Shown here in pieces: positions 1 through 64,000 of a DNA stretch of 64,000 nucleotides. The position numbers and the translations under genes were made by a program. This stretch comes from Variovorax paradoxus (lineage in GTDB: Bacteria > Pseudomonadota > Gammaproteobacteria > Burkholderiales > Burkholderiaceae_C). How positions within the stretch are numbered: position 1 is the stretch's first letter; each line of letters begins with the position of its first letter. Below the pieces are notes generated by a model. The model saw only the letters and a program-made list of their open reading frames with translations, was not told the origin of the DNA and did not search any database. The DNA lies in the NCBI RefSeq assembly GCF_009755665.1, contig NZ_CP046622.1:806001-870000 (forward strand). The letters are read 5' to 3'.

Positions 1-540
1 CTCGGCGCGGGCCTTGGCGCAGGCGAGCGCTTCGGGCCCATCGCATGGCTCGGCTTCGTGCTGGCGGCGGGAGGGCTGGTCTACCTGGTGTTGCCCGGTG
101 TTGCTGCACCGCCGCTCCTGGGCGCCGTGCTGATGGCCGTCGCCGGCGTCGCGTGGGGCGTGTATTCGCTCCGTGGTCGTGGCGTGCCCAACCCTTTGGC
201 CGCCACCTCGCGCAACTTCTTGCGGGCGGTGCCGCTGGCCCTGGCGCTCAGCGTCGTTTTTGTGGCGCGCGCCCATGCGGACGCGACCGGCATTGCGTTG
301 GCCGTGGCCTCCGGCGCGCTGACTTCGGGCCTCGGCTATGTGGTCTGGTATGCGGCACTGGCCCGCCTTTCGGCCATGCAGGCGGCCACCGTGCAGCTGT
401 CGGTGCCGCTCCTGGCTGCGTTCGGCGGCGTGCTGCTGCTATCCGAAGCGATCACGCCGCGGCTCGCGGCCGCATCGGTGGCCATCCTGGGTGGCATTGC
501 CATCGTGCTGAGCCAGAAGTCGCGCAACGCACGCCGCTAG
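1..540 (+). CDS. EamA/DMT-family permease, 3' part
   Basis: This is the C-terminal 179 residues of a drug/metabolite-transporter superfamily permease; the start lies before the window. The frame stays open from base 1 to the TAG at 538-540. The protein is almost entirely hydrophobic, with about five membrane helices, and keeps the signature of the second EamA repeat, ASGALTSGLGYVVWYAAL, near the end. The C-terminus is short and basic (SQKSRNARR), as expected for a cytoplasmic tail. The family exports or exchanges small metabolites in the inner membrane; the substrate cannot be read from sequence. It converges on the Ldh-family gene with only 22 bp between the stops. Confidence 0.85.
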   Translation, partial: LGAGLGAGERFGPIAWLGFVLAAGGLVYLVLPGVAAPPLLGAVLMAVAGVAWGVYSLRGRGVPNPLAATSRNFLRAVPLALALSVVFVARAHADATGIALAVASGALTSGLGYVVWYAALARLSAMQAATVQLSVPLLAAFGGVLLLSEAITPRLAAASVAILGGIAIVLSQKSRNARR

Positions 541-562
541 AGGGCTGCGGGAGCGAAGCCTT

Positions 563-1621
563 CTACGCGATTGCGACGCCCACCTTCGAGCCGGCCCCGA
601 CGATTTCTCCCCACGTTGCATCGTCCAGCCAGATGCCGCTGCGCTCGCGCGCCATACGTGCGGCGCGCTCGGGTTCGCCCGCGATCTGCACCTGGTCGAA
701 GCCTTCGCCCGGTGGGCTCTGGCGCAGCCAGTCGACGAAGGCTGTCGCTTCCTTCGCGAAGCTTTCCTGCGTTCCCAGCTTCGCGGGATCGATCAGGATG
801 GTCAGCATGCCGTTGAGCACTGTGCGCGCCGTATCGGCCGGGCGGTGCCAGGTGCCGCCGCCTGTGAGTGCACCGCCCAACAACTCGCAGGCCATGGCCA
901 TGCCGTAGCCCTTGTGCTCGCCGAAGGTCATGAGCGCACCGAAGAGGCCGTTGGATTGCGGCACCACCACCACGCCCGGGTCGTTGGTGGGCGCGCCGCG
1001 CTCGTCGATCAGGTAGCCGTCGGGCACACGCTCGCCCTTGTTGTGCGCAACGCGCATCTTTCCTTGGGCCACGCGGCTGGTCGCAAAGTCGAGCAGAAAG
1101 GGCTCGGCCCCCGCCAGAGGAATGCCGATGCAGCACGGATTGGTGCCAAAGCGCCCGTCACCGCCGCCCCACGGCGCCACGACGGGCCGCGAGAGCACGT
1201 TGACGAAGTGCATCGACACCAGGCCTTCAGCCGTCGCCATTTCGGCAAAGTGCCCGATACGGCCCAGGTGGTGCGCATTCGCGAGCGTGAAGATGCAGCT
1301 GCCGTGCTGCTTTGCCCGTGCGATGCCGAGTTCCATCGCCTGCACGCCCACGATCTGGCCGTAGCCATGCTGGCCGTCGAGCGCGAGCATCGTGCCGATG
1401 TCGGCATTGACCTTGACCGATGCATTGGGCACGAGCCCGCCTTCGGCCACCGCATCGACATAGCGCGGCAACATGCCCACGCCATGCGAATCATGGCCGC
1501 TCAAGTTGGCGAGCACCAGGTTGGCGGCCACCTGTTCGGCCTCGGCCGGTGTGCTGCCGGCAGCAGTCAGGATCTGCGCGCATTGCGATCTCAACGTAGC
1601 GGCGGGAAGGGTCTTGGGCAT
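563..1621 (-). CDS. Ldh-family (malate/L-lactate dehydrogenase-type) NAD(P)-dependent oxidoreductase
   Basis: The 352-aa protein belongs to the Ldh_2 family (YlbC, ureidoglycolate and malate dehydrogenases), which uses a fold distinct from classical LDH. It shows the family signature GHDSHGVGMLPRY with the presumed catalytic His46, then HHLGRIGHFAEMA, FGTNPCC and GEHKGYGMAMACELLGGALT. Members reduce 2-oxo acids or oxidise 2-hydroxy acids in the cytoplasm. It is the last gene of the minus-strand TRAP/dehydratase set, 144 bp beyond the dehydratase stop with a repeat between. It may handle a 2-hydroxy acid such as lactate released by the pathway; this is inference from position. Confidence 0.88.
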   Translation of the reverse strand: MPKTLPAATLRSQCAQILTAAGSTPAEAEQVAANLVLANLSGHDSHGVGMLPRYVDAVAEGGLVPNASVKVNADIGTMLALDGQHGYGQIVGVQAMELGIARAKQHGSCIFTLANAHHLGRIGHFAEMATAEGLVSMHFVNVLSRPVVAPWGGGDGRFGTNPCCIGIPLAGAEPFLLDFATSRVAQGKMRVAHNKGERVPDGYLIDERGAPTNDPGVVVVPQSNGLFGALMTFGEHKGYGMAMACELLGGALTGGGTWHRPADTARTVLNGMLTILIDPAKLGTQESFAKEATAFVDWLRQSPPGEGFDQVQIAGEPERAARMARERSGIWLDDATWGEIVGAGSKVGVAIA

Positions 1622-1659
1622 CAGTTGACTCCATGGGTTTGATCAAGGGCCGCGCAGCA

Positions 1660-1765
1660 AGGCCCGTTCGTGAAACACCGCGGAACCGGCTTTGCCGGGC
1701 CGCTGGTGTTGCCCCCGGTAGGGGGAGGGAGAAGCGACACGAAGTGCGCGTAGCCTGGGGGCGAG
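1660..1765. repeat. Comamonadaceae-type intergenic palindromic repeat, copy 1
   Basis: This roughly 105-bp stretch carries the core CACCGCGGAACCGGCTTTGC followed by CGGGCCGC, then a G/C-rich hairpin (CCCCC...GGGGG). A second copy lies at 5303-5414. It ends directly against the stop codon of the dehydratase gene (TAG, 1768-1766 on the minus strand). Both copies sit in gaps of the same minus-strand gene set. The core can form an RNA hairpin, so a role in mRNA 3'-end protection is possible but not shown. Confidence 0.75.
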
Positions 1766-3292
1766 CTACATCACGGCGCCGACTTGCCACGGCACAAATT
1801 CGTTCTGGCCGTAGCCATGTTTCTCGCTCTTCGACGGTTCGCCGGACGCGGTGGCCAGCACCAGCTCGAAGATGCGCTGGCCCATCTCCTGGATCGAACT
1901 GCTGCCATCCACGATCTCGCCGCAGTTGATGTCCATGTCCTCTTCCTGCCGCTGCCAGAGCGCCGAGTTGGTCGCGAGCTTGAGCGAAGGAGAGGGCGCG
2001 CAGCCATACGCCGAGCCGCGCCCCGTCGTGAAGCAGATGATGTTGGCGCCGCCGGCTACCTGCCCGGTGGCGCTCACGGGGTCGTAGCCCGGGGTGTCCA
2101 TGTAGACGAAGCCATGTGCCGTCACTGGTTCGGCATATTCGTACACCGCCTCGAGGTTGCTGGTGCCGCCCTTGGCCACCGCGCCGAGCGACTTCTCGAG
2201 AATCGTCGTGAGGCCGCCCGCCTTGTTGCCCGGCGAGGGGTTGTTGTTCATCTCGCCTTCGTTGATCTCGGTGTAGTGCTCCCACCACTTGATGCGGTCC
2301 ACCAGCTTCTGGCCGACCTCGCGCCGCACCGCGCGGCGCGTGAGCAGGTGCTCGGCGCCATAGACCTCAGGCGTTTCGCTGAGGATGGCCGTGCCGCCAT
2401 GCGCGACCAGCAGGTCGACCGCCGCACCCAGAGCCGGGTTGGCGCTGATGCCCGAATAGCCGTCGGAGCCGCCGCACTGCAGGCCGATGGTGATGTGCGC
2501 GGCGCTGCACGGTTCGCGCTTCACTGCGTTGGCGCGCGGCAGCATCTCGTTGATGAGCGCAATGCCCTTCTCGACCGTCTTGCGCGTGCCGCCGGTGTCC
2601 TGGATGTTGAAGGTGCGGAAGTTCTCGCCCTCGGCCAGGTGGCCCGTTGCGAGCCACGCATTGATCTGGTTCGCCTCGCAGCCCAGGCCCACCACCAGCA
2701 CGCCCGCAAAGTTGGGGTGGGTGGCGTAGCCCGTGAGCGTGCGCTCCAGGATCTGCATGCCCATGCCTTGCGTGTCCATGCCGCAACCCGTGCCGTGCGT
2801 GAGCGCCACGATGCCGTCGACGTTCGGGTAGTCCGCCAGCGCAGCCGGATTTGTCTTGCGCGAAAAGTGGTCCGCAATGGCGCGCGCCGCGGTGGCCGAG
2901 CAGTTCACGCTCGTCAGCACGCCGATGTAGTTGCGCGTGGCCACGCGGCCGTCCGCCCGCTTGATGCCCATGAAGGTAGCCTCGCGCTTTGCAGGTGCCG
3001 GCTTCACGTCGGCTCCGAAGGCGTAATCGCGTTCGAAGTCGCCCTTGTCCGGGCCCATGTCGAGGTTGTGCGTGTGCACATGCTCGCCGGCCGCAATGGG
3101 CTTGCTCGCAAAGCCGATGATCTGGTTGTAGCGGCGCACCGGCTCACCCGCGGCAATGGCGTGCGTGGCCACCTTGTGGCCGGCAGGAATGAGGCCGCGC
3201 ACGGCGAAGTCTTCGACCTTGGCGCCGCCGACCAGCTGGCTGCGCGCGATCACGACATCGTCGGCCGGATGCAGGCGAATGAAGGGATTCAT
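1766..3292 (-). CDS. UxaA/GarD-family sugar-acid dehydratase (altronate/galactarate dehydratase type)
   Basis: The 508-aa protein has an N-terminal SAF domain (about residues 1-85), which in the family binds metal or substrate, followed by the large UxaA/GarD catalytic region. Visible signatures are VATRNYIGVL, VALTHGTGCGMD, VVGLGCEANQI, GLQCGGSDGYSGISANPALG and TGRGSAYGCAPSPSLK. The family removes water from aldonic or aldaric acids (altronate, galactarate) to give 2-keto-3-deoxy acids. The start MNPFIRL was chosen because the SAF domain begins there; an upstream in-frame Met would add 22 unrelated residues. It lies 22 bp after dctM. The product would feed the SDR and FAH enzymes encoded divergently. 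The exact substrate is unknown. Confidence 0.9.
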   Translation of the reverse strand: MNPFIRLHPADDVVIARSQLVGGAKVEDFAVRGLIPAGHKVATHAIAAGEPVRRYNQIIGFASKPIAAGEHVHTHNLDMGPDKGDFERDYAFGADVKPAPAKREATFMGIKRADGRVATRNYIGVLTSVNCSATAARAIADHFSRKTNPAALADYPNVDGIVALTHGTGCGMDTQGMGMQILERTLTGYATHPNFAGVLVVGLGCEANQINAWLATGHLAEGENFRTFNIQDTGGTRKTVEKGIALINEMLPRANAVKREPCSAAHITIGLQCGGSDGYSGISANPALGAAVDLLVAHGGTAILSETPEVYGAEHLLTRRAVRREVGQKLVDRIKWWEHYTEINEGEMNNNPSPGNKAGGLTTILEKSLGAVAKGGTSNLEAVYEYAEPVTAHGFVYMDTPGYDPVSATGQVAGGANIICFTTGRGSAYGCAPSPSLKLATNSALWQRQEEDMDINCGEIVDGSSSIQEMGQRIFELVLATASGEPSKSEKHGYGQNEFVPWQVGAVM

Positions 3293-3314
3293 CGTGGAAC
3301 TCGTGTTGTGTGGG

Positions 3315-4709
3315 TCAGAAGAACATTTTGGGCAACCACAGTACCAATGAAGGCACATAGGTAATCACGAATAAGGCCAGCAGCAGCGGAATGAGCCACG
3401 GCAGGATCGCCATCGTCGTGCGCTCGAAGCTCAGGCCCGCCACGCGCGCCAGCACGAACAGCACCATGCCCATCGGCGGATGCAGCAGGCCGATCATCAA
3501 GTTCAGCACCATCACCAGGCCGAAGTGGATCGGGTCGACGCCCAGCTGTGTGGCAATCGGCAGCAGGATGGGAACCAAAATGGTGATGGCGGCGGTGGGC
3601 TCCAGGAAGCAGCCCACGAACAGCATCAGCAGGTTGGCCAGCAGCAGGAACACCCAGGCTTCCTTGGTGAAGCCCAGCACCCAGCTGGCGATGTCGGTGG
3701 TCACGCCGGTAGCGGTGAGCATCCAGCCGAAGATCGAGGCGGCCGCCACGATGAACAGTACGGTCGACGTGGTCTCGATGGTGTCGAGGCACACCTTGAC
3801 GAACATCTTCCACGAGAGCGTCTTGTACCAGGCAAAGCCCAGGATCATGGCCCATACGCAGGCGGCAATCGCGCCCTCTGTGGGCGTGAAAAGGCCCGTG
3901 CTCATGCCGCCGATCAGCAGCACCGGCGTCATGATCGGCAGCAGCGCCTCGAACTTGAAGATCCTGTCGAGCACGAAGAGCGAGGCCAGGCCCGCAAATA
4001 CGGTGAGCTGCGGCGGCGTGCCCAGCTTCGAAACCAGGAGCCAGATCAGGAGAGGCCAGCCGACCACCACGGCCAACTCGCACATGGCCTTGAAGAAGCG
4101 CGTGCTCGAGAACTTGACGTCGCCGCCCCAGCCGTTGCGATGGGCAAAGTACGCCACGGTGAGCATCATCAGAATGCCCAGCAACGCGCCCGGCAGGATG
4201 CCCGCGAGGAACAGCGCACCTACCGACACGTTGGCCATCATCCCGTAGATCACGAACGGCAGGCTCGGCGGAATGATCGGGCCCAGCGTGGCCGAAGCCG
4301 CGGTCACGCCCACCGCGAACTCGGTCGAGTAGCCGTGCTCCTTCATCGCCTTGATCTCGATGGTGCCCAGGCCCGCCGCATCGGCAATGGCGGTGCCGCT
4401 CATGCCGGCAAAGATCACCGAACCGAGCACGTTCACATGGCCCAGGCCCCCTTTGAGCCAACCCACCAGCGCCAGCGCGAAGTTGTAGATGCGGGTGGTG
4501 ATGCCCGCGTTGTTCATCAGGTTGCCGGCCAGGATGAAGAAGGGCACCGCCAGCAGCGGAAAGCTGTCGATGCCGCTCACCATGCGGTGGATGACGACGA
4601 ATGGCGGCAGGCTGCCGCTCACGAGGATGTAGGCCAGCGAGGCGCCGGCCATGGCCACGGCCACCGGAATGCCGCCCGCCATGAAGATCAGGAAGAATAT
4701 TTTGAGCAT
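3315..4709 (-). CDS. TRAP transporter large permease, DctM type
   Basis: The 464-aa integral membrane protein has about 12 hydrophobic segments. TRAP large-subunit motifs are visible: VPFFILAGNLMNNAGIT, FAGMSGTAIADAAGLGTIEI and SATLGPIIPPSLPFVIYG. It is the sodium-driven transport channel that accepts ligand from the DctP binding protein. It follows dctQ by 18 bp and precedes the dehydratase by 22 bp, so the three are very probably one transcript. The companion enzymes suggest an aldonic or uronic acid substrate rather than a C4-dicarboxylate. Confidence 0.95.
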   Translation of the reverse strand: MLKIFFLIFMAGGIPVAVAMAGASLAYILVSGSLPPFVVIHRMVSGIDSFPLLAVPFFILAGNLMNNAGITTRIYNFALALVGWLKGGLGHVNVLGSVIFAGMSGTAIADAAGLGTIEIKAMKEHGYSTEFAVGVTAASATLGPIIPPSLPFVIYGMMANVSVGALFLAGILPGALLGILMMLTVAYFAHRNGWGGDVKFSSTRFFKAMCELAVVVGWPLLIWLLVSKLGTPPQLTVFAGLASLFVLDRIFKFEALLPIMTPVLLIGGMSTGLFTPTEGAIAACVWAMILGFAWYKTLSWKMFVKVCLDTIETTSTVLFIVAAASIFGWMLTATGVTTDIASWVLGFTKEAWVFLLLANLLMLFVGCFLEPTAAITILVPILLPIATQLGVDPIHFGLVMVLNLMIGLLHPPMGMVLFVLARVAGLSFERTTMAILPWLIPLLLALFVITYVPSLVLWLPKMFF

Positions 4710-4727
4710 GCAGTGTTCTCGTCGGGC

Positions 4728-5288
4728 TCAGTGGTCGGCCAGGGTGGATTCGGGACGTTCGAGCACGCTGTAGCCGCGCTTCCAGTGAATGCGTGCCACC
4801 TGTATGGAGCGCCAGGTCATCGCGATGAAGCCGAACAGGCACAGCGCGTAGACGATGTTCATGGGCGCGTCGACGATGGTCATGCGCGTGTTGTTGCCGA
4901 TCTTCAGCATCATCTGCACGGTCATGATCACGGCCGCAACGAAGAATGCGGTGCGCAGCACGTCGACCGCGCGGGACATCCATCGGCCCATGGCCGCCGG
5001 CATGTGGCGGTAGAAGAAGTCGACCTGGATTTGGTTGTTCTTCGCGACACCGATGGCGGCGCCGATGAAGACCACCGCAATCAGCATGTAGCGCGCCACT
5101 TCCTCGGTCCACGCGGCCGAGTCGTTCATCACATAGCGCGTGACGAACTGGTAGAACACCGTGAGCCCGAGCATCCAGAAGATCGCGAGCGAGATCCAGC
5201 CTTCGGCGATGGTGTGGGAAAGGTCGACGGCCTCGTCTTCCGCGTGGAAGTGGCCCTCGTCGTCAATGATTTTCTTGTCGTCAGTCAA
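4728..5288 (-). CDS. TRAP transporter small permease, DctQ type
   Basis: The 186-aa protein has four predicted membrane helices and a hydrophilic N-terminus rich in Asp and Glu. It matches the DctQ family, which couples with DctM. I chose a TTG start (TTGACTGACGAC) because GGAG lies six bases upstream and the length then matches the family; an upstream Met would add 15 residues without a ribosome-binding site. It lies between dctP and dctM. The membrane-proximal motif AAWTEEVARYMLIAVVFIG is typical of DctQ. Confidence 0.9.
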   Translation of the reverse strand: MTDDKKIIDDEGHFHAEDEAVDLSHTIAEGWISLAIFWMLGLTVFYQFVTRYVMNDSAAWTEEVARYMLIAVVFIGAAIGVAKNNQIQVDFFYRHMPAAMGRWMSRAVDVLRTAFFVAAVIMTVQMMLKIGNNTRMTIVDAPMNIVYALCLFGFIAMTWRSIQVARIHWKRGYSVLERPESTLADH

Positions 5289-5302
5289 TGCAATCTCCAG
5301 CG

Positions 5303-5414
5303 GCAAGCGAAGCCAAGCCCGTTCGGGAGGCACCGCGGAACCGGCTTTGCCGGGCCGCAGGTGCCGCCCCCTAGAGGGGGAGGCGGCTACACGAAGTGAG
5401 CCGCTTCGGGGGTG
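5303..5414. repeat. Comamonadaceae-type intergenic palindromic repeat, copy 2
   Basis: The same core as at 1660-1765 is present: CACCGCGGAACCGGCTTTGC, CGGGCCGCAGGTG, then CCCCCTAGAGGGGG. It fills the dctP-dctQ gap and abuts the stop codon of dctP (TAG, 5417-5415 on the minus strand). The hairpin downstream of dctP could favour higher levels of the binding protein than of the permeases. That is a known arrangement for transporter operons but is inferred here. Confidence 0.75.
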
Positions 5415-6413
5415 CTACTTGATTGCCGTGATGCGGTCGTAGTCCTGCTGGCGATAGCCGTGGTCCGTGGGCTTGGTGTTCTTCAGCACGGCTTCGCGGA
5501 ACGCGGCCTTGTCCACCGTGATCACGTTGTTGCCCTTCTTCTTGAACTCCTCAACCAGGCGGGCTTCCGAAGCGATGATGTCGCGGCCCGTCTTTTCAGC
5601 GGCTTCCTGCATCACCTCGGTGAAGATCTTCTTCTCGTCGGCCGAAAGCTTGCCCCACAGCTGGCCGGAGGTCACCGTCAGCAGCGAGTCGACGATGTGG
5701 CCCGTGAGCGAGATGTTCTTCTGCACCTCGAAGAACTTCTTGGCCTCGATGGTCGGCAGCGGGTTTTCCTGCGCATCGACCGTGTTGTTCTGCAGTGCGA
5801 GGTAGACCTCCGCAAAGGCGATGGGCGTGGCGTTGGCGCCCAGCGCCTTCGGGAAGGCCAGGTAGGCCGGCGCGTCAGGCACGCGGATCTTCAGGCCCTT
5901 CATGTCCTCGGGCTTGGTCACCGGCTTGGCCGCGCTCGAGGTAACGTGCCGCGCGCCGTAGTAGTTGAGCGCCGTGATGTGGTTGCCGCTCTTGTCGTCG
6001 TAGCCCTTGGCAAGCTCCTTGAACACATCGCTCTTGGCATACTTCAGCAGATGCTCCGCGTCGCGGAAGATGAACGGAAAGTAGGTCACCGCCAGCGGCT
6101 TGTAGGTGTTGCCCGCAAAGCTCGCGCCGGTCAGCACGATATCGACCGTGCCGAGCGTCATGCCCTGGTTGATGTCTGCTTCCTTGCCCAGGCTGGACGC
6201 CGGGAACACCTGGATGTCGTACTTGCCGTTGGTGCGCTTCTTGATCTCTTCGGCGGCCCACACGGAATACTTGTGGAACGGCTCCGAGGTTTCATACACG
6301 TGCGCCCACTTGAGCTTGGTTTGCGCGCCGGCCATGCCGGCGGTGCCCAGCGCCGTGGCTGCCAGGGTGCAGGCGGCGATGGCTTTCAGGGTGTTGCGTT
6401 TGCTGCTGTTCAT
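5415..6413 (-). CDS. TRAP transporter periplasmic substrate-binding protein, DctP type
   Basis: The 332-aa protein starts with a Sec signal peptide (MNSSKRNTLKAIAACTLAAT, cleavage near AGMAGAQ). It carries the DctP fold motifs FPASSLGKEADINQGM, the ligand-carboxylate arginine region GLKIRVPDAP, and FAEVYLALQNNTVDAQENPL. It captures an organic acid in the periplasm and hands it to DctQM. The start is supported by GGAGA eight bases upstream. It is the first transporter gene after the GntR regulator, 46 bp away. Its ligand is predicted to be a sugar acid from the neighbouring dehydratase. Confidence 0.94.
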   Translation of the reverse strand: MNSSKRNTLKAIAACTLAATALGTAGMAGAQTKLKWAHVYETSEPFHKYSVWAAEEIKKRTNGKYDIQVFPASSLGKEADINQGMTLGTVDIVLTGASFAGNTYKPLAVTYFPFIFRDAEHLLKYAKSDVFKELAKGYDDKSGNHITALNYYGARHVTSSAAKPVTKPEDMKGLKIRVPDAPAYLAFPKALGANATPIAFAEVYLALQNNTVDAQENPLPTIEAKKFFEVQKNISLTGHIVDSLLTVTSGQLWGKLSADEKKIFTEVMQEAAEKTGRDIIASEARLVEEFKKKGNNVITVDKAAFREAVLKNTKPTDHGYRQQDYDRITAIK

Positions 6414-6459
6414 CGGTTTGTCTCCGTTGTAGTGGCTGAAAGAAAATGCTGCTGGCGAT

Positions 6460-7167
6460 TCAGGAAGTTTTTGCGCGGCGCCAGCTCGCGCTGAATCTCT
6501 GGTGGGAGTTGTCCATGTGGATATGCATCGCGACCCGCGCGCCCTCGGCGTCGTGCGCGGCCACCGCGTCGCGAATCGCCTCGTGCTCTGCAATGGCCGA
6601 GCGCCAGGAGGGCACCGTTTCGAAGTAGCCGCCCAGGCGCGTGAAGATCGGGCCGTTGCGCGAGTCCCAGAAGCTCTGCACCGTTTCCACCAGCACGGTA
6701 TTGCCGCTGGCCGAGACGATGGCCACGTGGAATGCGCGGTCGCCGTCCAGCGGCAGCACTTCGCGGTCGGCCAGTTCGCGCATCAGCTCGATGGCGCGGC
6801 TCATGGCGTCGATGTCCTTGCGCTTGCCGATGGTGGCCGCGATGGCGGCGGTTTCGCCCTCGATCACGCGTCGCGCGCGAATCAACTCGAGCGGCCCCCA
6901 CTCCGTGGGCGCCACCGGCTTGCTTGCGCGATGCGAGCGGTCGAGCACATACACGCCCGAACCCGTGCGAACCTCGACCCAGCCTTCGACTTCGAGCGCA
7001 ATCAGCGCCTCGCGCACCGAAGGCCGGCTCACGCCGAGCTGCTTGGCCAGGTCTCGTTCGGCCGGCAGCCGCGCGCCGACCGCGAACTCGCCCTGGCCGA
7101 TCAGCCCGCGGAGCTGGTCGGCAATCTGGCGGTACAAGCGCTGGGGTTCGACGGTCTGTAGCGGCAC
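6460..7167 (-). CDS. GntR-family transcriptional regulator, FCD (FadR) subfamily
   Basis: The 235-aa regulator has an N-terminal winged helix (RLPAERDLAKQLGVSRPSVR, about residues 33-52) and a C-terminal FCD effector domain. Putative metal-binding positions are visible in DRAFHVAIV, EHEAIRDAV and HIHMDNSH. FCD regulators bind sugar acids or organic acids and usually repress. I chose the GTG start at 7167 because it keeps the inverted repeats at 7188-7223 in the promoter region; no good ribosome-binding site is visible, and an ATG at 7251 or 7245 is possible. It lies between the TRAP genes and the divergent SDR genes and probably controls both. Confidence 0.88.
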   Translation of the reverse strand: MPLQTVEPQRLYRQIADQLRGLIGQGEFAVGARLPAERDLAKQLGVSRPSVREALIALEVEGWVEVRTGSGVYVLDRSHRASKPVAPTEWGPLELIRARRVIEGETAAIAATIGKRKDIDAMSRAIELMRELADREVLPLDGDRAFHVAIVSASGNTVLVETVQSFWDSRNGPIFTRLGGYFETVPSWRSAIAEHEAIRDAVAAHDAEGARVAMHIHMDNSHQRFSASWRRAKTS

Positions 7168-7187
7168 GAGGGGCTTGTTGTTAAGGG

Positions 7188-7223
7188 TTGTCCTGAATTG
7201 GACAAGTGGTAAGGCCAATTCAG
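7188..7223. promoter_or_regulatory. Probable GntR operator: two overlapping inverted repeats
   Basis: Two dyads overlap in the divergent gap. TTGTCC-TGAATT-GGACAA spans 7188-7205. CTGAATTGG-13 nt-CCAATTCAG has arms at 7193-7201 and 7215-7223. Their position between the GntR gene and the SDR operon suggests autoregulation and joint control. Which dyad is bound is not determinable by eye. Confidence 0.6.
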
Positions 7224-7298
7224 AATACGATCCGCACCGCGCCATTGCCATCAGGCCAAACCCTGAACGGCCGGTTCCCATCTTTCAAGGAGACATGC

Positions 7299-8033
7299 AT
7301 GAGACTCAAGGGCAAGACCGTGCTCGTGACGGCAGCCGGACAAGGCATTGGCCATGCGAGCGTGCTCGCCATGGCGGCCGAAGGCGCACAGGTCTGGGCA
7401 ACCGACGTGAACGAGAAGCTGCTCGAGCGCTACGCCGGCGTGGCCAACGTTCGCACGGCCAGGCTCGACGTGCTCGACAAGGACGCCATCGGCGCCTTCT
7501 TCAAGAGTCTTCCCGCGCTCGACGTGCTCTTCAACTGCGCGGGCGTGGTGCACAACGGCACCGCCCTCGACGCTTCCGACAAGGACCTGGAGTTTGCCTT
7601 CAACCTGAACGTGCGCGCGCAGTTCTGGACCATCCAGGCCGCGCTGCCCGGCATGCTGGCCGCAGGAAGCGGCAGCATCATCAACATGGCAAGCGTGTGC
7701 TCGAGCATGAAGGGGCTGCCCAACCGATTCGTCTACGGCACCACCAAGGCCGCGGTGCTCGGCCTCACCAAGAGCGTGGCAGCGGACTTCGTGGCGCGCG
7801 GCATCCGCTGCAACGCCGTGTGCCCCGGCACTGTCGATACGCCTTCGCTCGGCGAGCGCATCAACGCCAATGAAGACCCGGACGCCGCGCGCAAGGCCTT
7901 CATCGCCCGCCAGCCCATGGGACGGCTCGCCCAGGCAGAAGAAATCGCGCCCGTGGTTGTGTTCCTGGCCAGCGACGAATCGGTGTTTGCAACAGGCCAG
8001 GCCTTCACGGTAGACGGCGGCATCACCATATGA
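7299..8033 (+). CDS. SDR oxidoreductase, 2-keto-3-deoxy-L-fuconate dehydrogenase-like
   Basis: The 244-aa short-chain dehydrogenase has the Rossmann motif TAAGQGIGHA (residues 11-20), NCAGVVHNG, the catalytic serine segment NMASVCSSMKG and YGTTKAAV with Tyr and Lys. The TAAGQGIG/NRFVYGTTKAAVLGLTKSV style matches the BDH2/2-keto-3-deoxy-L-fuconate dehydrogenase branch. That branch oxidises the 4-hydroxyl of a 2-keto-3-deoxy acid with NAD. AAGGAGA five bases upstream fixes the start. Its stop overlaps the next SDR start (ATGA). It would make the 2,4-diketo substrate of the FAH hydrolase two genes on; the sugar is inferred. Confidence 0.87.
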   Translation: MRLKGKTVLVTAAGQGIGHASVLAMAAEGAQVWATDVNEKLLERYAGVANVRTARLDVLDKDAIGAFFKSLPALDVLFNCAGVVHNGTALDASDKDLEFAFNLNVRAQFWTIQAALPGMLAAGSGSIINMASVCSSMKGLPNRFVYGTTKAAVLGLTKSVAADFVARGIRCNAVCPGTVDTPSLGERINANEDPDAARKAFIARQPMGRLAQAEEIAPVVVFLASDESVFATGQAFTVDGGITI

Positions 8034-8776
8034 ACCAGCTCGACTTCGCCGGCCGCCACGCCGTGGTGACCGGCGGTGCGGCGGGGCTGGGCTACGGCAT
8101 TGCCGAGCGGCTGATCGCATCGGGCGGCAGCGTCACGCTGTGGGATCGCGACGAGGCCGCGGCACACAAGGCTGCTGCTGCGCTCGGGCCCAAGGCTTTC
8201 GCGGTGAAGGTCGATGTGGCGCAGCAGCCTTCGGTAGCAGCCGCCGTCGCGGCCACGCTGGCGCAATCGCCGCGCATCGATGCGCTGGTCAACAGCGCCG
8301 GCATCACCGGCCCCAACACCAAGCTCTGGGACTATCCGGTCGACGATTGGCGGCAGGTGATGGAAGTCAACATCAACGGCGTCTTTCTCTGCTGCCGCGA
8401 AGTGGTAGCGCAAATGCGCAAGCAGGGCTACGGCCGCATCGTCAACATCGCCTCGGTGGCGGGCAAGGAGGGCAACCCCAACGCCAGCGCTTACAGTGCC
8501 AGCAAGGCCGCCGTCATTGCGCTCACCAAGTCGCTGGGCAAGGAGCTGGCCGACACCGGCATTCGCGTCAACTGCGTAACGCCCGCGGCAGTAAAGACCG
8601 CCATCTTCGACCAGATGACACCGGAGCACATCGCGTTCATGCTTTCCAAGATTCCGATGGGCCGCTTCGGCACGGTGGAAGAGGTGGCTGCGATGGTCGG
8701 CTGGCTCTGCACCGAAGACTGCTCGTTTTCCACCGGCGCCGTGTTCGATCTCTCCGGCGGCCGATCCACTTACTAG
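8030..8776 (+). CDS. SDR family NAD(P)-dependent oxidoreductase
   Basis: The 248-aa protein is a classical SDR: TGGAAGLGYGIAERL cofactor loop, VNSAGITGPN, NIASVAGKEGN and YSASKAAVIALTKSLGKEL with the Tyr-Lys pair. It overlaps the preceding SDR by four bases and precedes the FAH hydrolase by 36 bp, so it is in the same operon. It may oxidise the free sugar (or lactone precursor) to the acid, or act on a stereoisomer of the keto-deoxy acid. The sequence alone does not separate these options. Confidence 0.87.
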   Translation: MNQLDFAGRHAVVTGGAAGLGYGIAERLIASGGSVTLWDRDEAAAHKAAAALGPKAFAVKVDVAQQPSVAAAVAATLAQSPRIDALVNSAGITGPNTKLWDYPVDDWRQVMEVNINGVFLCCREVVAQMRKQGYGRIVNIASVAGKEGNPNASAYSASKAAVIALTKSLGKELADTGIRVNCVTPAAVKTAIFDQMTPEHIAFMLSKIPMGRFGTVEEVAAMVGWLCTEDCSFSTGAVFDLSGGRSTY

Positions 8777-8812
8777 ATAGACAGACAACAGTCTCCCCCA
8801 AGAAAGGACAAC

Positions 8813-9661
8813 ATGAAACTCGTTCGCTATGGCAACCCCGGCAAGGAAAAGCCCGGCCTCATCGACGACGAAGGCCGCCTGCGCGACCTGAGCGCGGTGG
8901 TCAAGGACATCGGGCCCGAGCAACTCGGCGACGCCGCCATTGCCAAGCTGCGCAAGCAGAAGGTCGACAAGCTGCCGCTGGTCAGGGGCAAGCCGCGCTT
9001 CGGCAGCCCCGTGGCCAACGTCGGCAAGTTCATTGCCATTGGCCTGAACTACGCCGACCACGCGGCCGAATCGGGCCTGCCGATCCCCGCGGAACCGGTG
9101 GTCTTCATGAAGGCGACCAGCTGTATCCAGGGGCCGAACGATCCGGTCATGCTGCCCAAGAACTCGGTCAAGAGCGACTGGGAAGTGGAGCTTGGCGTGG
9201 TCATCGGCACGCGTGCGCGCTATGTCTCGCAAAAGGACGCGCTCAACTTCGTGGCCGGCTACTGCACCATCAACGACGTGAGCGAGCGCGAGTTCCAGAT
9301 CGAACGCGGCGGCACCTGGGACAAGGGCAAGGGCTGCGACACCTTCGGCCCCATCGGCCCCTGGCTCGTAACGCGCGACGAAGTGTCCAACCCGCAAAAG
9401 CTGTCGATGTGGCTCGACCTCAACGGCAAGCGCATGCAGACCGGCAGCACCAAGACCATGATCTTCAGCATTGCCAAGATCGTGAGCTACCTGAGCCAGT
9501 TCATGACGCTCCTGCCCGGCGACGTCATCACCACCGGCACGCCGCCCGGCGTGGGCTTGGGCATGAAGCCGCCGCTCTACCTGAAGAAGGGCGACGTGAT
9601 GACGCTCGGCATCGAAGGGCTGGGCGAGCAGCGCCAGGAAGTGGTGCCTTTCAAGCTCTAG
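8813..9661 (+). CDS. FAH-family hydrolase (2,4-diketo-3-deoxy-L-fuconate hydrolase/ureidoglycolate lyase-like)
   Basis: The 282-aa fumarylacetoacetate hydrolase-family protein shows GLNYADHAAESG, SDWEVELGVVIG with metal-binding acidic residues, GYCTINDVSEREFQ, GKGCDTFGPIGPWLVT and GDVITTGTPPGVGLG. Close relatives hydrolyse the C-C bond of 2,4-diketo-3-deoxy sugar acids to pyruvate plus lactate or glycolate; others are called ureidoglycolate lyases. Two SDR genes upstream and a dehydratase/TRAP set opposite favour the sugar-acid role. AAAGGACAAC precedes the ATG. A strong terminator follows 21 bp after the stop. Confidence 0.9.
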   Translation: MKLVRYGNPGKEKPGLIDDEGRLRDLSAVVKDIGPEQLGDAAIAKLRKQKVDKLPLVRGKPRFGSPVANVGKFIAIGLNYADHAAESGLPIPAEPVVFMKATSCIQGPNDPVMLPKNSVKSDWEVELGVVIGTRARYVSQKDALNFVAGYCTINDVSEREFQIERGGTWDKGKGCDTFGPIGPWLVTRDEVSNPQKLSMWLDLNGKRMQTGSTKTMIFSIAKIVSYLSQFMTLLPGDVITTGTPPGVGLGMKPPLYLKKGDVMTLGIEGLGEQRQEVVPFKL

Positions 9662-9682
9662 GCAAACACGCACGCAAGAAAC

Positions 9683-9716
9683 GGCGTGGTGGGCGGAGGC
9701 CCGCCGCGCCTTTTTT
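9683..9716 (+). terminator. Rho-independent terminator after the SDR-SDR-FAH operon
   Basis: GGCGTGGTGGGC pairs with GCCCGCCGCGCC around a GGAG loop, giving 12 base pairs if two U-G wobbles are counted. Six T residues follow. It ends the plus-strand operon before the convergent LysR gene. Confidence 0.85.
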
Positions 9717-9736
9717 ATTTGCGCTGCCTGGCACGC

Positions 9737-10621
9737 TCAGCGCAGCACGCGAACCAGCTCGTCATACACCAGCCGCACGCGCGCCGGCACCGGCGCACGC
9801 TGCGGGCGGTAGACGTTGATCGGCCATGGCTCCGGTGCATCGGCTTCCAGCACGGCCTCCAGCGCGCCCGTTTGCAGCCACGGTTCGGCCAGCGGCGCAA
9901 TGAGCTGCCCGAAGCCCACGCCGGCCAGCACGGCGGCACATTCGGCATCGATGTCGTCGGTCACGAAGGCTGGTGACGTCACCGTGACGACTCGTCGCTT
10001 GCTGAACGCCCACGGCCAGGGGCGGCCCGAGCTCAGGTCGATCAGCGCGGTGAGCGGCAGTGCCGAAAGCGCATCGAGGTTCTGCGGCGTGCCGACCCTT
10101 TCGATGAGCGCCGGCGCCGCCACCACATGCAGCGGCATCTTCCCAACGGTGCGCGCAACAAAGCGCGCGTCGCGCATCGGGCCTACGCGGATGCCGATGT
10201 CGATCTGCTCGTCGACCACATCGGCATGCTGCTCCGACAAGCGCAGGTCGAGCACCAGCCCAGGGTGCGCTGCCAGCAGCGGAGCGAGCGCCTGCGGAAT
10301 GAGCCGCGCATACATGTGCGGCGCCGTGACCCGCACCGTGCCCGCGTGGCGGGAGAGCGTGCGCCGGTCGATCTGATGGAACAGCTCGTCGACGCCGCCC
10401 ACCGCCACGCGGGCGCGCTCGGCTAGCTGCCGGCCGAAATCGGTGAGCTGCACGCCGCGCGTGCTGCGGTGGAACAGCGGCTCGCCCAGTTCTTCTTCGA
10501 GCTCGCGCACCGCACGGGTCACCACCTGGGGCGATACGGACAGGCGCACGGCAGCCTCCCGGAAGTTGGCGGCATCCGCGGCGGTGCAGAACACGCGCAG
10601 GGCTTCGAGGCGGTTGGCCAT
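9737..10621 (-). CDS. LysR-family transcriptional regulator
   Basis: The 294-aa protein has an N-terminal LysR winged helix-turn-helix (NRLEALRVFCTAADAANFRE, then LSVSPQVVTRAVRELEEELG, residues 3-50) and the LTTR effector-binding domain. It is divergent from an SDR gene with 144 bp between, which is the usual LTTR-target arrangement. An ATTCC-N7-GGAAT dyad at 10657-10673 is a likely site. The branch (the HTH followed by PLFHRSTRGVQLTDFGRQLA) resembles regulators of neighbouring dehydrogenases or reductases. The inducer is unknown. Confidence 0.92.
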   Translation of the reverse strand: MANRLEALRVFCTAADAANFREAAVRLSVSPQVVTRAVRELEEELGEPLFHRSTRGVQLTDFGRQLAERARVAVGGVDELFHQIDRRTLSRHAGTVRVTAPHMYARLIPQALAPLLAAHPGLVLDLRLSEQHADVVDEQIDIGIRVGPMRDARFVARTVGKMPLHVVAAPALIERVGTPQNLDALSALPLTALIDLSSGRPWPWAFSKRRVVTVTSPAFVTDDIDAECAAVLAGVGFGQLIAPLAEPWLQTGALEAVLEADAPEPWPINVYRPQRAPVPARVRLVYDELVRVLR

Positions 10622-10656
10622 GGTGGTGCCTTCAAAAAAACTTCAAAAGTCAGAGT

Positions 10657-10673
10657 ATTCCACTTTCGGGAAT
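10657..10673. promoter_or_regulatory. Candidate LysR binding site (T-N11-A dyad)
   Basis: ATTCCACTTTCGGGAAT is an inverted repeat (ATTCC/GGAAT) with a T-N11-A core at 10659/10671. It lies in the divergent gap between the LysR regulator and the SDR gene. The assignment rests on position and symmetry only. Confidence 0.5.
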
Positions 10674-10765
10674 TCTGAAGTCGCAAGAGTTTCATTTACG
10701 GGAACGCGTGGATTTTCGACACTGCATGCACTTCTTGTTCTTCAACACACCCGAAAGGAACTTCC

Positions 10766-11524
10766 ATGACATCCGTTCAAGACAACATCCGCGGCAAGGT
10801 CGCCATCGTCACCGGCGCGAGCAGCGGGCTCGGCGAATCGACCGCGCGCCACCTGGCCGCGCGCGGCGCCAAGGTGGTGCTCGCGGCGCGCCGCACCGAC
10901 CGGCTCGACAAGGTGGTCGCCGAAATTCGCGAGGCCGGCGGCGAAGCCATTGCCGTTGCCACCGACGTGGCCCAGCGCGCCGACCTGGAAAAGCTCGCAG
11001 CCGCCACCGTCGAAGCCTTCGGCCGCATCGACGTGCTGGTCAACAACGCGGGCGTGATGCCGCTGTCGCCCATCGACAAGCTCAAGGTCGACGAGTGGGA
11101 CCGCACCATCGACGTCAACATCAAGGGCGTGCTCTACGGCATTGCCGCGGTGCTGCCGCGCATGCAGGCGCAGGGCAGCGGCCACATCGTCAATGTCGCG
11201 TCCATCGCGGGGCTGAAGGTGTTCACGCCCATCGGCACCGTGTACAGCGCAACCAAGCACGCCGTGCGCGCCATCTCCGAAGGCCTGCGGGTGGAAATGG
11301 GCAACAGCGGCGTGCGCGTGACCATCGTGTCGCCGGGTGCGGTGGATTCGGAGCTTAAGTTCGGCAGCACCGATGCCGAGAGCGCAGCCGGCGTGAAGGC
11401 CTTCTACGAGGCCAACCAGATCCCGGCCGACTCCGTGGCCCGCGCCGTGGTCTATGCGGTGGAGCAGCCCGCGGACGTGGACATCAATGAGGTGGTGCTG
11501 CGGCCGGTTGCGCAGGAGTTCTGA
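10766..11524 (+). CDS. SDR family oxidoreductase
   Basis: The 252-aa classical SDR has TGASSGLGESTARHLA (NADP loop), the basic AARRTDRL segment favouring NADP, NNAGVMPLSP, NVASIAGLKV and YSATKHAVRAISEGLR with the catalytic Tyr and Lys. GAAAGGAACTTCC upstream of the ATG contains the ribosome-binding site. It is transcribed away from the LysR gene and is probably its target. A GC-rich hairpin without a T tract follows its stop (about 11526-11555). The substrate is unknown; relatives act on small ketones or aldehydes. Confidence 0.9.
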   Translation: MTSVQDNIRGKVAIVTGASSGLGESTARHLAARGAKVVLAARRTDRLDKVVAEIREAGGEAIAVATDVAQRADLEKLAAATVEAFGRIDVLVNNAGVMPLSPIDKLKVDEWDRTIDVNIKGVLYGIAAVLPRMQAQGSGHIVNVASIAGLKVFTPIGTVYSATKHAVRAISEGLRVEMGNSGVRVTIVSPGAVDSELKFGSTDAESAAGVKAFYEANQIPADSVARAVVYAVEQPADVDINEVVLRPVAQEF

Positions 11525-11619
11525 TCGGGGCGGGGCCGGTGACGGCCCCCGTCCCATCGATTAACCTTCAACCGCGGAAGGGCATTGACATCGAAAAGCA
11601 GAAAGCCCCTGCAAAATAG

Positions 11620-11633
11620 AACGACCGTTCGTT
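11620..11633. promoter_or_regulatory. Candidate TetR/AcrR operator
   Basis: AACGACCGTTCGTT forms an AACGA/TCGTT dyad 19 bp before the TetR-family start codon. This matches the ACCGTTCGTT style seen at operators of many TetR/AcrR repressors. A TTGACA hexamer lies at 11585-11590, but no well-spaced -10 could be assigned. Confidence 0.6.
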
Positions 11634-11651
11634 TTATTCGGAGCTTCCACG

Positions 11652-12350
11652 ATGTCTGTCAATGCCGTTCCCGCCAAGCCGGTCCGCGCGGCCCAGAAGG
11701 GCCAGCAGACCAAAGCCGTCATCGTTGACGCGGCGCTGGCGCTGGCTGCGCAGATCGGGCTCGAAGGCCTGTCGATCGGCGCCGTGGCCGAAATCACCAA
11801 GATGAGCAAGTCGGGCGTATTCGCCCACTTCGGCTCGCGCGAGGAACTGCAGATCTCGGTGGTGCGCGAGTATCACGCACGCTTCGAGCAAGAGGTTTTC
11901 TTTCCGGCCCTCGATGCACCGCGCGGCCTGCCCCGCCTGCGCGCCATGTTCGCCAACTGGATGAAGCGCACCTCGGCCGAGATCGACTCGGGCTGCATCT
12001 ACATCAGCGGCGCCTCCGAATTCGACGACCGTCCCGGCCCGGTGCGCGATGCACTCGTGGAGTCGGTCAGCATCTGGCAGGCAGCCGTTTTGCGCGCCAT
12101 CGTGCAATCGAAGAGCGAAGGCCATTTGCGCGCCGACGCCGACGAGCGGCAGGTCGCCTTCGAAATCCACGGCCTGATTCTCGCGCTGCACTACGAAGCA
12201 CGCTTTCTGCAGGTGCCCGGCTCCATTGGCCGCGCGAACGTCGGCTTCGACAACATCCTTGCGCGCAGCGCCACGCCCGATGCACCGCCGCCTGCTGCGG
12301 AACCCGCGGCGGCCAAACCCGCCAGCCGCCGGCTCAAGCCCGTGCGCTGA
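11652..12350 (+). CDS. TetR/AcrR-family transcriptional regulator
   Basis: The 232-aa regulator has an N-terminal TetR DNA-binding domain: AVIVDAALALAAQIGLEGLS, IGAVAEITKMSKSGVFAHFG, SREELQISVVREYH (about residues 20-75). A helical ligand-binding domain follows, then an Ala/Pro-rich C-terminal tail. It stands 68 bp before an acyl-CoA dehydrogenase and heads a set of beta-oxidation genes, so it probably represses them and responds to an acyl-CoA or fatty acid. An operator-like dyad just upstream suggests autoregulation. Confidence 0.92.
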   Translation: MSVNAVPAKPVRAAQKGQQTKAVIVDAALALAAQIGLEGLSIGAVAEITKMSKSGVFAHFGSREELQISVVREYHARFEQEVFFPALDAPRGLPRLRAMFANWMKRTSAEIDSGCIYISGASEFDDRPGPVRDALVESVSIWQAAVLRAIVQSKSEGHLRADADERQVAFEIHGLILALHYEARFLQVPGSIGRANVGFDNILARSATPDAPPPAAEPAAAKPASRRLKPVR

Positions 12351-12418
12351 GCGACCCGTTCTTTTTCTCGTTCCCCCCTTTTTTCTTTTCATCTCAGTTT
12401 CGACCAGGAGAGTCCCGG

Positions 12419-14215
12419 ATGCCTACCTACAACCCGCCCGTACGCGACATGCAGTTCGTTTTGCACGAAGTGCTCAATGTCGCCGATGAACTCAAGGCGC
12501 TTCCGGCTCATGCCGAGACCGATGCCGACACCATCAACGCGGTGATCGAAGAGGCCGGCAAGTTCGCCGCCGAAGTCACCTTCCCGCTCAACATCAGCGG
12601 CGACGAAGAGGGCTGCACGCTCGACAAGACCACGCACGAAGTGAAAACCCCCAAGGGCTTCAAGGACGCCTACGCCAAGTACGTCGAAGGCGGCTGGCCC
12701 GCGCTGTCGTGCGACCCGGCCTTCGGCGGCCAGGGGCTGCCGTTCGTGGTGAACCAGTGCCTTTTCGAAATGCTCAACAGCGCCAACCAGGCCTGGACCA
12801 TGTACCCCGGCCTTTCGCACGGGGCGTACGAAGCCCTCGTGGCCCATGGCACCGAAGAGCAGAAGAAGACCTACCTGCCCAAGCTCACGAGCGGCGAATG
12901 GACCGGCACCATGTGCCTGACCGAGCCGCATTGCGGAACCGACCTGGGCCTGCTCCGCACCAAGGCCGAGCCGCAGCCGGACGGCAGCTATCGCATCACG
13001 GGCAGCAAGATCTTCATCTCGGCCGGCGAGCACGACATGGCCGACAACATCATTCACCTGGTGCTGGCCCGCCTGCCCGATGCGCCCAAGGGCAGCAAGG
13101 GCATCAGCCTGTTCGTGGTGCCCAAGTACAAGGTCAAGGCCGACGGTTCGCTCGGCGAGCGCAACCCGATCTTCTGCGCCGGCCTGGAGCACAAGATGGG
13201 CATTCACGGCAACGCCACCGCGCAGATCGTGATCGAAGGCGCCACCGGTTCGCTGGTGGGCGAGCCCAACAAGGGCCTGCAGGCCATGTTCGTGATGATG
13301 AACGCCGCGCGCCTGGGCGTGGGCAACCAGTCGCTGGGCCTGACCGAAGTGGCCTACCAGAACGCACTGGCCTATGCAAAAGACCGCACGCAGATGCGCT
13401 CGCTCTCCGGCGTGAAGGCCAAGGACAAGGAAGCCGACCCGATCATCGTGCACCCCGACGTGCGCAAGATGCTCCTCACCGCCAAGGCTTACGCCGAAGG
13501 CGGCCGCGCGCTGCAGATCTTCTGCACGCTGCTGCTCGATAAGGAGCACAACCATCCCGACGAGAAGGTGCGCAAGGACTCCGGCGAACTGGTGGCGCTG
13601 CTCACGCCCATCGTTAAGGCCTTCATCACCGACAACGGCCACATCGCGACCAACGCCTGCATGCAGGTGTTCGGCGGCCACGGCTTCATCAAGGAATGGG
13701 GCATGGAGCAGTTCGTGCGGGACAACCGCATCAACATGATCTATGAAGGCACCAACACCATCCAGTCGCTGGACCTGCTGGGCCGCAAGGTGCTGGGCAA
13801 CAACGGCGCTTCGCTCAAGAAGTTCGGCAAGCTTGTCGCCAGGCTGGTCGAAGAAGAAGGCGTGAACGAGAAGATGGCCGAGTTCATCAACCCGATTGCG
13901 GGCCTCGGCGACCAGCTCACCAAGTTCACGACCGAGATCGGCTTCAAGGGTTTCCAGAACCCCGACGAAGTGGGCGCCGCCGCAGTGGACTACCTGCGCG
14001 TGGCCGGCCACTTCGTGTTCGGCTACCTGTTCGCACGCATGGCACAGATGGCGCTGCGCCAGATTGCCGCCGGCAACACCGACCCGTTCTATGTGGCCAA
14101 GCTGCAGACGGCACGCTTCTACTTTGCCAAGCTGTTCCCCGAGACGGCAACGCTGATGCGCACGGCGCGCGCCGGCAGCAAGGTGCTGATGGACACGGAA
14201 GCGGCGCTGGCCTGA
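12419..14215 (+). CDS. Acyl-CoA dehydrogenase, long DmdC-like type
   Basis: The 598-aa FAD enzyme is longer than classical acyl-CoA dehydrogenases (about 380 aa) and has the N-terminal extension and C-terminal domain of the DmdC/FadE-like branch. Motifs: TMCLTEPHCGTDLGLLRTKA for the FAD/substrate site, FGGHGFIKEWGMEQ, and INMIYEGTNTIQSLDLLGRK with the catalytic-base glutamate. It carries out the first, FAD-dependent step of beta-oxidation. GACCAGGAGAG before the ATG supports the start. It opens the fatty-acid operon after the TetR gene; chain length is not readable. Confidence 0.92.
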   Translation: MPTYNPPVRDMQFVLHEVLNVADELKALPAHAETDADTINAVIEEAGKFAAEVTFPLNISGDEEGCTLDKTTHEVKTPKGFKDAYAKYVEGGWPALSCDPAFGGQGLPFVVNQCLFEMLNSANQAWTMYPGLSHGAYEALVAHGTEEQKKTYLPKLTSGEWTGTMCLTEPHCGTDLGLLRTKAEPQPDGSYRITGSKIFISAGEHDMADNIIHLVLARLPDAPKGSKGISLFVVPKYKVKADGSLGERNPIFCAGLEHKMGIHGNATAQIVIEGATGSLVGEPNKGLQAMFVMMNAARLGVGNQSLGLTEVAYQNALAYAKDRTQMRSLSGVKAKDKEADPIIVHPDVRKMLLTAKAYAEGGRALQIFCTLLLDKEHNHPDEKVRKDSGELVALLTPIVKAFITDNGHIATNACMQVFGGHGFIKEWGMEQFVRDNRINMIYEGTNTIQSLDLLGRKVLGNNGASLKKFGKLVARLVEEEGVNEKMAEFINPIAGLGDQLTKFTTEIGFKGFQNPDEVGAAAVDYLRVAGHFVFGYLFARMAQMALRQIAAGNTDPFYVAKLQTARFYFAKLFPETATLMRTARAGSKVLMDTEAALA

Positions 14216-14256
14216 GGCCGCCCCTCTACGCCGACATCGTTCAATCGGAGCCGCTC

Positions 14257-14691
14257 ATGAAAACGACGCTTGCAGCCATCGTCCTTGCTGCCATTTCTGC
14301 CACAGCCATGGCGCAGAGCACCCCCGTGGGCTTGTGGCGCAACGTCGACGACAAGACGGGCGAAGCCAAGGCCGAGATCCGCATCGGCGAGGCGAACGGC
14401 GCGCTCATCGGCCGCATCGAGAAGTCGCTCCGAAAAGACACGAAGCCCGACGCGATCTGCGACGAATGCACCGACGACCGCAAGGGCAAGCCCATTGCGG
14501 GCCTCGAAATCATTCGCGGCGGCAAGAAGGCCGAGGGCAAGGACGTCTGGGAAGGCGGAAAAATCCTCGATCCCGAGAACGGCAAGGAATACCGCGCGAG
14601 CTTCACGCCTGTCGATGGCGGCAAGAAGCTCGAAGTGCGCGGCTACCTGGGCCCGTTCTGGCGCACCCAGACCTGGAACCGTGTCCAGTAA
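14257..14691 (+). CDS. DUF2147 secreted/periplasmic protein
   Basis: The 144-aa protein has a clear Sec signal peptide (MKTTLAAIVLAAISATAMAQ). The rest matches the DUF2147 pattern: TPVGLWRNVDDKTGEAKAEI, GALIGRIEKSL, a CDECTD pair of cysteines, LEIIRGGKK, WEGGKILDPENGKEYRA, and EVRGYLGPFWRTQTW at the end. DUF2147 proteins are small exported beta-rich proteins often found next to fatty-acid metabolism genes; their role is unknown. It lies between the acyl-CoA dehydrogenase and the FadN-like gene, 41 and 36 bp away, in the operon. Confidence 0.88.
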   Translation: MKTTLAAIVLAAISATAMAQSTPVGLWRNVDDKTGEAKAEIRIGEANGALIGRIEKSLRKDTKPDAICDECTDDRKGKPIAGLEIIRGGKKAEGKDVWEGGKILDPENGKEYRASFTPVDGGKKLEVRGYLGPFWRTQTWNRVQ

Positions 14692-14727
14692 TCCGCCGCG
14701 TTTTCAATTCAAGAAATACCAATCAAC

Positions 14728-17151
14728 ATGTCCCGATTTCAAGTGAAGAAGGTCGCCGTGCTCGGCGCAGGCGTGATGGGTGCGCAGATTGCCGCGCACC
14801 TCGTCAACGTGCGCGTGCCCGTGGTGCTGTTCGACCTGCCGGCAAAGGACGCGACCGGAGCTGTCGCCCAAGGTGCAGCGAAGAACGGCATCGTCACGCG
14901 CGCCATCGACAACCTCAAGAAACTCAAGCCCGCGCCGCTCGGCGACGTGGCCGATGCGATGCTCATCGAGCAGGCCAACTATGAAGACGACCTGGCCAAG
15001 CTCGGCGAGTGCGACCTCATCATCGAGGCCATTGCCGAGCGCATGGACTGGAAGCTCGACCTCTACAAGAAGATCGCGCCGCACGTCGCCAAGCATTCGA
15101 TCCTGGCCTCGAATACGTCGGGCCTTTCGATCACCAAGCTGAGCGAAGCGCTCCCTGAAGCCCTGAAGCCGCACTTTTGCGGCATTCACTTCTTCAACCC
15201 GCCGCGCTACATGTTCCTGGTGGAGCTGATCAACACGCCCACCACCGAAGCGAAGGTGCTCGACGACCTCGAGGCCTTTGTGACCAGCACGCTCGGCAAG
15301 GGCGTGGTGCGCGCGCACGACACGCCCAACTTCATCGCCAACCGGGTCGGCATTGCCGGCATGCTGGCCACGCTGAAGGAAGTGGAAAAATTCGGCCTCA
15401 CGCCCGACGTGGTGGACGACCTCACGGGCAAGAAGCTGGGCCGCGCGAGTTCGGGCACCTTTCGCACTGCCGACGTGGTGGGGCTGGACACCATGGCCCA
15501 CGTCGTCAAGACGCTGCAGGACAACCTCGACGAGAAAAGCGATCCGTTCTACGCCAACTTCTCGACGCCGCCGGTACTCGCCAAGCTGCTCGAGCTTGGC
15601 AACCTGGGCCAGAAGACGAAGGCCGGTTTTTTCAAGAAGGCCGGCCGCGACATCCTGCGCTTCGACCTCCAGAGCGGCGAGTATGTGCCCGCAGGCGCCA
15701 AGGCCGACGAGGTGTATGGCCGCATGCTCAAGAAGCCCGCGGGCGAGCGCCTGAAGCTCTTGCGCGAGAGCGAAGGGCCGCAGGGTCAGTTCCTCTGGGC
15801 CATCCTGCGCGACAGCTTTCACTATGCGGCCGTGCACCTGGAGACCATTGCCGAGAGCGCGCGCGACATCGACTTTGCGATGCGCTGGGGCTTCGGCATG
15901 AAGCAGGGGCCCTTCGAGCTCTGGCAGGAAGCCGGCTGGTCGCAGGTTGCCAAGTGGGTGCAGGAAGACATCGATGCCGGCAAGGCGCTGAGCACGGCAC
16001 CGCTACCCAAGTGGGTGTTCGAAGGCCCGGTGGCGAAAGCCGGCGGCGTGCATACGCCCGAAGGTTCTTGGAGCGCATCGCAGAACAAGTTCGTGCCGCA
16101 GCGCAAACTGCCGGTGCATGACCGCCAGCTGTTCCCCGAGAGCGTGCTCGGCGCAAACGCGGCCGACGCCAACACCGCGGGCACCACGATCAGCGACGAA
16201 GGCGACGTGCGCGTGTGGACGCTCGACGGTGAAGTGCTTATCGCCAGCATCCATTCGAAGATGCACGCCATCAGCCCCGATGTGGCCGAGGCGCTGGACG
16301 CGGCAGTCGACTTGGCCGAGGCTGAATACAAGGGCTTGGTCATCTGGTCGCCCGACGAGATGTTCTCGGTCGGCGCCGACCTGCAGGCAATGCTGCCGGC
16401 CTTCGTGGTCGCAGGCATCGGCGCGGTCGAGGGCGCGGAGGAAGAGCTGCAGAACGTGATGCTCAAGATCCGATACGCCAACGTGCCGGTGGTCTCCGCC
16501 GTGCGCGGCATGGCGCTGGGCGGTGGCTGCGAGCTGGCCGTTTATTCGTCGAAACGCGTCGCGGCGATGGAAAGCTATATCGGCCTGGTCGAAGTGGGCG
16601 TGGGCCTGATCCCCGGTGCGGGCGGCCTGACCTACATCGCGCGCCGTGCGGCCGAGAACGCTTCGGCCTCGACGGGCACCGACCTCCTGCCGTTCCTGAC
16701 CGAAGGCTTCACCGCCGCGGCGATGGCCAAGGTGGGCACGGGCGCGCTCGATTCGAAGAAGCTCGGCTTTCTGCTCGACAGCGACGTGATCGTGCCGAAC
16801 AAGGACGAGCTGCTTTACGTAGCGCTGCAGCAGGCGAAGGCAATGGCCGACGCCGGCTACCGCCCGCCACTGCGCCGCACCTTCCGCGTGGCGGGCCGAA
16901 GCGGCGCCGCGACGATCAAGGGCCAACTCGTGAACATGCGCGACGGCGGCTTCATCAGCGCGCACGACTTCCACATTGCCAGCCTGATCGCGAACGTGGT
17001 GACTGGCGGCGACGTGGACGCGGGCTCGCTGGTGACGGAGGAATACCTGATGGCGCTGGAACGCAAGGCGTTCTGCTCGCTGATCGTGCATCCGAAGACG
17101 CAGGAGCGGATCATGGGGATGCTGAGCACGGGGAAGCCGGTGCGGAACTGA
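14728..17151 (+). CDS. Bifunctional 3-hydroxyacyl-CoA dehydrogenase/enoyl-CoA hydratase, FadN-like order
   Basis: The 807-aa protein has the NAD-binding 3-hydroxyacyl-CoA dehydrogenase first (VAVLGAGVMGAQIAAHL near residue 10; HFFNPPRYMFLVELI; GVVRAHDTPNFIANRVG) and the crotonase domain last (FSVGADLQAM; VRGMALGGGCELAVYSS with the oxyanion hole; GVGLIPGAGGL). This order is the reverse of E. coli FadB and matches Bacillus FadN, which is of similar length. It performs hydration and oxidation in beta-oxidation. With the thiolase encoded just downstream it would form a two-component complex. The DUF559 gene separates the two. Confidence 0.94.
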   Translation: MSRFQVKKVAVLGAGVMGAQIAAHLVNVRVPVVLFDLPAKDATGAVAQGAAKNGIVTRAIDNLKKLKPAPLGDVADAMLIEQANYEDDLAKLGECDLIIEAIAERMDWKLDLYKKIAPHVAKHSILASNTSGLSITKLSEALPEALKPHFCGIHFFNPPRYMFLVELINTPTTEAKVLDDLEAFVTSTLGKGVVRAHDTPNFIANRVGIAGMLATLKEVEKFGLTPDVVDDLTGKKLGRASSGTFRTADVVGLDTMAHVVKTLQDNLDEKSDPFYANFSTPPVLAKLLELGNLGQKTKAGFFKKAGRDILRFDLQSGEYVPAGAKADEVYGRMLKKPAGERLKLLRESEGPQGQFLWAILRDSFHYAAVHLETIAESARDIDFAMRWGFGMKQGPFELWQEAGWSQVAKWVQEDIDAGKALSTAPLPKWVFEGPVAKAGGVHTPEGSWSASQNKFVPQRKLPVHDRQLFPESVLGANAADANTAGTTISDEGDVRVWTLDGEVLIASIHSKMHAISPDVAEALDAAVDLAEAEYKGLVIWSPDEMFSVGADLQAMLPAFVVAGIGAVEGAEEELQNVMLKIRYANVPVVSAVRGMALGGGCELAVYSSKRVAAMESYIGLVEVGVGLIPGAGGLTYIARRAAENASASTGTDLLPFLTEGFTAAAMAKVGTGALDSKKLGFLLDSDVIVPNKDELLYVALQQAKAMADAGYRPPLRRTFRVAGRSGAATIKGQLVNMRDGGFISAHDFHIASLIANVVTGGDVDAGSLVTEEYLMALERKAFCSLIVHPKTQERIMGMLSTGKPVRN

Positions 17152-17168
17152 CGAGGTTTCCTCTTCCT

Positions 17169-17202
17169 CCTTCCCCCTCTGGGGGAAGGCCGGGATGGGG
17201 GC
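17169..17202 (+). repeat. CCTTCCCC-type repeat, left flank of the DUF559 gene
   Basis: This 34-bp unit begins with the palindrome CCTTCCCCCTCTGGGGGAAG and continues with a G-rich GGGATGGGGGC tail. It is inverted relative to the copy at 17569-17602 and matches it at 32 of 34 positions. It ends eight bases before the DUF559 start codon. Confidence 0.85.
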
Positions 17203-17210
17203 ACCGGCCT

Positions 17211-17627
17211 ATGCAAAACCAATCCACTCCCACCGCGCAAAAGAATGCTCGCGCTCTTCGGCGCGAGATGACCGACTCCGAACGAAAGCTCTGGAGCGGT
17301 CTGCGCAGCGAGCAATTGGGAGTGAAGTTTCGCCGGCAGCATCCGCTCGGGAACTACATCGCCGACTTCGCCTGTCTCGAACCGAAACTGATTGTCGAGC
17401 TCGACGGATCGCAGCATCAGATACAAGAAGGCTACGACGGGCGACGCGATGCTTTCCTGCGCGCCCAAGGTTTTGAGGTCTTGCGCTTCGGGTCGAACGA
17501 TCCGTTTGTCAATTTTGAAGGGGTGCTGCAGGCGGTCATCAATCGACTTGATGAATTGACGGCCGCTTGCCCCCATCCCAACCTTCCCCCAGAGGGGGAA
17601 GGAGCCAAATCCAGGAGCTATCCATGA
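17211..17627 (+). CDS. DUF559 (MTES_1575-type) endonuclease-fold protein
   Basis: The 138-aa protein matches the DUF559 family, which has a PD-(D/E)XK/Vsr-like nuclease fold. Visible segments are LRREMTDSERKLWSGLRSEQ, FRRQHPLGNYIADFACLEPK, LIVELDGSQH with likely catalytic E and D, and GFEVLRFGSNDPF. No activity is established for the family. It lies inside a beta-oxidation operon, between 34-bp inverted repeats. Its last residues (CPHPNLPPEGEGA) are encoded by the right repeat, and its stop overlaps the thiolase start (ATGA). It looks like an inserted cassette that kept translation coupled. Confidence 0.85.
   Translation: MQNQSTPTAQKNARALRREMTDSERKLWSGLRSEQLGVKFRRQHPLGNYIADFACLEPKLIVELDGSQHQIQEGYDGRRDAFLRAQGFEVLRFGSNDPFVNFEGVLQAVINRLDELTAACPHPNLPPEGEGAKSRSYP
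17569..17602 (-). repeat. CCTTCCCC-type repeat, right flank of the DUF559 gene
   Basis: This is the inverted copy of 17169-17202. Read on the minus strand it is identical in all 34 bases to the copy at 26637-26670. It is translated as the C-terminus of the DUF559 protein, and the thiolase start lies 22 bp beyond it. Confidence 0.85.
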
Positions 17628-18820
17628 AACAAATCCAAGACGCCTACATCGTCTCCGCCACCCGCACTCCCATCGGCAAGTCGCATCGCGGCTACTTCCG
17701 CAATTACCGGCCCGACGATCTGCTCGCGACCACGCTCAAAGCCGCACTCGCCGCGGTGCCCGGCCTCGACCCCAAGGCCATCGAAGACATCATCTGCGGC
17801 TGCGCGATTCCCGAATCGCAGCAGGGCCTGAACGTCGCGCGCATCGGCGCCGTGCTGGCGGGCCTTCCCACCAGCATCGGCGGCATTACCGTGAACCGGT
17901 TCTGCGCTTCAGGCCTCTCTGCCGTGCAGATGGCAGCCGACCGCATCCGCGTGGGCGAGGCGGACGTGATGATTGCCGCCGGTGTCGAGAGCATGAGCAT
18001 GGTGCCGATGATGGGCAACTCGCCGTCGCTGTCGCCCTCCATCTTCGAGCGTGAAGGCGACGTGGGCATTGCCTACGGCATGGGCCTGACGGCAGAGAAG
18101 GTTGCGCAGCAGTGGAAGGTGAGCCGAGAGGCGCAGGACGAATTCGCGCTCGCCTCGCACCAGAAGGCACTGGCCGCGCAGAAGGCCGGCAAGTTCGCGG
18201 ACGAGATCACGCCCATCGAAGTGACCGACCGCGCGCCGAACCTCGAGACCGGCGAATCGATTGCGAAAACCCGCACCGTGAACCTCGACGAAGGCGCCCG
18301 CCCCGACACCAGCCTTGAAGGCCTGGCCAAGCTGCGCACCGTATTCGCCGCGCGCGGCACCGTCACGGCGGGCAACAGCTCGCAGACTTCCGACGGCGCA
18401 GGTGCCCTCATCCTGGCCAGCGAGAAGGCCGTGAAGCAGTACGGCCTCACGCCGCTCGCGCGCTTCGTGAGCTTTGCAAGCAAGGGCGTGCCGCCGCACA
18501 TCATGGGCATCGGGCCGATCGAGGCGATTCCGGCGGCGCTGCGCTACGCAGGCCTCAAGCACGAGGACATCGACTGGTTCGAACTGAATGAAGCTTTCGC
18601 TGCGCAGTCGCTCGCGGTGATCAACACGCTGGGGCTCGATCCGAGCAAGGTCAATCCGATGGGCGGTGCGATCGCGCTGGGCCATCCGCTCGGCGCGACC
18701 GGCGCGATTCGCGCGGCCACCGTGGTGCATGCGCTGCGCCGTGAGAACCTGAAGTACGGCATGGTCACGATGTGCGTAGGGATGGGGCAGGGCGCAGCCG
18801 GCATCTTCGAGCGCGTGTAG
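17624..18820 (+). CDS. Acetyl-CoA C-acyltransferase (thiolase), FadA type
   Basis: The 398-aa thiolase has the nucleophilic cysteine in VNRFCASGLSAVQMA (about residue 90), the thiolase-2 signature in NPMGGAIALGHPLGATGAIR with the catalytic histidine, and CVGMGQGAAGIFE with the second cysteine. It cleaves 3-ketoacyl-CoA to acetyl-CoA plus a shortened acyl-CoA. The start is MKQIQDAYIV: AGGAG lies eight bases upstream, and the start overlaps the DUF559 stop by four bases. It would be the partner of the FadN-like protein. Confidence 0.95.
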   Translation: MKQIQDAYIVSATRTPIGKSHRGYFRNYRPDDLLATTLKAALAAVPGLDPKAIEDIICGCAIPESQQGLNVARIGAVLAGLPTSIGGITVNRFCASGLSAVQMAADRIRVGEADVMIAAGVESMSMVPMMGNSPSLSPSIFEREGDVGIAYGMGLTAEKVAQQWKVSREAQDEFALASHQKALAAQKAGKFADEITPIEVTDRAPNLETGESIAKTRTVNLDEGARPDTSLEGLAKLRTVFAARGTVTAGNSSQTSDGAGALILASEKAVKQYGLTPLARFVSFASKGVPPHIMGIGPIEAIPAALRYAGLKHEDIDWFELNEAFAAQSLAVINTLGLDPSKVNPMGGAIALGHPLGATGAIRAATVVHALRRENLKYGMVTMCVGMGQGAAGIFERV

Positions 18821-18861
18821 GCGGCTACTGCGCGGGCGATCTGCGGCGTTGCGGGGCCCGT

Positions 18862-18902
18862 CGGGAAATCCTCACGACCCTGAAGGTCGCTCCGGTTTCC
18901 CG
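18862..18902. other. Hairpin in the thiolase-hydrolase gap
   Basis: The 157-bp gap after the thiolase holds a nested hairpin. CGGGAAATCC pairs with GGTTTCCCG (one bulge), and inside it CGACC pairs with GGTCG around CTGAA. There is no T tract, so it is not a typical terminator. It could be an mRNA processing or stability element; no second copy was seen. Confidence 0.5.
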
Positions 18903-18977
18903 CCACCCGCGCCTTGCATCTCATCCCGCTCGCTACGCCGCGGGGCGGTGATTGGTCAACGAAACAAGGAGACAACG

Positions 18978-19874
18978 ATGCAGGCACAACAACTATCGGT
19001 CGACGGTGGCGTGCAAGTGGCGGTGCGCCGCTACGAGCCCCTCGGCCCACCGCGTGCCAGCATCGTCATCGGCGGTGCCATGGGCGTGCGGCAGTCTTTC
19101 TACGAACCTTTCGCAGAGTGGCTCTCGCAGCAGGGCCTGCAGGTGTGGACCTTCGACTATCGTGGCTCAGGCGATTCGCGCAATGGCGCCTCGCTGCGCG
19201 GCTTCGAGGCTGATCTGTTTGATTGGGCGCGCGACTACGAGGCGGTGATCGACGCCGCAAAAACCGCGCTGCCCGGACAGCCGCTCTATCTTCTCGGCCA
19301 CAGTCTCGGCGCCCAGCTGCCGGGATTTTTGCAGCGGCCGGAGCAGGTAGACGGCCTGGTCAGCATCGCCGCGGGCAGCGGCTACTGGCGCGAGAACGCG
19401 CCGAAGCTCAAGCGCAGCATTCTCTATTTCTGGTTTGTGCTGGTGCCGCTGGTCACGCGGCTGTGCGGCTACTTTCCGGGCCGCAAGCTCAAGAAGGTGG
19501 GCGACCTGCCGCGCGGGGTCATCCTGCAATGGCGCCGCTGGTGCCTTCATCCGCGCTACAGCGTGGGCGCCGAAGGAGAGAGCGCCTTGCAGAGCTACGG
19601 GCGCGTGCGCTTTCCGGTGCTCGCATTGTCGATGACGGACGACGAACTCATGACGCTGGCCGGCACCGAGAGCCTGGTGAGCTTCTATGCGGGCGCGCCG
19701 CGTGCCGTGGAACGCATTGCACCCGCCGACGTGCAGGCGCGGCGCATCGGCCACTTCGGCTTTTTCCGCGAACAGTTCAAGAGCAGCCTCTGGCCGAGCA
19801 CCATCGACAAGCTGCACCGTCTGGCCGCACTTACCGCGGTGCAGCAACCCGGCGTCCCGCACACGACTGCATAA
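18978..19874 (+). CDS. Alpha/beta-fold hydrolase
   Basis: The 298-aa protein has the alpha/beta hydrolase nucleophile elbow LLGHSLGAQ (serine near residue 106) and the upstream strand VWTFDYRGSGDSRNG. A substrate-cap region contains hydrophobic and basic stretches (WFVLVPLVTRLCGYFPGRKL), and the late segment RIGHFGFF carries the likely catalytic histidine. AAGGAGA seven bases before the ATG fixes the start. It follows the thiolase and precedes a thioesterase gene. Its role may be ester or thioester cleavage in lipid use; the substrate is unknown. Confidence 0.87.
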   Translation: MQAQQLSVDGGVQVAVRRYEPLGPPRASIVIGGAMGVRQSFYEPFAEWLSQQGLQVWTFDYRGSGDSRNGASLRGFEADLFDWARDYEAVIDAAKTALPGQPLYLLGHSLGAQLPGFLQRPEQVDGLVSIAAGSGYWRENAPKLKRSILYFWFVLVPLVTRLCGYFPGRKLKKVGDLPRGVILQWRRWCLHPRYSVGAEGESALQSYGRVRFPVLALSMTDDELMTLAGTESLVSFYAGAPRAVERIAPADVQARRIGHFGFFREQFKSSLWPSTIDKLHRLAALTAVQQPGVPHTTA

Positions 19875-19906
19875 CGCCACGCATCGGAGGCACACTGCAA
19901 ATCACC

Positions 19907-20737
19907 ATGAGTACGCATCCCTTCGACAAAGCCCTGGCGCTTGAGCACAGCGACATCCGCGCCGGTCATTTCACCGGCGCCACCAGCCCCGACTACTGGA
20001 ACATGGTCGGGCCCTTCGGCGGCGCCACGGCGGCCATTGCGCTGCAGTCGGTGCTGCGGCACCCGGACCTGCTGGGCACGCCGCTCGCGTTGACCGTCAA
20101 CTTTGCGGCGGCGCTCGAGGCCGGCCCGTTCGACGTGCAGGCCACGCCGGTGCGCACCAACCGGTCGACGCAACACTGGACGGTGCAGATCACCCAGCCG
20201 GGAGCGAACGGCGCGCCGAACATGACGACCACGGCCACGGTGGTCACGGCCGCACGGCGCGAAACCTGGGGCGAAAGCGACATGCCCATGCCCGAGGCGC
20301 CGCCGCCAGAGGCGGTCAAGCGCTTCAGCATCGGCCCGGCCGGCGTGGCGTGGCTGGACCGCTACGAGATGCGCCCCATCAGCGGCGGCATTCCCGCGAA
20401 GTGGGACGGCGGCCTTCAGCACAGCGAAAGCCGGCTCTGGCTGCGCGACGCAGAAGAGCGACCGCTCGACTTCTGCTCGCTCGCCGCAATGAGCGACATG
20501 TTCTATCCGCGCGTGTGGCTGCGCCGCGCCAAGCATGTGCCGGCGGGCACGGTGTCGATCACCACCTACTTCCATGCCGGGCCGGAGCAACTGGCGGAGG
20601 TCGGCTCAGGCTACCTGCTGGGCCGTGCGGTGGGGCAGCAGTTCTTCAACGGCTTTTTCGACCAGGCGGCGCATCTGTGGAGCGAGAAGGGCGTGCTGCT
20701 CGCCACGTCGAACCAGATCGTCTACTACAAGGAATAG
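19907..20737 (+). CDS. Acyl-CoA thioesterase-like hotdog protein
   Basis: The 276-aa protein resembles the double-hotdog acyl-CoA thioesterase family (TesB-like, 4HBT_3). An N-terminal segment reads WNMVGPFGGATAAIALQSVL, then PLALTVNFAAALEAGPFDVQ and TQHWTVQI; the C-terminal hotdog holds LDFCSLAAMSDMFYPRVW and VSITTYFHA. Such enzymes release free acids from acyl-CoA and keep CoA available. It starts 32 bp after the hydrolase stop with GGAGG upstream. It belongs to the beta-oxidation operon. Confidence 0.83.
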   Translation: MSTHPFDKALALEHSDIRAGHFTGATSPDYWNMVGPFGGATAAIALQSVLRHPDLLGTPLALTVNFAAALEAGPFDVQATPVRTNRSTQHWTVQITQPGANGAPNMTTTATVVTAARRETWGESDMPMPEAPPPEAVKRFSIGPAGVAWLDRYEMRPISGGIPAKWDGGLQHSESRLWLRDAEERPLDFCSLAAMSDMFYPRVWLRRAKHVPAGTVSITTYFHAGPEQLAEVGSGYLLGRAVGQQFFNGFFDQAAHLWSEKGVLLATSNQIVYYKE

Positions 20738-20750
20738 CGAGAGAACGCCC

Positions 20751-21491
20751 ATGCAAAAGACCGCACTCATCATCGGCGCCGGCGACGCCACCGGCGGTGC
20801 CATTGCCCGCCGCTTCGCTCGCGAAGGCTATGCCGCCTGCGTGACCCGCCGCAGCCTCGACAAGCTGCAGCCCCTGGTCGCGCAGATCGAAGCCGACGGC
20901 GGCCGCGCCCATGCGTTCGGCTGCGATGCGCGCAAGGAAGAAGAAGTGGTCGCGCTGGTCGAACAGATCGAATCGACCATCGGCCCGATCGAGGTGATGG
21001 TGTTCAACATCGGTGCCAACGTGCCGGAGAGCATCCTCACCGAAACTGCGCGCAAGTATTTCAAGGTATGGGAGATGGCCTGCTTCTCGGGCTTTCTCAA
21101 CGGGCGCGAGGTTGCAAAGCGCATGGTGACGCGCGAACTCCCGAAAGGCGGGCATCGCGGCACGATCATCTTCACAGGGGCCACCGCATCGCTGCGAGGC
21201 GCTGCAAACTTCGGTGCTTTCTCGGGCGCGAAGATGGCGTTGCGGGCGCTGGCCCAGTCGATGGCCCGCGAGCTCGGGCCGCAGGGCATTCACGTCGCGC
21301 ACGTGGTGGTCGACGGCGCGATCGACACGGAGTTCATCCGCAGCAATTTCCCCGAGCGTTACGCGCTGAAGGAAAGCGACGGCATCCTGAACCCCGAGCA
21401 CATTGCCGACAGTTATTGGATGCTGCATTCGCAGCCGCGCGATGCGTGGACGCATGAGCTTGATCTGCGGCCGTGGTCGGAGAAGTTCTGA
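20751..21491 (+). CDS. Atypical SDR family protein lacking the catalytic tyrosine
   Basis: The 246-aa protein has an SDR Rossmann start (TALIIGAGDATGGAIARRFA) and the SDR end, but two key motifs differ. NNAG is replaced by VFNIGANV. The YxxxK motif reads FSGAK (in GAFSGAKMALRALAQSM), so Phe stands where the catalytic Tyr should be. Related proteins with the same change exist in proteobacteria (from memory). It may bind a cofactor without classical SDR chemistry, or use another residue. It lies 13 bp after the thioesterase gene and is followed by the palindromic element. Confidence 0.85.
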   Translation: MQKTALIIGAGDATGGAIARRFAREGYAACVTRRSLDKLQPLVAQIEADGGRAHAFGCDARKEEEVVALVEQIESTIGPIEVMVFNIGANVPESILTETARKYFKVWEMACFSGFLNGREVAKRMVTRELPKGGHRGTIIFTGATASLRGAANFGAFSGAKMALRALAQSMARELGPQGIHVAHVVVDGAIDTEFIRSNFPERYALKESDGILNPEHIADSYWMLHSQPRDAWTHELDLRPWSEKF

Positions 21492-21526
21492 GATGTTGGT
21501 TTGTTGCGTCGTGCGTTCGATGCCTC

Positions 21527-21778
21527 ATTCAGGGCGCGCACCCGCCGACGGGGTACCTTTCTCCGCGAATGTCCCCCGGCCTGCGGCCTCCTCCTTTATT
21601 TCGCTGCGCAAGGCACCCCGCCAGCGGGTGCGTTGCAAAGAGCAGTCGTTGATCAGCGATACACCAGCAGCGTGCCCCAGTGCACAGGGCATCGGGTGCT
21701 CCCCGCAGCGAAATAAAGGAGGAGGGGCGCAGCCCCGGGGGACATTCGCGGAGGGGAGTACCCGGTGGCCTGGGCACA
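21527..21778 (+). mobile_element. Large palindromic MITE-like element, copy A
   Basis: This is a non-coding element of about 250 bp with long imperfect inverted arms (21548-21619 and 21694-21766). The perfect blocks are 21562-21579 with 21735-21752 (18 bp) and 21589-21608 with 21704-21723 (20 bp, TCCTCCTTTATTTCGCTGCG). Between the blocks each arm has its own mini-hairpin: GGCC-TGC-GGCC and GGGGC-GCA-GCCCC. The central loop is conserved in the other two copies (36.5 and 57.5 kb). No transposase or credible ORF is inside. It occupies most of the 390-bp gap between two operon genes. Confidence 0.85.
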
Positions 21779-21860
21779 CGCCCTGAACAAAACGCCCTGA
21801 ACAACACGCCCCGAACAAAACGCCCAGAACAACAACCCAAGAACAAAAGCCCTGAACAAG
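21779..21860 (+). repeat. 14-bp tandem repeat at the end of palindromic element copy A
   Basis: Five units of 14 bp follow the consensus CGCCCTGAACAAMA (CGCCCTGAACAAAA, CGCCCTGAACAACA, CGCCCCGAACAAAA, CGCCCAGAACAACA, ACCCAAGAACAAAA), then a partial unit. Degenerate versions flank the same end of copies B and C, so the tandem array seems to be part of the element. It ends about 20 bp before the isomerase start. Confidence 0.85.
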
Positions 21861-21881
21861 CGCCCCCCAAAGGAGACGTCA

Positions 21882-22475
21882 ATGAAAAAGTCCGTAGATT
21901 TCTATTTCGACTTCGGCAGCCCCGCGGCCTACCTGGCCGCCACCCAGCTGCCGCACGTCTGCGCCGACACCGGCGCCGAACTCGTCTGGAAACCCATGCT
22001 CCTGGGCGGCGTGTTCCAGGCCACCGGCAACCGGTCTCCGGCCGAAGTGGTGCCCAAGGCACCGTACATGACCATTGACCTGCAGCGCTTTGCCAGGCGC
22101 TACGGCGTACCCTTTGTGCACAACCCGCACTTTCCCATCAACACACTGCTGCTCATGCGCGGTGCCACAGGCATCCAGATGAAAGAGCCGGAACGCTTTG
22201 GCGCCTACGTCGACGCCATCTTCCACGCCATGTGGGTCGAACCCAAGAACATGAATGACCCGGCCGCCGTCGGCGCCGTGCTTCAAAATGCGGGCTTCGA
22301 CGCCACCGCCTTGCTCGCGCTGGCCGGTTCGCAGGAGGTGAAAGACCGCCTGAAAGCCGTTACGCAAGAAGCCGTGGAGCGCGGCGTGTTCGGCGCGCCC
22401 ACCATGTTTGTCGGCGACCAGATGTTCTGGGGTCAGGACCGCCTGGATTTTGTGCGAGAAGCCCTCGACGCCTGA
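21882..22475 (+). CDS. 2-hydroxychromene-2-carboxylate isomerase family (DsbA/kappa-GST fold)
   Basis: The 197-aa protein has the kappa-class start VDFYFDFGSPAAYLAATQL with the active-site serine at residue 13, then ELVWKPMLLGGVFQATGNRS and a thioredoxin-like end FGAPTMFVGDQMFWGQDRLD. The family uses glutathione; members isomerise hydroxychromene carboxylate in naphthalene breakdown, but many sit in other catabolic operons. CAAAGGAGACGTC before the ATG is a strong ribosome-binding site. It is the first gene after the palindromic element and is still co-directional with the fatty-acid genes. Confidence 0.9.
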   Translation: MKKSVDFYFDFGSPAAYLAATQLPHVCADTGAELVWKPMLLGGVFQATGNRSPAEVVPKAPYMTIDLQRFARRYGVPFVHNPHFPINTLLLMRGATGIQMKEPERFGAYVDAIFHAMWVEPKNMNDPAAVGAVLQNAGFDATALLALAGSQEVKDRLKAVTQEAVERGVFGAPTMFVGDQMFWGQDRLDFVREALDA

Positions 22476-22512
22476 GCTTGGCGCCACCCGTTTTTATTCA
22501 AGGACCATTCCC

Positions 22513-23277
22513 ATGAGCGACATCCTCGTCCACACCGAAGCCGGTGTGATGACCGTTACCTTCAACCGCGTCGACAAGAAAAACTCCATCACCAGCGGCA
22601 TGTATGCCGTGCTGGCCGATGCACTGGCCACGGCCGAGAGCGACGCGGCCGTGCGCTGCGTGCTGATCCAGGGCGACCCGACCATCTTCAGCGCCGGCAA
22701 CGACATCGGAGACTTCCTGAACGCTCCGCCCGCCGGCAAGGAATCGCCCGTGTTCCGCTTCCTGCGCGGCATCGCCACCTTTCCCAAGCCGGTTGTCGCC
22801 GCCGTCTGCGGCCCGGCCGTGGGCATCGGCACCACCATGCTGTTCCATTGCGACCTCGTCTACGCCGGTGACAACGCGGCTTTCTCGATGCCTTTCGTGA
22901 ACCTGGGCCTATGTCCAGAGGCGGCCTCGAGCCTGCTGGTGCCGCAGATGCTGGGCTACCACCGCGCCGCCGAGGCGCTGCTGCTGGGCGAGCCCTTCAT
23001 GGCCGAGGCCGCGCTCGAAGTGGGCCTGGTCAACCGCATCGTGCCGCCGACCGAAGCCAATGCCATTGCCCAAGTGCAGGCTCGCAAGCTCGCGGCCAAG
23101 CCACTGAGCGCGCTGGTCGAGACCAAGCGCCTGCTGAAAAAGGCGCAGATGCCCGCCGTGCTCGAGCGCATGGACGAAGAGGGCGCGAGCTTCGGCCGCA
23201 TGCTGCGGGAACCGGCCGCGCGCGAGGCCTTCGGCGCCTTCATGGAAAAGCGCAAGCCGGATTTTTCGAAGGTCTGA
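22513..23277 (+). CDS. Enoyl-CoA hydratase/isomerase family protein
   Basis: The 254-aa crotonase-fold protein shows IFSAGNDIGDFLNAPP and VVAAVCGPAVGIGTTMLFHCDLVYA, the two oxyanion-hole loops, then SMPFVNLGLCPEAASSLLVPQ. The usual catalytic-glutamate segments are modified, so isomerase or hydratase activity on a particular acyl-CoA cannot be chosen. It is the last gene of the plus-strand operon, 37 bp after the isomerase-family gene, and converges on a thioesterase gene 23 bp away. Confidence 0.9.
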   Translation: MSDILVHTEAGVMTVTFNRVDKKNSITSGMYAVLADALATAESDAAVRCVLIQGDPTIFSAGNDIGDFLNAPPAGKESPVFRFLRGIATFPKPVVAAVCGPAVGIGTTMLFHCDLVYAGDNAAFSMPFVNLGLCPEAASSLLVPQMLGYHRAAEALLLGEPFMAEAALEVGLVNRIVPPTEANAIAQVQARKLAAKPLSALVETKRLLKKAQMPAVLERMDEEGASFGRMLREPAAREAFGAFMEKRKPDFSKV

Positions 23278-23300
23278 GGACGCTCGGCCCCCTGCGCCGA

Positions 23301-23720
23301 TTACTTTTCGATCGGGCGAGGGCGGCCGTTGTCGTCGATGGCCACGTAGGTGAACGTGGCCTGCGTCACCTTGATGTACTCGCCCTGCGCCCGGAAGCGC
23401 TCGGCAAACACCTCGACGGTTACCGTGACCGAGGTGCGCCCGATGCGCACCAGCTTCGAATAGAACGAGAGAATGTCGCCCAGCCGAACCGGCTGCTTGA
23501 AGATGAACTCGTTCACCGCCACCGTGGCCTGCCGGCCCTTGGCGTATCGCGCCGGAATGACCGAGCCGGCCAGGTCGCACTGCGCCATGACCCAGCCGCC
23601 GAAGATGTCGCCATTGGCGTTGCAGTCCGCCGGCATGGGAATGACCTTGAGCACCAGCTCCATGTCGGTGGGCAGGCTTTTGAGGGTGGCGGCAGCGTCG
23701 GTGCTGGAAGTATCGGACAT
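23301..23720 (-). CDS. Acyl-CoA thioesterase, YciA-like single hotdog
   Basis: The 139-aa protein matches the YciA/acyl-CoA hydrolase family: MPADCNANGDIFGGWVMAQC with the conserved Asn and Asp, LAGSVIPARYAKGRQATVAV, IFKQPVRLGDILSFYSKL and a C-terminal ATFTYVAIDDNGRPRPI. These hexameric enzymes hydrolyse short to long acyl-CoAs in the cytoplasm. MSDTSST is taken as start because it suits the family length; nine extra residues upstream are possible. It is divergent from the ABC exporter gene with only 42 bp between. Confidence 0.9.
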   Translation of the reverse strand: MSDTSSTDAAATLKSLPTDMELVLKVIPMPADCNANGDIFGGWVMAQCDLAGSVIPARYAKGRQATVAVNEFIFKQPVRLGDILSFYSKLVRIGRTSVTVTVEVFAERFRAQGEYIKVTQATFTYVAIDDNGRPRPIEK

Positions 23721-23762
23721 GGGCACAATCTGAGGCAGAACAAGCAACCACGATTGTCCCTC

Positions 23763-25640
23763 ATGCGCCGCAGCGGCGAAGCCCTACCTCCATCCTCCCA
23801 TCCCGTCGCCGGGCACCCCCCGGCGCGCAGCGACCGCTCCGACTGGGCCACGCTGCGCCGGCTTTTTCCCTACCTCTGGCAGTACAAGTGGCGGGTGATC
23901 GCCGCGCTCGCCTTCATGGTGGGCGCCAAGGTGGCCAACGTGGGCGTGCCGGTGCTGCTCAAGAACCTCATCGACACGATGACGCCCAAGCCGGACATGG
24001 CGCAGGCGCTCCTGATCGTGCCCATCGGCCTTCTGCTGGCCTACGGGCTGCTGCGGTTCTCGACTGCGCTCTTCGGCGAACTGCGCGAGCTGATCTTCGC
24101 CAAGGCCACCGAAGGCACGGCCCGGCAGATTGCCCTGGAGGTGTTCGGCCACCTGCATTCGCTCAGCCTGCGCTTTCACCTCGAGCGCCAGACCGGCGGC
24201 ATGACGCGCGACATCGAGCGCGGCACGCGCGGCGTGCACTCGCTCATCTCGATGTCGCTCTACAGCATCGTGCCGACCATCATCGAACTGGTGCTGGTGC
24301 TCACCATTCTGGGCGTGAAGTTCGATTCGCTCTTTGTCTGGATTACCGGCGCGGCGCTGGTGCTGTACATCACCTTCACGGTCACGGTGACCGAGTGGCG
24401 CACCCAGTTCCGCAAGACCATGAACGAGCTCGACTCCATGGCCCAGAGCCGCGCGGTCGATTCGCTGCTGAACTACGAAACCGTCAAGTACTTCAACAAC
24501 GAGGAGTTCGAGGCCAAGCGCTACGACGCCAGCCTGGACCGCTACCGCAAGGCTGCCATCAAGAGCCAGCGCACGCTGAGCATGCTCAACACCGGCCAGC
24601 AGCTGATCATCGCAACCAGCCTGGTGCTGATGCTGTGGCGCGCCACCTCGGGCGTGGTCGAAGGGCGCATGACGCTGGGCGACCTGGTGATGGTCAACGC
24701 CTTCATGATCCAGCTCTACATTCCGCTCAATTTCCTGGGCGTGATCTACCGCGAAATCAAGCAGAGCCTGACCGACCTGGACAAGATGTTCGTGCTGATG
24801 GAAAAAGAGCGCGAGGTGCGCGACGCGCCTGGCGCGCAGCCTCTGTCTTTGCTCCCTCTCCCTCCGGGAGAGGGCAGGGGTGAGGGCAGCGGCGTAGACT
24901 CCACCATCCGCTTCGAGGATGTCAGCTTTGCCTACGAGCCCGACCGCCCCATCTTGAAGCACGTGAGCTTCGAAATTCCCGCCGGCAAGACCGTGGCGGT
25001 AGTCGGCCCCTCGGGCTCGGGCAAGTCCACGCTCGCGCGCCTGCTCTACCGCTTCTACGACGTGCAGCAGGGCCGAATCACCATCGGCGGACAAGATATC
25101 CGCGAGGTGCAGCAGTCGAGCGTGCGCCGCGCCATCGGCATCGTGCCGCAGGACACGGTGCTGTTCAACGACACGGTCGAATACAACATCGCCTACGGCC
25201 GCCCCGGTGCCACGCGCGAAGAGGTGGAGAACGCCGCGCGCGCCGCTCGCATCCACGACTTCATCGCCGCCACGCCCAGGGGCTATGAAACCACCGTGGG
25301 CGAGCGCGGCCTCAAGCTGTCGGGCGGAGAAAAGCAGCGCGTGGCCATTGCGCGCACGCTGCTCAAGAACCCGCCGATCGTGATCTTCGACGAGGCCACC
25401 TCGGCGCTCGATTCGGCCAACGAGCGCGCCATCCAGTCCGAGCTCAAGAGCGCGGCGCAGGACAAGACCACGCTGGTCATTGCGCACCGCCTCTCGACGG
25501 TGGTCGATGCGCATGAGATCCTGGTGCTCGAAGCGGGCGTGATCGTCGAGCGCGGCACGCATGCCGAGTTGCTGGCCAGGCAGGGCCGCTATGCGCAGAT
25601 GTGGGCTTTGCAGAAGAGCGAAGCCACACCACTGATGTAG
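23763..25640 (+). CDS. ABC transporter, fused permease/ATPase, Atm1 (ABCB) type
   Basis: The 625-aa half-transporter has six membrane helices (about residues 40-330) and a nucleotide-binding domain with Walker [15 protein letters not shown], signature LSGGEKQRVAIARTLLKNPP and Walker B IVIFDEATSALDS. The segment VDSLLNYETVKYFNNEEFE is characteristic of Atm1/HMT1-type exporters of glutathione-linked metals or sulfur species. Between the two domains (about residues 358-376) a CCTTCCCC-family repeat is translated as LLPLPPGEGRGEGSG, an in-frame insertion into the linker. The substrate is inferred from family only. Confidence 0.92.
   Translation: MRRSGEALPPSSHPVAGHPPARSDRSDWATLRRLFPYLWQYKWRVIAALAFMVGAKVANVGVPVLLKNLIDTMTPKPDMAQALLIVPIGLLLAYGLLRFSTALFGELRELIFAKATEGTARQIALEVFGHLHSLSLRFHLERQTGGMTRDIERGTRGVHSLISMSLYSIVPTIIELVLVLTILGVKFDSLFVWITGAALVLYITFTVTVTEWRTQFRKTMNELDSMAQSRAVDSLLNYETVKYFNNEEFEAKRYDASLDRYRKAAIKSQRTLSMLNTGQQLIIATSLVLMLWRATSGVVEGRMTLGDLVMVNAFMIQLYIPLNFLGVIYREIKQSLTDLDKMFVLMEKEREVRDAPGAQPLSLLPLPPGEGRGEGSGVDSTIRFEDVSFAYEPDRPILKHVSFEIPAGKTVAVVGPSGSGKSTLARLLYRFYDVQQGRITIGGQDIREVQQSSVRRAIGIVPQDTVLFNDTVEYNIAYGRPGATREEVENAARAARIHDFIAATPRGYETTVGERGLKLSGGEKQRVAIARTLLKNPPIVIFDEATSALDSANERAIQSELKSAAQDKTTLVIAHRLSTVVDAHEILVLEAGVIVERGTHAELLARQGRYAQMWALQKSEATPLM
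24852..24887 (+). repeat. REP-like repeat inside a coding region
   Basis: CTCCCTCTCCCTCCGGGAGA continues with GGGCAGGGGTGAGGGC. It is a variant of the CCTTCCCC palindrome plus G-rich tail seen at 17.2, 17.6 and 26.6 kb. It lies in the ABC exporter gene between membrane and ATPase domains and keeps the frame open. Confidence 0.75.
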
Positions 25641-25687
25641 CCCGATCATCCATTCACCCTTACTTTCATCGATCCAGGAGTTCAGAC

Positions 25688-26626
25688 GTGCCGACCAAGA
25701 TTCCCCTGCTGGTGCTCAACAGCCTCTCGAGTGCCCACCAGGCCCAGATTGCCGAGGTCTACGACGTGACCTACGCCTTCGACCCTGCCGCGCGTGCGGC
25801 GGCCGTTGCCGAGCACGGCAAGAAATTTCGCGCGGTGCTGACCATCGGCGTGATCGGCATCACGCCCGAGGAAATCGCGGCCATGCCGGCGCTCGAGCTC
25901 GTCTGCTGCATGGGCGCGGGCTACGAAGGCGTGCCGCTCGACGTGACCCGGGCGCGCGGCATCGTCACGGCCAACGGCGCCGGCACCAATGACGACTGCG
26001 TGGCCGACCACGCCTTCGGCCTGCTGATCAGCATCGTTCGCGGGTTTCGCCAGCTCGACCGGCTGTGCCGCGAGGGTGTGTGGCGCGAGGCCATTCCGCA
26101 GCCGCCGAACGTGTCGGGCAAGAAGCTCGGCATCCTCGGCCTCGGCACCATCGGCCAGAAGATATCCAAGCGCGCCGCCGCGTTCGACATGGAGGTCGGC
26201 TATCACAACCGCAAGCCGCGCGAAGGCGCAACGCAGCGCTACTTCGACGACCTGAAGTCGCTCGCCACCTGGGCCGACTTCCTGGTGCTCGCCGCGCCCG
26301 GCGGGCCGGCCACGCGCCACCTGGTGAATGCCGAGGTGCTCGATGCGCTCGGGCCGCAAGGTTTCCTGGTCAGCATCGGCCGCGGCAGCGTGGTCGACAC
26401 CGAGGCGCTGGCTGCGGCGCTGCGCGAGAACCGCATCGCCGGGGCGGGCCTGGACGTCTACGAAAGCGAGCCGAAGCGCCCCGAGCCGCTGATCGGCCTG
26501 GACAACGTGCTGCTCACGCCGCACATGGCGGGCTGGTCGCCGGAGGCGACGCAGAAATCGGTCGACCATTTCCTTGCGAATGCCGAAGGGCATTTCGCGG
26601 GGCGTGGTGTCCTGACGCCAGTCTGA
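25688..26626 (+). CDS. D-2-hydroxyacid dehydrogenase (GyaR/GhrB-like)
   Basis: The 312-aa NAD(P)-dependent dehydrogenase has the Rossmann motif LGILGLGTIGQKISKRA, the catalytic arginine in SIGRGSVVDTEAL, the glutamate region GAGLDVYESEPKRPEPL and the histidine in LLTPHMAGW. The family reduces glyoxylate, hydroxypyruvate or other 2-oxo acids. The start is GTG with AGGAG nine bases upstream. It follows the ABC exporter by 47 bp and is followed by the empty inverted repeat pair. The basic NRKPRE after the second Rossmann strand suggests NADP preference. Confidence 0.92.
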   Translation: MPTKIPLLVLNSLSSAHQAQIAEVYDVTYAFDPAARAAAVAEHGKKFRAVLTIGVIGITPEEIAAMPALELVCCMGAGYEGVPLDVTRARGIVTANGAGTNDDCVADHAFGLLISIVRGFRQLDRLCREGVWREAIPQPPNVSGKKLGILGLGTIGQKISKRAAAFDMEVGYHNRKPREGATQRYFDDLKSLATWADFLVLAAPGGPATRHLVNAEVLDALGPQGFLVSIGRGSVVDTEALAAALRENRIAGAGLDVYESEPKRPEPLIGLDNVLLTPHMAGWSPEATQKSVDHFLANAEGHFAGRGVLTPV

Positions 26627-26636
26627 GGGTCTTGCT

Positions 26637-26735
26637 CCTTCCCCCTCTGGGGGAAGGTTGGGATGGGGGCGGGCAGGGCGCCCAGTGGAAGCGCCGCGTG
26701 CCCCCACCCCAACCCTCCCCCGGGAGGGGAGGGAG
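26637..26735. repeat. Inverted pair of CCTTCCCC-type repeats without a gene between
   Basis: The left unit (26637-26670) is identical in 34 bases to the one at 17569-17602 read in reverse. An inverted, diverged unit (about 26701-26735) ends with CGGGAGGGGAGGGAG. Only about 30 bp separate them, compared with 366 bp holding the DUF559 gene at 17.2 kb. The right unit ends exactly at the amidase stop codon. Confidence 0.85.
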
Positions 26736-28178
26736 TCAGCCCAAAACCGCGGGGCGCTGGGCGCCCCAGCCGCAGGCTTGGTCGTACACATGCCCCAGCC
26801 GCAGCACGCCAAGATCCGCATGGATCGGCCCGGCCAGCTGCAGGCCCATCGGCAAACCACCCTCGCCGAATCCCGCGCGCACGTTCAGCGTGGGCAGGCC
26901 GGCCAGCGTGAACGGCGTCACGATCTCCATCCAGCGGTGATACGTGTCGCTCGGCACGCCGGCCACTTCGGCGGGCCAGTGCAGCTCGGCATCGAAAGGA
27001 AACACCTGCGCCGACGGCGCCAGCACGAAGTCGAAGCGCTCGAAGAGCCTGAGGAACGCGCGGTACACGTTCGAGCGATAGACCGAAGCCTGGTAGAGCG
27101 ACGCCGCATCCAGGTGGCGGCTCTGCTCGATTTCCCACTGCGCCTCGGGCTTGAGCTGGGCAAAGAGCTTCGGGTCGCTCAGGTACGCGCCGAGCTTGCC
27201 GCCCACCAGCAGCTGCCGCAGGCGCAGCCAGGCGCTCCAGTTGTGCTCGCGCGGCACGTCGAGCGTGCAGGGCTCCACTTCGCAGCCGATGGCGCGAAAG
27301 GTGTCGAGTGCGCGCTCGCCCAGCTCGCGTATGCCCGGCGCCAGCGGCAGATCGGGCCAGATGCCGCCGAGCCAACCCACGCGCAGGCCTTCCACGTTGT
27401 CGTCGAGCTGCAGCGCATCGGGCGCGGGCAAGGCGTGCGGCGACGACAGCGGCACGCGCGTGTCGAAGCCCGCCTGCACCGCCAGCAGCCGCGCGGTGTC
27501 TTCCACGGTGCGGGCCATCGGCCCTTCGGTGCCCAGTTGCTGGAAGAACAATTCCTGCTCGGGATCGCCGGGCACGCGGCCGCGTGAAGGCCGCATGCCG
27601 ATCACGTTGTTGAAGGCGGCGGGGTTGCGCAGCGAGCCCATCATGTCGCTGCCGTCGGCCACCGGCAGCATGCCCAGGGCCAGCGCCACCGCAGCGCCGC
27701 CGCTGCTGCCGCCGGCGCTGCGGTCGGGCGCATAGGCGTTGCTGGTGATGCCGAACACCGTGTTGTAGGTGTTCGAGCCCAGGCCGAATTCCGGCGTGTT
27801 GGTCTTGCCGATCACGACGACGCCGGACGCCCGCATGCGCGCGACGTGCAGGCTGTCGGTGCGCGCCGGGGAGCGCGGCGACAGCGGCGAGCCCATCGAG
27901 GTCGGCAGGCCGGCGGCATGGCTCAGGTCCTTCACCGCCAGCGGAAAGCCGTGCATCCAGCCGCGCCGCTCGCCGCGCGCCAGTTCGGCGTCGCGCTCGC
28001 TGGCTTCGGCCAGCAGGGCTTCGGGTTCGCGCAGCGAAACGATGGCGTTGAAGCGCGGATTGAGCGCCTCGATGCGCGCCAGCGAGGCTTGCATCACCTC
28101 GCGGCAGGACACCTTGCGGCTTCCGATCAGGTGCGACAGTTCGGTGGCGGTCAGCCCGGGCAGGTCGACAAAAGGCAT
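26736..28178 (-). CDS. Amidase signature-family enzyme
   Basis: The 480-aa protein carries the amidase Ser-cisSer-Lys triad: lysine in FPLAVKDLSHAAGLPTSMG, glycine/serine-rich GGSSGGAAVALALGMLP, and the serine in GSDMMGSLRNPAAFNN. GKTNTPEFGLGSNTYN is also typical. It hydrolyses an amide or related C-N bond in the cytoplasm. MPFVDLPG was taken as the start because the conserved region begins there; longer forms run into the divergent LysR gene. The short gap of 61 bp suggests joint regulation with that gene. Confidence 0.92.
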   Translation of the reverse strand: MPFVDLPGLTATELSHLIGSRKVSCREVMQASLARIEALNPRFNAIVSLREPEALLAEASERDAELARGERRGWMHGFPLAVKDLSHAAGLPTSMGSPLSPRSPARTDSLHVARMRASGVVVIGKTNTPEFGLGSNTYNTVFGITSNAYAPDRSAGGSSGGAAVALALGMLPVADGSDMMGSLRNPAAFNNVIGMRPSRGRVPGDPEQELFFQQLGTEGPMARTVEDTARLLAVQAGFDTRVPLSSPHALPAPDALQLDDNVEGLRVGWLGGIWPDLPLAPGIRELGERALDTFRAIGCEVEPCTLDVPREHNWSAWLRLRQLLVGGKLGAYLSDPKLFAQLKPEAQWEIEQSRHLDAASLYQASVYRSNVYRAFLRLFERFDFVLAPSAQVFPFDAELHWPAEVAGVPSDTYHRWMEIVTPFTLAGLPTLNVRAGFGEGGLPMGLQLAGPIHADLGVLRLGHVYDQACGWGAQRPAVLG

Positions 28179-28239
28179 GGCGAGTGCGGGAAAAGGAGGG
28201 GGCGCCCAGTATGGCGCGGCGCTCGCATAATCGCCGCGT

Positions 28240-29229
28240 ATGGAAACAAAGTGGCTAGAAGACTTCATCAGCCTGGCGGAAACGCGCAGCTTCAGCCGCT
28301 CGGCCCAATTGAGGCATGTCACGCAGCCGGCTTTTTCGCGGCGCATCCAGGCGCTGGAGGGCTGGGCCGGCACCGACCTGGTCGACCGCAGCTCCTACCC
28401 CACGCGCCTCACGCCCGCGGGCCAGACGCTCTACAGCCAGGCCATCGAGATGCTGCAATCGCTGCAGAGCACCCGCGCCATGTTGCGCGGCCATTCGGCC
28501 GCGGGGCAGGACGTGATCGAGATTGCGGTGCCGCACACGCTCGCCTTCACCTTCTTTCCCTCGTGGGTGACCAGCTTGCGCGAGCACTTCGGGCCCATCA
28601 AGAGCCGGCTCATCGCGCTCAACGTGCACGACGCCGTGCTGCGCCTGGTCGAAGGCAGTTGCGACCTGCTGATTGCCTATCACCACCCCTCGCAGCCGCT
28701 GCAGCTGGACGCCAACAAATACGAAATGGTCAGCCTGGGCGAGGAAACCGTGGCCCCATGGGTCAAGGCCGACGCCGAGGGCGCACCGCGCTTTCGCTTG
28801 CCTGGCCGGCCCGGCCAGCCGCTGCCCTACCTGGGCTACGCGCCCGGCGCCTACCTGGGCCGTGTGGTCGACCAGCTGCTCAAGGAATCGGGCACGGCCA
28901 TCCACCTGGACCGGGTCTATGAAACCGACATGGCCGAAGGCCTGAAGGTCATGGCGCTCGAAGGCCACGGCATCGCCTTTCTGCCGCAAAGCGCGGTGCG
29001 CAAGGAGATCAAGGCGCGCAAGCTGGTGAGCGCGCTGCCGCCCGAGATCGACAGCCTGGAGGCGACGATGGAAATCCGCGCCTATCGCGAGCGGCCGAGT
29101 GCGCCCGTCCCCGTCAAGACCGGCAACGGCCGCTCCGCAAAGGCCGCAGCGGGCCTGGAAAGCCTGCAGCCCAAGCGCACGGCCGATGCGCTGTGGTCGT
29201 ACCTGGTCGGTGCCCAGCCGACCCGTTGA
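28240..29229 (+). CDS. LysR-family regulator, HypT (YjiE)-like
   Basis: The 329-aa regulator begins METKWLEDFISLAETRSFSR, then LRHVTQPAFSRRIQALEGWA, very close in style to HypT of E. coli, a hypochlorite-responsive LysR-type regulator. An effector domain follows (about residues 90-290) with an added 35-residue C-terminal tail. HypT depends on methionine oxidation; whether this homologue senses oxidants is not known. It is divergent from the amidase and lies upstream of aspA, so it may control either. A palindrome just after its stop could be a binding site. Confidence 0.9.
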   Translation: METKWLEDFISLAETRSFSRSAQLRHVTQPAFSRRIQALEGWAGTDLVDRSSYPTRLTPAGQTLYSQAIEMLQSLQSTRAMLRGHSAAGQDVIEIAVPHTLAFTFFPSWVTSLREHFGPIKSRLIALNVHDAVLRLVEGSCDLLIAYHHPSQPLQLDANKYEMVSLGEETVAPWVKADAEGAPRFRLPGRPGQPLPYLGYAPGAYLGRVVDQLLKESGTAIHLDRVYETDMAEGLKVMALEGHGIAFLPQSAVRKEIKARKLVSALPPEIDSLEATMEIRAYRERPSAPVPVKTGNGRSAKAAAGLESLQPKRTADALWSYLVGAQPTR

Positions 29230-29248
29230 CATGGTTGACGCGCCGAAT

Positions 29249-29263
29249 TTGTGCGCTGCACAA
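29249..29263. promoter_or_regulatory. Palindromic site in the aspA leader
   Basis: TTGTGC-GCT-GCACAA is a perfect six-base inverted repeat, 20 bp after the LysR stop. TTGACG (29235-29240) and CACAAT (29259-29264), spaced 18 bp, make a plausible promoter overlapping it. An LTTR or other regulator could act here; the binder is not known. Confidence 0.5.
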
Positions 29264-29370
29264 TCTATAAATGCCGCGCATGAGGCCCCCCGCAAACGGC
29301 ATTGGCGTTGCGGGCGGGCCGCCACTACAGTCGCGGCAGTTTTCGAATCGCTGTCACAGCAAGTCTTCCG

Positions 29371-29397
29371 GCACGCGCCACCCGCGTGCTTTTTTTT
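29371..29397 (+). terminator. Terminator-like hairpin just upstream of aspA
   Basis: GCACGCG-CCACC-CGCGTGC is followed by eight T residues, ending 15 bp before the aspA start codon. It could end a LysR transcript or a short RNA, or work as an attenuator in the aspA leader. Confidence 0.75.
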
Positions 29398-29412
29398 AGC
29401 CGAGGAACCTGT

Positions 29413-30864
<1,452 letters not shown>

Positions 30865-31036
30865 TGAAAGTCGGACAATGCCAATGGGTACCTCTGCACC
30901 ACGACGGAACCGCGATGCGCGGGGCCGGTGCACACGTCATCGAGAATGCACCGGGTTGGCCCGGGTATTCCCCATGACCTGAATGTCTAAAATTTAGTTG
31001 TATCTGTATCTTCCAGTCACCTCAGGAGTTTTCCGT

Positions 31037-31939
31037 ATGAAAAAGCAAGTATTGGCATTGGCAATCGCAGCCGTGGCTGCCGGCAGCGCGTTTGCACAGG
31101 CCAATGACACCCTGGCCAAGATCAAGGCCTCGGGCACCATCACCGAAGGCGTGCGGGAATCTTCCGGCCTTTCTTACACACTGGGCAACGGCCAGTACAC
31201 CGGTTTCCACTACGACGTCTGCGCCAACATCATTCGCGACATCCAGAAGCACCTCAGCCTGGCCAAGCTTGAAACCAAGTACCAGCCCGTGACCTCGCAA
31301 AACCGCGTGCCCCTGGTGCAAAACGGCACCGTCGACCTGGAGTGCGGCTCCACCACCAACAATGCCACGCGCCAGAAGGACGTGTCGTTCGCCGTGACCA
31401 CCTACGTCGAGGAAGTGCGCATTGCGGTCAAGGCCAACTCGGGCATCAACAGCATCAAGGACCTGAACGGCAAGACCGTGGCCACCACCACCGGCACCAC
31501 GTCGGTGCAAACGCTGCGCAAGAACGAACGCGCCGGCGGCATCGACTTCAAGGAGCTCTACGGCAAGGACCACTCCGACAGCTTCCTGCTGCTCGAATCG
31601 GGCCGCGCCGACGCCTTCGTGATGGACGGTTCCATCCTGGCCTCGAACATCGCCAAGTCCAAGTCGCCGGCCGAGTACAAGATCGTGGGCGAAGTGCTCA
31701 GCGTCGAGCCCATCGCCATCATGATCCGCAAGGACGACGCCGCCTTCAAGAAGGTGGTGGACGACAGCATCAAGGCGCAGATCAAGAACGGCGAACTCGC
31801 CAAGCTCTGGGACAAGTGGTTCCTGAAGCCGATTCCCCCGGCAAACGTCACCGTGAACCTGCCCCTGTCCGAAGCTACCAAGACGGCCTGGGCCAACCCG
31901 AACGACAAGCCGATGGAAGAGTACGCCGCGAAGAAGTAA
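31037..31939 (+). CDS. gltI: Glutamate/aspartate-type ABC transporter, periplasmic binding protein
   Basis: The 300-aa protein has a Sec signal peptide (MKKQVLALAIAAVAAGSAFA, cleavage after AQ). Its SBP_bac_3 domain contains TLAKIKASGTITEGVRESSG, VDLECGSTTNNATRQKDVSF and FLLLESGRADAFVMDGSIL, as in GltI/DEBP. It binds acidic amino acids in the periplasm. CAGGAGTTTTCCGT before the ATG supports the start. Two permeases and an ATPase follow. A hairpin terminator just after its stop should make this the most abundant product of the operon. Confidence 0.94.
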   Translation: MKKQVLALAIAAVAAGSAFAQANDTLAKIKASGTITEGVRESSGLSYTLGNGQYTGFHYDVCANIIRDIQKHLSLAKLETKYQPVTSQNRVPLVQNGTVDLECGSTTNNATRQKDVSFAVTTYVEEVRIAVKANSGINSIKDLNGKTVATTTGTTSVQTLRKNERAGGIDFKELYGKDHSDSFLLLESGRADAFVMDGSILASNIAKSKSPAEYKIVGEVLSVEPIAIMIRKDDAAFKKVVDDSIKAQIKNGELAKLWDKWFLKPIPPANVTVNLPLSEATKTAWANPNDKPMEEYAAKK

Positions 31940-31961
31940 TCGCCACGAAGGTCATCCGCGC

Positions 31962-31993
31962 AACGCCCGCCGCCCCCGGCGGGCGTTTGTTTT
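31962..31993 (+). terminator. Intraoperonic terminator after gltI
   Basis: AACGCCCGCCG pairs with CGGCGGGCGTT around CCCC, followed by TTTGTTTT. The stem is strong but the T tract is broken, so partial read-through into the permease genes is expected. Confidence 0.8.
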
Positions 31994-32075
31994 CGCAGGC
32001 AACGCAATGCTGCGGCGCGCGGGCATGGCCTCTGCAAGCTGGCAGTCTGGAAATCTGAAAGAAGGAGAGTCCCCG

Positions 32076-32807
32076 ATGGGATCAAACTGGGATTGGCAGG
32101 TCTTCTTGCAAGACCCGGGCGGGAAGTACCCGACCTACTGGGAGTGGATGCTGTCCGCATGGGGCTGGACCGTGTCGGTGGCCCTGCTGGCGCTCATCGT
32201 CGCGCTGGTGCTGGGTTCGCTGATCGGCATCATCCGTACCTTGCCCAACAGCCCCTGGCTCGTGCGCCTGGGCAATGCCTGGGTCGAGCTGTTCCGCAAC
32301 ATTCCGCTGCTGGTGCAGATCTTTCTCTGGTACCACGTCATTCCGGCGCTGATTCCGGTCATGAAGGGTGTGCCGAGCTTCGTGCTGGTGGTGCTGGCGC
32401 TGGGCTTCTTTACCTCGGCGCGTATTGCCGAGCAGGTGCGCTCGGGTATTCAGGCGCTGCCCAAGGGCCAGCGCTATGCGGGCATGGCGGTGGGCTTTAC
32501 CACGCCGCAGTACTACCGCTACGTCATTTTGCCAATGGCCTACCGCATCATCATTCCGCCGCTCACGAGCGAAACGATGAACATCTTCAAGAACTCGTCG
32601 GTGGCGTTCGCCGTGTCGGTGACCGAACTCACGATGTTCGCCATGCAGGCGCAGGAAGAAACCTCGCGCGGCATCGAGGTGTACCTTGCGGTAACGGGGC
32701 TCTACGTGGTCTCGGCCTTTGCAATCAACCGCATCATGGCTTTCATCGAGAAGAAGACGCGCGTGCCGGGCTTCATCGTCTCGGCCAGCGGCGGCGGGGG
32801 ACATTGA
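32076..32807 (+). CDS. gltJ: Glutamate/aspartate ABC transporter permease
   Basis: The 243-aa protein is a His/Glu/Gln-type polar amino acid permease with about five helices. It shows WVELFRNIPLLVQIFLWYHV near residue 70 and the EAA-like loop SGIQALPKGQRYAGMAVGFT, which contacts the ATPase. GAAGGAGAGTCCCCG precedes the ATG. Its stop lies one base before the next gene's start. It forms the inner-membrane channel with GltK. Family length and order (I-J-K-L) match the E. coli glutamate/aspartate system. Confidence 0.93.
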   Translation: MGSNWDWQVFLQDPGGKYPTYWEWMLSAWGWTVSVALLALIVALVLGSLIGIIRTLPNSPWLVRLGNAWVELFRNIPLLVQIFLWYHVIPALIPVMKGVPSFVLVVLALGFFTSARIAEQVRSGIQALPKGQRYAGMAVGFTTPQYYRYVILPMAYRIIIPPLTSETMNIFKNSSVAFAVSVTELTMFAMQAQEETSRGIEVYLAVTGLYVVSAFAINRIMAFIEKKTRVPGFIVSASGGGGH

Positions 32808-32808
32808 C

Positions 32809-33498
32809 ATGATGAATCTCGACCTGTCGTTCTACAACTGGGAAGTCATCAGCAACTTCGTCGTCAAGGGCTTCTACTTCAGCATCATGCTGACGATCGT
32901 CGCCACCATTGGCGGCGTGCTCTTTGGCACCGTGCTGGCGCTCATGCGCCTCTCGGGCAAGAAGTGGCTCGATGCGCCCGCCGCCATCTACGTCAACGGC
33001 ATGCGCAGCATTCCGCTGGTGATGGTCATCCTGTGGTTCTTCCTCTTGGTGCCGGCCTCGTTCTACGCGGCCTTCGGCTCCATCGGCTCGAACTACCGCT
33101 CGGAAATCTCGGCCGTGATCACCTTCATCGCGTTCGAGGCGGCCTACTTCAGCGAGATCATGCGCGCGGGCATCCAGTCGATTCCGCGCGGCCAGGTGTA
33201 TGCGGGCCAGGCAGTGGGCATGACCTACGGCCAGAACATGCGCTTGGTGGTGCTGCCGCAGGCGTTCCGCAACATGCTGCCGGTGCTGCTCACGCAGACC
33301 ATCATCCTGTTCCAGGACACCTCGCTGGTCTACGCCATCGGCGCGTACGACATGCTCAAGGGCTTCGAGACCGCGGGCAAGAACTTCGGCCGCCCGATCG
33401 AGGCCTACCTGCTCGCGGCCGTCGTTTACTTCATCATGTGCTATGCCTTGTCGTGGCTCGTCAAGCGCCTCCACAAGAAGATTGCCATCATTCGCTGA
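32809..33498 (+). CDS. gltK: Glutamate/aspartate ABC transporter permease
   Basis: The 229-aa permease has about five helices, YVNGMRSIPLVMVILWFFLL, the EAA loop MRAGIQSIPRGQVYAGQAVG, and LPQAFRNMLPVLLTQTIILF. It pairs with GltJ. Two adjacent ATG codons (32809 and 32812) could start it, and the upstream gltJ stop is immediately before them, suggesting translational coupling. It is followed by the ATPase after 21 bp. Confidence 0.92.
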   Translation: MMNLDLSFYNWEVISNFVVKGFYFSIMLTIVATIGGVLFGTVLALMRLSGKKWLDAPAAIYVNGMRSIPLVMVILWFFLLVPASFYAAFGSIGSNYRSEISAVITFIAFEAAYFSEIMRAGIQSIPRGQVYAGQAVGMTYGQNMRLVVLPQAFRNMLPVLLTQTIILFQDTSLVYAIGAYDMLKGFETAGKNFGRPIEAYLLAAVVYFIMCYALSWLVKRLHKKIAIIR

Positions 33499-33519
33499 GT
33501 GGCTGAACCGGAGAAAGAA

Positions 33520-34269
<750 letters not shown>

Positions 34270-34294
34270 TCGATTCGCTGCGGCACCAAAAGCA

Positions 34295-34326
34295 AAAGCC
34301 ACGCTGTTCGCAGCGTGGCTTTTTTA
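34295..34326. terminator. Bidirectional Rho-independent terminator
   Basis: AAAGCCACGCTG-TTCG-CAGCGTGGCTTT continues into a T run, with As before the stem. It separates the convergent gltL and nucleoside hydrolase genes and could stop transcription from both sides. Confidence 0.92.
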
Positions 34327-34338
34327 TTGCCTGGGTTC

Positions 34339-35277
34339 TCAGGGCAGCCGTGCGATGTGTTCGGTCAGCAGGTCGAAAAAGCCCTGCGCATCGCCATCGA
34401 CAATCCAGTTCGCATTGGCGGGGCGGTTCAGGCTGCCGTACCAGTCAGCTGCCGTCTGGCCGAAGCCCATGCCCTCGCGGCTGTCGACTTCGACGTTGAC
34501 CAGCCTGCCCTTGAAGAGCGAGGGCTGCAGCAGGTAGGCGATCACGGTGGCGTCGTGCACCGGCCCGCCGGGCATTTCGTAGTGCCGCATTTCCTGCGGC
34601 GCGTAGGCATCCAGGATGTCGGCGACGATGGCGCCGGCCCGGTTGCCGATGCCACGCAGCCGCGCGATGCGCTCCTCGCTCGTGAGAATCTTGTGCGTCA
34701 CGTCCAGCGGCAGCATCGTCGTCGGCACGCCGCTTTTCAGCACGGCCTCGGCCGCATGAGGATCGGCGAACACATTGAACTCGGCGGTCGGCGTGATGTT
34801 GCCGCCGTTGAAGTGCGCGCCGGCCATGAGCACCAGCTCGCGCAAGCCGCGCACGATGTCCGGGGCTTGCCCAAGCGCCAGCGCAAGGTTGGTTTGCGGG
34901 CCGAGCATGGCGAGCGTCACGCTTTTCTCGGGCGCCTCGCGCAGTGTGCGAATGAGGTAATCGACCGCATGCCCTTCGGCCAGCGGCGTGGCCGGCTCGT
35001 GAACCTCGACGCCGGTGATGCCTTCGCGGCCGTGGATGTTGGCCGCGTGAATTGGCGTGCGCTGCAGTGGGCGCTCCGCGCCGGCGTACACCGGAACGTC
35101 TGTCCGGCCGGCCCATTCGCAGGCAAGGCGCGCGTTGCGCGAGGTCTTGGCCAGCGGAACATTGCCGGCCACCGTGGTCAGCGCCTGGAGCTTCAGTGCT
35201 TCAGGCGCCGCCATGGCAAACAGCAGCGCGATCACATCGTCCGCGCCGGGGTCCGTGTCGATGATCAGGGTGTGCAT
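34339..35277 (-). CDS. Nucleoside hydrolase (IU-NH family)
   Basis: The 312-aa protein begins with the family calcium/ribose-binding motif IIDTDPGADDVIALLFAMA. Other conserved parts are TTVAGNVPLAKTSRNA, LGPQTNLALALGQAPDI, VLMAGAHFNGGNITPTAEFN and AVDYLIRTLRE; a late VHDATVIAYLL holds the last active-site His-Asp. It splits ribonucleosides into base and ribose. It is the last gene of a minus-strand set with a TRAP transporter, 56 bp after the DctP-type gene, which hints that the transporter brings in a nucleoside or similar compound. Confidence 0.93.
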   Translation of the reverse strand: MHTLIIDTDPGADDVIALLFAMAAPEALKLQALTTVAGNVPLAKTSRNARLACEWAGRTDVPVYAGAERPLQRTPIHAANIHGREGITGVEVHEPATPLAEGHAVDYLIRTLREAPEKSVTLAMLGPQTNLALALGQAPDIVRGLRELVLMAGAHFNGGNITPTAEFNVFADPHAAEAVLKSGVPTTMLPLDVTHKILTSEERIARLRGIGNRAGAIVADILDAYAPQEMRHYEMPGGPVHDATVIAYLLQPSLFKGRLVNVEVDSREGMGFGQTAADWYGSLNRPANANWIVDGDAQGFFDLLTEHIARLP

Positions 35278-35333
35278 CGCGACATTGTCGCGGCGGCACC
35301 CTGAAACGACGCCGGTGCTGTCTCTCTACTGAA

Positions 35334-36371
35334 TTACTTCTTGCGTGCTGCGATGGCCTTTTCGGCCTTCGCCACGAGGTCGGCACCCACGGTGCCCTTC
35401 CACTTTTCGTACACGGGCCGCGTGGCCTTCACAAAGGCTTCGCGCTCGGCGGGCGTGAGCTGGGTCACGGTCACGCCCATGGCGGCAATGTCCTTCAGCA
35501 CGGGCTTGTCGGCCTCCACCAGGCCCTTGCGCGCAATGGCAATCTCCTGCTGGCCGGCATCGATGGCGGCCTGGCGCACGATGGCCTGGTCAGCCGGCGT
35601 CCACGAAGCCCAGATCTCCTTGTTGACCACGAACACCAGCGGATCGGCCACGTAGCCCCAGGTGGTGACGAATTTCTGGCCCACGTTCTGCATCTTGAGC
35701 ACGGTGAACAGGAAGAGAGGGTTCTCCTGCCCGTCGACCGCGCCGCTCGCGAGTGCGGGCTGGGCGTCGGCCCAGCTCATCTGCGTGGGGTTGGCGCCCA
35801 GCGCGGTGAACATGTCGGAATAAATCGGCGAGCCGACGACGCGGATCTTCATGCCCTTCAAGTCTTCAGGCGACTTGATCGGCTTCTTGGAATTGGTGAT
35901 TTCGCGGTAGCCGTTCTCGCCCCAGGCAAGGGGCACGACGCCGGCCTTGTCGAGGGTCTTGAACATGTCCTTGCCGACCTCGCCCTGGGTGAGCGCATCG
36001 ATGGCCGCGTAGTCGGGCATCAGGAAGGGCATGGAAAAGAGGTTGAGCTGCTTGACTTGCGGCGACCAGTTGATGGTCGAGCCGACGGCCATGTCGATGA
36101 CGCCCTGGCGCAGCGCGCTGAACTCGCGGGTCTGGTCGCCCTGGATGAGCGAGACGCCGGGGTAGAGCTTGATGTTGATGCGGCCTTGGGTACGCTCCTT
36201 CACGAGGTCGGCCCAGATTTTTCCGGCCTGGCCCCACGGCGTGGGCGGGCCGAGCACGAGGGACATCTTGTATTCGGGCTTGTAGGCGGCCTGCGCCATG
36301 GCGCCGGTCGAGAACATGCCCAGGGCGGTGGCTACGGCGGCAAGGCCCAAGAGGGTGCGGCGGAATTTCAT
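35334..36371 (-). CDS. TRAP transporter periplasmic binding protein, DctP type (second system)
   Basis: The 345-aa protein has a signal peptide (MKFRRTLLGLAAVATALGMF, cleavage near AMAQA) and the DctP fold: YPGVSLIQGDQTREFSALRQ, GMKIRVVGSPIYSDMFTALG with the ligand arginine, and WADAQPALASGAVDGQENPL. GGAGACCTCTC precedes its ATG. Its permease genes lie upstream in the same direction, but a palindromic element fills the 400-bp gap. The nucleoside hydrolase follows. The ligand is not known. Confidence 0.93.
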   Translation of the reverse strand: MKFRRTLLGLAAVATALGMFSTGAMAQAAYKPEYKMSLVLGPPTPWGQAGKIWADLVKERTQGRINIKLYPGVSLIQGDQTREFSALRQGVIDMAVGSTINWSPQVKQLNLFSMPFLMPDYAAIDALTQGEVGKDMFKTLDKAGVVPLAWGENGYREITNSKKPIKSPEDLKGMKIRVVGSPIYSDMFTALGANPTQMSWADAQPALASGAVDGQENPLFLFTVLKMQNVGQKFVTTWGYVADPLVFVVNKEIWASWTPADQAIVRQAAIDAGQQEIAIARKGLVEADKPVLKDIAAMGVTVTQLTPAEREAFVKATRPVYEKWKGTVGADLVAKAEKAIAARKK

Positions 36372-36460
36372 GAGAGGTCTCCTTGTTTTCTGAACACAAT
36401 TAAGCGGTGGATGTTTTGGGGAACGGTTGGGCGTTTCGGGGCTGCTGTTCGGGGGGGCTG

Positions 36461-36726
36461 TTGTTCAGGGCGTGTGCCCAGGCCACCGGGTACTCCCCTC
36501 CGCGAATGTCCCCCGGGGCTGCGCCCCTCCTCCTTTATTTCGCTGCGGGGAGCACCCGATGCCCTGTGCGCCTGGGCACGCTGCTGGTGCTCCGCTGATC
36601 AACGACCGCTCCGTATAACGCGCCCGCTGGCGGGGTGCCTTGCGCAGCGAAATAAAGGAGGAGGCCGCAGGCCGGGGGACATTCGCGGAGAAAGGTACCC
36701 CGTCGGCGGGTGCGCGCCCCGAACAA
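36461..36726 (-). mobile_element. Large palindromic MITE-like element, copy B
   Basis: This is the same element as at 21.5 kb, on the opposite chromosomal strand but in the same direction relative to the host operon. Ends read TTGTTCAGGGCG and CGCCCCGAACAA, so short terminal inverted repeats are visible. The 20-bp inner stem, both mini-hairpins (GGGGC-GCA-GCCCC and GGCC-TGC-GGCC in transcript sense) and the central loop are conserved. It lies between the dctM-type and dctP-type genes; the rest of the 400-bp gap holds only degenerate GAACA-rich sequence. No coding region is credible. Confidence 0.85.
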
Positions 36727-36771
36727 GGCGGTAACCCAACAGCACGAAGCAAAGAGAAGCAGAGTCGCATC

Positions 36772-38070
36772 TCAATACCCCAGCTTGCGCGGCAACCAAA
36801 GCGCGAGCTCAGGAAACGCGATCACCAGCACCATCACCAGGAACATCGAGAACAGCATCCAGCCCACCCACCGCACGGTTTCTTCCATGCGCACCTTGGC
36901 AATGCGGCACGACACCATCAGGTTGACCGCGAGCGGCGGCGTGAACTGGCCCAGTGCGACCTTGAGCGTGAGGATCACGCCGAACCACACCGGGTCCCAC
37001 TTGTAGTACTGCACGATCGGCAGCAACAGCGGCACGAAAATCAGGAAGATCGACACGCCGTCCAGGAACATGCCGACCGTGATCAGCAGCAGGATCAGCA
37101 ACGCCAGGATGCCGTATTCGCCCAGGCCCGAATTCACGATGGCGCGCGTCACCGGGTCGATGATGCCCAGCGTCGAGAGCGAATACGCAAAAATCCCCGC
37201 GAGCGACACCACCAGCAGGATCACCGCCGACAGCTCGCCCGATTCACGCAAGATCACGAACAGGTCGCGCACCTTGATCGTCCGGTGCACGCACATGCCC
37301 ACGAACAGGCCGTAGAACACCGCCACCACCGCAGCTTCGGTGGGTGTAAACCAGCCCGCACGCATGCCGCCCAGAATGAGCACCGGCGCCGCCAGGCCCC
37401 AGACTGCCTCGCGAAAACTCTTCCAGAACGGCGGGCGCGGCAGCGTCGATTCGAGCGCGCCCATCTTGTGCTGGCGGGCCAGCAGCACGGCCGGAATCAT
37501 CAGCGCCAGGCCGGCCATCACGCCCGGGATCATGCCGGCCGCAAACAGCGCCGGCACCGAGGCACCCGGCACCAGCACCGAGTACACGATGAACGCGACC
37601 GAAGGTGGAATCAGGATGTCGGTGGCCGCCGCGGCGCCCACCACGCTGGCCGAGAAGGCGGCAGGGTAGCCCGCGCGCGACATGGCCGCGATCATCACCG
37701 CGCCCACGGCGGCGGCATTGGCTGGGCCCGAGCCCGAGATGCCGCCGAGGAACATGGCCACCGCAATCGCCACCAGCGGCAGCATGCCGGGGCCGCGCCC
37801 GACGATGGCCACCGCAAAGTTCACGAGCCGCAGCGCCACGCCCGAGCGGTCGAAGATCGAGCCCACCAGCACGAACATCGGAATGGCCAGCAGCGGGTAC
37901 TTGCCCAGGCCAGCATAGAAGTTCTGCGGCACGGCCAACAAGCCGAACCACTGCGCGTCGCTGTTGGCCAGTGCAATGCAGGCGGCGCCGGCCAGGCCGA
38001 GCGCGGCGCCAATGGGCACGCCCACCAGCATCATCGCAACGAAGGCGACGAAGAGCAGGGTGGCGATCAC
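36772..38070 (-). CDS. TRAP transporter large permease, DctM type (second system)
   Basis: The 432-aa membrane protein has about 11-12 helices and DctM motifs: MLVGVPIGAALGLAGAACIA, IPMFVLVGSIFDRSGVALRL, FLGGISGSGPANAAAVGAVM and DILIPPSVAFIVYSVLVPGA. I chose the GTG start at 38070: it overlaps the dctQ stop (GTGA), the usual coupling in TRAP operons. It forms the transport channel for the binding protein encoded beyond the palindromic element. Confidence 0.93.
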   Translation of the reverse strand: MIATLLFVAFVAMMLVGVPIGAALGLAGAACIALANSDAQWFGLLAVPQNFYAGLGKYPLLAIPMFVLVGSIFDRSGVALRLVNFAVAIVGRGPGMLPLVAIAVAMFLGGISGSGPANAAAVGAVMIAAMSRAGYPAAFSASVVGAAAATDILIPPSVAFIVYSVLVPGASVPALFAAGMIPGVMAGLALMIPAVLLARQHKMGALESTLPRPPFWKSFREAVWGLAAPVLILGGMRAGWFTPTEAAVVAVFYGLFVGMCVHRTIKVRDLFVILRESGELSAVILLVVSLAGIFAYSLSTLGIIDPVTRAIVNSGLGEYGILALLILLLITVGMFLDGVSIFLIFVPLLLPIVQYYKWDPVWFGVILTLKVALGQFTPPLAVNLMVSCRIAKVRMEETVRWVGWMLFSMFLVMVLVIAFPELALWLPRKLGY

Positions 38071-38648
38071 GATGCGTCGCCTTTGTCGTTCTTGCTTTGC
38101 TCGCCGGTGTACGCCTTGCGGCCGCGGCGGATCATCAGGCCCACCGCGCGCAGCGCGATGGCGAAGGAAACGATGGGCAGCCACATCGAATACCACCAGG
38201 CCGGCAGGCCGATGCCGGGCGTGGTTTCGTCGAAGCGGTAGTCGTCCCACACCATGCGGATGCTGAGCGCCCCGATCAGCGTGAACAGAATGGCGATCAT
38301 GAGCGCGCCGAATTGCGCCAGGCGCTTGCGCCGCGCCATCGAGCCGCTCTCCGAGAAGTATTCGATGCGGATGTGCCGGTCTCGCGCCACGGCGGCCGAG
38401 CCGGCCACCAGCGCCAGCATGATCATCAGGAAGACCGAGAACTCCTCCGTCCACGCAAAGGATGAATCGGTGAAATAGCGCACCAGCACGTTGGCAAAGG
38501 TGATGAGCGCCAGCGCGCCCATGATGATCACGGTGAGCCAGTCCTCGATGGCAAGCGGCACCTTGGTGGGCTCGTCGGCGGCTTCGATGTCTGGGGGAAG
38601 GGGGCTGGCGGCGTCCAGCACCGGGCCGGACTCGTTGGGAGTGGTCAT
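38067..38648 (-). CDS. TRAP transporter small permease, DctQ type (second system)
   Basis: The 193-aa protein has a hydrophilic N-terminus (about 30 residues) and four hydrophobic segments, with DSSFAWTEEFSVFLMIMLAL and ALRAVGLMIRRGRKAYTGEQ near the end. It is the DctQ partner of the DctM protein encoded next, with a four-base overlap. It is the first gene of the second TRAP set; an inverted repeat lies 24 bp upstream of its start. Confidence 0.9.
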   Translation of the reverse strand: MTTPNESGPVLDAASPLPPDIEAADEPTKVPLAIEDWLTVIIMGALALITFANVLVRYFTDSSFAWTEEFSVFLMIMLALVAGSAAVARDRHIRIEYFSESGSMARRKRLAQFGALMIAILFTLIGALSIRMVWDDYRFDETTPGIGLPAWWYSMWLPIVSFAIALRAVGLMIRRGRKAYTGEQSKNDKGDAS

Positions 38649-38671
38649 CGAGAGGGAGGGGGAAAGCAGCT

Positions 38672-38690
38672 ATGGATGGTAACGATCCAT
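38672..38690. promoter_or_regulatory. Inverted repeat upstream of the second TRAP operon
   Basis: ATGGAT-GGTAACG-ATCCAT lies 24-42 bp before the dctQ start, in the 113-bp gap after the Bug gene. Its symmetry and position suggest an operator. No regulator gene is adjacent, so the binder is unknown. Confidence 0.45.
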
Positions 38691-38761
38691 GTCCATCCGT
38701 TCATCGGGGTTTTCCTAAGCTGCGGCCCGGTTCCGCCTCCCTCCACCCCTGTCGAAACGGG

Positions 38762-39763
38762 CTACTCGAGCTTGGCGCCCGAATCCTTGATCAGGCGCTC
38801 CCAGATCGGGCTTTCCTTCTTGTACACGGCGGCAAAGGCCTCCGGCGAGCTTTCCTTCAGGTCGAAGCCCATGGCCGCCACGCGCGCCTGCACATCGGGC
38901 TGGCGCGTGGCCTTGCCCACTTCTTCGGCAATGCGCTGCACGATCGGCTTGGGCGTGCCGGCAGGCATGGCAATGGCAAGCCAGCCCGCCACCCGGTAGG
39001 CCTCATCGCCCAGTCCCTGCTCGGCCAGCGTCGGCACGTCGGGCAGCGTGGCCATGCGGCGCTCGCCGCTCACGCCAACGGCCTTGAGCTTGCCCGCCTC
39101 GATGTGCGGCTTGGCCACCAGCGCGCTGGCAAAGGCCATCTGGATCTGGCCGCCGATCAGGTCCTGCAGCATCGGCGACTCGCCCTTGTAGGCCACGTGG
39201 TTCATCTCGGCCTTCTGCGTAAGGCTCATGTGCGCGCCGGCCAAGTGCGGATACGCGCCCACGCCATACGAGCCGTAGGCCACCTTGCCCTTGTTGGCGG
39301 CCACGTACTTCAAGAGCTCCGGCCCGTTCTTCACCGGCACGCTGGGGTGCACCACCAGCACCAGCGGCGCGGTGGCAATCTGGTAGACCAACGTGAGGTC
39401 GCGCTGCGTGTCGTAGGGCAGCTTCTGGTAGAGGAACTGGTTGGTCAGCAGCGAATTGCTCAGCGCCAGCACCAGGGTGTAGCCATCGGGCGGCGCCTTG
39501 GCCACGGCGTCGGTGCCGATGATGCCGGCGGCGCCGGGCTTGTTGTCGATGATGACCGGCTGGCCCAGCCCGGCGGCCATCTTCTCGCCGATCACGCGGG
39601 CCAGCACGTCGGTTGCGCCGCCCGGGGCAAAGGGCACCACCATGCGGATCGGCTTGGCCGGATAGGTCTGCGCCCAGCTGGCGGTGGTGCCCGTGAGCGC
39701 GAGCGATGCAATGGCAAGGCCGTGCAGGGCTCGGCGGGTGGTGGTGAATGTGGCGTTGTTCAT
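38762..39763 (-). CDS. Bug-family tripartite tricarboxylate transporter binding protein (TctC type)
   Basis: The 333-aa protein has a signal peptide (MNNATFTTTRRALHGLAIAS, cleavage after ASWAQ) and Bug-family marks: TYPAKPIRMVVPFAPGGATD, GQPVIIDNKPGAAGIIGTDA, AKAPPDGYTLVLALSNSLLT and LPDVPTLAEQGL. Bug proteins bind carboxylates and related solutes in the periplasm. No TctA/TctB permease is nearby, so it may be an orphan receptor. It follows the acyl-CoA synthetase by 65 bp and ends the acyl-CoA cluster. Confidence 0.93.
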   Translation of the reverse strand: MNNATFTTTRRALHGLAIASLALTGTTASWAQTYPAKPIRMVVPFAPGGATDVLARVIGEKMAAGLGQPVIIDNKPGAAGIIGTDAVAKAPPDGYTLVLALSNSLLTNQFLYQKLPYDTQRDLTLVYQIATAPLVLVVHPSVPVKNGPELLKYVAANKGKVAYGSYGVGAYPHLAGAHMSLTQKAEMNHVAYKGESPMLQDLIGGQIQMAFASALVAKPHIEAGKLKAVGVSGERRMATLPDVPTLAEQGLGDEAYRVAGWLAIAMPAGTPKPIVQRIAEEVGKATRQPDVQARVAAMGFDLKESSPEAFAAVYKKESPIWERLIKDSGAKLE

Positions 39764-39828
39764 GTTCTCGATGTCTCCGATGGTTGATTTGTTTTTATGC
39801 GCGTGCCGCCAGCCAAGGTGATTCCGGG

Positions 39829-41772
39829 CTATTCGGTGAGCACCCCGGTCTTGAACGGCAGTGGCGCCAGTGCCGCCTCGATCTTTTGCCGCAGCGGCCC
39901 CGCAAGTGCGCCCGCGGCGCCGGCATCGATGCGCACCTGCACCAGGCGCTCGCCCTCATGGGCGGTAAGCGGCCTGGCCTCTGCGCGGACGCCAAGCTCG
40001 CCGCAGGCCTGCTCGACGGCCGCGGCTACCACGCGGCTGGCCGCCATCGCGCGCAGCTCGGGCTTGTAGATCTTGCCGACGTTGGTCATCGGCATGTTCT
40101 CGATGACGATCACCGACTTGGGTTTGGCGGGTGCCTCGTCCACACGCGCGGCGGTAAAGGCCAGCAGCTCGTCTTCCGTTGCCGATGCACCCGGCACCAG
40201 CGTCGCGAACACCACCGGCAGCTCGCCCGCATAGGCATCGGGCGCACCCACCGCCGCGCACAGCTGCACCGCCGGATGCGCGCCCAGCGCGTCCTCGATC
40301 ACCTTGGGATCGATGTTGTGGCCGCTGCGGATGATCAGGTCCTTCGAACGGCCGCTCAGGTTGAGCCGCCCCTCGCCGTCGATCCAGCCCAGGTCGCCGG
40401 TCGCAAGCCAGCCGTCGGCCGTGAAGGCCTTGGCGTTGTCCGCCGGATCGACAAAGCCCGAGAACAGGTTGGGCGACTTGAACAGCACCATGCCCTGTTC
40501 GCCCGGCGGCAGGTCGCGGTCGCTCGCGTTGCCGTTTTCGTCGAGCGCCACGATGCGCATCTGCATATACGGCAGCGGAAACCCGACGCAGCCCGCCGGC
40601 CCGTCCACGCCGGGCGGCGTGATGGTCGAGATGCCAGCCATCTCGGTCATGCCCAGGCTTTCGTGCACATGCAGGCCGAACAGCCGCTCGAAGCGCGCGG
40701 CCAGTTCCGGCGAGAGCACGGCGGCGCCCGTGCGGCAGTAGCCGATCGACGAGATGTCGGCGCCGTCCAGCGGCACGTTCGCCAATGCGGCCAGCACCGT
40801 GGGCACGGCCGAGAGCGAGGTGGGCCGGTACTTTTCGACCATCTTCCAATAGTTGGCAAGCACCTCCTTGTTGCGCAGCAGCGAGGTCGTCGGAATGATC
40901 ACTTCCACTCCGGCAGAGAGCGAAGCGAGCGAGGCCGGCAGCACGCCCGCCACGTGAAACAGCGGATAGCCGTTGATCGAGATGCCCTGGTCGTTCATGC
41001 CCGCGACCTGCACGCTGGCCCAGGCGGTGAACACCTGCGCGCCGTGGCTGTGGCGCGCGAGCTTGGGTGCGCCGGTGGTGCCGCCGGTGTGAAAGTAGGC
41101 GGCAATGTCGGTGGGTGCAATGTCGCGGCCGCTCACGAGGCGGTCCGAAGGCTGCGCGGCGCGCAGCGCGTTGAAGTCGGCGACGCCTTCGGGCAATGCG
41201 CCCGAGGCGCCCGGCGCCTCGTCGTGCGGCGCCACGCGAACCACGGTGGTGAGCGTCGGCACCTGGCTGCGCAACCGCATGGCCTTCGACCACATGCCCG
41301 ATTCGCTGTCCGAGCCGTAGGCGATCAGCACCTTGGCGCGGCCGGCGGTCATCAGCGCCACCAGCTTCTCGTCGGTGAGCAGCGGATTGAGCGGCTGCAC
41401 GATGCCGGCCGCCTCGCCGCCCCAGAGCGCAAGGTGGTATTCGAGGCAGCCCGGCAGCAGCACCGCCACCGCGTCTTGGGGGCCCACCCCCAGCGCATGC
41501 AGCATGTTCGCGGTCTGGTGGATGCCCGCGAGCAAATCGGCGTACGACCAGCGGATCGGCTCATCGGCCGGGTTGCCGGTGCGCAGGAAGGTGAGCGCCG
41601 TCTTGCCGCCGAAGGCCGCGCCCGCGTTGCGAAAGATCTCGTAGGTGCTGCGCACCGTCAGCGCCTCCGCGAGCGGCGTTTCCTCGAGCCGCCGGATATC
41701 GGCCAGGCTGCGCACCGGAAACAGGGGGCGGAACGGCTCGCCGCCCACCGTCGTCTTCTTGCTGTCTGCCAT
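39829..41772 (-). CDS. Acyl-CoA synthetase (AMP-forming)
   Basis: The 647-aa ANL-superfamily enzyme has the phosphate-binding loop YFHTGGTTGAPKLARHSH (about residue 200), GYCRTGAAVL, LGMTEMAGISTITP, the adenine-binding and hinge region GDLGWIDGEGRLNLSGRSKD and the C-terminal lysine in MTNVGKIYKPELR. It activates a carboxylic acid to its CoA ester using ATP. It lies between two Bug genes in a cluster with CaiB-type and beta-oxidation enzymes. It probably activates the imported acid. Chain type is not readable. Confidence 0.92.
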   Translation of the reverse strand: MADSKKTTVGGEPFRPLFPVRSLADIRRLEETPLAEALTVRSTYEIFRNAGAAFGGKTALTFLRTGNPADEPIRWSYADLLAGIHQTANMLHALGVGPQDAVAVLLPGCLEYHLALWGGEAAGIVQPLNPLLTDEKLVALMTAGRAKVLIAYGSDSESGMWSKAMRLRSQVPTLTTVVRVAPHDEAPGASGALPEGVADFNALRAAQPSDRLVSGRDIAPTDIAAYFHTGGTTGAPKLARHSHGAQVFTAWASVQVAGMNDQGISINGYPLFHVAGVLPASLASLSAGVEVIIPTTSLLRNKEVLANYWKMVEKYRPTSLSAVPTVLAALANVPLDGADISSIGYCRTGAAVLSPELAARFERLFGLHVHESLGMTEMAGISTITPPGVDGPAGCVGFPLPYMQMRIVALDENGNASDRDLPPGEQGMVLFKSPNLFSGFVDPADNAKAFTADGWLATGDLGWIDGEGRLNLSGRSKDLIIRSGHNIDPKVIEDALGAHPAVQLCAAVGAPDAYAGELPVVFATLVPGASATEDELLAFTAARVDEAPAKPKSVIVIENMPMTNVGKIYKPELRAMAASRVVAAAVEQACGELGVRAEARPLTAHEGERLVQVRIDAGAAGALAGPLRQKIEAALAPLPFKTGVLTE

Positions 41773-41821
41773 GCGTGTCTCCTGATGTCGTCTTCTTGCC
41801 GGCCGCCTGCGAAGCGCTGTT

Positions 41822-42820
41822 TTACTGGTTCGTGATCTTGTTGTCGCGAATGACCTTGCCCCAGCGCTCGAAATCCTGGCGCATGCGCGTACCCGTCTGC
41901 TCGGGTGTGCCGTAGGCCGCGAAGGAGCCGACGCTTTCGAGCTTGTCCTGCACTTCCTTGTCGGCCAGCGCCGTCTTCAGTTCGGCGCTCATGCGGTCGA
42001 CCACGTCCTTGGGCGTGCCCGCGGGCGCGAGCAGGCCGCCCCACGAGGTGGCATCGAAGCCCGGGAAGCCCTGTTCGGCCACCGTCTTCACGTCGGGCAG
42101 CAGGCTCACGCGCTTGCCCGAACCGACCGCAATGGCGCGCAGCGTGCCGGCGCGGATGTGCGGCATTACCGCCACCAGGTCAGAGAACATGGCCGGCACC
42201 TGCCCGCCGATCAGGTCGGTCACGGCCGGCGCGCTGCCGCGGTAGGGCACGTGCTGCATGTCGAACTTGCCGATGTTCTTGAGCTGCTCGGTCGTCAGGT
42301 GGCCGAAGCTGCCGGCGCCCGCGGTCGTGTAGTTGAGCTTGCCGCCTTCGGCCTTGGCCTTGGCAATGAGGCCTTGCAGGCCGGTGACTTCGGGCAGCGA
42401 CTTCGGGTTGACCACCATCACGATCGGCAGGTCGTACACCGTGCCCACGGGCGTGAAGCTCTTGAAGATGTCGTAGGGCGTCTGGCCGTACAGGTGCGCG
42501 GCCAGCAGCGTGGGCGTGGCCAGCATCACGAAGGTGTAGCCGTCGGGCGCGGCCTTGGCGGCCGCCGCCGCGCCGATGGTGCCCGAGGCGCCGCTGCGGT
42601 TGTCGATGAGGATGTTCTGCTTCAGGCCCTGCGACATCTTCTGCGCCACGATGCGCGTGGCCACGTCGGTCGGGCCGCCGGGCGGAAAGGGCACGACCAC
42701 GGTGATCGGCTTGGCCGGCCAGGCTTGCGCGAAGGCGGCGCCTGCCACCAGCGGAAGCGCCAGGGCGATGAGCGCGCGGCGCGCGGGATTGCGAAGGGAG
42801 CGGGAAAAAGGAAATGCCAT
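41822..42820 (-). CDS. Bug-family tripartite tricarboxylate transporter binding protein
   Basis: The 332-aa protein begins with a signal peptide (basic MAFPFSRSLRNPARRALI, cleavage after AAFAQ) and has AWPAKPITVVVPFPPGGPTD, QNILIDNRSGASGTIGAAAA, AAPDGYTFVMLATPTLLAAH and LPDVKTVAEQGFPGFDATSW. It is a Bug-type solute receptor, a different paralogue from the one at 38.8 kb. Two Bug proteins in one catabolic cluster may bind related acids. It is 41 bp after the CaiB gene. Confidence 0.93.
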   Translation of the reverse strand: MAFPFSRSLRNPARRALIALALPLVAGAAFAQAWPAKPITVVVPFPPGGPTDVATRIVAQKMSQGLKQNILIDNRSGASGTIGAAAAAKAAPDGYTFVMLATPTLLAAHLYGQTPYDIFKSFTPVGTVYDLPIVMVVNPKSLPEVTGLQGLIAKAKAEGGKLNYTTAGAGSFGHLTTEQLKNIGKFDMQHVPYRGSAPAVTDLIGGQVPAMFSDLVAVMPHIRAGTLRAIAVGSGKRVSLLPDVKTVAEQGFPGFDATSWGGLLAPAGTPKDVVDRMSAELKTALADKEVQDKLESVGSFAAYGTPEQTGTRMRQDFERWGKVIRDNKITNQ

Positions 42821-42861
42821 GACTTCTTCAGTGAATCAATGAGGAGAAGGAAAGAGCGTCT

Positions 42862-44070
42862 TCAGAGAACGCCGTTCGATTTAAGTTGCGCGAGCTTGTC
42901 GTCCGAAAGGCCGAGCAGCGACTGCAGCACCTCGTGCGTGGCTTCGCCCAATTGCGGCGGGGCGCTGCGCACCGGCAGCCGCTCGCCGTCGAAGCGGTAG
43001 GGCGGGGCAAGCACGTTGACCTTGCCGGCCACCGGATGCGGCTGCTCGGTAACAAGGCCCGCGTCGGTCGCGCGCTTGGAGTTGAGCGCTTCGAGCAGGC
43101 CCAGCACCTCGCCGCAGGGAATGCCCGATTGCGTGAGCTTGGCCAGCAGGTCGGCGCGCTGGCGCTTGGCCAGTTCGGCGTGCAGCTCGGGCAGCAGCAC
43201 CGCGCGGTTTGCCGAACGCAGGATGTTGGTCTTGAAGCGTTCGTCCGCCGCAAGGTCGGGCCGCTCGAGCACGTCGGTGCAGAAGCGCGAGAACTGTGCG
43301 TTGTTGCCGACCGTAATGACCAGCGGGCCATCGGCCGCGTCGAACACGCCGTAGGGCACGATCGAGGGATGCGAGTTGCCGTAGCGCGGCGGGTCTTCGC
43401 CCATCAGCAGTGCTTCGAGGCCGTAGTAGGCGGTGATCATCAGGCCGCAGTCGAACAGCGCCATCTCCACATGGCGACCCTTGCCGGTTTTTTCGCGCTG
43501 GTACAGCGCGGCCAGCACGGCCTGCGCCGAGTACATGCCGGTGAACAGGTCGACCACCGCCACGCCGAACTTCAGCGGCGGCTGGTTGGCTTCGCCGTTC
43601 AGCGCCATCAGGCCCGCCTCGCCCTGCACCACCAGGTCGTACCCAGGGCGCGCGGCCTCGGGGCCGGTGCGGTCATAGCCCGAGATCGAGCAGTAGATGA
43701 GCCCCGGGTTTTCCTTGCTGAGCTGTTCGTAGCCGAGGCCCAACTTGTCGATGCCGCCGAACTTGAAGTTCTGGATCACCACGTCGCACTGCCTGGCAAG
43801 GTCGCGCGCAATCTGCTGGCCTTCGGGCGTCTGCAGGTCGAGCGTGACCGAGCGCTTGTTGCGGTTCACGCTGTTGAAGTAGGCCGTCTCGGTGTTGCCG
43901 ACACGCAGGCCCCAGTCGCGCGTGTCGTCGCCGCGGCCCGGGTGCTCGACCTTGATGACTTCGGCGCCCATGTCGGCCAGCACCATGCCGCACCAGGGGC
44001 CCGCGAGGATGCGGGACAGATCGAGAACGCGCACGCCGGCAAGCGGCAGCGAGGAATTCAGCATAGGCAT
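42862..44070 (-). CDS. CaiB/BaiF-family CoA transferase (class III)
   Basis: The 402-aa protein has the family start LAGVRVLDLSRILAGPWCGM, then LADMGAEVIKVEHPGRGDDT. KRSVTLDLQTPEGQQIARDL and GYDRTGPEAARPGYDLVVQG are also family motifs; the Asp in the latter segment is a candidate catalytic residue. It moves CoA between carboxylic acids. I chose the ATG at 44070, since GGGAG lies eight bases upstream; a second ATG is two codons in. With the AMP-forming synthetase it offers a second way to activate the acid. It lies 76 bp after the enoyl-CoA hydratase gene. Confidence 0.93.
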   Translation of the reverse strand: MPMLNSSLPLAGVRVLDLSRILAGPWCGMVLADMGAEVIKVEHPGRGDDTRDWGLRVGNTETAYFNSVNRNKRSVTLDLQTPEGQQIARDLARQCDVVIQNFKFGGIDKLGLGYEQLSKENPGLIYCSISGYDRTGPEAARPGYDLVVQGEAGLMALNGEANQPPLKFGVAVVDLFTGMYSAQAVLAALYQREKTGKGRHVEMALFDCGLMITAYYGLEALLMGEDPPRYGNSHPSIVPYGVFDAADGPLVITVGNNAQFSRFCTDVLERPDLAADERFKTNILRSANRAVLLPELHAELAKRQRADLLAKLTQSGIPCGEVLGLLEALNSKRATDAGLVTEQPHPVAGKVNVLAPPYRFDGERLPVRSAPPQLGEATHEVLQSLLGLSDDKLAQLKSNGVL

Positions 44071-44146
44071 GAGAGCAACTCCCTTGAAACGAGAAAGCCC
44101 CGCAGCGAGTGCGAGGCGTGATGTGGGGTGAATGCGGCCGGCGTCG

Positions 44147-44959
44147 TCAGGAAGGGTCCGGCTCCTGCCGGCGCAGCGCAGTGAAATCCGCCGTGCGCTT
44201 GCCGAGAAAGGCACCGATGCCTTCGGCCGCTTCGGCATCGGCTTGCGACTCGACCATGTACACGGCCTCGGCCTCGAGCTGTTCCTCGAGCGTGGCGCAG
44301 TGCGCCTGGCGACACAGCGCCTTGATGCGCGCGCTCGCACGCTGCGGGCCATTGGCGACCTTGGCCGCGAGCGCAATCGCCTCGGCCAGCGCGGCGCCCT
44401 TGTCGGTGAGCCGGTTGACCGCGCCCAGCGCATGCAGGCGCTCGGCCGTCATGCGGTCGCCGGTCAGGCACATTTCGGTCAGCAACTGGCGCGAGACGAA
44501 CTCAGACAGAAAAGCCGTGGCCCCGCCGTCGGGCGTGAGGCCGACCCTGACATAGGCCACGGTGTAGAACGCGTCGCGCGCCGACACCAGCATGTCGCAG
44601 GCCAGCGCCATCGACAGGCCCGCGCCCGCCGCACCGCCTTCGACGGCAGCGATGACGGGCTTGCCGCAATCGCGGATGGCGCGGATCAGGTTGTGCAGGC
44701 TCTCGAGCTTTTCGCGCCGTTCGGAGGCGGGCAGTTCGCGCCGCTTGGCCAGCAGGTTGAGGTCGCCGCCCGAGCAGAAGAAATCGCCCGCGCCGGTGAA
44801 GACGATGGCACCGACTTCCGGATCGGCTTGCGCGTCGGCGAGCGCGGCGCTCAGCTCGGCATACAGCGTCGGCGTGATCGCGTTGCGTGCACCCGGGTTG
44901 CTGTTGGTCAGGATGCGGACGGCGCCCTGCTGCGAGATGAGAACGGTCTTGTCGCTCAT
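44147..44959 (-). CDS. Enoyl-CoA hydratase family protein
   Basis: The 270-aa crotonase-fold protein shows VRILTNSNPGARNAITPTLY, AIVFTGAGDFFCSGGDLNLL, AVEGGAAGAGLSMALACDML and RVGLTPDGGATAFLSEFVSR. The last region carries the usual active-site acidic position as Asp, so hydratase or isomerase activity is uncertain. Its ATG overlaps the stop of the acyl-CoA dehydrogenase before it (ATGA), and GGAGA is seven bases upstream. It belongs to the acyl-CoA cluster. Confidence 0.92.
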   Translation of the reverse strand: MSDKTVLISQQGAVRILTNSNPGARNAITPTLYAELSAALADAQADPEVGAIVFTGAGDFFCSGGDLNLLAKRRELPASERREKLESLHNLIRAIRDCGKPVIAAVEGGAAGAGLSMALACDMLVSARDAFYTVAYVRVGLTPDGGATAFLSEFVSRQLLTEMCLTGDRMTAERLHALGAVNRLTDKGAALAEAIALAAKVANGPQRASARIKALCRQAHCATLEEQLEAEAVYMVESQADAEAAEGIGAFLGKRTADFTALRRQEPDPS

Positions 44960-46098
44960 TGCACGGTCTCCTTGCCAAGCGCGATGTAGCGCTGCAGATG
45001 ATGATCTTCGTCGCCGAGCTGGTGGTCGATCATCACGAGCCGCTTGGCATAGTGCGGCAGCGGCAGCTCCCACGTCATGCCGATGCCGCCGTGCATCTGG
45101 ATGCTTTCTTCCGCCATCAGCGCGCCGATGCGGCCGATGCTGAACTTGGCGGCCGAGAGCGCACGCTCGCGCGCCACGCGGTCCGCACCGTCGATGGCGG
45201 CTGCCGCGTTGATCACCGCCGAGCGCGCCTGCTCGATCTCGAGCAGCAGGTCGGCCATGCGGTGCTGCAGCGCCTGGAAGCTGCCGATGAGCATGCCGAA
45301 CTGCTTGCGCGTACGCAGGTAGTCGAGCGTGGCGGTCTTGGCGGCTTCCATCGCGCCGACGGCCTCGGCGCACAGTGCGAGCACCCCGCGGCCGATGGCG
45401 CGCTCCAGCGTGGCGTGGCCCTGGCCTTCGGTGCCCAGCAGTGCGTCGGCGCCCAGCTTCACGCCGTCGAATGCGAGTTCGGCTACGCGGCCGCCGTCGA
45501 TGGCGGGGCAGCCGCGCACCGTGAGGCCCGGCGTCTTTGCGGGCACCAGAAACAGCGAGATGCCTGCTTCGTCGTCCACGTCGCCAGATGTGCGGGCGGA
45601 AACCAGGAATACGTCGGCCTGCTCGCCCTGCGGCGCGGCAGCCTTGGCACCGCTCAGCACCCAGCCGTCGCCGCTGCGCTCGGCGCGGGTGCCGACGTGC
45701 GTGCGCTCGTGGTGCGCGCCGGCTTCGTCGTGCGCAAAGGCGGCGACGAGGGCGCCGTTGATGATGTCGCCGAGCTTTTCTTTCTGCTCAGCATTGCCGG
45801 CGGCACTGAGCGCCTCGCCGACCATCACCGCGCCCAGCAGCGGCTCGACCACGAGGCCGCGGCCCAGCGCCTCGAAGACCACGGCAATGTCGAAGCCGCC
45901 GCCGCCAAAGCCGCCATCGGCCTCGCTGAACAGCGCGCCGATCACGCCCAGCTCTGCGAACTGCTGAAAGATTTCCTTGCTGAACCCGTGCTGCGACTTC
46001 GCGATGCGATCGCGTGCATCGAAGGCGTACTGCTCGGCGATGAAGCGGTTCAGGCTGTCGGCGAGCATGCGCCGGTCTTCGGTGTGTTCGAAGTTCAT
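44956..46098 (-). CDS. Acyl-CoA dehydrogenase, PimD-like (small subunit)
   Basis: The 380-aa protein has the acyl-CoA dehydrogenase fold. Its start MNFEHTEDRRMLADSLNRFI, then FGGGGFDIAVVFEALGRGLV, RKQFGMLIGSFQALQHRMAD and MHGGIGMTWELPLPHYAKRL, resembles the small subunit of pimeloyl-CoA dehydrogenase (PimD). It pairs with the larger dehydrogenase encoded 13 bp upstream, as pimC-pimD do. It removes two hydrogens from an acyl-CoA, possibly a dicarboxyl-CoA. Confidence in the fold is high, in the substrate moderate. Confidence 0.9.
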   Translation of the reverse strand: MNFEHTEDRRMLADSLNRFIAEQYAFDARDRIAKSQHGFSKEIFQQFAELGVIGALFSEADGGFGGGGFDIAVVFEALGRGLVVEPLLGAVMVGEALSAAGNAEQKEKLGDIINGALVAAFAHDEAGAHHERTHVGTRAERSGDGWVLSGAKAAAPQGEQADVFLVSARTSGDVDDEAGISLFLVPAKTPGLTVRGCPAIDGGRVAELAFDGVKLGADALLGTEGQGHATLERAIGRGVLALCAEAVGAMEAAKTATLDYLRTRKQFGMLIGSFQALQHRMADLLLEIEQARSAVINAAAAIDGADRVARERALSAAKFSIGRIGALMAEESIQMHGGIGMTWELPLPHYAKRLVMIDHQLGDEDHHLQRYIALGKETVQ

Positions 46099-46111
46099 GT
46101 GCGTGTCTCCT

Positions 46112-47320
46112 TTACAGCCCGAGGATCATCTTGCTGATGATGTTCTTCTGGATTTCATTCGAGCCGCCGAAGATCGACAGCTTGCGGTTGTTGAAGTAGC
46201 GCGCGGCCGCGGCCGACGCGTAGGCGGGGCCGAAGGTTTCGCCGTCGAAGCCGTCGTGCAGCGCTTCTTCGATGAAGGGCCGGCCGTACACGCCCATCGC
46301 ACGGCGCGCGAGCGACGAAATCTCTTGCCGGATCTCGGTGCCGCGGATCTTGAGCATCGAGCTCTCCGCGCCTGGCACGCCGCCGCCCGCTACCGCCGCA
46401 ATCACGCGCAGGTTGGTGGTCTTCATGTTCTCCAGGTCGATCTCGACCCGCGCCATGCGCGCGGCAAAGGCCGGGTCTTCCGCCAGGGGCTTGCCATTTT
46501 TCGTTTGCGTGGCCGCAATGCCCTTGAGCTGTTCGAGCGCGGCCACCGAAAAGCCCACGCCCGCGATGTTGGTGCGCTCGTAGGTGAGGAGGTACTTGGC
46601 GCAGGTCCAGCCCTTGTTCTCTTCGCCGACCAAATTCTCGGCCGGCACGCGCACGTCGGAGAAGAACACCTCGTTCACCTCGTGCTCGCCGTCCAGCGTG
46701 ATGATCGGGCGCACTTCCACGCCGGGCGAAGTCATGTCGATCAGCAGGAAGCTGATGCCTTCCTGCTTCTTTGCCTCGCGGTTGGTGCGCACCAGGCAGA
46801 AGATCATGTTGGCATGCTGGCCCAGCGTGGTCCAGGTCTTTTGGCCGTTCACAATGTAGTGGTCGCCTCGGGCATCGATGCCGCGCACGGCGGATGTCTT
46901 TACCGCCGCCAGGTCGGAGCCCGCGCCGGGCTCCGAATAGCCCTGGCACCACCAGTCGGAGCCGTCGAGGATGCGCGGCAGCCAATGGCGCTTTTGCGCC
47001 TCGTTGCCGTACTTGATGAGCACCGGCCCCAGCATGTTCACGCCGAAGGGCACGATGCGCGGCGCAAAGGCCAGCGCGCATTCGTGCTCGAAGATGAATT
47101 TTTCGACCGCCGTCCAGCCCGGCCCGCCGTACTGCTCGGGCCAGTGGTTGGCGAGCCAGCCGCGCTCGTTGAGGATGGCGTGCCATTCCTCCATGTCGGC
47201 CTTGGCGAGGATCTTGCCGCCGCTCACCTTGGCCGAGAGGCGCGCGGGCAGCTTGCCGGCCAGGAAGGCGCGCACTTCCGCGCGGAAGGCTTCTTCTTCA
47301 GGGGTGAAGTTCAGGTCCAT
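46112..47320 (-). CDS. Acyl-CoA dehydrogenase, PimC-like (large subunit)
   Basis: The 402-aa protein starts MDLNFTPEEEAFRAEVRAFL. It contains YSEPGAGSDLAAVKTSAVRG (FAD/substrate site), GQKTWTTLGQHANMIFCLVR, KGWTCAKYLLTYERTNIAGV and a C-terminal NNRKLSIFGGSNEIQKNIIS. These match the PimC-type large subunit. Together with the PimD-like protein it probably forms a heteromeric dehydrogenase. It follows the bifunctional FadB-like gene by 25 bp. Confidence 0.92.
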   Translation of the reverse strand: MDLNFTPEEEAFRAEVRAFLAGKLPARLSAKVSGGKILAKADMEEWHAILNERGWLANHWPEQYGGPGWTAVEKFIFEHECALAFAPRIVPFGVNMLGPVLIKYGNEAQKRHWLPRILDGSDWWCQGYSEPGAGSDLAAVKTSAVRGIDARGDHYIVNGQKTWTTLGQHANMIFCLVRTNREAKKQEGISFLLIDMTSPGVEVRPIITLDGEHEVNEVFFSDVRVPAENLVGEENKGWTCAKYLLTYERTNIAGVGFSVAALEQLKGIAATQTKNGKPLAEDPAFAARMARVEIDLENMKTTNLRVIAAVAGGGVPGAESSMLKIRGTEIRQEISSLARRAMGVYGRPFIEEALHDGFDGETFGPAYASAAAARYFNNRKLSIFGGSNEIQKNIISKMILGL

Positions 47321-47345
47321 GGCGTCGCTTCTTTAAAAAAGGGGG

Positions 47346-49490
47346 TCAGGCGTGATTGAGGCTGTCGAAGTTCGCGCCGCGTTCGACCAGTTCCACCAGC
47401 AGCGGCGAGGGCTGCCAGAACAACGGGTCTTCCTTCGCAAACTCGCGGATGTCGGCCAGCACCTTCGGCAGGCCCACGGTGTCGGCGTACTTCATCGGGC
47501 CGCCGCGGTGGCGCGGAAAGCCGTAGCCGTAGAGAAAGGTCACGTCCACGTCGAGCGGTCGCAGCGCGATGCGTTGGTGCACGACGTTGGCGCCCTCGTT
47601 GATCATCGCGGCCATGTAGCGGCGCATGATTTCTTCTTCGGTGAAGGCGCGCGGCTTGATGCCGGCGCGCTCGCGCTCGGCGTCGATGATGGCCAGCACC
47701 TCGGGGTCGGGTACACCGGTGCGCGCGCCTTCGGGGTACAGGTAATAGCCGCGCTGCGTCTTCTGGCCGAACCAGCCGCGCTCGCAGATGCGGTCGGCAA
47801 CCTGCACGTAGCGCGCCTTGGGGTCGCGCGTGGCGGCCTTGCGCTTGCGCGTGGCCCAGCCAATGTCTCCGCCCGCCAGGTCCGACACCTGGAACGGCCC
47901 CATCGGGTAGCCGAAATTGCGCACCGCCTCGTCGATCTGGTAGGGCGAGGCGCCGTCTTCCATCATGTGGTCGGCGGCCTGGCGGTACACCGCGAGGATG
48001 CGATTGCCGATGAAGCCGTCGCATACGCCGGCGCGCACGGGCACCTTCCTGAGCTTCTTCGCAAGCTCGAAGCCGGTGGCCACCACGTCGGCACTTACCT
48101 TGGCAGGCACCACGATCTCCAGCAGCTTCATGATGTTGGCCGGCGAGAAGAAATGCAGGCCCACCACGTCCTGCGGGCGCGAGATGCTGGCGGCGATTTC
48201 GTCGATGTCGAGGTACGAGGTGTTGGTGGCCAGCACCGCGCCGGGCTTGCACACCCGGTCGAGCTCGGCGAACACGGCCTTCTTCACGCCCATGTCTTCG
48301 AACACCGCTTCGACCACGATGTCGGCCTGCGCGAGCGCGTCGTATGAGGTGGAGCCCGAGAAGCGCGCCATCACGGCCGCCTTGGCCTCGGGCGTCATGC
48401 GGCCCTTGCCGATCAGGCCGTCGTACACCTTTTCGACATGCTGGCGGCCGCGCGCAAGGCTGGGCTCGTCGCGCTCGATCATGGTCACGGGCAGGCCCGC
48501 GTCGAGCATCGCCACCGCAATGCCCGCGCCCATGGTGCCGCCGCCGATGATGCCGGCCGATTCGATGGCGCGCGGCTTGGCGGCCTTGGTTTCGGGCGCC
48601 TTCAGTACTTCGCGCTCGGCGAAGAAGGCGTGGATCAGGCCTGCGCGCTGGGGGCTGTCGATGCACTGCAGGAACAGCTTGCGCTCCAGCGCCATGCCGT
48701 CGTCGAAAGGCAGCGTGAGCGCGGCTTCGACGGCTTCGATGATCTTCATCGGCGAGAAAAGCCCACGGCTCTTCCTGGCGGTGTCGGCGCGCGCCGCTTC
48801 GAGCGCGGCGCGGCTGGCCTCCGCATCGGCCAGGCCGGCGGCCTCGCGCGTACGGCGCACCGGCGCCTTGGCAGCGGCGAGTTCTTGTGCATAGGCAAGG
48901 CCTTCGGCGCGCGCATCGGCCTGGGTGCCAAGGCGGTCGACCAGCCCGAGCGACAACGCTTCCTTTGCCCCGGCGTGGCGGCCGCTGAGCATCAGCTCGA
49001 GTGCGGGCTTCACGCCGATGAGGCGCGGCGCGCGCTGCGTGCCGCCCGAGCCGGGCAAGAGGCCGAGCTGCACTTCGGGCAAGCCCAGCTTGGCCGAAGG
49101 GGCGGCCAGGCGGTAGTGCGCCGACAGCGCCACTTCGAGGCCGCCGCCAAGTGCCGCGCCGTGAATGGCGGCGATCACAGGCTTCGTGCAGTTCTCGATC
49201 TTCAGGCACACCTCGGGCAGTGAGGGCGGCTGCGGCGTCTTGCCGAACTCGCGGATGTCCGCACCCGCGATGAAGTTGCGGCCGGCGCCGACGATCAGCA
49301 CCGCGGCGGCCGCGCTGTCGACCTCCGCCGCCTCAATGGCAGCAACCAGGCCGCGGCGCACATCCACGCCCAGGGCGTTGACGGGCGGGTTGTCGATGGT
49401 CACCACGAACACGCCGCCCGGATGCGGGGCGCGCTCGAAGCTGACAGGGTTGGAAGAAGACGCGGGAAGGCTGGAGTCGGTGGTGGCCAT
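47346..49490 (-). CDS. Bifunctional enoyl-CoA hydratase/3-hydroxyacyl-CoA dehydrogenase (FadB/PimF-like)
   Basis: The 714-aa protein has an N-terminal crotonase domain (FVVTIDNPPVNALGVDVRRG; NFIAGADIREFGK; IHGAALGGGLEVALSAHYRL; QLGLLPGSGGTQRAPRL) and a C-terminal NAD-dependent dehydrogenase (SAGIIGGGTMGAGIAVAMLD; VGLHFFSPANIMKLLEIV). The order is the FadB order, unlike the FadN-like enzyme at 14.7 kb. It hydrates and oxidises enoyl-CoA. It leads the minus-strand acyl-CoA cluster, divergent from a LysR gene. No thiolase is present in this cluster, so a thiolase from elsewhere must finish the cycle. Confidence 0.93.
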   Translation of the reverse strand: MATTDSSLPASSSNPVSFERAPHPGGVFVVTIDNPPVNALGVDVRRGLVAAIEAAEVDSAAAAVLIVGAGRNFIAGADIREFGKTPQPPSLPEVCLKIENCTKPVIAAIHGAALGGGLEVALSAHYRLAAPSAKLGLPEVQLGLLPGSGGTQRAPRLIGVKPALELMLSGRHAGAKEALSLGLVDRLGTQADARAEGLAYAQELAAAKAPVRRTREAAGLADAEASRAALEAARADTARKSRGLFSPMKIIEAVEAALTLPFDDGMALERKLFLQCIDSPQRAGLIHAFFAEREVLKAPETKAAKPRAIESAGIIGGGTMGAGIAVAMLDAGLPVTMIERDEPSLARGRQHVEKVYDGLIGKGRMTPEAKAAVMARFSGSTSYDALAQADIVVEAVFEDMGVKKAVFAELDRVCKPGAVLATNTSYLDIDEIAASISRPQDVVGLHFFSPANIMKLLEIVVPAKVSADVVATGFELAKKLRKVPVRAGVCDGFIGNRILAVYRQAADHMMEDGASPYQIDEAVRNFGYPMGPFQVSDLAGGDIGWATRKRKAATRDPKARYVQVADRICERGWFGQKTQRGYYLYPEGARTGVPDPEVLAIIDAERERAGIKPRAFTEEEIMRRYMAAMINEGANVVHQRIALRPLDVDVTFLYGYGFPRHRGGPMKYADTVGLPKVLADIREFAKEDPLFWQPSPLLVELVERGANFDSLNHA

Positions 49491-49587
49491 GTCTTGTCTC
49501 TCTTGTCTCTTTCGTGGCGAGCCCTGCAAATGCGCGGCGGACTCGGGTTCCAGGGTGAACCCAGCATTCTTTGCCCGATGCGGCGCT

Positions 49588-49634
49588 TTGACAATTGCAT
49601 AGACGGTTGACAGACTGTCAAAGGATTTTTGACA
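49588..49634. promoter_or_regulatory. TTGACA-type repeated sites in the LysR-fadB divergent gap
   Basis: TTGACA occurs at 49588, 49607 and 49629. The middle one pairs with TGTCAA to form the dyad TTGACA-GAC-TGTCAA (49607-49621), with T-N11-A spacing. Likely sites for the adjacent LysR regulator; a TTGACA may also serve as a -35 box. Confidence 0.6.
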
Positions 49635-49645
49635 CAATCCGGGGC

Positions 49646-50566
49646 ATGGACCTCCAATCGCTGACCTTGCTGGTGGAAATCCTCGACGCGGGCAACCTGA
49701 GCGCGGCGGCACGCCGGCTCAAGATGAGCCGCGCCAATGTCAGCTACCACCTGAACCAGCTGGAGCGCTCGGTGGGCGCCCAGCTGGTGAGGCGCACCAC
49801 CCGCCGCGCCGAGCCGACCGAGATCGGCCTGCGCCTTTACCAGCATGGGGTCGCCATCCAGACCGAATTGCTGGCCGCAAAAGAATCCGTCACCACGCTG
49901 GGGCAGGGCCTGCAGGGCCGCGTGCGGCTGAGCGTGCCGAGCGGCTACGGCCAACTGGTCATGGCCGACTGGCTGATCGACTTCAAGCGCCAGTACCCCG
50001 GCATCGTGCTGGACGTGGTGTTCGAAAACCGCATCGAAGACTTGCTGCGCGACGAGGTCGACATTGCGATTCGCGTGGTGCCGGAGCCGCCGCAGAACCT
50101 TGTGGCGCGGGAGCTGGGGCCGGTGCGCTACGTGGCCTGCGCCTCGCGCGACTATGCGCAGAAGCACCCGCTGCCGGTGCAACTGGACGAGTTGCAGGGC
50201 GCACCGGTGGTCACCGCCGCGGTCATTGGCCGGGAGCTGCGCGTGTCGGCCTACCAGGGTGAGACCCGGCGCGAGGTGATCCTAGAGCCGACGCTGATTT
50301 CAGAAAACTTCTTGTTCCTGCGCCAGGCCATCCTCGCGGGGCTCGGCATTGGCCTGGTGCCCGACTACGTGGTGCAGGACGACGTGCGCCGGGGCGAGGT
50401 GGTGACCACGCTGGACGACTGGCGCCTGAGTATTTTCGGCACGCAGATGTTCATGCTCTACATGCCCAACCGGCAGCACACGCGGGCGATCCGCACCTTC
50501 ATCGACTTCATTCTGGAACGGGTGCGGCCGCCCGCTACGGAGCCGGCCGATCAGTCGCAGCGGTAG
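49646..50566 (+). CDS. LysR-family transcriptional regulator
   Basis: The 306-aa protein has the LysR HTH at the N-terminus (MDLQSLTLLVEILDAGNLSA, then RRLKMSRANVSYHLNQLERS) and an effector domain (RVRLSVPSGYGQLVMADWLI; FENRIEDLLRDEVDIAIRVV). It is divergent from the acyl-CoA cluster with 155 bp between, and repeated TTGACA sites lie there. It probably activates the cluster in response to an acid or its CoA ester. Its 3' end overlaps the convergent lipoprotein gene by 16 bp. Confidence 0.93.
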   Translation: MDLQSLTLLVEILDAGNLSAAARRLKMSRANVSYHLNQLERSVGAQLVRRTTRRAEPTEIGLRLYQHGVAIQTELLAAKESVTTLGQGLQGRVRLSVPSGYGQLVMADWLIDFKRQYPGIVLDVVFENRIEDLLRDEVDIAIRVVPEPPQNLVARELGPVRYVACASRDYAQKHPLPVQLDELQGAPVVTAAVIGRELRVSAYQGETRREVILEPTLISENFLFLRQAILAGLGIGLVPDYVVQDDVRRGEVVTTLDDWRLSIFGTQMFMLYMPNRQHTRAIRTFIDFILERVRPPATEPADQSQR

Positions 50567-50802
50567 GTGACTTCGGCTTCCGGCGCGCGCGCCGCCGCCT
50601 TCGGATCGAGGTAGCGCAGCGGAGCGCCGAAGTTGCGGCAGTAGGCCTCGGCATCCTTCACCGAGGGCGACTTGAACACGCCGTCGCCCAGCCAGGTGAC
50701 GCGGGGCGCGGGCCGCGCGGCGCATCCGGCCAGGACGAGAGCCGCGAGAGGCAGGGCAAAGAAAGCGGAGAGGGCGGGTGGGCGGCGCATCGGAAAGCGC
50801 AT
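50551..50802 (-). CDS. Small lipoprotein of unknown function
   Basis: The 83-aa protein has a lipoprotein signal peptide with lipobox LAGC (cysteine at residue 27). The mature part is about 57 residues with two more cysteines (AYCRNFG and TYRCD at the end), perhaps a disulfide. It is predicted to be anchored in the outer membrane. I do not recognise a family. The start could be 50802 or 50790. The gene overlaps the LysR 3' end by 16 bp on the opposite strand. Confidence 0.7.
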   Translation of the reverse strand: MRFPMRRPPALSAFFALPLAALVLAGCAARPAPRVTWLGDGVFKSPSVKDAEAYCRNFGAPLRYLDPKAAARAPEAEVTYRCD

Positions 50803-50890
50803 CGCTGCGCATGGGTGGAGGAGAGCCCGCGACTTTAGCGGCTGTAAGACCCTGGGCTTTCCCGTTCTTCAAGACACGCACCCTTCAAAA

Positions 50891-50906
50891 CTGTATATTC
50901 ATACAG
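50891..50906. promoter_or_regulatory. LexA (SOS) box
   Basis: CTGTATATTCATACAG fits the LexA consensus CTGT-N8-ACAG exactly, and the centre is A/T-rich. It ends 22 bp before the GTG of the radical SAM gene, where LexA would block the promoter. It marks the following operon as DNA-damage induced. Confidence 0.88.
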
Positions 50907-50928
50907 TATTTCAGTACCCCAGTTTTCC

Positions 50929-52182
50929 GTGGACCTCCAGCGCAAACTCGCCATCCTCGCGGACGCCGCCAAGTACGACGCTTCATGCGCCTCCAGCGGC
51001 TCGCAGCCGCGCGACTCGCTCGGCGGGCGCGGCATCGGCTCGACCGAGGGCGCCGGTATCTGCCACAGCTTTGCGCCCGACGGCCGCTGCATCTCGTTGC
51101 TCAAGGTGCTGCTCACCAACCACTGCCAGTACGACTGCCTCTACTGCGTCAACCGCGCGTCGAGCAACGTGCCGCGCGCGCGTTTTCGCGTCGACGAGGT
51201 GGTGCAACTCACACTCGACTTCTACCGCCGCAACTGCATCGAAGGCTTGTTCCTTTCCAGCGGCATCGTCAAGTCGCCCGACCACACGATGGAGCAGGTG
51301 GTCGAGGTGGCGCGCACGCTGCGCGAAGACCACGACTTTCGCGGCTATATCCACCTGAAGACCATTCCCGATGCGAGCGATGAACTCATCGCGCGCGCCG
51401 GCCGCTATGCCGACCGCCTGAGCATCAACGTCGAGATGCCGACCACCGAAGGCCTGCAGGCGCTCGCCCCCGAGAAGGACGAAAGCGCCATCCGCCGATC
51501 GATGGCGCGGCTGCGCCTGCGCATCGACGACACGCGCGAAGAGGCGCGCCGCGTGGTGCCAATTCGCGCGCTGCCCGGCGCGGCGCCCGCCGCCGCAAAG
51601 CCGCCGCCCTTTGCGCCCGCGGGCCAGAGCACGCAGATGATCGTCGGCGCAGATGCCACCGACGACCGGCAGATCCTCGCGTCGAGCGCCACCCTCTACG
51701 GCGCCTACAAGCTCAAGCGCGTGTACTACTCCGCGTTCAGCCCCATCCCCGATGCCGCCCGCGCTCTGCCGCTGGTGGCGCCGCCGCTGATGCGCGAGCA
51801 TCGGCTCTACCAGGCCGACTGGCTCATGCGCTTCTACGGCTTCGGGCACCAGGAAATCGTGGCCGAGCCCGACGGCCTGCTGCGGCTCGACGTCGATCCC
51901 AAGCTCGCCTGGGCACTCGCGCATGCCGATCGCTTTCCGGTCGACCTGAACCATGCGCCGCGCGAAATGCTGTTGCGCGTGCCGGGGCTCGGCGTCAAAG
52001 CCGTCGAGCGGCTGCTGCAGGCACGGCGCGTGCGCCGGGTGCGCGCGGACGACCTGCGGCGGCTGCACGTGCCGGCGCGCAAGGTGCTGCCGTTTGTCGT
52101 TGCAGACGGGCACCGGCCATCGCGCGGAGCGCCCATGCCTTCGCCGGCGCCGCAGCGCCCGGCGCAAGCCTCGCTGTTCTGA
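50929..52182 (+). CDS. Putative DNA modification/repair radical SAM protein (UDG-linked family)
   Basis: The 417-aa protein has a radical SAM cluster motif at C66-x3-C70-x2-C73 (NHCQYDCLYCVNRA) and SSGIVKSPDHTMEQVVEVAR. At the C-terminus (about residues 340-380) there is a helix-hairpin-helix, REMLLRVPGLGVKAVERLLQ, typical of DNA binding. This matches the radical SAM family that co-occurs with UDG-like proteins (TIGR03916, from memory). The start is GTG, downstream of a LexA box. The DUF4130-UdgX gene follows 15 bp later. A role in repair of damaged DNA is likely, but the lesion is unknown. Confidence 0.92.
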   Translation: MDLQRKLAILADAAKYDASCASSGSQPRDSLGGRGIGSTEGAGICHSFAPDGRCISLLKVLLTNHCQYDCLYCVNRASSNVPRARFRVDEVVQLTLDFYRRNCIEGLFLSSGIVKSPDHTMEQVVEVARTLREDHDFRGYIHLKTIPDASDELIARAGRYADRLSINVEMPTTEGLQALAPEKDESAIRRSMARLRLRIDDTREEARRVVPIRALPGAAPAAAKPPPFAPAGQSTQMIVGADATDDRQILASSATLYGAYKLKRVYYSAFSPIPDAARALPLVAPPLMREHRLYQADWLMRFYGFGHQEIVAEPDGLLRLDVDPKLAWALAHADRFPVDLNHAPREMLLRVPGLGVKAVERLLQARRVRRVRADDLRRLHVPARKVLPFVVADGHRPSRGAPMPSPAPQRPAQASLF

Positions 52183-52197
52183 GCTGAGGTATTCGCC

Positions 52198-53661
52198 ATG
52201 CATGTGCGGCTCGACGACCCGGTCGATCTCGACGCCTTTCGCCGGCATGCGCGGCAGCTGCTCGCCGCGGGCGTGCCGCCGGACCGCGTCGAATGGAACG
52301 CGGCGCAGGCCGCTGGCGATGCCGCCGATCTGTTCGGCGCTGCGAGCGATGCGGCGCCGCCAGCAGCGCTTGCCTCCGCCGCGCAGCATCAGCCTGTGCC
52401 CGCATGGTTCGTCGAGCTGTGCGGCGACGTCATCCTGCATCGCGACTCGCAGCGCTTTGCGCTCTTGTACCGGCTGCTGTGGCGCCTTTCGCACGAGCCC
52501 GCGTTGCGGCACGATCCGCTCGACGCCGACCTGATGCAGGCCCGGCAGATGGCCAAGGCCGTGCACCGCGACATCCACAAGATGCGCGCCTTCGTGCGCT
52601 TTACCCGCGTACAGGGCGACGACGGCCTGGAGCGCCACGTGGCGTGGTTCGAGCCCGAGCACCGCATCGTCGAGGCCAATGCGCCGTTCTTTTCGCGGCG
52701 CTTCGCGCAAATGCGCTGGGCCATCCTCACGCCCGAGCGCTGCGTCGAATGGAACGGCCAGGCGCTGGCCTTCCAGGGCGGCGCCGACCGCCGCGAGAAA
52801 CCGCCGCCCGATGCCGGCGAGCAGCTCTGGCTCACCTACTACGAACACATCTTCAACCCGGCACGCCTCAAGCTCGCGATGATGCGGCGCGAAATGCCGC
52901 GCCGCTACTGGCACAACCTGCCAGAGGCCGCGCTGATCCAGCCGCTGGCCGAGGCGGCTGCGGCGCGCAGCCAGTCGATGATCGAGGCGCCGCCCACCGC
53001 GCCGCGCCGCATCCGCGCGCCCGTTGCGCTGCACCTGCGGCCGGCGGCGGGCGTGGCGCCCGCCAGCCTTGGCGAGCTTCGCGCGGCGGCGCATGCCTGC
53101 CGCGATTGCCCCATCGGCGCGCTCGCCACGCAGGCCGTGTGCGGCGAAGGCCCGCTCGGCGCCACGCACATGCTGGTCGGCGAACAACCGGGCGACCAGG
53201 AAGACCTCGCGGGCCGCCCCTTCGTCGGGCCCGCGGGCCAGCTGCTCGACCGTGCAATGGCGCAGCTGGGCTGGGCGCGCGACGCCGTGTACCTGGCCAA
53301 CGCCGTCAAGCACTTCAAGTACGAGCTGCGCGGCAAGCGCCGCATCCACAAGACCGCGGGCCAGCGCGAGGCCGAAGCCTGCGCGCACTGGCTCGACAGC
53401 GAGATTTCGCTGGTGCGCCCGCAGGGTCTGGTGGCGCTGGGCGCGACGGCCGCGCGCACGCTGCTGGGGCGGCCGGTGGCGGTGCAGACCGAGCGCGGTG
53501 CGTGGCTGCACGAGCGCGGCGATGGCCGGCCCGTGTTCGTCACCCTGCATCCTTCAGCGCTGCTGCGCCTGCCGTACCCGGAGCAGGGCGAAGCCTTCGG
53601 GCGCTGGCTGGCCGATCTTGCGTTGGCGCGCGGCACGCTTTCTGCTGCAATCGCCGCATGA
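52198..53661 (+). CDS. DUF4130 domain fused to UdgX-type uracil-DNA binding protein
   Basis: The 487-aa protein joins two families that are separate genes in many bacteria. Residues 1 to about 250 match the DUF4130 (TIGR03915) protein: FALLYRLLWRLSHEPALRHD, HRDIHKMRAFVRFTR and LWLTYYEHIFNPARLKLAMM. Residues from about 290 match UdgX in uracil-DNA glycosylase family 4: GEQPGDQEDLAGRPFVGPAG, AVKHFKYELRGKRRIHKTAG and VTLHPSALLRLP. The GKRRIHK loop holds His384, equivalent to the UdgX histidine that becomes covalently linked to the uracil-excision site. It is translated from the SOS-type operon and overlaps the next gene by four bases. Confidence 0.93.
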   Translation: MHVRLDDPVDLDAFRRHARQLLAAGVPPDRVEWNAAQAAGDAADLFGAASDAAPPAALASAAQHQPVPAWFVELCGDVILHRDSQRFALLYRLLWRLSHEPALRHDPLDADLMQARQMAKAVHRDIHKMRAFVRFTRVQGDDGLERHVAWFEPEHRIVEANAPFFSRRFAQMRWAILTPERCVEWNGQALAFQGGADRREKPPPDAGEQLWLTYYEHIFNPARLKLAMMRREMPRRYWHNLPEAALIQPLAEAAAARSQSMIEAPPTAPRRIRAPVALHLRPAAGVAPASLGELRAAAHACRDCPIGALATQAVCGEGPLGATHMLVGEQPGDQEDLAGRPFVGPAGQLLDRAMAQLGWARDAVYLANAVKHFKYELRGKRRIHKTAGQREAEACAHWLDSEISLVRPQGLVALGATAARTLLGRPVAVQTERGAWLHERGDGRPVFVTLHPSALLRLPYPEQGEAFGRWLADLALARGTLSAAIAA

Positions 53662-54176
53662 ACGAACAAGCTTCCTGCGCAACCGCCTTGCGGGTCGCGC
53701 CGCTGACACCGCAGGCCTTTGCGCCCTTCGGTACCGTGATCGAGGCGCCCGCCGCCGGTGGCCGCAACATCAACGGCGGCAACGCAAGGCGCTTCGACCT
53801 GCTCGACAACCTGCAGCTCGATGCCGCCGGCGGCCGCCCGATGCTCGCGCTGTTCCGTGCCGCGGCGCGCAGCTTTCCGCACGCAGTGGCCGAGATGGAG
53901 CGCCATGCGCTCGGCAGCCAGACCTTCGTGCCCCTGGGCGAGCGGCGCTTCGTGATCGTGGTCGCGCGTGCAGGCGAAGCGCCTGCCTCGGCCGGCGAGC
54001 TGGCCGCCTTCGTTACCAACGGAAAGCAGGGGGTGGTGCTTGCGCCCGGCACCTGGCACCACGCGCTGCTGGCGGTGGACGCGGGCGACTTCGTGGTGAT
54101 AGAGCGCGCCGCTGGGACTGTCGATTGCGACCTCTGCGCGCTCCCGGCGCCGGCGGCCATCGACTGGAAAGACTAG
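53658..54176 (+). CDS. Ureidoglycolate lyase (AllA family)
   Basis: The 172-aa protein matches the AllA family: FGTVIEAPAAGGRNINGGNA at the start, then QTFVPLGERRFVIVVARAGE and PGTWHHALLAVDAGDFVVIE with the conserved GTWHH. The family splits ureidoglycolate to glyoxylate and urea at the end of allantoin breakdown. The ATG overlaps the UdgX stop (ATGA), placing it in the DNA-repair operon. No allantoicase or allantoinase gene is near. It converges on an amidase gene 20 bp away, which may be its functional partner. Confidence 0.88.
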   Translation: MNEQASCATALRVAPLTPQAFAPFGTVIEAPAAGGRNINGGNARRFDLLDNLQLDAAGGRPMLALFRAAARSFPHAVAEMERHALGSQTFVPLGERRFVIVVARAGEAPASAGELAAFVTNGKQGVVLAPGTWHHALLAVDAGDFVVIERAAGTVDCDLCALPAPAAIDWKD

Positions 54177-54196
54177 GCGCGCTGCGCCGCAATGCG

Positions 54197-55378
54197 TCAG
54201 CTGGCGGCGATGCGCTCGGCCATCCGGATCAATGAGCGGTCAGAGCCTGCCGGCCCGAGCAGCGAAATGCCCAGCGGCGCGCCGTCGCGCGAAGCCAGCG
54301 GCATCGACAGCTGCGGAAAGCCGCTGAGGCCTGCAATGCACAGCATCCGGATCGCGCGGTTGCGGTAGTCCTCCAGCCCGGCCTCGCTTTCGCTGCGCAG
54401 CGGCGCAATGTCGGGCATGGTCGGCATCAGCAGCACGCCGTCGGTGCCCAGCAAGGCGGCCAGGTGCGCGCGAAACGCGGCGCGAAAGACGCGCGCGGCC
54501 ACCACCTGCGCATCGGTCACGTCGCGCGACCACGCAAAGCGCTCGGCCACGCCCGGGCCCAGCGGCGGCGCATAGCGCTCGATCAGCGGGCCGTCGGTGA
54601 GCCAGGCCTCGCGCGACTGCAGGTAGCGAAAGTTCCAGTACATCGCATCGAACGATTCCATCGCCACAGTCGTGCTCTGCGCGGGCCCGAGCAGGCCTTG
54701 TACACGGTCGATCACGCCTTGCAGCGCCTTCGTGGCGGCGGGCGCCGCCAGGCCCCACACGTCGTCGGGGCCCAGCAGGCGCACGCGTTCGGGCAGCGCC
54801 GGGGTGTCGGCGCCCAGCAGCACGTCGGCCACGCGCGCGAAGGTGCCGATGTCGCGCGCGAACCAGCCGCAGGTGTCGAAGCTCGGCGCAAGGTCGAGCG
54901 CGCCTTCCAGGCTCACGCGGCCGTGCGTCGGGCGCAGGCCGTACAGGCCGCAATGGTTGGCCGGCGCACGCACCGAGCCACCGGTGTCGGTGCCGAGCGC
55001 AAAGTCGCAAAGGCTGGACGACACCGCCGAGGCCGAGCCCGACGACGAGCCGCCCGTGATGCGGTCCTTCGCGGCCCCGTTGATGGGGGCGCCGAAATGC
55101 GCGTTGTTGCCGTTCATCGAGAACGCGAGTTCGTCGGTCACTGTCTTGCCGGCGAAGCGCGCGCCCGCATCGAGCAGCTTTTGCACGGTAGGCGCGGTAC
55201 GGGTCTTGATGCCCGACATCGCCAGCACGATGGGGTTGCCGCCGCCGGTGGGGTAGCCGGCCACGTCGAACAGGTCCTTGGCGGCAAAGCTCAGGTCGGC
55301 CAGCGGACCGGTGGGCGCATGCGGCACAGGCACGTCGGGATACGGAACGAAGGCGTGGGCGGGGTCGTTCAAGGGCAT
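54197..55378 (-). CDS. Amidase signature-family enzyme
   Basis: The 393-aa amidase has the lysine in LSFAAKDLFDVAGYPTGGGN, the Gly/Ser loop RITGGSSSGSASAVSSSLCD and the nucleophile region GTDTGGSVRAPANHCGLYGL. It is shorter than the 480-aa amidase at 26.7 kb and close in type to AtzE/indoleacetamide-hydrolase relatives. It lies 30 bp after the ATPase genes of a peptide-type ABC importer, so it may hydrolyse the imported amide. It may also work with the AllA-like protein in ureide breakdown. Confidence 0.9.
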   Translation of the reverse strand: MPLNDPAHAFVPYPDVPVPHAPTGPLADLSFAAKDLFDVAGYPTGGGNPIVLAMSGIKTRTAPTVQKLLDAGARFAGKTVTDELAFSMNGNNAHFGAPINGAAKDRITGGSSSGSASAVSSSLCDFALGTDTGGSVRAPANHCGLYGLRPTHGRVSLEGALDLAPSFDTCGWFARDIGTFARVADVLLGADTPALPERVRLLGPDDVWGLAAPAATKALQGVIDRVQGLLGPAQSTTVAMESFDAMYWNFRYLQSREAWLTDGPLIERYAPPLGPGVAERFAWSRDVTDAQVVAARVFRAAFRAHLAALLGTDGVLLMPTMPDIAPLRSESEAGLEDYRNRAIRMLCIAGLSGFPQLSMPLASRDGAPLGISLLGPAGSDRSLIRMAERIAAS

Positions 55379-55408
55379 GGTGCGTAGGTAGGAGTTGTGC
55401 AGTGCGGG

Positions 55409-56461
55409 TCAGGCGACCAGCGTGGGCGCAATGGCTGCTGCGGCGTCGGTGTGGATGCAGCGCGCGCGGTGGTTCGGCGCGAGTTCGACCACCGGCGGCT
55501 GCGCGGCGCGGCAGGCATCGGTGGCAAGCGCGCAGCGTTCGGCAAAGGCGCAGCCCGGCGGCAGCGCGGATAGATCGGGCGGCGCGCCGCCAATGGTCTC
55601 CAGCCGCGCACCGCGCGCCAGCGCCCCATGCGCGCGGCTCTTGAGCAGCGCGATGGTGTAGGGGTGGCGCGGCGAGCGGATCAGCTCGCGCGCCGTGCCT
55701 TCCTCGACGATGCGGCCCGCATACATCACCGCAATGCGGTCGGCCACCTCCACCGCGGCGCCGATGTCGTGCGTGACGAAGATCACCGACAGGCCCAGGT
55801 CGCGCTGCAGTTCGCGCAGCAGCAGCAGGATTTGGATCTGCACCGTCGCGTCGAGCGCGGTGGTCGGCTCGTCGGCCAGCAGCAGCTGGGGCTTGCAGGC
55901 CAGTGCCAGCGCGATCATGGCGCGCTGGCGCATGCCGCCGGACATCTCGTGCGGATACGCGGCCAGGCGCCGCTCGGGGCTGGGAACGCGCACGCGCTCG
56001 AACAGCGCGAGCGCACGCTGGTGCGCCTCGGCCGCCGTCACTTTCTTCTCGTGCCGGCGGATCGATTCGACGATTTGCGCGCCGACCGAATACACCGGGT
56101 CGAGCGCGAGCAGCGGCTCCTGGAAGATCATCGAGGCGACCTTGCCGCGGAAATCGTCGAGCGCGCGCGCCGGCATCGCAAGCACGTCACGCCCGGCCAC
56201 CTGCACGTGCCCGCCCATGCGCGTGCGGCGCTCGGGGTGCAGGCGCAGCAGCGTGCGCATGGTCACGCTCTTGCCGGAGCCCGATTCGCCGATGAGCGCG
56301 ACCACTTCGCCGCGCTGCACTTCCAGGCTCACGCCGCTCACCGCATGCACGGGCTTGCGGCCGCCGCTGAAGGTGACGCTGAGGTCGCGCAGGCGGACCA
56401 TCGGCTCGCCGGCGGGAATGACGTTGGTGCTGCCGTTGTTGCTGCTGCTGCTGTCGCTCAT
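55409..56461 (-). CDS. Peptide/nickel-type ABC transporter ATP-binding protein, DppD/OppD type
   Basis: The 350-aa ATPase has Walker A in LIGESGSGKSVTMRTLLRLH, the Q-loop ASMIFQEPLLALDPVYSVGA, signature MSGGMRQRAMIALALACKPQ and Walker B LLLADEPTTALDATV. The C-terminal oligopeptide domain has the cysteines of CAFAERCALATDACRAAQPP. The start MSDSSSS lies in the ATGA overlap with the preceding ATPase; a run of Ser/Asn follows. It powers the permeases upstream. Confidence 0.93.
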   Translation of the reverse strand: MSDSSSSNNGSTNVIPAGEPMVRLRDLSVTFSGGRKPVHAVSGVSLEVQRGEVVALIGESGSGKSVTMRTLLRLHPERRTRMGGHVQVAGRDVLAMPARALDDFRGKVASMIFQEPLLALDPVYSVGAQIVESIRRHEKKVTAAEAHQRALALFERVRVPSPERRLAAYPHEMSGGMRQRAMIALALACKPQLLLADEPTTALDATVQIQILLLLRELQRDLGLSVIFVTHDIGAAVEVADRIAVMYAGRIVEEGTARELIRSPRHPYTIALLKSRAHGALARGARLETIGGAPPDLSALPPGCAFAERCALATDACRAAQPPVVELAPNHRARCIHTDAAAAIAPTLVA

Positions 56462-57498
56462 GCTGCCTGCCTCATCGGCGTTTGCGCCATCGGGTGCCCG
56501 CTCCCGGGCTCGAGAACAAGGCAGCTCGCCGCGTGCAACGAACCCGTGGCGACGGGCTCGGGCACCACCTGGCTGCACACCGGCGCGGCCAGCGCGCAGC
56601 GTGGATGAAAGCGGCAGCCGGAGGGCGGGTTGATCGGATTCGGCGGGTCACCGGCCAGCGCCGCTTCCATGGTGCGGTTGTCGGGGTCCATGGAGGGCAT
56701 CGAAGAGAGCAGGGCGCGGGTGTAGGGATGCGCTGGCGCATCGTAGAGCGCGTCGGCCGGCCCGATCTCGGCCACCTGGCCGAGGTACATGACCATGACG
56801 CGGTCGCTCACGTAGCGCACCACGTTGAGGTCATGGCTGATGAAAAGATAGGTGAGGCCAAACTCGGCCTTCAGGTCGAGCAGCAAGTTGATGACTTGCG
56901 CTTCGACCGATTTGTCGAGCGCCGACACGGCCTCGTCCAGAATCACCATGCGCGGCTGCAGCGCAAGCGCGCGCGCAATGTTGACGCGCTGGCGCTGCCC
57001 GCCCGAGAGCTCATGCGGATACCGTTCGGCGAAGCGCTGCGGCTCCAGGCCCACGCGCGCGAGCAGGTCGCGCGCACGCGCCACAGATTCGCGCCGGCTC
57101 ACGCCATGCACCTGCGGACCGAAGGCAACCGAGTCTTCGATGGTGAGGCGCGGGTTGAGCGAGGCATAGCTGTCCTGGAACACCATCTGCACCTGGCGCC
57201 GAAACTCCTTGAGCGGAAGTTCCCGGCCGCCGACTTCGCGGCCGTCAAAAATCACCTCGCCCCGGGTCGGTGCAATCAACTGCATCAGCAGCCGCGCAGT
57301 GGTCGACTTGCCGCAGCCCGATTCGCCGACCACACCCAGCGTTTCACCTTTGAGCACTTCGAAATCGACACCGTCCACGGCGCGGACCACGCCGCCGCCG
57401 CGGCCCAGGGGGTCTTTCTTGAGCGGGAAGTGCTTGACGAGGCCGGTTATGGTGAGCAGCGGCTGTGCGGGGCCGCCTATGTCTTTCATGGTGTCCAT
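56458..57498 (-). CDS. Peptide/nickel-type ABC transporter ATP-binding protein, DppF/OppF type
   Basis: The 346-aa ATPase has Walker A in [21 protein letters not shown]-loop [20 protein letters not shown], signature [20 protein letters not shown] and Walker [21 protein letters not shown]-terminal oligopeptide domain ends [16 protein letters not shown]. It works with the DppD-type ATPase, which its stop codon overlaps. The start MDTM is at 57498; a second Met lies three codons on. The palindromic element (copy C) separates it from the permeases, so its transcript passes through that structure. Confidence 0.93.
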
Positions 57499-57537
57499 GT
57501 TGTCAGGCTCCTTTTGTTGCTTTTGTTTTTGGCGCTG

Positions 57538-57798
57538 TTGTTCAGGGCGTGTGCAAAGGCCACCGGGTACTCCCCTCCGCGAATGTCCCCCGGGCTTCGC
57601 CCTCCTCCTTTATTTCGCTGCGCGGAGCACCCGATGCCCTGTGCACTGGGGCACGCTCTGGGTGCACCGCTGATCAACGACTGCTCTGAATCACGCACCC
57701 GTCGATGGGGTGCCTTGCGCAGCGAAATAAAGGAGGAGGCCGCAGGCCGGGGGACATTCGCGGAGAAAGGTACCCCGTCGGCGGGTGAGCGCCCCGAA
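57538..57798 (-). mobile_element. Large palindromic MITE-like element, copy C
   Basis: This is the same element as copies A and B, transcribed in the same direction as the ABC operon. The inner stem (TCCTCCTTTATTTCGCTGCG arms) and outer stem are conserved. One mini-hairpin is changed to GGGC-GAA-GCCC instead of GGGGC-GCA-GCCCC, yet still pairs. The end nearest the ATPase gene has CGCCCTGAACAACA and decayed A-rich repeats. It fills the 346-bp gap between the permease and ATPase genes; no coding sequence is credible there. Confidence 0.85.
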
Positions 57799-57844
57799 GA
57801 CGGCTCGCAACAAACAACCGCAACAAAAGAACAAGCGCCCATCT

Positions 57845-58750
57845 TCATCCCTTGTTGTCCATCGCCGACCGCAATCCATCGGACAAAAGATTGAAAGAGA
57901 TCGAAGTAATGAAGATCATCGCGCCAGGCAATGCGGCAACCCACGGCTGCACATAGATCGCAGTGCGCAGCGTGTTGAGCATCAGCCCCCACTCCGGCTC
58001 CGGCGGCTTTACGCCCAGTCCCAGGAACGACAGGCCCGAGGCCAGGATCATCGACACCGCGATCAGGCTCGTGGCGTACACAAAGATAGGCCCGAGCACG
58101 TTGCCCAGTACATGTACCCGCACGATGGTGAACGGGTTGGCGCCCGAGGCGCGCGCTGCCTCCACGTAGTCGCGCGTGCGCACCTGCGTCGTCACGCTTT
58201 CGGCCACGCGCGCAATCTGCGGAATGAAAACGATGGTGAGCGAGATCAGCGAGTTGACCACCCCCGCGCCCAGCGTGCCCGACAGCGCAATCGCCAGAAG
58301 CACCGACGGAAACGCGTAGAACACGTCGATGGTGCGCATGATCAGCGTGTTGGTGAGGCCGCCAGCGTAGCCCGCGACGATGCCGATCACCGTGCCGAGC
58401 ACGAAGGCGCAGATCACCGGCGTGATGCCGATGAACAGCGAAAGCCGCGCGCCGACGATCAGGCGCGACAGCATGTCGCGGCCCAGCTCGTCGCTGCCGA
58501 GCGGCAAGCCCTCGGTGCCGATGGGCTTGAGCCGCTTGAGCATCGACGAGGCGTACGGGTCGGCCGGCGCGAGCCAGGGGCCGAACACGGCCAGGCCTAT
58601 GAGCAGCAGCACCATCAAGGCGGCACCCATGGCGACCGGATCGCGCGTGAAGCGCAGCAGCGCCGAGGTCCAGTAGCCGCGCGAGCGCTGCATCGGCAGC
58701 GGCTTTGCATCGGCGGCTGCAGCAGGGGAGGGGATGGGAAGTGCGCTCAT
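57845..58750 (-). CDS. Peptide/nickel-type ABC transporter permease, DppC type
   Basis: The 301-aa permease begins with a proline/alanine-rich cytoplasmic tail and a first helix (AALMVLLLIGLAVFGPWLAP), typical of DppC/OppC. A periplasmic segment LPLGSDELGRDMLSRLIVGA is characteristic. An EAA loop lies near TQVRTRDYVEAARASGANPF. It pairs with the DppB-type permease, whose stop is five bases before its start. It is the last gene before the palindromic element. Confidence 0.93.
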   Translation of the reverse strand: MSALPIPSPAAAADAKPLPMQRSRGYWTSALLRFTRDPVAMGAALMVLLLIGLAVFGPWLAPADPYASSMLKRLKPIGTEGLPLGSDELGRDMLSRLIVGARLSLFIGITPVICAFVLGTVIGIVAGYAGGLTNTLIMRTIDVFYAFPSVLLAIALSGTLGAGVVNSLISLTIVFIPQIARVAESVTTQVRTRDYVEAARASGANPFTIVRVHVLGNVLGPIFVYATSLIAVSMILASGLSFLGLGVKPPEPEWGLMLNTLRTAIYVQPWVAALPGAMIFITSISFNLLSDGLRSAMDNKG

Positions 58751-58755
58751 GGTGG

Positions 58756-59709
58756 TCAGGCCCGCGCAATCCGCGGGTCGAGCATGGTTTGCAGCACGTC
58801 GACCAGCAGGTTCAGCAACACGAAGAACAGCGCCAGCACCAGGATGGTTCCCTGCAGCAGCGGCAGGTCGCGCTGGAAGATGGCGGAGTTCAATAGAAAG
58901 CCGGTGCCGGGCCAGGAGAACACCGTCTCGATCAATATCGAGCCGCCGAGCAGGTAGCCCAGCTGCAGGCCCATCACGGCCAGCGCGGTGGGTGCCGCGT
59001 TCTTCACCATGTGGCGGAACACGCCGAAGTGCGTGAGGCCCTTGGCGCGCAGGCCGACAATGAATTCCTGGTCCAGGATGTCGGCCACCAGCGCGCGCAC
59101 GGTGCGCGCAATGATGCCCATGGGAATCACCGACATGGTGAAGGCCGGCAGGATGAGGAACTGCACATGCTCCCAGTCCCACGCCCAGTCGCTGGAGCCG
59201 CCCGGCCCCGCGCCGGTGGCCGGCAGCCACATGAGCTGCGACGAGAACACGATCACCATCACCATGCCCAGCCAGTAGTGCGGCACGCTCACGCCCAGCA
59301 CCGACAGCATCGAGGCGAAGCGGTCGATCCACGAGTTGCGGAAGTACCCCGCCACAAAGCCGAACAGGCAGCCCAGCACAAAGCCGATGAACGTGGCCAC
59401 CACCGCCAGCCGCAGCGTGTTGCCCACGGCGGTGAACACCTCGCCCGCCACGGCCCGGTTGCTTGCGATCGAAACGCCCAGGTCGCCATGCAGCGCGCGC
59501 CAGATCCACATCGCGAACTGCTCGGGCAGCGAACGGTTAAAGCCATAGAGCTCGCGCAGCTGCGCCTGCAGGTCGGCCGAGGCGTCGGGCGGAAGAATCG
59601 ACACCAGCGGATCGCCGGGCGCGATGTGCACGAGCAGAAAGCACACCAGCGCCACGCCGATCATGATCGGCACGGCGTAGACCACGCGGCGCAGCAAATA
59701 GGCCAGCAT
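58756..59709 (-). CDS. Peptide/nickel-type ABC transporter permease, DppB type
   Basis: The 317-aa permease starts MLAYLLRRVVYAVPIMIGVA, a DppB/OppB mark. HIAPGDPLVSILPPDAS and FNRSLPEQFAMWIWRALHGD lie in the periplasmic loop, and the EAA loop holds LDQEFIVGLRAKGLTHFGVF. About six helices are predicted. Its ATG shares one base with the binding protein's stop (TGATG), so translation is coupled. It works with the DppC-type permease. Confidence 0.93.
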   Translation of the reverse strand: MLAYLLRRVVYAVPIMIGVALVCFLLVHIAPGDPLVSILPPDASADLQAQLRELYGFNRSLPEQFAMWIWRALHGDLGVSIASNRAVAGEVFTAVGNTLRLAVVATFIGFVLGCLFGFVAGYFRNSWIDRFASMLSVLGVSVPHYWLGMVMVIVFSSQLMWLPATGAGPGGSSDWAWDWEHVQFLILPAFTMSVIPMGIIARTVRALVADILDQEFIVGLRAKGLTHFGVFRHMVKNAAPTALAVMGLQLGYLLGGSILIETVFSWPGTGFLLNSAIFQRDLPLLQGTILVLALFFVLLNLLVDVLQTMLDPRIARA

Positions 59710-61367
59710 CAGTCCATCGTCATGGTTGCGATGTCGATGAACCAGCTTTTCGGCTGCACCACGTTCTTGACCTTGGCCGACATTGCACGCGGGCCGACGT
59801 CATGCGCGATCCAGACGAACGGTGCGTCGTCGACGATGTGCGCATGCAGCCTGGCCAGCGCGCCGTCCCGTGCCTTGTCGTCGAAGCTGGTGCGCGCATC
59901 GGCCACCAGCTTGTCGACCTCGGCGTTGCCGTAGTAGCCCCAGTTGTTGGACACCGGCGGGAAGGTCTTGGTGCTCACGAAACGCACCATGGCAAAGAAC
60001 GGGTCCATGGCTGCAAAGCTCACGTTGGTGGCATTGGCGCCGTTGGCCGACGGGTCCTTCACGCCCTTGCGCCAGTTGGTGAAGAGCGTGTTCCATTCGA
60101 TCACGTCGAACTCCACGTCGAAGAAGCACTGCTTGAGCGACTGCTGCGCAAATTCGTTCATGGGCAGCGGCTGCATCTGGCCCGAGCCCGAGGCCGAGAT
60201 CTGCACCTTCACCTTGATCGGCTTGGCGGCCGAGTAGCCGGCCTGCGTCATGAGCGCCTGGGCGGCCTTCACGTCGTACTTGATGTCGAACTTGGGATTG
60301 CCCCACCACGGATGGCCGGGCGGCACGGTGCCCTTGGGCTCGGCCATCATGCCGCCGAGCAGCTGCTTCATGCCGCCGCGGTCGATGCACAGGTTGGCGG
60401 CCTGGCGCACGCGCTTGTCGAGCCAGGGCGAGCCTTCGGCGAAAGACAGCTGCCACGGCCACACGTGCGGCTGCGCGTTGGAATAGATCTTGAACCCGCG
60501 CTGCGTGATCTGCGGCATCGCATCGGGCGCAGGGGCTTCGATCCAGTCGACCTGGCCGCCGAGCAGCGCGGCAGTGCGCGCGTTGGCTTCGGGCATCGGC
60601 AGCATCACGACCTTGTCGATCTTGGGCACGCGCTTGGCATCCCAGTAAGCCTTGTTGGCGACCAACTCCAGCCGCTCGCGGGCCACGAAGCGCGTGACCT
60701 TGAACGGGCCCGAGCCTGCGGGGTCGGCGGCAAAGGCGGTCCATGCGGCCTTGGCCTTGTCGGCGTGCGTGGCGCCGGCCGCGGCGTCGAACTTCTTCTG
60801 CCACTGCGCGGGCGAGGCCATGAACAGGTTCGTCAGGTTGATCGGCAGGAAGGCGTCGGGCTCGCTGGTGGTGAGCTCGACCGTCATGTCGTCGACCTTG
60901 CGCGCGGTGCGCAGCGTCGGCATGCGCGAGGCGGTCACGCCCACCTGGCTCGGGTCGAACTGCGGTGCATCCTTGTCGAGCACCTTCTGCACGTTCCACA
61001 CCACGGCGTCGGCATTGAAGGCCGAGCCGTCATGGAACTTGACGCCAGGGCGCAGCTTGAAGATCCACTTGGTCTTGTCCTTGGCGTCGACGACCCATGA
61101 ATTGGCCAGCGCCGGAATCAGCACGCTCGGCGCGTCGGCCTTCGACAGGTCCCACTGCGTGAGCGAGTCGTAGATGGGAATGCCGGTGAAGCGGTTGCCC
61201 TCGAAGCCCTGGTCGGGCTGGCCCAGGGTGCGCGGAATATCGGCCGCCGTCATCGCGATGCGCAGCGTTTTCTCCTGGGCCAGGGCCGGCGTTGCAAAGG
61301 CCAGGGTGGCAAGCGCCGCACAGGCGGCCAGGGGTTTCAGGATCGAGGCAGGAACAGCACGCTTCAC
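59709..61367 (-). CDS. Peptide/nickel-type ABC transporter substrate-binding protein (SBP_bac_5)
   Basis: The 552-aa protein has a signal peptide (AACAALATLAFATPALAQ) and the family 5 binding-protein layout: TLRIAMTAADIPRTLGQPDQ, IPIYDSLTQWDLSK, IFKLRPGVKFHDGSAFNADA and MPMNEFAQQSLKQCF. It delivers peptides, nickel, opines or similar solutes to the permease. I chose the GTG start because AAGGAG lies five bases upstream and the signal peptide follows directly; longer forms overlap the promoter region. The amidase in this set suggests an amide ligand. Confidence 0.92.
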   Translation of the reverse strand: MKRAVPASILKPLAACAALATLAFATPALAQEKTLRIAMTAADIPRTLGQPDQGFEGNRFTGIPIYDSLTQWDLSKADAPSVLIPALANSWVVDAKDKTKWIFKLRPGVKFHDGSAFNADAVVWNVQKVLDKDAPQFDPSQVGVTASRMPTLRTARKVDDMTVELTTSEPDAFLPINLTNLFMASPAQWQKKFDAAAGATHADKAKAAWTAFAADPAGSGPFKVTRFVARERLELVANKAYWDAKRVPKIDKVVMLPMPEANARTAALLGGQVDWIEAPAPDAMPQITQRGFKIYSNAQPHVWPWQLSFAEGSPWLDKRVRQAANLCIDRGGMKQLLGGMMAEPKGTVPPGHPWWGNPKFDIKYDVKAAQALMTQAGYSAAKPIKVKVQISASGSGQMQPLPMNEFAQQSLKQCFFDVEFDVIEWNTLFTNWRKGVKDPSANGANATNVSFAAMDPFFAMVRFVSTKTFPPVSNNWGYYGNAEVDKLVADARTSFDDKARDGALARLHAHIVDDAPFVWIAHDVGPRAMSAKVKNVVQPKSWFIDIATMTMD

Positions 61368-61503
61368 AGGAGCTCCTTGGGCTGAAAGGGCAAAGGGATC
61401 GAACCGGTGGTGAAGCACGACGTGTGCCAGCCGAGGTTTCCGGGGCCGCGCCCGGCCATCTCGGGCGCGTGCCGCGAGGCTGCGATGCGACAATTGCCCT
61501 CCC

Positions 61504-62535
61504 ATGACAGACACCCTCACCATCACCCGCCCGGACGACTGGCATCTGCACGTGCGCGACGGCGCCGCGCTCGAAGCCGTGGTGCCGCACAGTGCGCGCC
61601 AGTTCGGCCGCGCGCTGATCATGCCGAACCTGCGCCCGCCCGTGACCACCGCGGCGCAGGCCACGGCCTACCGCGACCGCATTCGCGCCGCGGTGCCCGA
61701 AGGCACGGCCTTCGAGCCCGTGATGTCGCTCTACCTGACCGACAAGCTGCCGCCCGAAGAAATTGCGCTGGCTGCCCAGGCCGGCGTGCGCGCGCTCAAG
61801 CTCTACCCGGCCGGCGCCACCACCAACAGCGATGCCGGCGTAACGGACATCCGCCACACCTACAAGACGCTCGAGGCCATGCAGAAGCACGGACTGCTGC
61901 TGCTGGTGCACGGCGAAGTGACCGACCCTGCCATCGACCTGTTCGACCGCGAAGCCGTCTTCATCGACCGCGTAATGATTCCGCTGCGCCGCGACTTCCC
62001 CGAGCTCAAGGTGGTGTTCGAGCACCTCACCACGAAAGAGGGCGCTCACTACGTGCGCGACGCCGGCCGCTTCACGGCTGCCACCATTACCGCGCACCAC
62101 CTGCTGTACAACCGCAACGCCATCTTCACCGGCGGCATTCGCCCGCACTACTACTGCCTGCCCGTGCTCAAGCGCGAGACGCACCGCGTGGCGCTCGTCG
62201 AGGCGGCCGCGAGCGGCAGCGACCGCTTCTTTCTGGGCACCGACAGCGCGCCGCACCCGGCGCACCTGAAGGAGCATGCGCTCGGCTGCGCCGGCTGCTA
62301 CACCGCGCTGACCGCCATCGAGCTTTATGCCGAGGCCTTCGACAGCGTGGGCGCGCTCGACAAGCTCGAAGGCTTTGCGAGCTTCCACGGCCCCGACTTC
62401 TATGGCCTGCCGCGCAACAGCGACACCATCACGCTGAAGCGCGAAAGCTGGACCGTGCCCGAGACGGTGCCTTACGGCGACGCCACGCTGAAGCCGCTGC
62501 GCGGGGGTGAAACGGTGGCCTGGAGACTCGCATGA
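61504..62535 (+). CDS. pyrC: Dihydroorotase
   Basis: The 343-aa protein is a class II dihydroorotase. Zinc ligands are visible in [10 protein letters not shown] (HxH), the carboxylated lysine in [33 protein letters not shown] and the catalytic aspartate in [15 protein letters not shown]. It closes carbamoyl aspartate to dihydroorotate in pyrimidine synthesis. It is divergent from the ABC binding protein with 136 bp between, where I see no clear operator. Its stop overlaps the NYN gene start (ATGA). Confidence 0.96.
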
Positions 62536-63344
62536 CGCCCGCGCTGCGCGTGATGCTGCTGATCGATGCCGACAACGTTTCGGCCGACGTGATCGAGCAG
62601 GCCGTGCAGCGAACCATGTCCGAGTACGGCGCGGTGCATGTGCGCCGTGCCTACTGCAACGCCGAAACCGCGCTCAAGCAGCAGGCGCTCTTCAAGCAGT
62701 TGTCGGTGCGGCCGATGGTCAATATCTCGGCGGGCAAGAACAGCACCGACATCGCACTCGCCGTAGATGCCATCGACCTTGTCATGGCCGAGCGCCCCGA
62801 TGTGGTGGTGCTGGTGTCTTCCGATTCCGACTTTGCGCCGCTCGTGATTCGCCTGCGCGAAAAGGGCTGCCGCGTGTGCGGCCTCGGGCAGCAGGGCAAG
62901 ACGGGCGAAGAGACGGTGACGGTCTACGACGAATTCACCGACCTGCAGCACCATGGTGCGCCGGTGGCACCGCGCGCCGCGCCGGCGAAGAAGGCCGCGG
63001 CCAAGGTGGCCGCCAAGCGCGCGGCCGCCAAGACCGAGAAGAAAAGCGCAGCCGCGCCGGCCCGCAAGACCGCGGCCAAGACGCCGGCCCGAAAGACCGC
63101 CAAAGCAGCGAAGCCGGCACAGGCGCAGCCGCCTTCCGAAGCCGCCGAATTCATCCTGCAGGCGGCGCCCGCGCTGCGAAGCGGTGCCGACGTGCCGCTC
63201 AACGACGTGGCCCAGGCATTGCGCGCGGCCGGGCTGCTCGGCAAGCACGGCAGTTCGCTCAAGCTGTTCGACAAGCTCCCGGCGGAGTTCACCGTGCTGC
63301 AGCACCCCGACCGCATCCGCTGGACAGGGGCTCCCGCGTCTTGA
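62532..63344 (+). CDS. NYN-domain protein with basic linker and OST-HTH (LOTUS) domain
   Basis: The 270-aa protein has an N-terminal NYN/LabA-like (PIN-fold) domain with acidic positions in [33 protein letters not shown] and [21 protein letters not shown] basic Ala/Lys/Pro-rich linker follows (about residues 145-200, [20 protein letters not shown] and similar), resembling histone H1 tails. A C-terminal OST-HTH-like domain (residues 205-265) may bind RNA. Such proteins are probable RNases acting with RNA-binding modules. It is coupled to pyrC by a four-base overlap and followed by a DUF3025 gene. Confidence 0.9.
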
Positions 63345-64000
63345 GCCTGGCGGCGATCGACTGGGCGCAGCCCTGGCTTGCGCCTTATCGCGCCATAGGC
63401 GAGGCGGCCGCCCGCGCCGCACTTCACACCACCTCGGTGGCGGCCGCGCTTCAGCAGGGCACGGTGCCGGGCGCCTCGCCCGAGTTCGTGCCGCAGTTCG
63501 ATCTGCCCGCGGGCCAGGCTTACGAAGCGCACATCTTCCAGACCGGCACGGTGCCCACGCGCGATAACCTGCACGACTTCTTCAACGGCCTGGTCTGGCT
63601 TGCCTTTCCGCAAACCAAGCGCCGCCTCAATGAGCTGCAAGCCGCGGAGATCGCCCGCAGGGGCATCGCGTCCACGCGCGGCGCGCTGCGCGATGCGCTC
63701 ACGCTCTTCGACGAGAACGGCGCCGTGCTCGATGCGCCCGCACCGTTATGGAAGGCGCTGGCGGCGCGCGACTGGCATTCGCTTTTCGTGACGCAGCGCG
63801 CCCTTTGGGCCGAGGCGCGCCTGCTGGTGTTCGGCCATGCGCTGCTCGAGAAACTCGCCACGCCGCGAAAGGCGCTCACCGCGCATGTGCTGCTGCCTTT
63901 GCCGGAGGCGGGCAGGCAGCCGGCACTCGACGACGGGGCGCTCGCGCGCAGCCTCCATGCGGAATACCTGGTGCAGAAACCCTTCGTACCGCTGCCGGTG
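63341..64000 (+). CDS. DUF3025 protein, 5' part
   Basis: The open frame of 220 codons runs from a TTG at 63341, which overlaps the NYN stop (TTGA), past the window end. The translation has LHDFFNGLVWLAFPQTKRRL, RRGIASTRGALRDALTLFDE and LLVFGHALLEKLATPRKALT, matching DUF3025. Its function is unknown. No ATG begins the frame upstream, so TTG is likely, with the four-base overlap giving translational coupling. A downstream in-frame Met is absent in the conserved N-terminal region. Confidence 0.82.
   Translation, partial: MSLAAIDWAQPWLAPYRAIGEAAARAALHTTSVAAALQQGTVPGASPEFVPQFDLPAGQAYEAHIFQTGTVPTRDNLHDFFNGLVWLAFPQTKRRLNELQAAEIARRGIASTRGALRDALTLFDENGAVLDAPAPLWKALAARDWHSLFVTQRALWAEARLLVFGHALLEKLATPRKALTAHVLLPLPEAGRQPALDDGALARSLHAEYLVQKPFVPLPV

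Follow-up and report, generated by a model that had tools for sequence, protein, structure and literature searches.

The genome of Variovorax paradoxus carries a family of dispersed intergenic elements, each composed of inverted hairpin units with covarying stems and a nearly frozen core, and we judge with a probability of roughly 0.6 that these are non-autonomous, REPIN-like mobile elements spread in trans by a protein recognising the folded purine strand. Three copies lie in the window, the whole 64,000-nucleotide stretch of DNA analysed here. A first-pass annotation of this stretch had described three intergenic copies sharing about 260 bp, which both the alignment and 37 whole-length genome matches bore out: copies A, B and C are one element of 258-260 bp each, with refined edges running from TTCAGGGC to GCCCYGAA. 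Copy A (21528-21787, minus strand, inverted relative to B and C) extends from TTCAGGGC at 21528-21535 to GCCCTGAA at 21780-21787, with a short-chain dehydrogenase gene and a DsbA-like gene as neighbours; its left hairpin unit (21537-21632) has the purine strand on the minus strand and 24 of 25 pairs in the outer stem P1, and its right unit (21680-21777) has it on the plus strand with 23 of 25 pairs. The right end of this copy had been placed at 21860, which takes in a neighbouring stretch where the terminal motif is tandemly repeated (21776-21859, plus strand; period 14, about six copies of ACGCCCTGAACAAA); the edge lies at 21787. Among the three window copies, this 14-base array was seen only beside copy A. 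Copy B (36464-36723, plus strand), located between DctM and DctP genes, runs from TTCAGGGC at 36464-36471 to GCCCCGAA at 36716-36723 and consists of a left unit at 36474-36571 (minus strand, 22 of 25 P1 pairs) and a right unit at 36619-36714 (plus strand, 24 of 25); its predicted RNA fold reached -185.9 kcal/mol (z = -10.66). Copy C (57541-57798, plus strand) lies between ABC-transporter genes encoding an ATPase and a permease, extends from TTCAGGGC at 57541-57548 to GCCCCGAA at 57791-57798, and contains a left unit at 57551-57646 (minus strand, 22 of 25 P1 pairs) and a right unit at 57694-57789 (plus strand, 23 of 25). A peptide-coding reading was rejected, the frame following the ATG of CGAATG differing by eye between copies B and C. 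The element may also contain a G-quadruplex (GGNGG..GGNGG).

The long inverted arms noted previously are indeed inverted, but they do not form one simple stem: what appeared to be a long palindrome is two inverted hairpin units of about 96 nt, each arm being a complete hairpin, with the purine-rich strands of both units facing outward around a variable spacer. Using copies from other genera to derive the anatomy, we found that each unit comprises, from outside to inside, the 25-bp P1, a 3-nt mismatch (A·G, C-G, G·A), a 5-bp stem P2 (GCGAA/TTCGC), the near-invariant purine-rich strands GCGAAATAAAGGAGGA / GGGGGACATTCGC, and an inner hairpin P3, with AATAAAGGAGGA and GGGGGACAT as the near-invariant core strands. 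Within the V. paradoxus genome the 16-nt 5' core was exact in 83 of 83 units and the 13-nt 3' core in 78 of 83, while some P3, stem and spacer columns dropped to about 40-60% agreement. The central loop, whose conservation had been the argument for the type of element, is shared within this genome (column agreement about 50-100%), but its conservation falls short of that of the arm cores and does not extend across genera, so that the real signal resides in the arm cores. Likewise, the terminal ends TTCAGGGC/GCCCYGAA, which form short inverted ends on most V. paradoxus copies, are not common to other genera, whereas the internal cores are. The core also varies in a coupled manner: among 341 distinct units, 5'-core position 13 and 3'-core position 3 were A,G in 315, G,A in 21, A,A in 3, G,G in 1 and C,G in 1, and the joint change from A,G to G,A in the internal loop fits a swappable A·G pair. 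Another coupled variant, GCGAAGTAAAGG with ACATGAGC, was observed in 8 of the 341 distinct units (L093, L105, L114, L156, L158, L161), as if tandem G·A pairs stood in for two Watson-Crick P2 pairs.

Further copies, for which the first-pass annotation had proposed a search, proved numerous. The single-contig genome (5,574,400 bp) contains 37 doublets and nine single units, 83 units altogether, and copy A used as query returned the 37 whole-length matches at 87-100% identity plus three partial ones. With up to two mismatches allowed, the 16-mer CGAAATAAAGGAGGAG gave 41 forward and 42 reverse matches, every one of them exact, compared with 0 and 1 for the reversed 16-mer, which confirmed that the similarity of the three copies is far above chance. 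The 16-mer starts were spaced 121 bp apart in 36 of 37 doublets and 120 bp in the remaining one. The nine single units kept 22-24 of the 25 P1 pairs, and eight carried the exact 3' core; with single units intact and cores near-frozen, selection appears to act on the unit itself and not just on its mobility. According to a simple ORF caller, the doublets are flanked by 23 tandem, 13 convergent and one divergent gene pairs; the caller put some genes wrongly, and the one divergent case looks like such an error.

The covariance check gave a strong signal in an alignment of 68 diverse units, comprising 64 of 73 selected units and four window units (the nine selected units left out were L101 and eight from loci L213-L270). 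Standard pairs occupied 92.1% of pair cells compared with 63.5% after shuffling, and the covariation score was 0.730 relative to 0.188 for shuffled alignments and 0.112-0.149 when partners were slid by 1-3 columns. Changes on both sides of a pair were found in 651 cells (194 shuffled) and affected 32 of 34 pairs (26.3 shuffled), and RNAalifold predicted 29 pairs from the same alignment, 28 of them with compensatory change. The signal further distinguished the two strands. At P1 positions 4-27 of the purine strand, G·T outnumbered A·C by 800 to 58 in the 341 distinct units and by 168 to 30 in the 73 most diverse units; purine-purine mismatches exceeded pyrimidine-pyrimidine ones in the former set (370 vs 183), with no difference in the latter (97 vs 82, P = 0.30). 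The inner loop read C(GNA)G in 278 of 341 units and in 43 of 94 distinct P3 sequences, while the complementary loop C(TNC)G occurred in none of the 341. In addition, the predicted DNA fold of the purine strand was better by 3.3-11.7 kcal/mol in all six units tried; for the right unit of copy A (21678-21779), the values were -36.4 kcal/mol for the purine strand and -24.7 kcal/mol for the other. The G·T excess, the C(GNA)G loop and the better DNA fold together identify the purine strand as the strand kept foldable. Because loops of the C(GNA)G type have exceptional stability in DNA, we favour single-stranded DNA over RNA as the probable active form.

We then surveyed the distribution of the family. 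Among 61 genomes of the genus (V. paradoxus included), the 16-mer was present in 44 and a covariance-model match at E 1e-4 in 49, with at most 63 candidates scored per genome, and the number of units per genome ranged from 0 to at least 63, the high counts being lower bounds. Beyond the genus, a 17-mer was detected in 19 of 299 genomes of the GTDB family, representing 10 of 141 genera, and the spread across Comamonadaceae genera is patchy. Named hosts among the matches listed were Variovorax, Ramlibacter, Hydrogenophaga, Pseudorhodoferax and Pseudoxanthomonas. When genomes were sampled across the whole class, 4 of 369 matched, namely V. paradoxus itself, one member of the same family and two of a second family (f14), which, given Pseudoxanthomonas among the hosts, is probably Lysobacteraceae. 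In that second family 14 of 149 sampled genomes matched, the top one (G812) with up to 28 forward and 32 reverse matches; 400 kb of this genome contained three doublets and one single unit, and the doublets were inverted and outward-facing as in Variovorax. A replichore strand bias suggested by the matches listed for this genome was dropped, the 400 kb giving four units on the plus and three on the minus strand. Viral carriage was likewise rejected, because the 16-mer occurred in 13 stretches of the viral_contigs set and the unit in none of them, and the phage collection yielded no match to the element. Three records in the plasmid collection carried copies, all from Variovorax and predicted to be non-mobilizable. 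Two local arrangements were also observed: a BIME-like cluster (L127:4978-5702) in which five or more units lie in array-like succession within about 0.7 kb, and, by eye, terminator-like hairpins with T-tracts flanking the element on both sides at three loci of Hydrogenophaga and kin (L076, L088, L093).

Sites lacking the element in relatives, another check the annotation had named, were found at all three window positions. With both anchors found and other-strand loci left out, orthologous loci could be judged in 18 of 30 cases for B, 15 of 30 for A and 18 of 30 for C; a doublet or single unit was present in 6 of 18, 5 of 15 and 8 of 18, respectively (V. paradoxus included), and the remaining judged loci had no recognisable unit. 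The intergenic region was 55 bp or shorter at eight element-free loci for B (e.g., L218, L223, L224, L238), seven for A (e.g., L246, L250, L252) and nine for C (e.g., L277, L282, L287, L289), and at one site-A locus (L244) just remnants of the element ends were left. Neither the 37 V. paradoxus copies nor the alignments of sites A and C showed a clear target-site duplication; at these two sites relatives are strongly diverged and the extra stretch exceeds the length of the doublet. As no junction was precise enough to show insertion, we infer movement from presence/absence and copy number, and such movement is presumably slow, since sites A, B and C are common to close relatives. Some relatives have lost one partner and retain a single unit (L211, L243, L248), and one genome (G042) carries duplicated or nested copies at sites A (L241) and C (L270); in the nested copy at L241 a novel substitution in the core is common to both arms, suggesting conversion of one arm by the other. 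Exchange between copies was also evident from a comparison of G000 with G004 at 5 of 37 sites, where orthologous copies were 0.893-0.914 identical yet ranked only 17th, 5th, 11th, 3rd and 8th in similarity among the 37 V. paradoxus copies, indicating that sequence exchange between copies outpaces their divergence in situ. In the intergenic regions orthologous to sites A and B, some element-free relatives carry a second, unrelated palindromic repeat of the GCGCAGAGGACGCGAAGG / CCTTCGCGTCCTCTGCG type (L212, L225 and L231 at site B, L258 at site A).

Rfam gave no match at gathering score in the 64-kb window (the best sub-threshold match, in copy B, had E 3.3 and 14.1 bits against 50), the REP tag GTAG/CGTC is absent, and the element was not named in any title or abstract found in the literature search. 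Integron attC sites, which presumably resemble the unit in having a variable stem and folding as a single strand, have conserved R and L boxes and lie next to gene cassettes. In architecture the element works most like a REPIN, with a larger, novel and differently built structured unit. In the part of PMC3116915 consulted, REPINs are described as two inverted conserved units around a less conserved spacer, dispersed between genes and predicted to form single-strand hairpins with compensatory changes, with singlets as derivatives, all of which is shared by the element and its single units. The differences are equally clear: a REP unit is short (20-40 bp) with a GTAG or CGTC tag at one end, whereas the present unit measures about 96 nt, ends in the variable P1 and has two stems and a purine core; the GI REPIN in the same portion of PMC3116915 has 71 bp between 16-mers, compared with 121 here and a doublet of about 260 bp; and REPIN singlets are said to decay, while the nine single units here match the doublets in integrity. 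According to the available part of PMC2229807, the CIR elements of Caulobacter and Brucella are intergenic repeats of about 110 bp with a linker between two long arms, as here, but they are alphaproteobacterial and contain the GANTC methylation motif, and ERIC and similar MITEs are, as here, gene-free intergenic palindromes of about 100-300 bp, but they have TIRs, duplications and a terminal TA, whereas the conserved part of our element is internal.

As a candidate mobiliser we considered the Y1 (HUH) transposases. PF01797 gave a single Y1 gene in 31 of the 33 Variovorax genomes picked, and of 26 further genomes bearing the element, 20 had one or more; the sole Y1 gene of V. paradoxus (L201:1468-2160, 231 aa) scored 47.7 bits against PF01797 (cut-off 23) and 71.3 bits against the REP-associated tyrosine transposase model NF047646, under its cut-off of 80. 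The gene is single-copy and syntenic (its upstream neighbour is the same in all 31 Variovorax genomes read), and GGGGTCAGATTC and GGGGACATATT motifs lie on its downstream side; GGGGTCAGATTC and GGGGACA motifs are conserved downstream of the Variovorax Y1 gene. According to section 20 of PMC6006769 and the part of PMC3733652 consulted, genes of subclass 2.1 (TIRYT) have GGGGWSAS inverted repeats, not REPs, on their flanks, and motif and context (not a tree) suggest that the V. paradoxus gene is of this type. Motif-bearing inverted repeats, different in sequence from the unit, flank both sides in 6 of 22 Y1 loci, the V. paradoxus locus not being among them. A repeat-flanked RAYT was rejected: while REPs and REPINs have a cognate RAYT flanked by the repeat (a REPtron), the element has none beside it and was absent from all 54 Y1 loci when about 1.5 kb on each side was scanned with up to six substitutions. 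The same portions of PMC3733652 and PMC6006769 describe TIR repeats in dimers or clusters, and the hosts of our element carry a Y1 gene of similar type. GGGGACAT of the unit agrees with GGGGWSAS at seven of eight positions and departs from it at the last base, which is T in 337 of 341 units; this resemblance is a lead, not membership. The repeats at the Y1 loci here are A+T-rich (GGGGTCAGATTCC type), while the unit is G+C-rich with P1, P3 and AAAGGAGGA. One of the S. maltophilia TIR families of PMC3733652 (its Figure 9) may be the same element; a search of the text of PMC3733652 and of PMC12306157 for several Comamonadaceae terms gave no hit. A Y1 gene was present with no unit match in G002, G015, G024, G036, G040, G055 and G057, and 15 units were found with no Y1 match in G035 (one contig, 99% complete) and 48 in G018 (89% complete). 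Across 30 genomes, those with a Y1 score of at least 48 bits (n = 15) had a median of 61 units and those below 47 bits (n = 15) a median of 1, high counts being lower bounds; because the gene is syntenic and diverges along lines of kinship, and because G053 and G006 are exceptions, the score was dropped as evidence and as a copy-number predictor. A TIRYT-like Y1 enzyme, the sole candidate found, is named as mobiliser only tentatively, and we regard this assignment as rather doubtful.

Other explanations were weighed against the same data. The first-pass annotation had offered structured RNA genes as one possibility, and the strong covariation with G·U-type pairs on one strand, the placement of 23/37 doublets between tandem and 13/37 between convergent genes, and the position of copies B and C between genes inside transporter operons would all suit elements that act in transcripts (at mRNA ends, in processing or in regulation), are selected as RNA and spread by recombination only. 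We nevertheless consider this unlikely, since the opposite orientations of the units would give any through-transcript one sense and one antisense unit, the commonest loop, the DNA-stable C(GNA)G, is neither GNRA nor UNCG, and Rfam was negative in the window. That annotation's other suggestion fared differently in its two halves. A dispersed element without a transposase was supported, the element being gene-free and present in many further copies. A classical MITE moved by a DDE transposase recognising the TTCAGGGC/GCCCYGAA ends, however, is in our view highly improbable: short inverted ends on most V. paradoxus copies, the absence of genes and element-free sites in congeners agree with it, but neither a clear target duplication at the 37 copies or sites A and C nor a parent transposon or partner insertion sequence in the loci fetched was seen, and it is the internal cores, not the ends, that other genera share. 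Nor do we give much credence to fixed sites for a host chromosome protein, gained and lost by recombination with the hairpin as a mere by-product; the near-frozen core in doublets and single units alike and the dispersed intergenic location over the chromosome are what such sites would show, but a double-strand site needs neither covarying P1 and P3 nor a one-strand G·T excess, and copy number among congeners varies from 0 to at least 63.

Under the preferred reading of a REPIN-like element mobilised in trans, the purine strand would become single-stranded and the unit would fold through P1, the GCA/GGA mismatch and P2, continuing into the purine internal loop with its putative A·G pair and then P3 with its small loop. 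A trans-acting protein would recognise this fold together with the near-invariant core strands and carry the doublet into intergenic sites; ectopic and fold-back conversion might afterwards exchange sequence between copies, and loss of one unit would leave single units. It is also conceivable, at somewhat less than even odds, that the family represents a distinct class of mobile single-stranded DNA hairpins, neither REP/RAYT nor TIRYT, whose frozen non-Watson-Crick purine core (A·G swapping to G·A) is recognised by a new protein of Comamonadaceae and Lysobacteraceae. In this family, selection on a folded DNA strand has left an unusually clear mark, in the form of covarying stems and a frozen core, with element-rich and element-free species side by side and a unit small enough for in vitro tests. 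If the Y1 enzyme is the recogniser, REP biology would reach the TIRYT subclass, a large group about whose targets little is known; if it is not, there is another hairpin-binding or mobilising protein to find. Collectively, the variable stems and the frozen core suggest that the folded single strand is recognised by a protein that has contributed to its spread through bacterial genomes.
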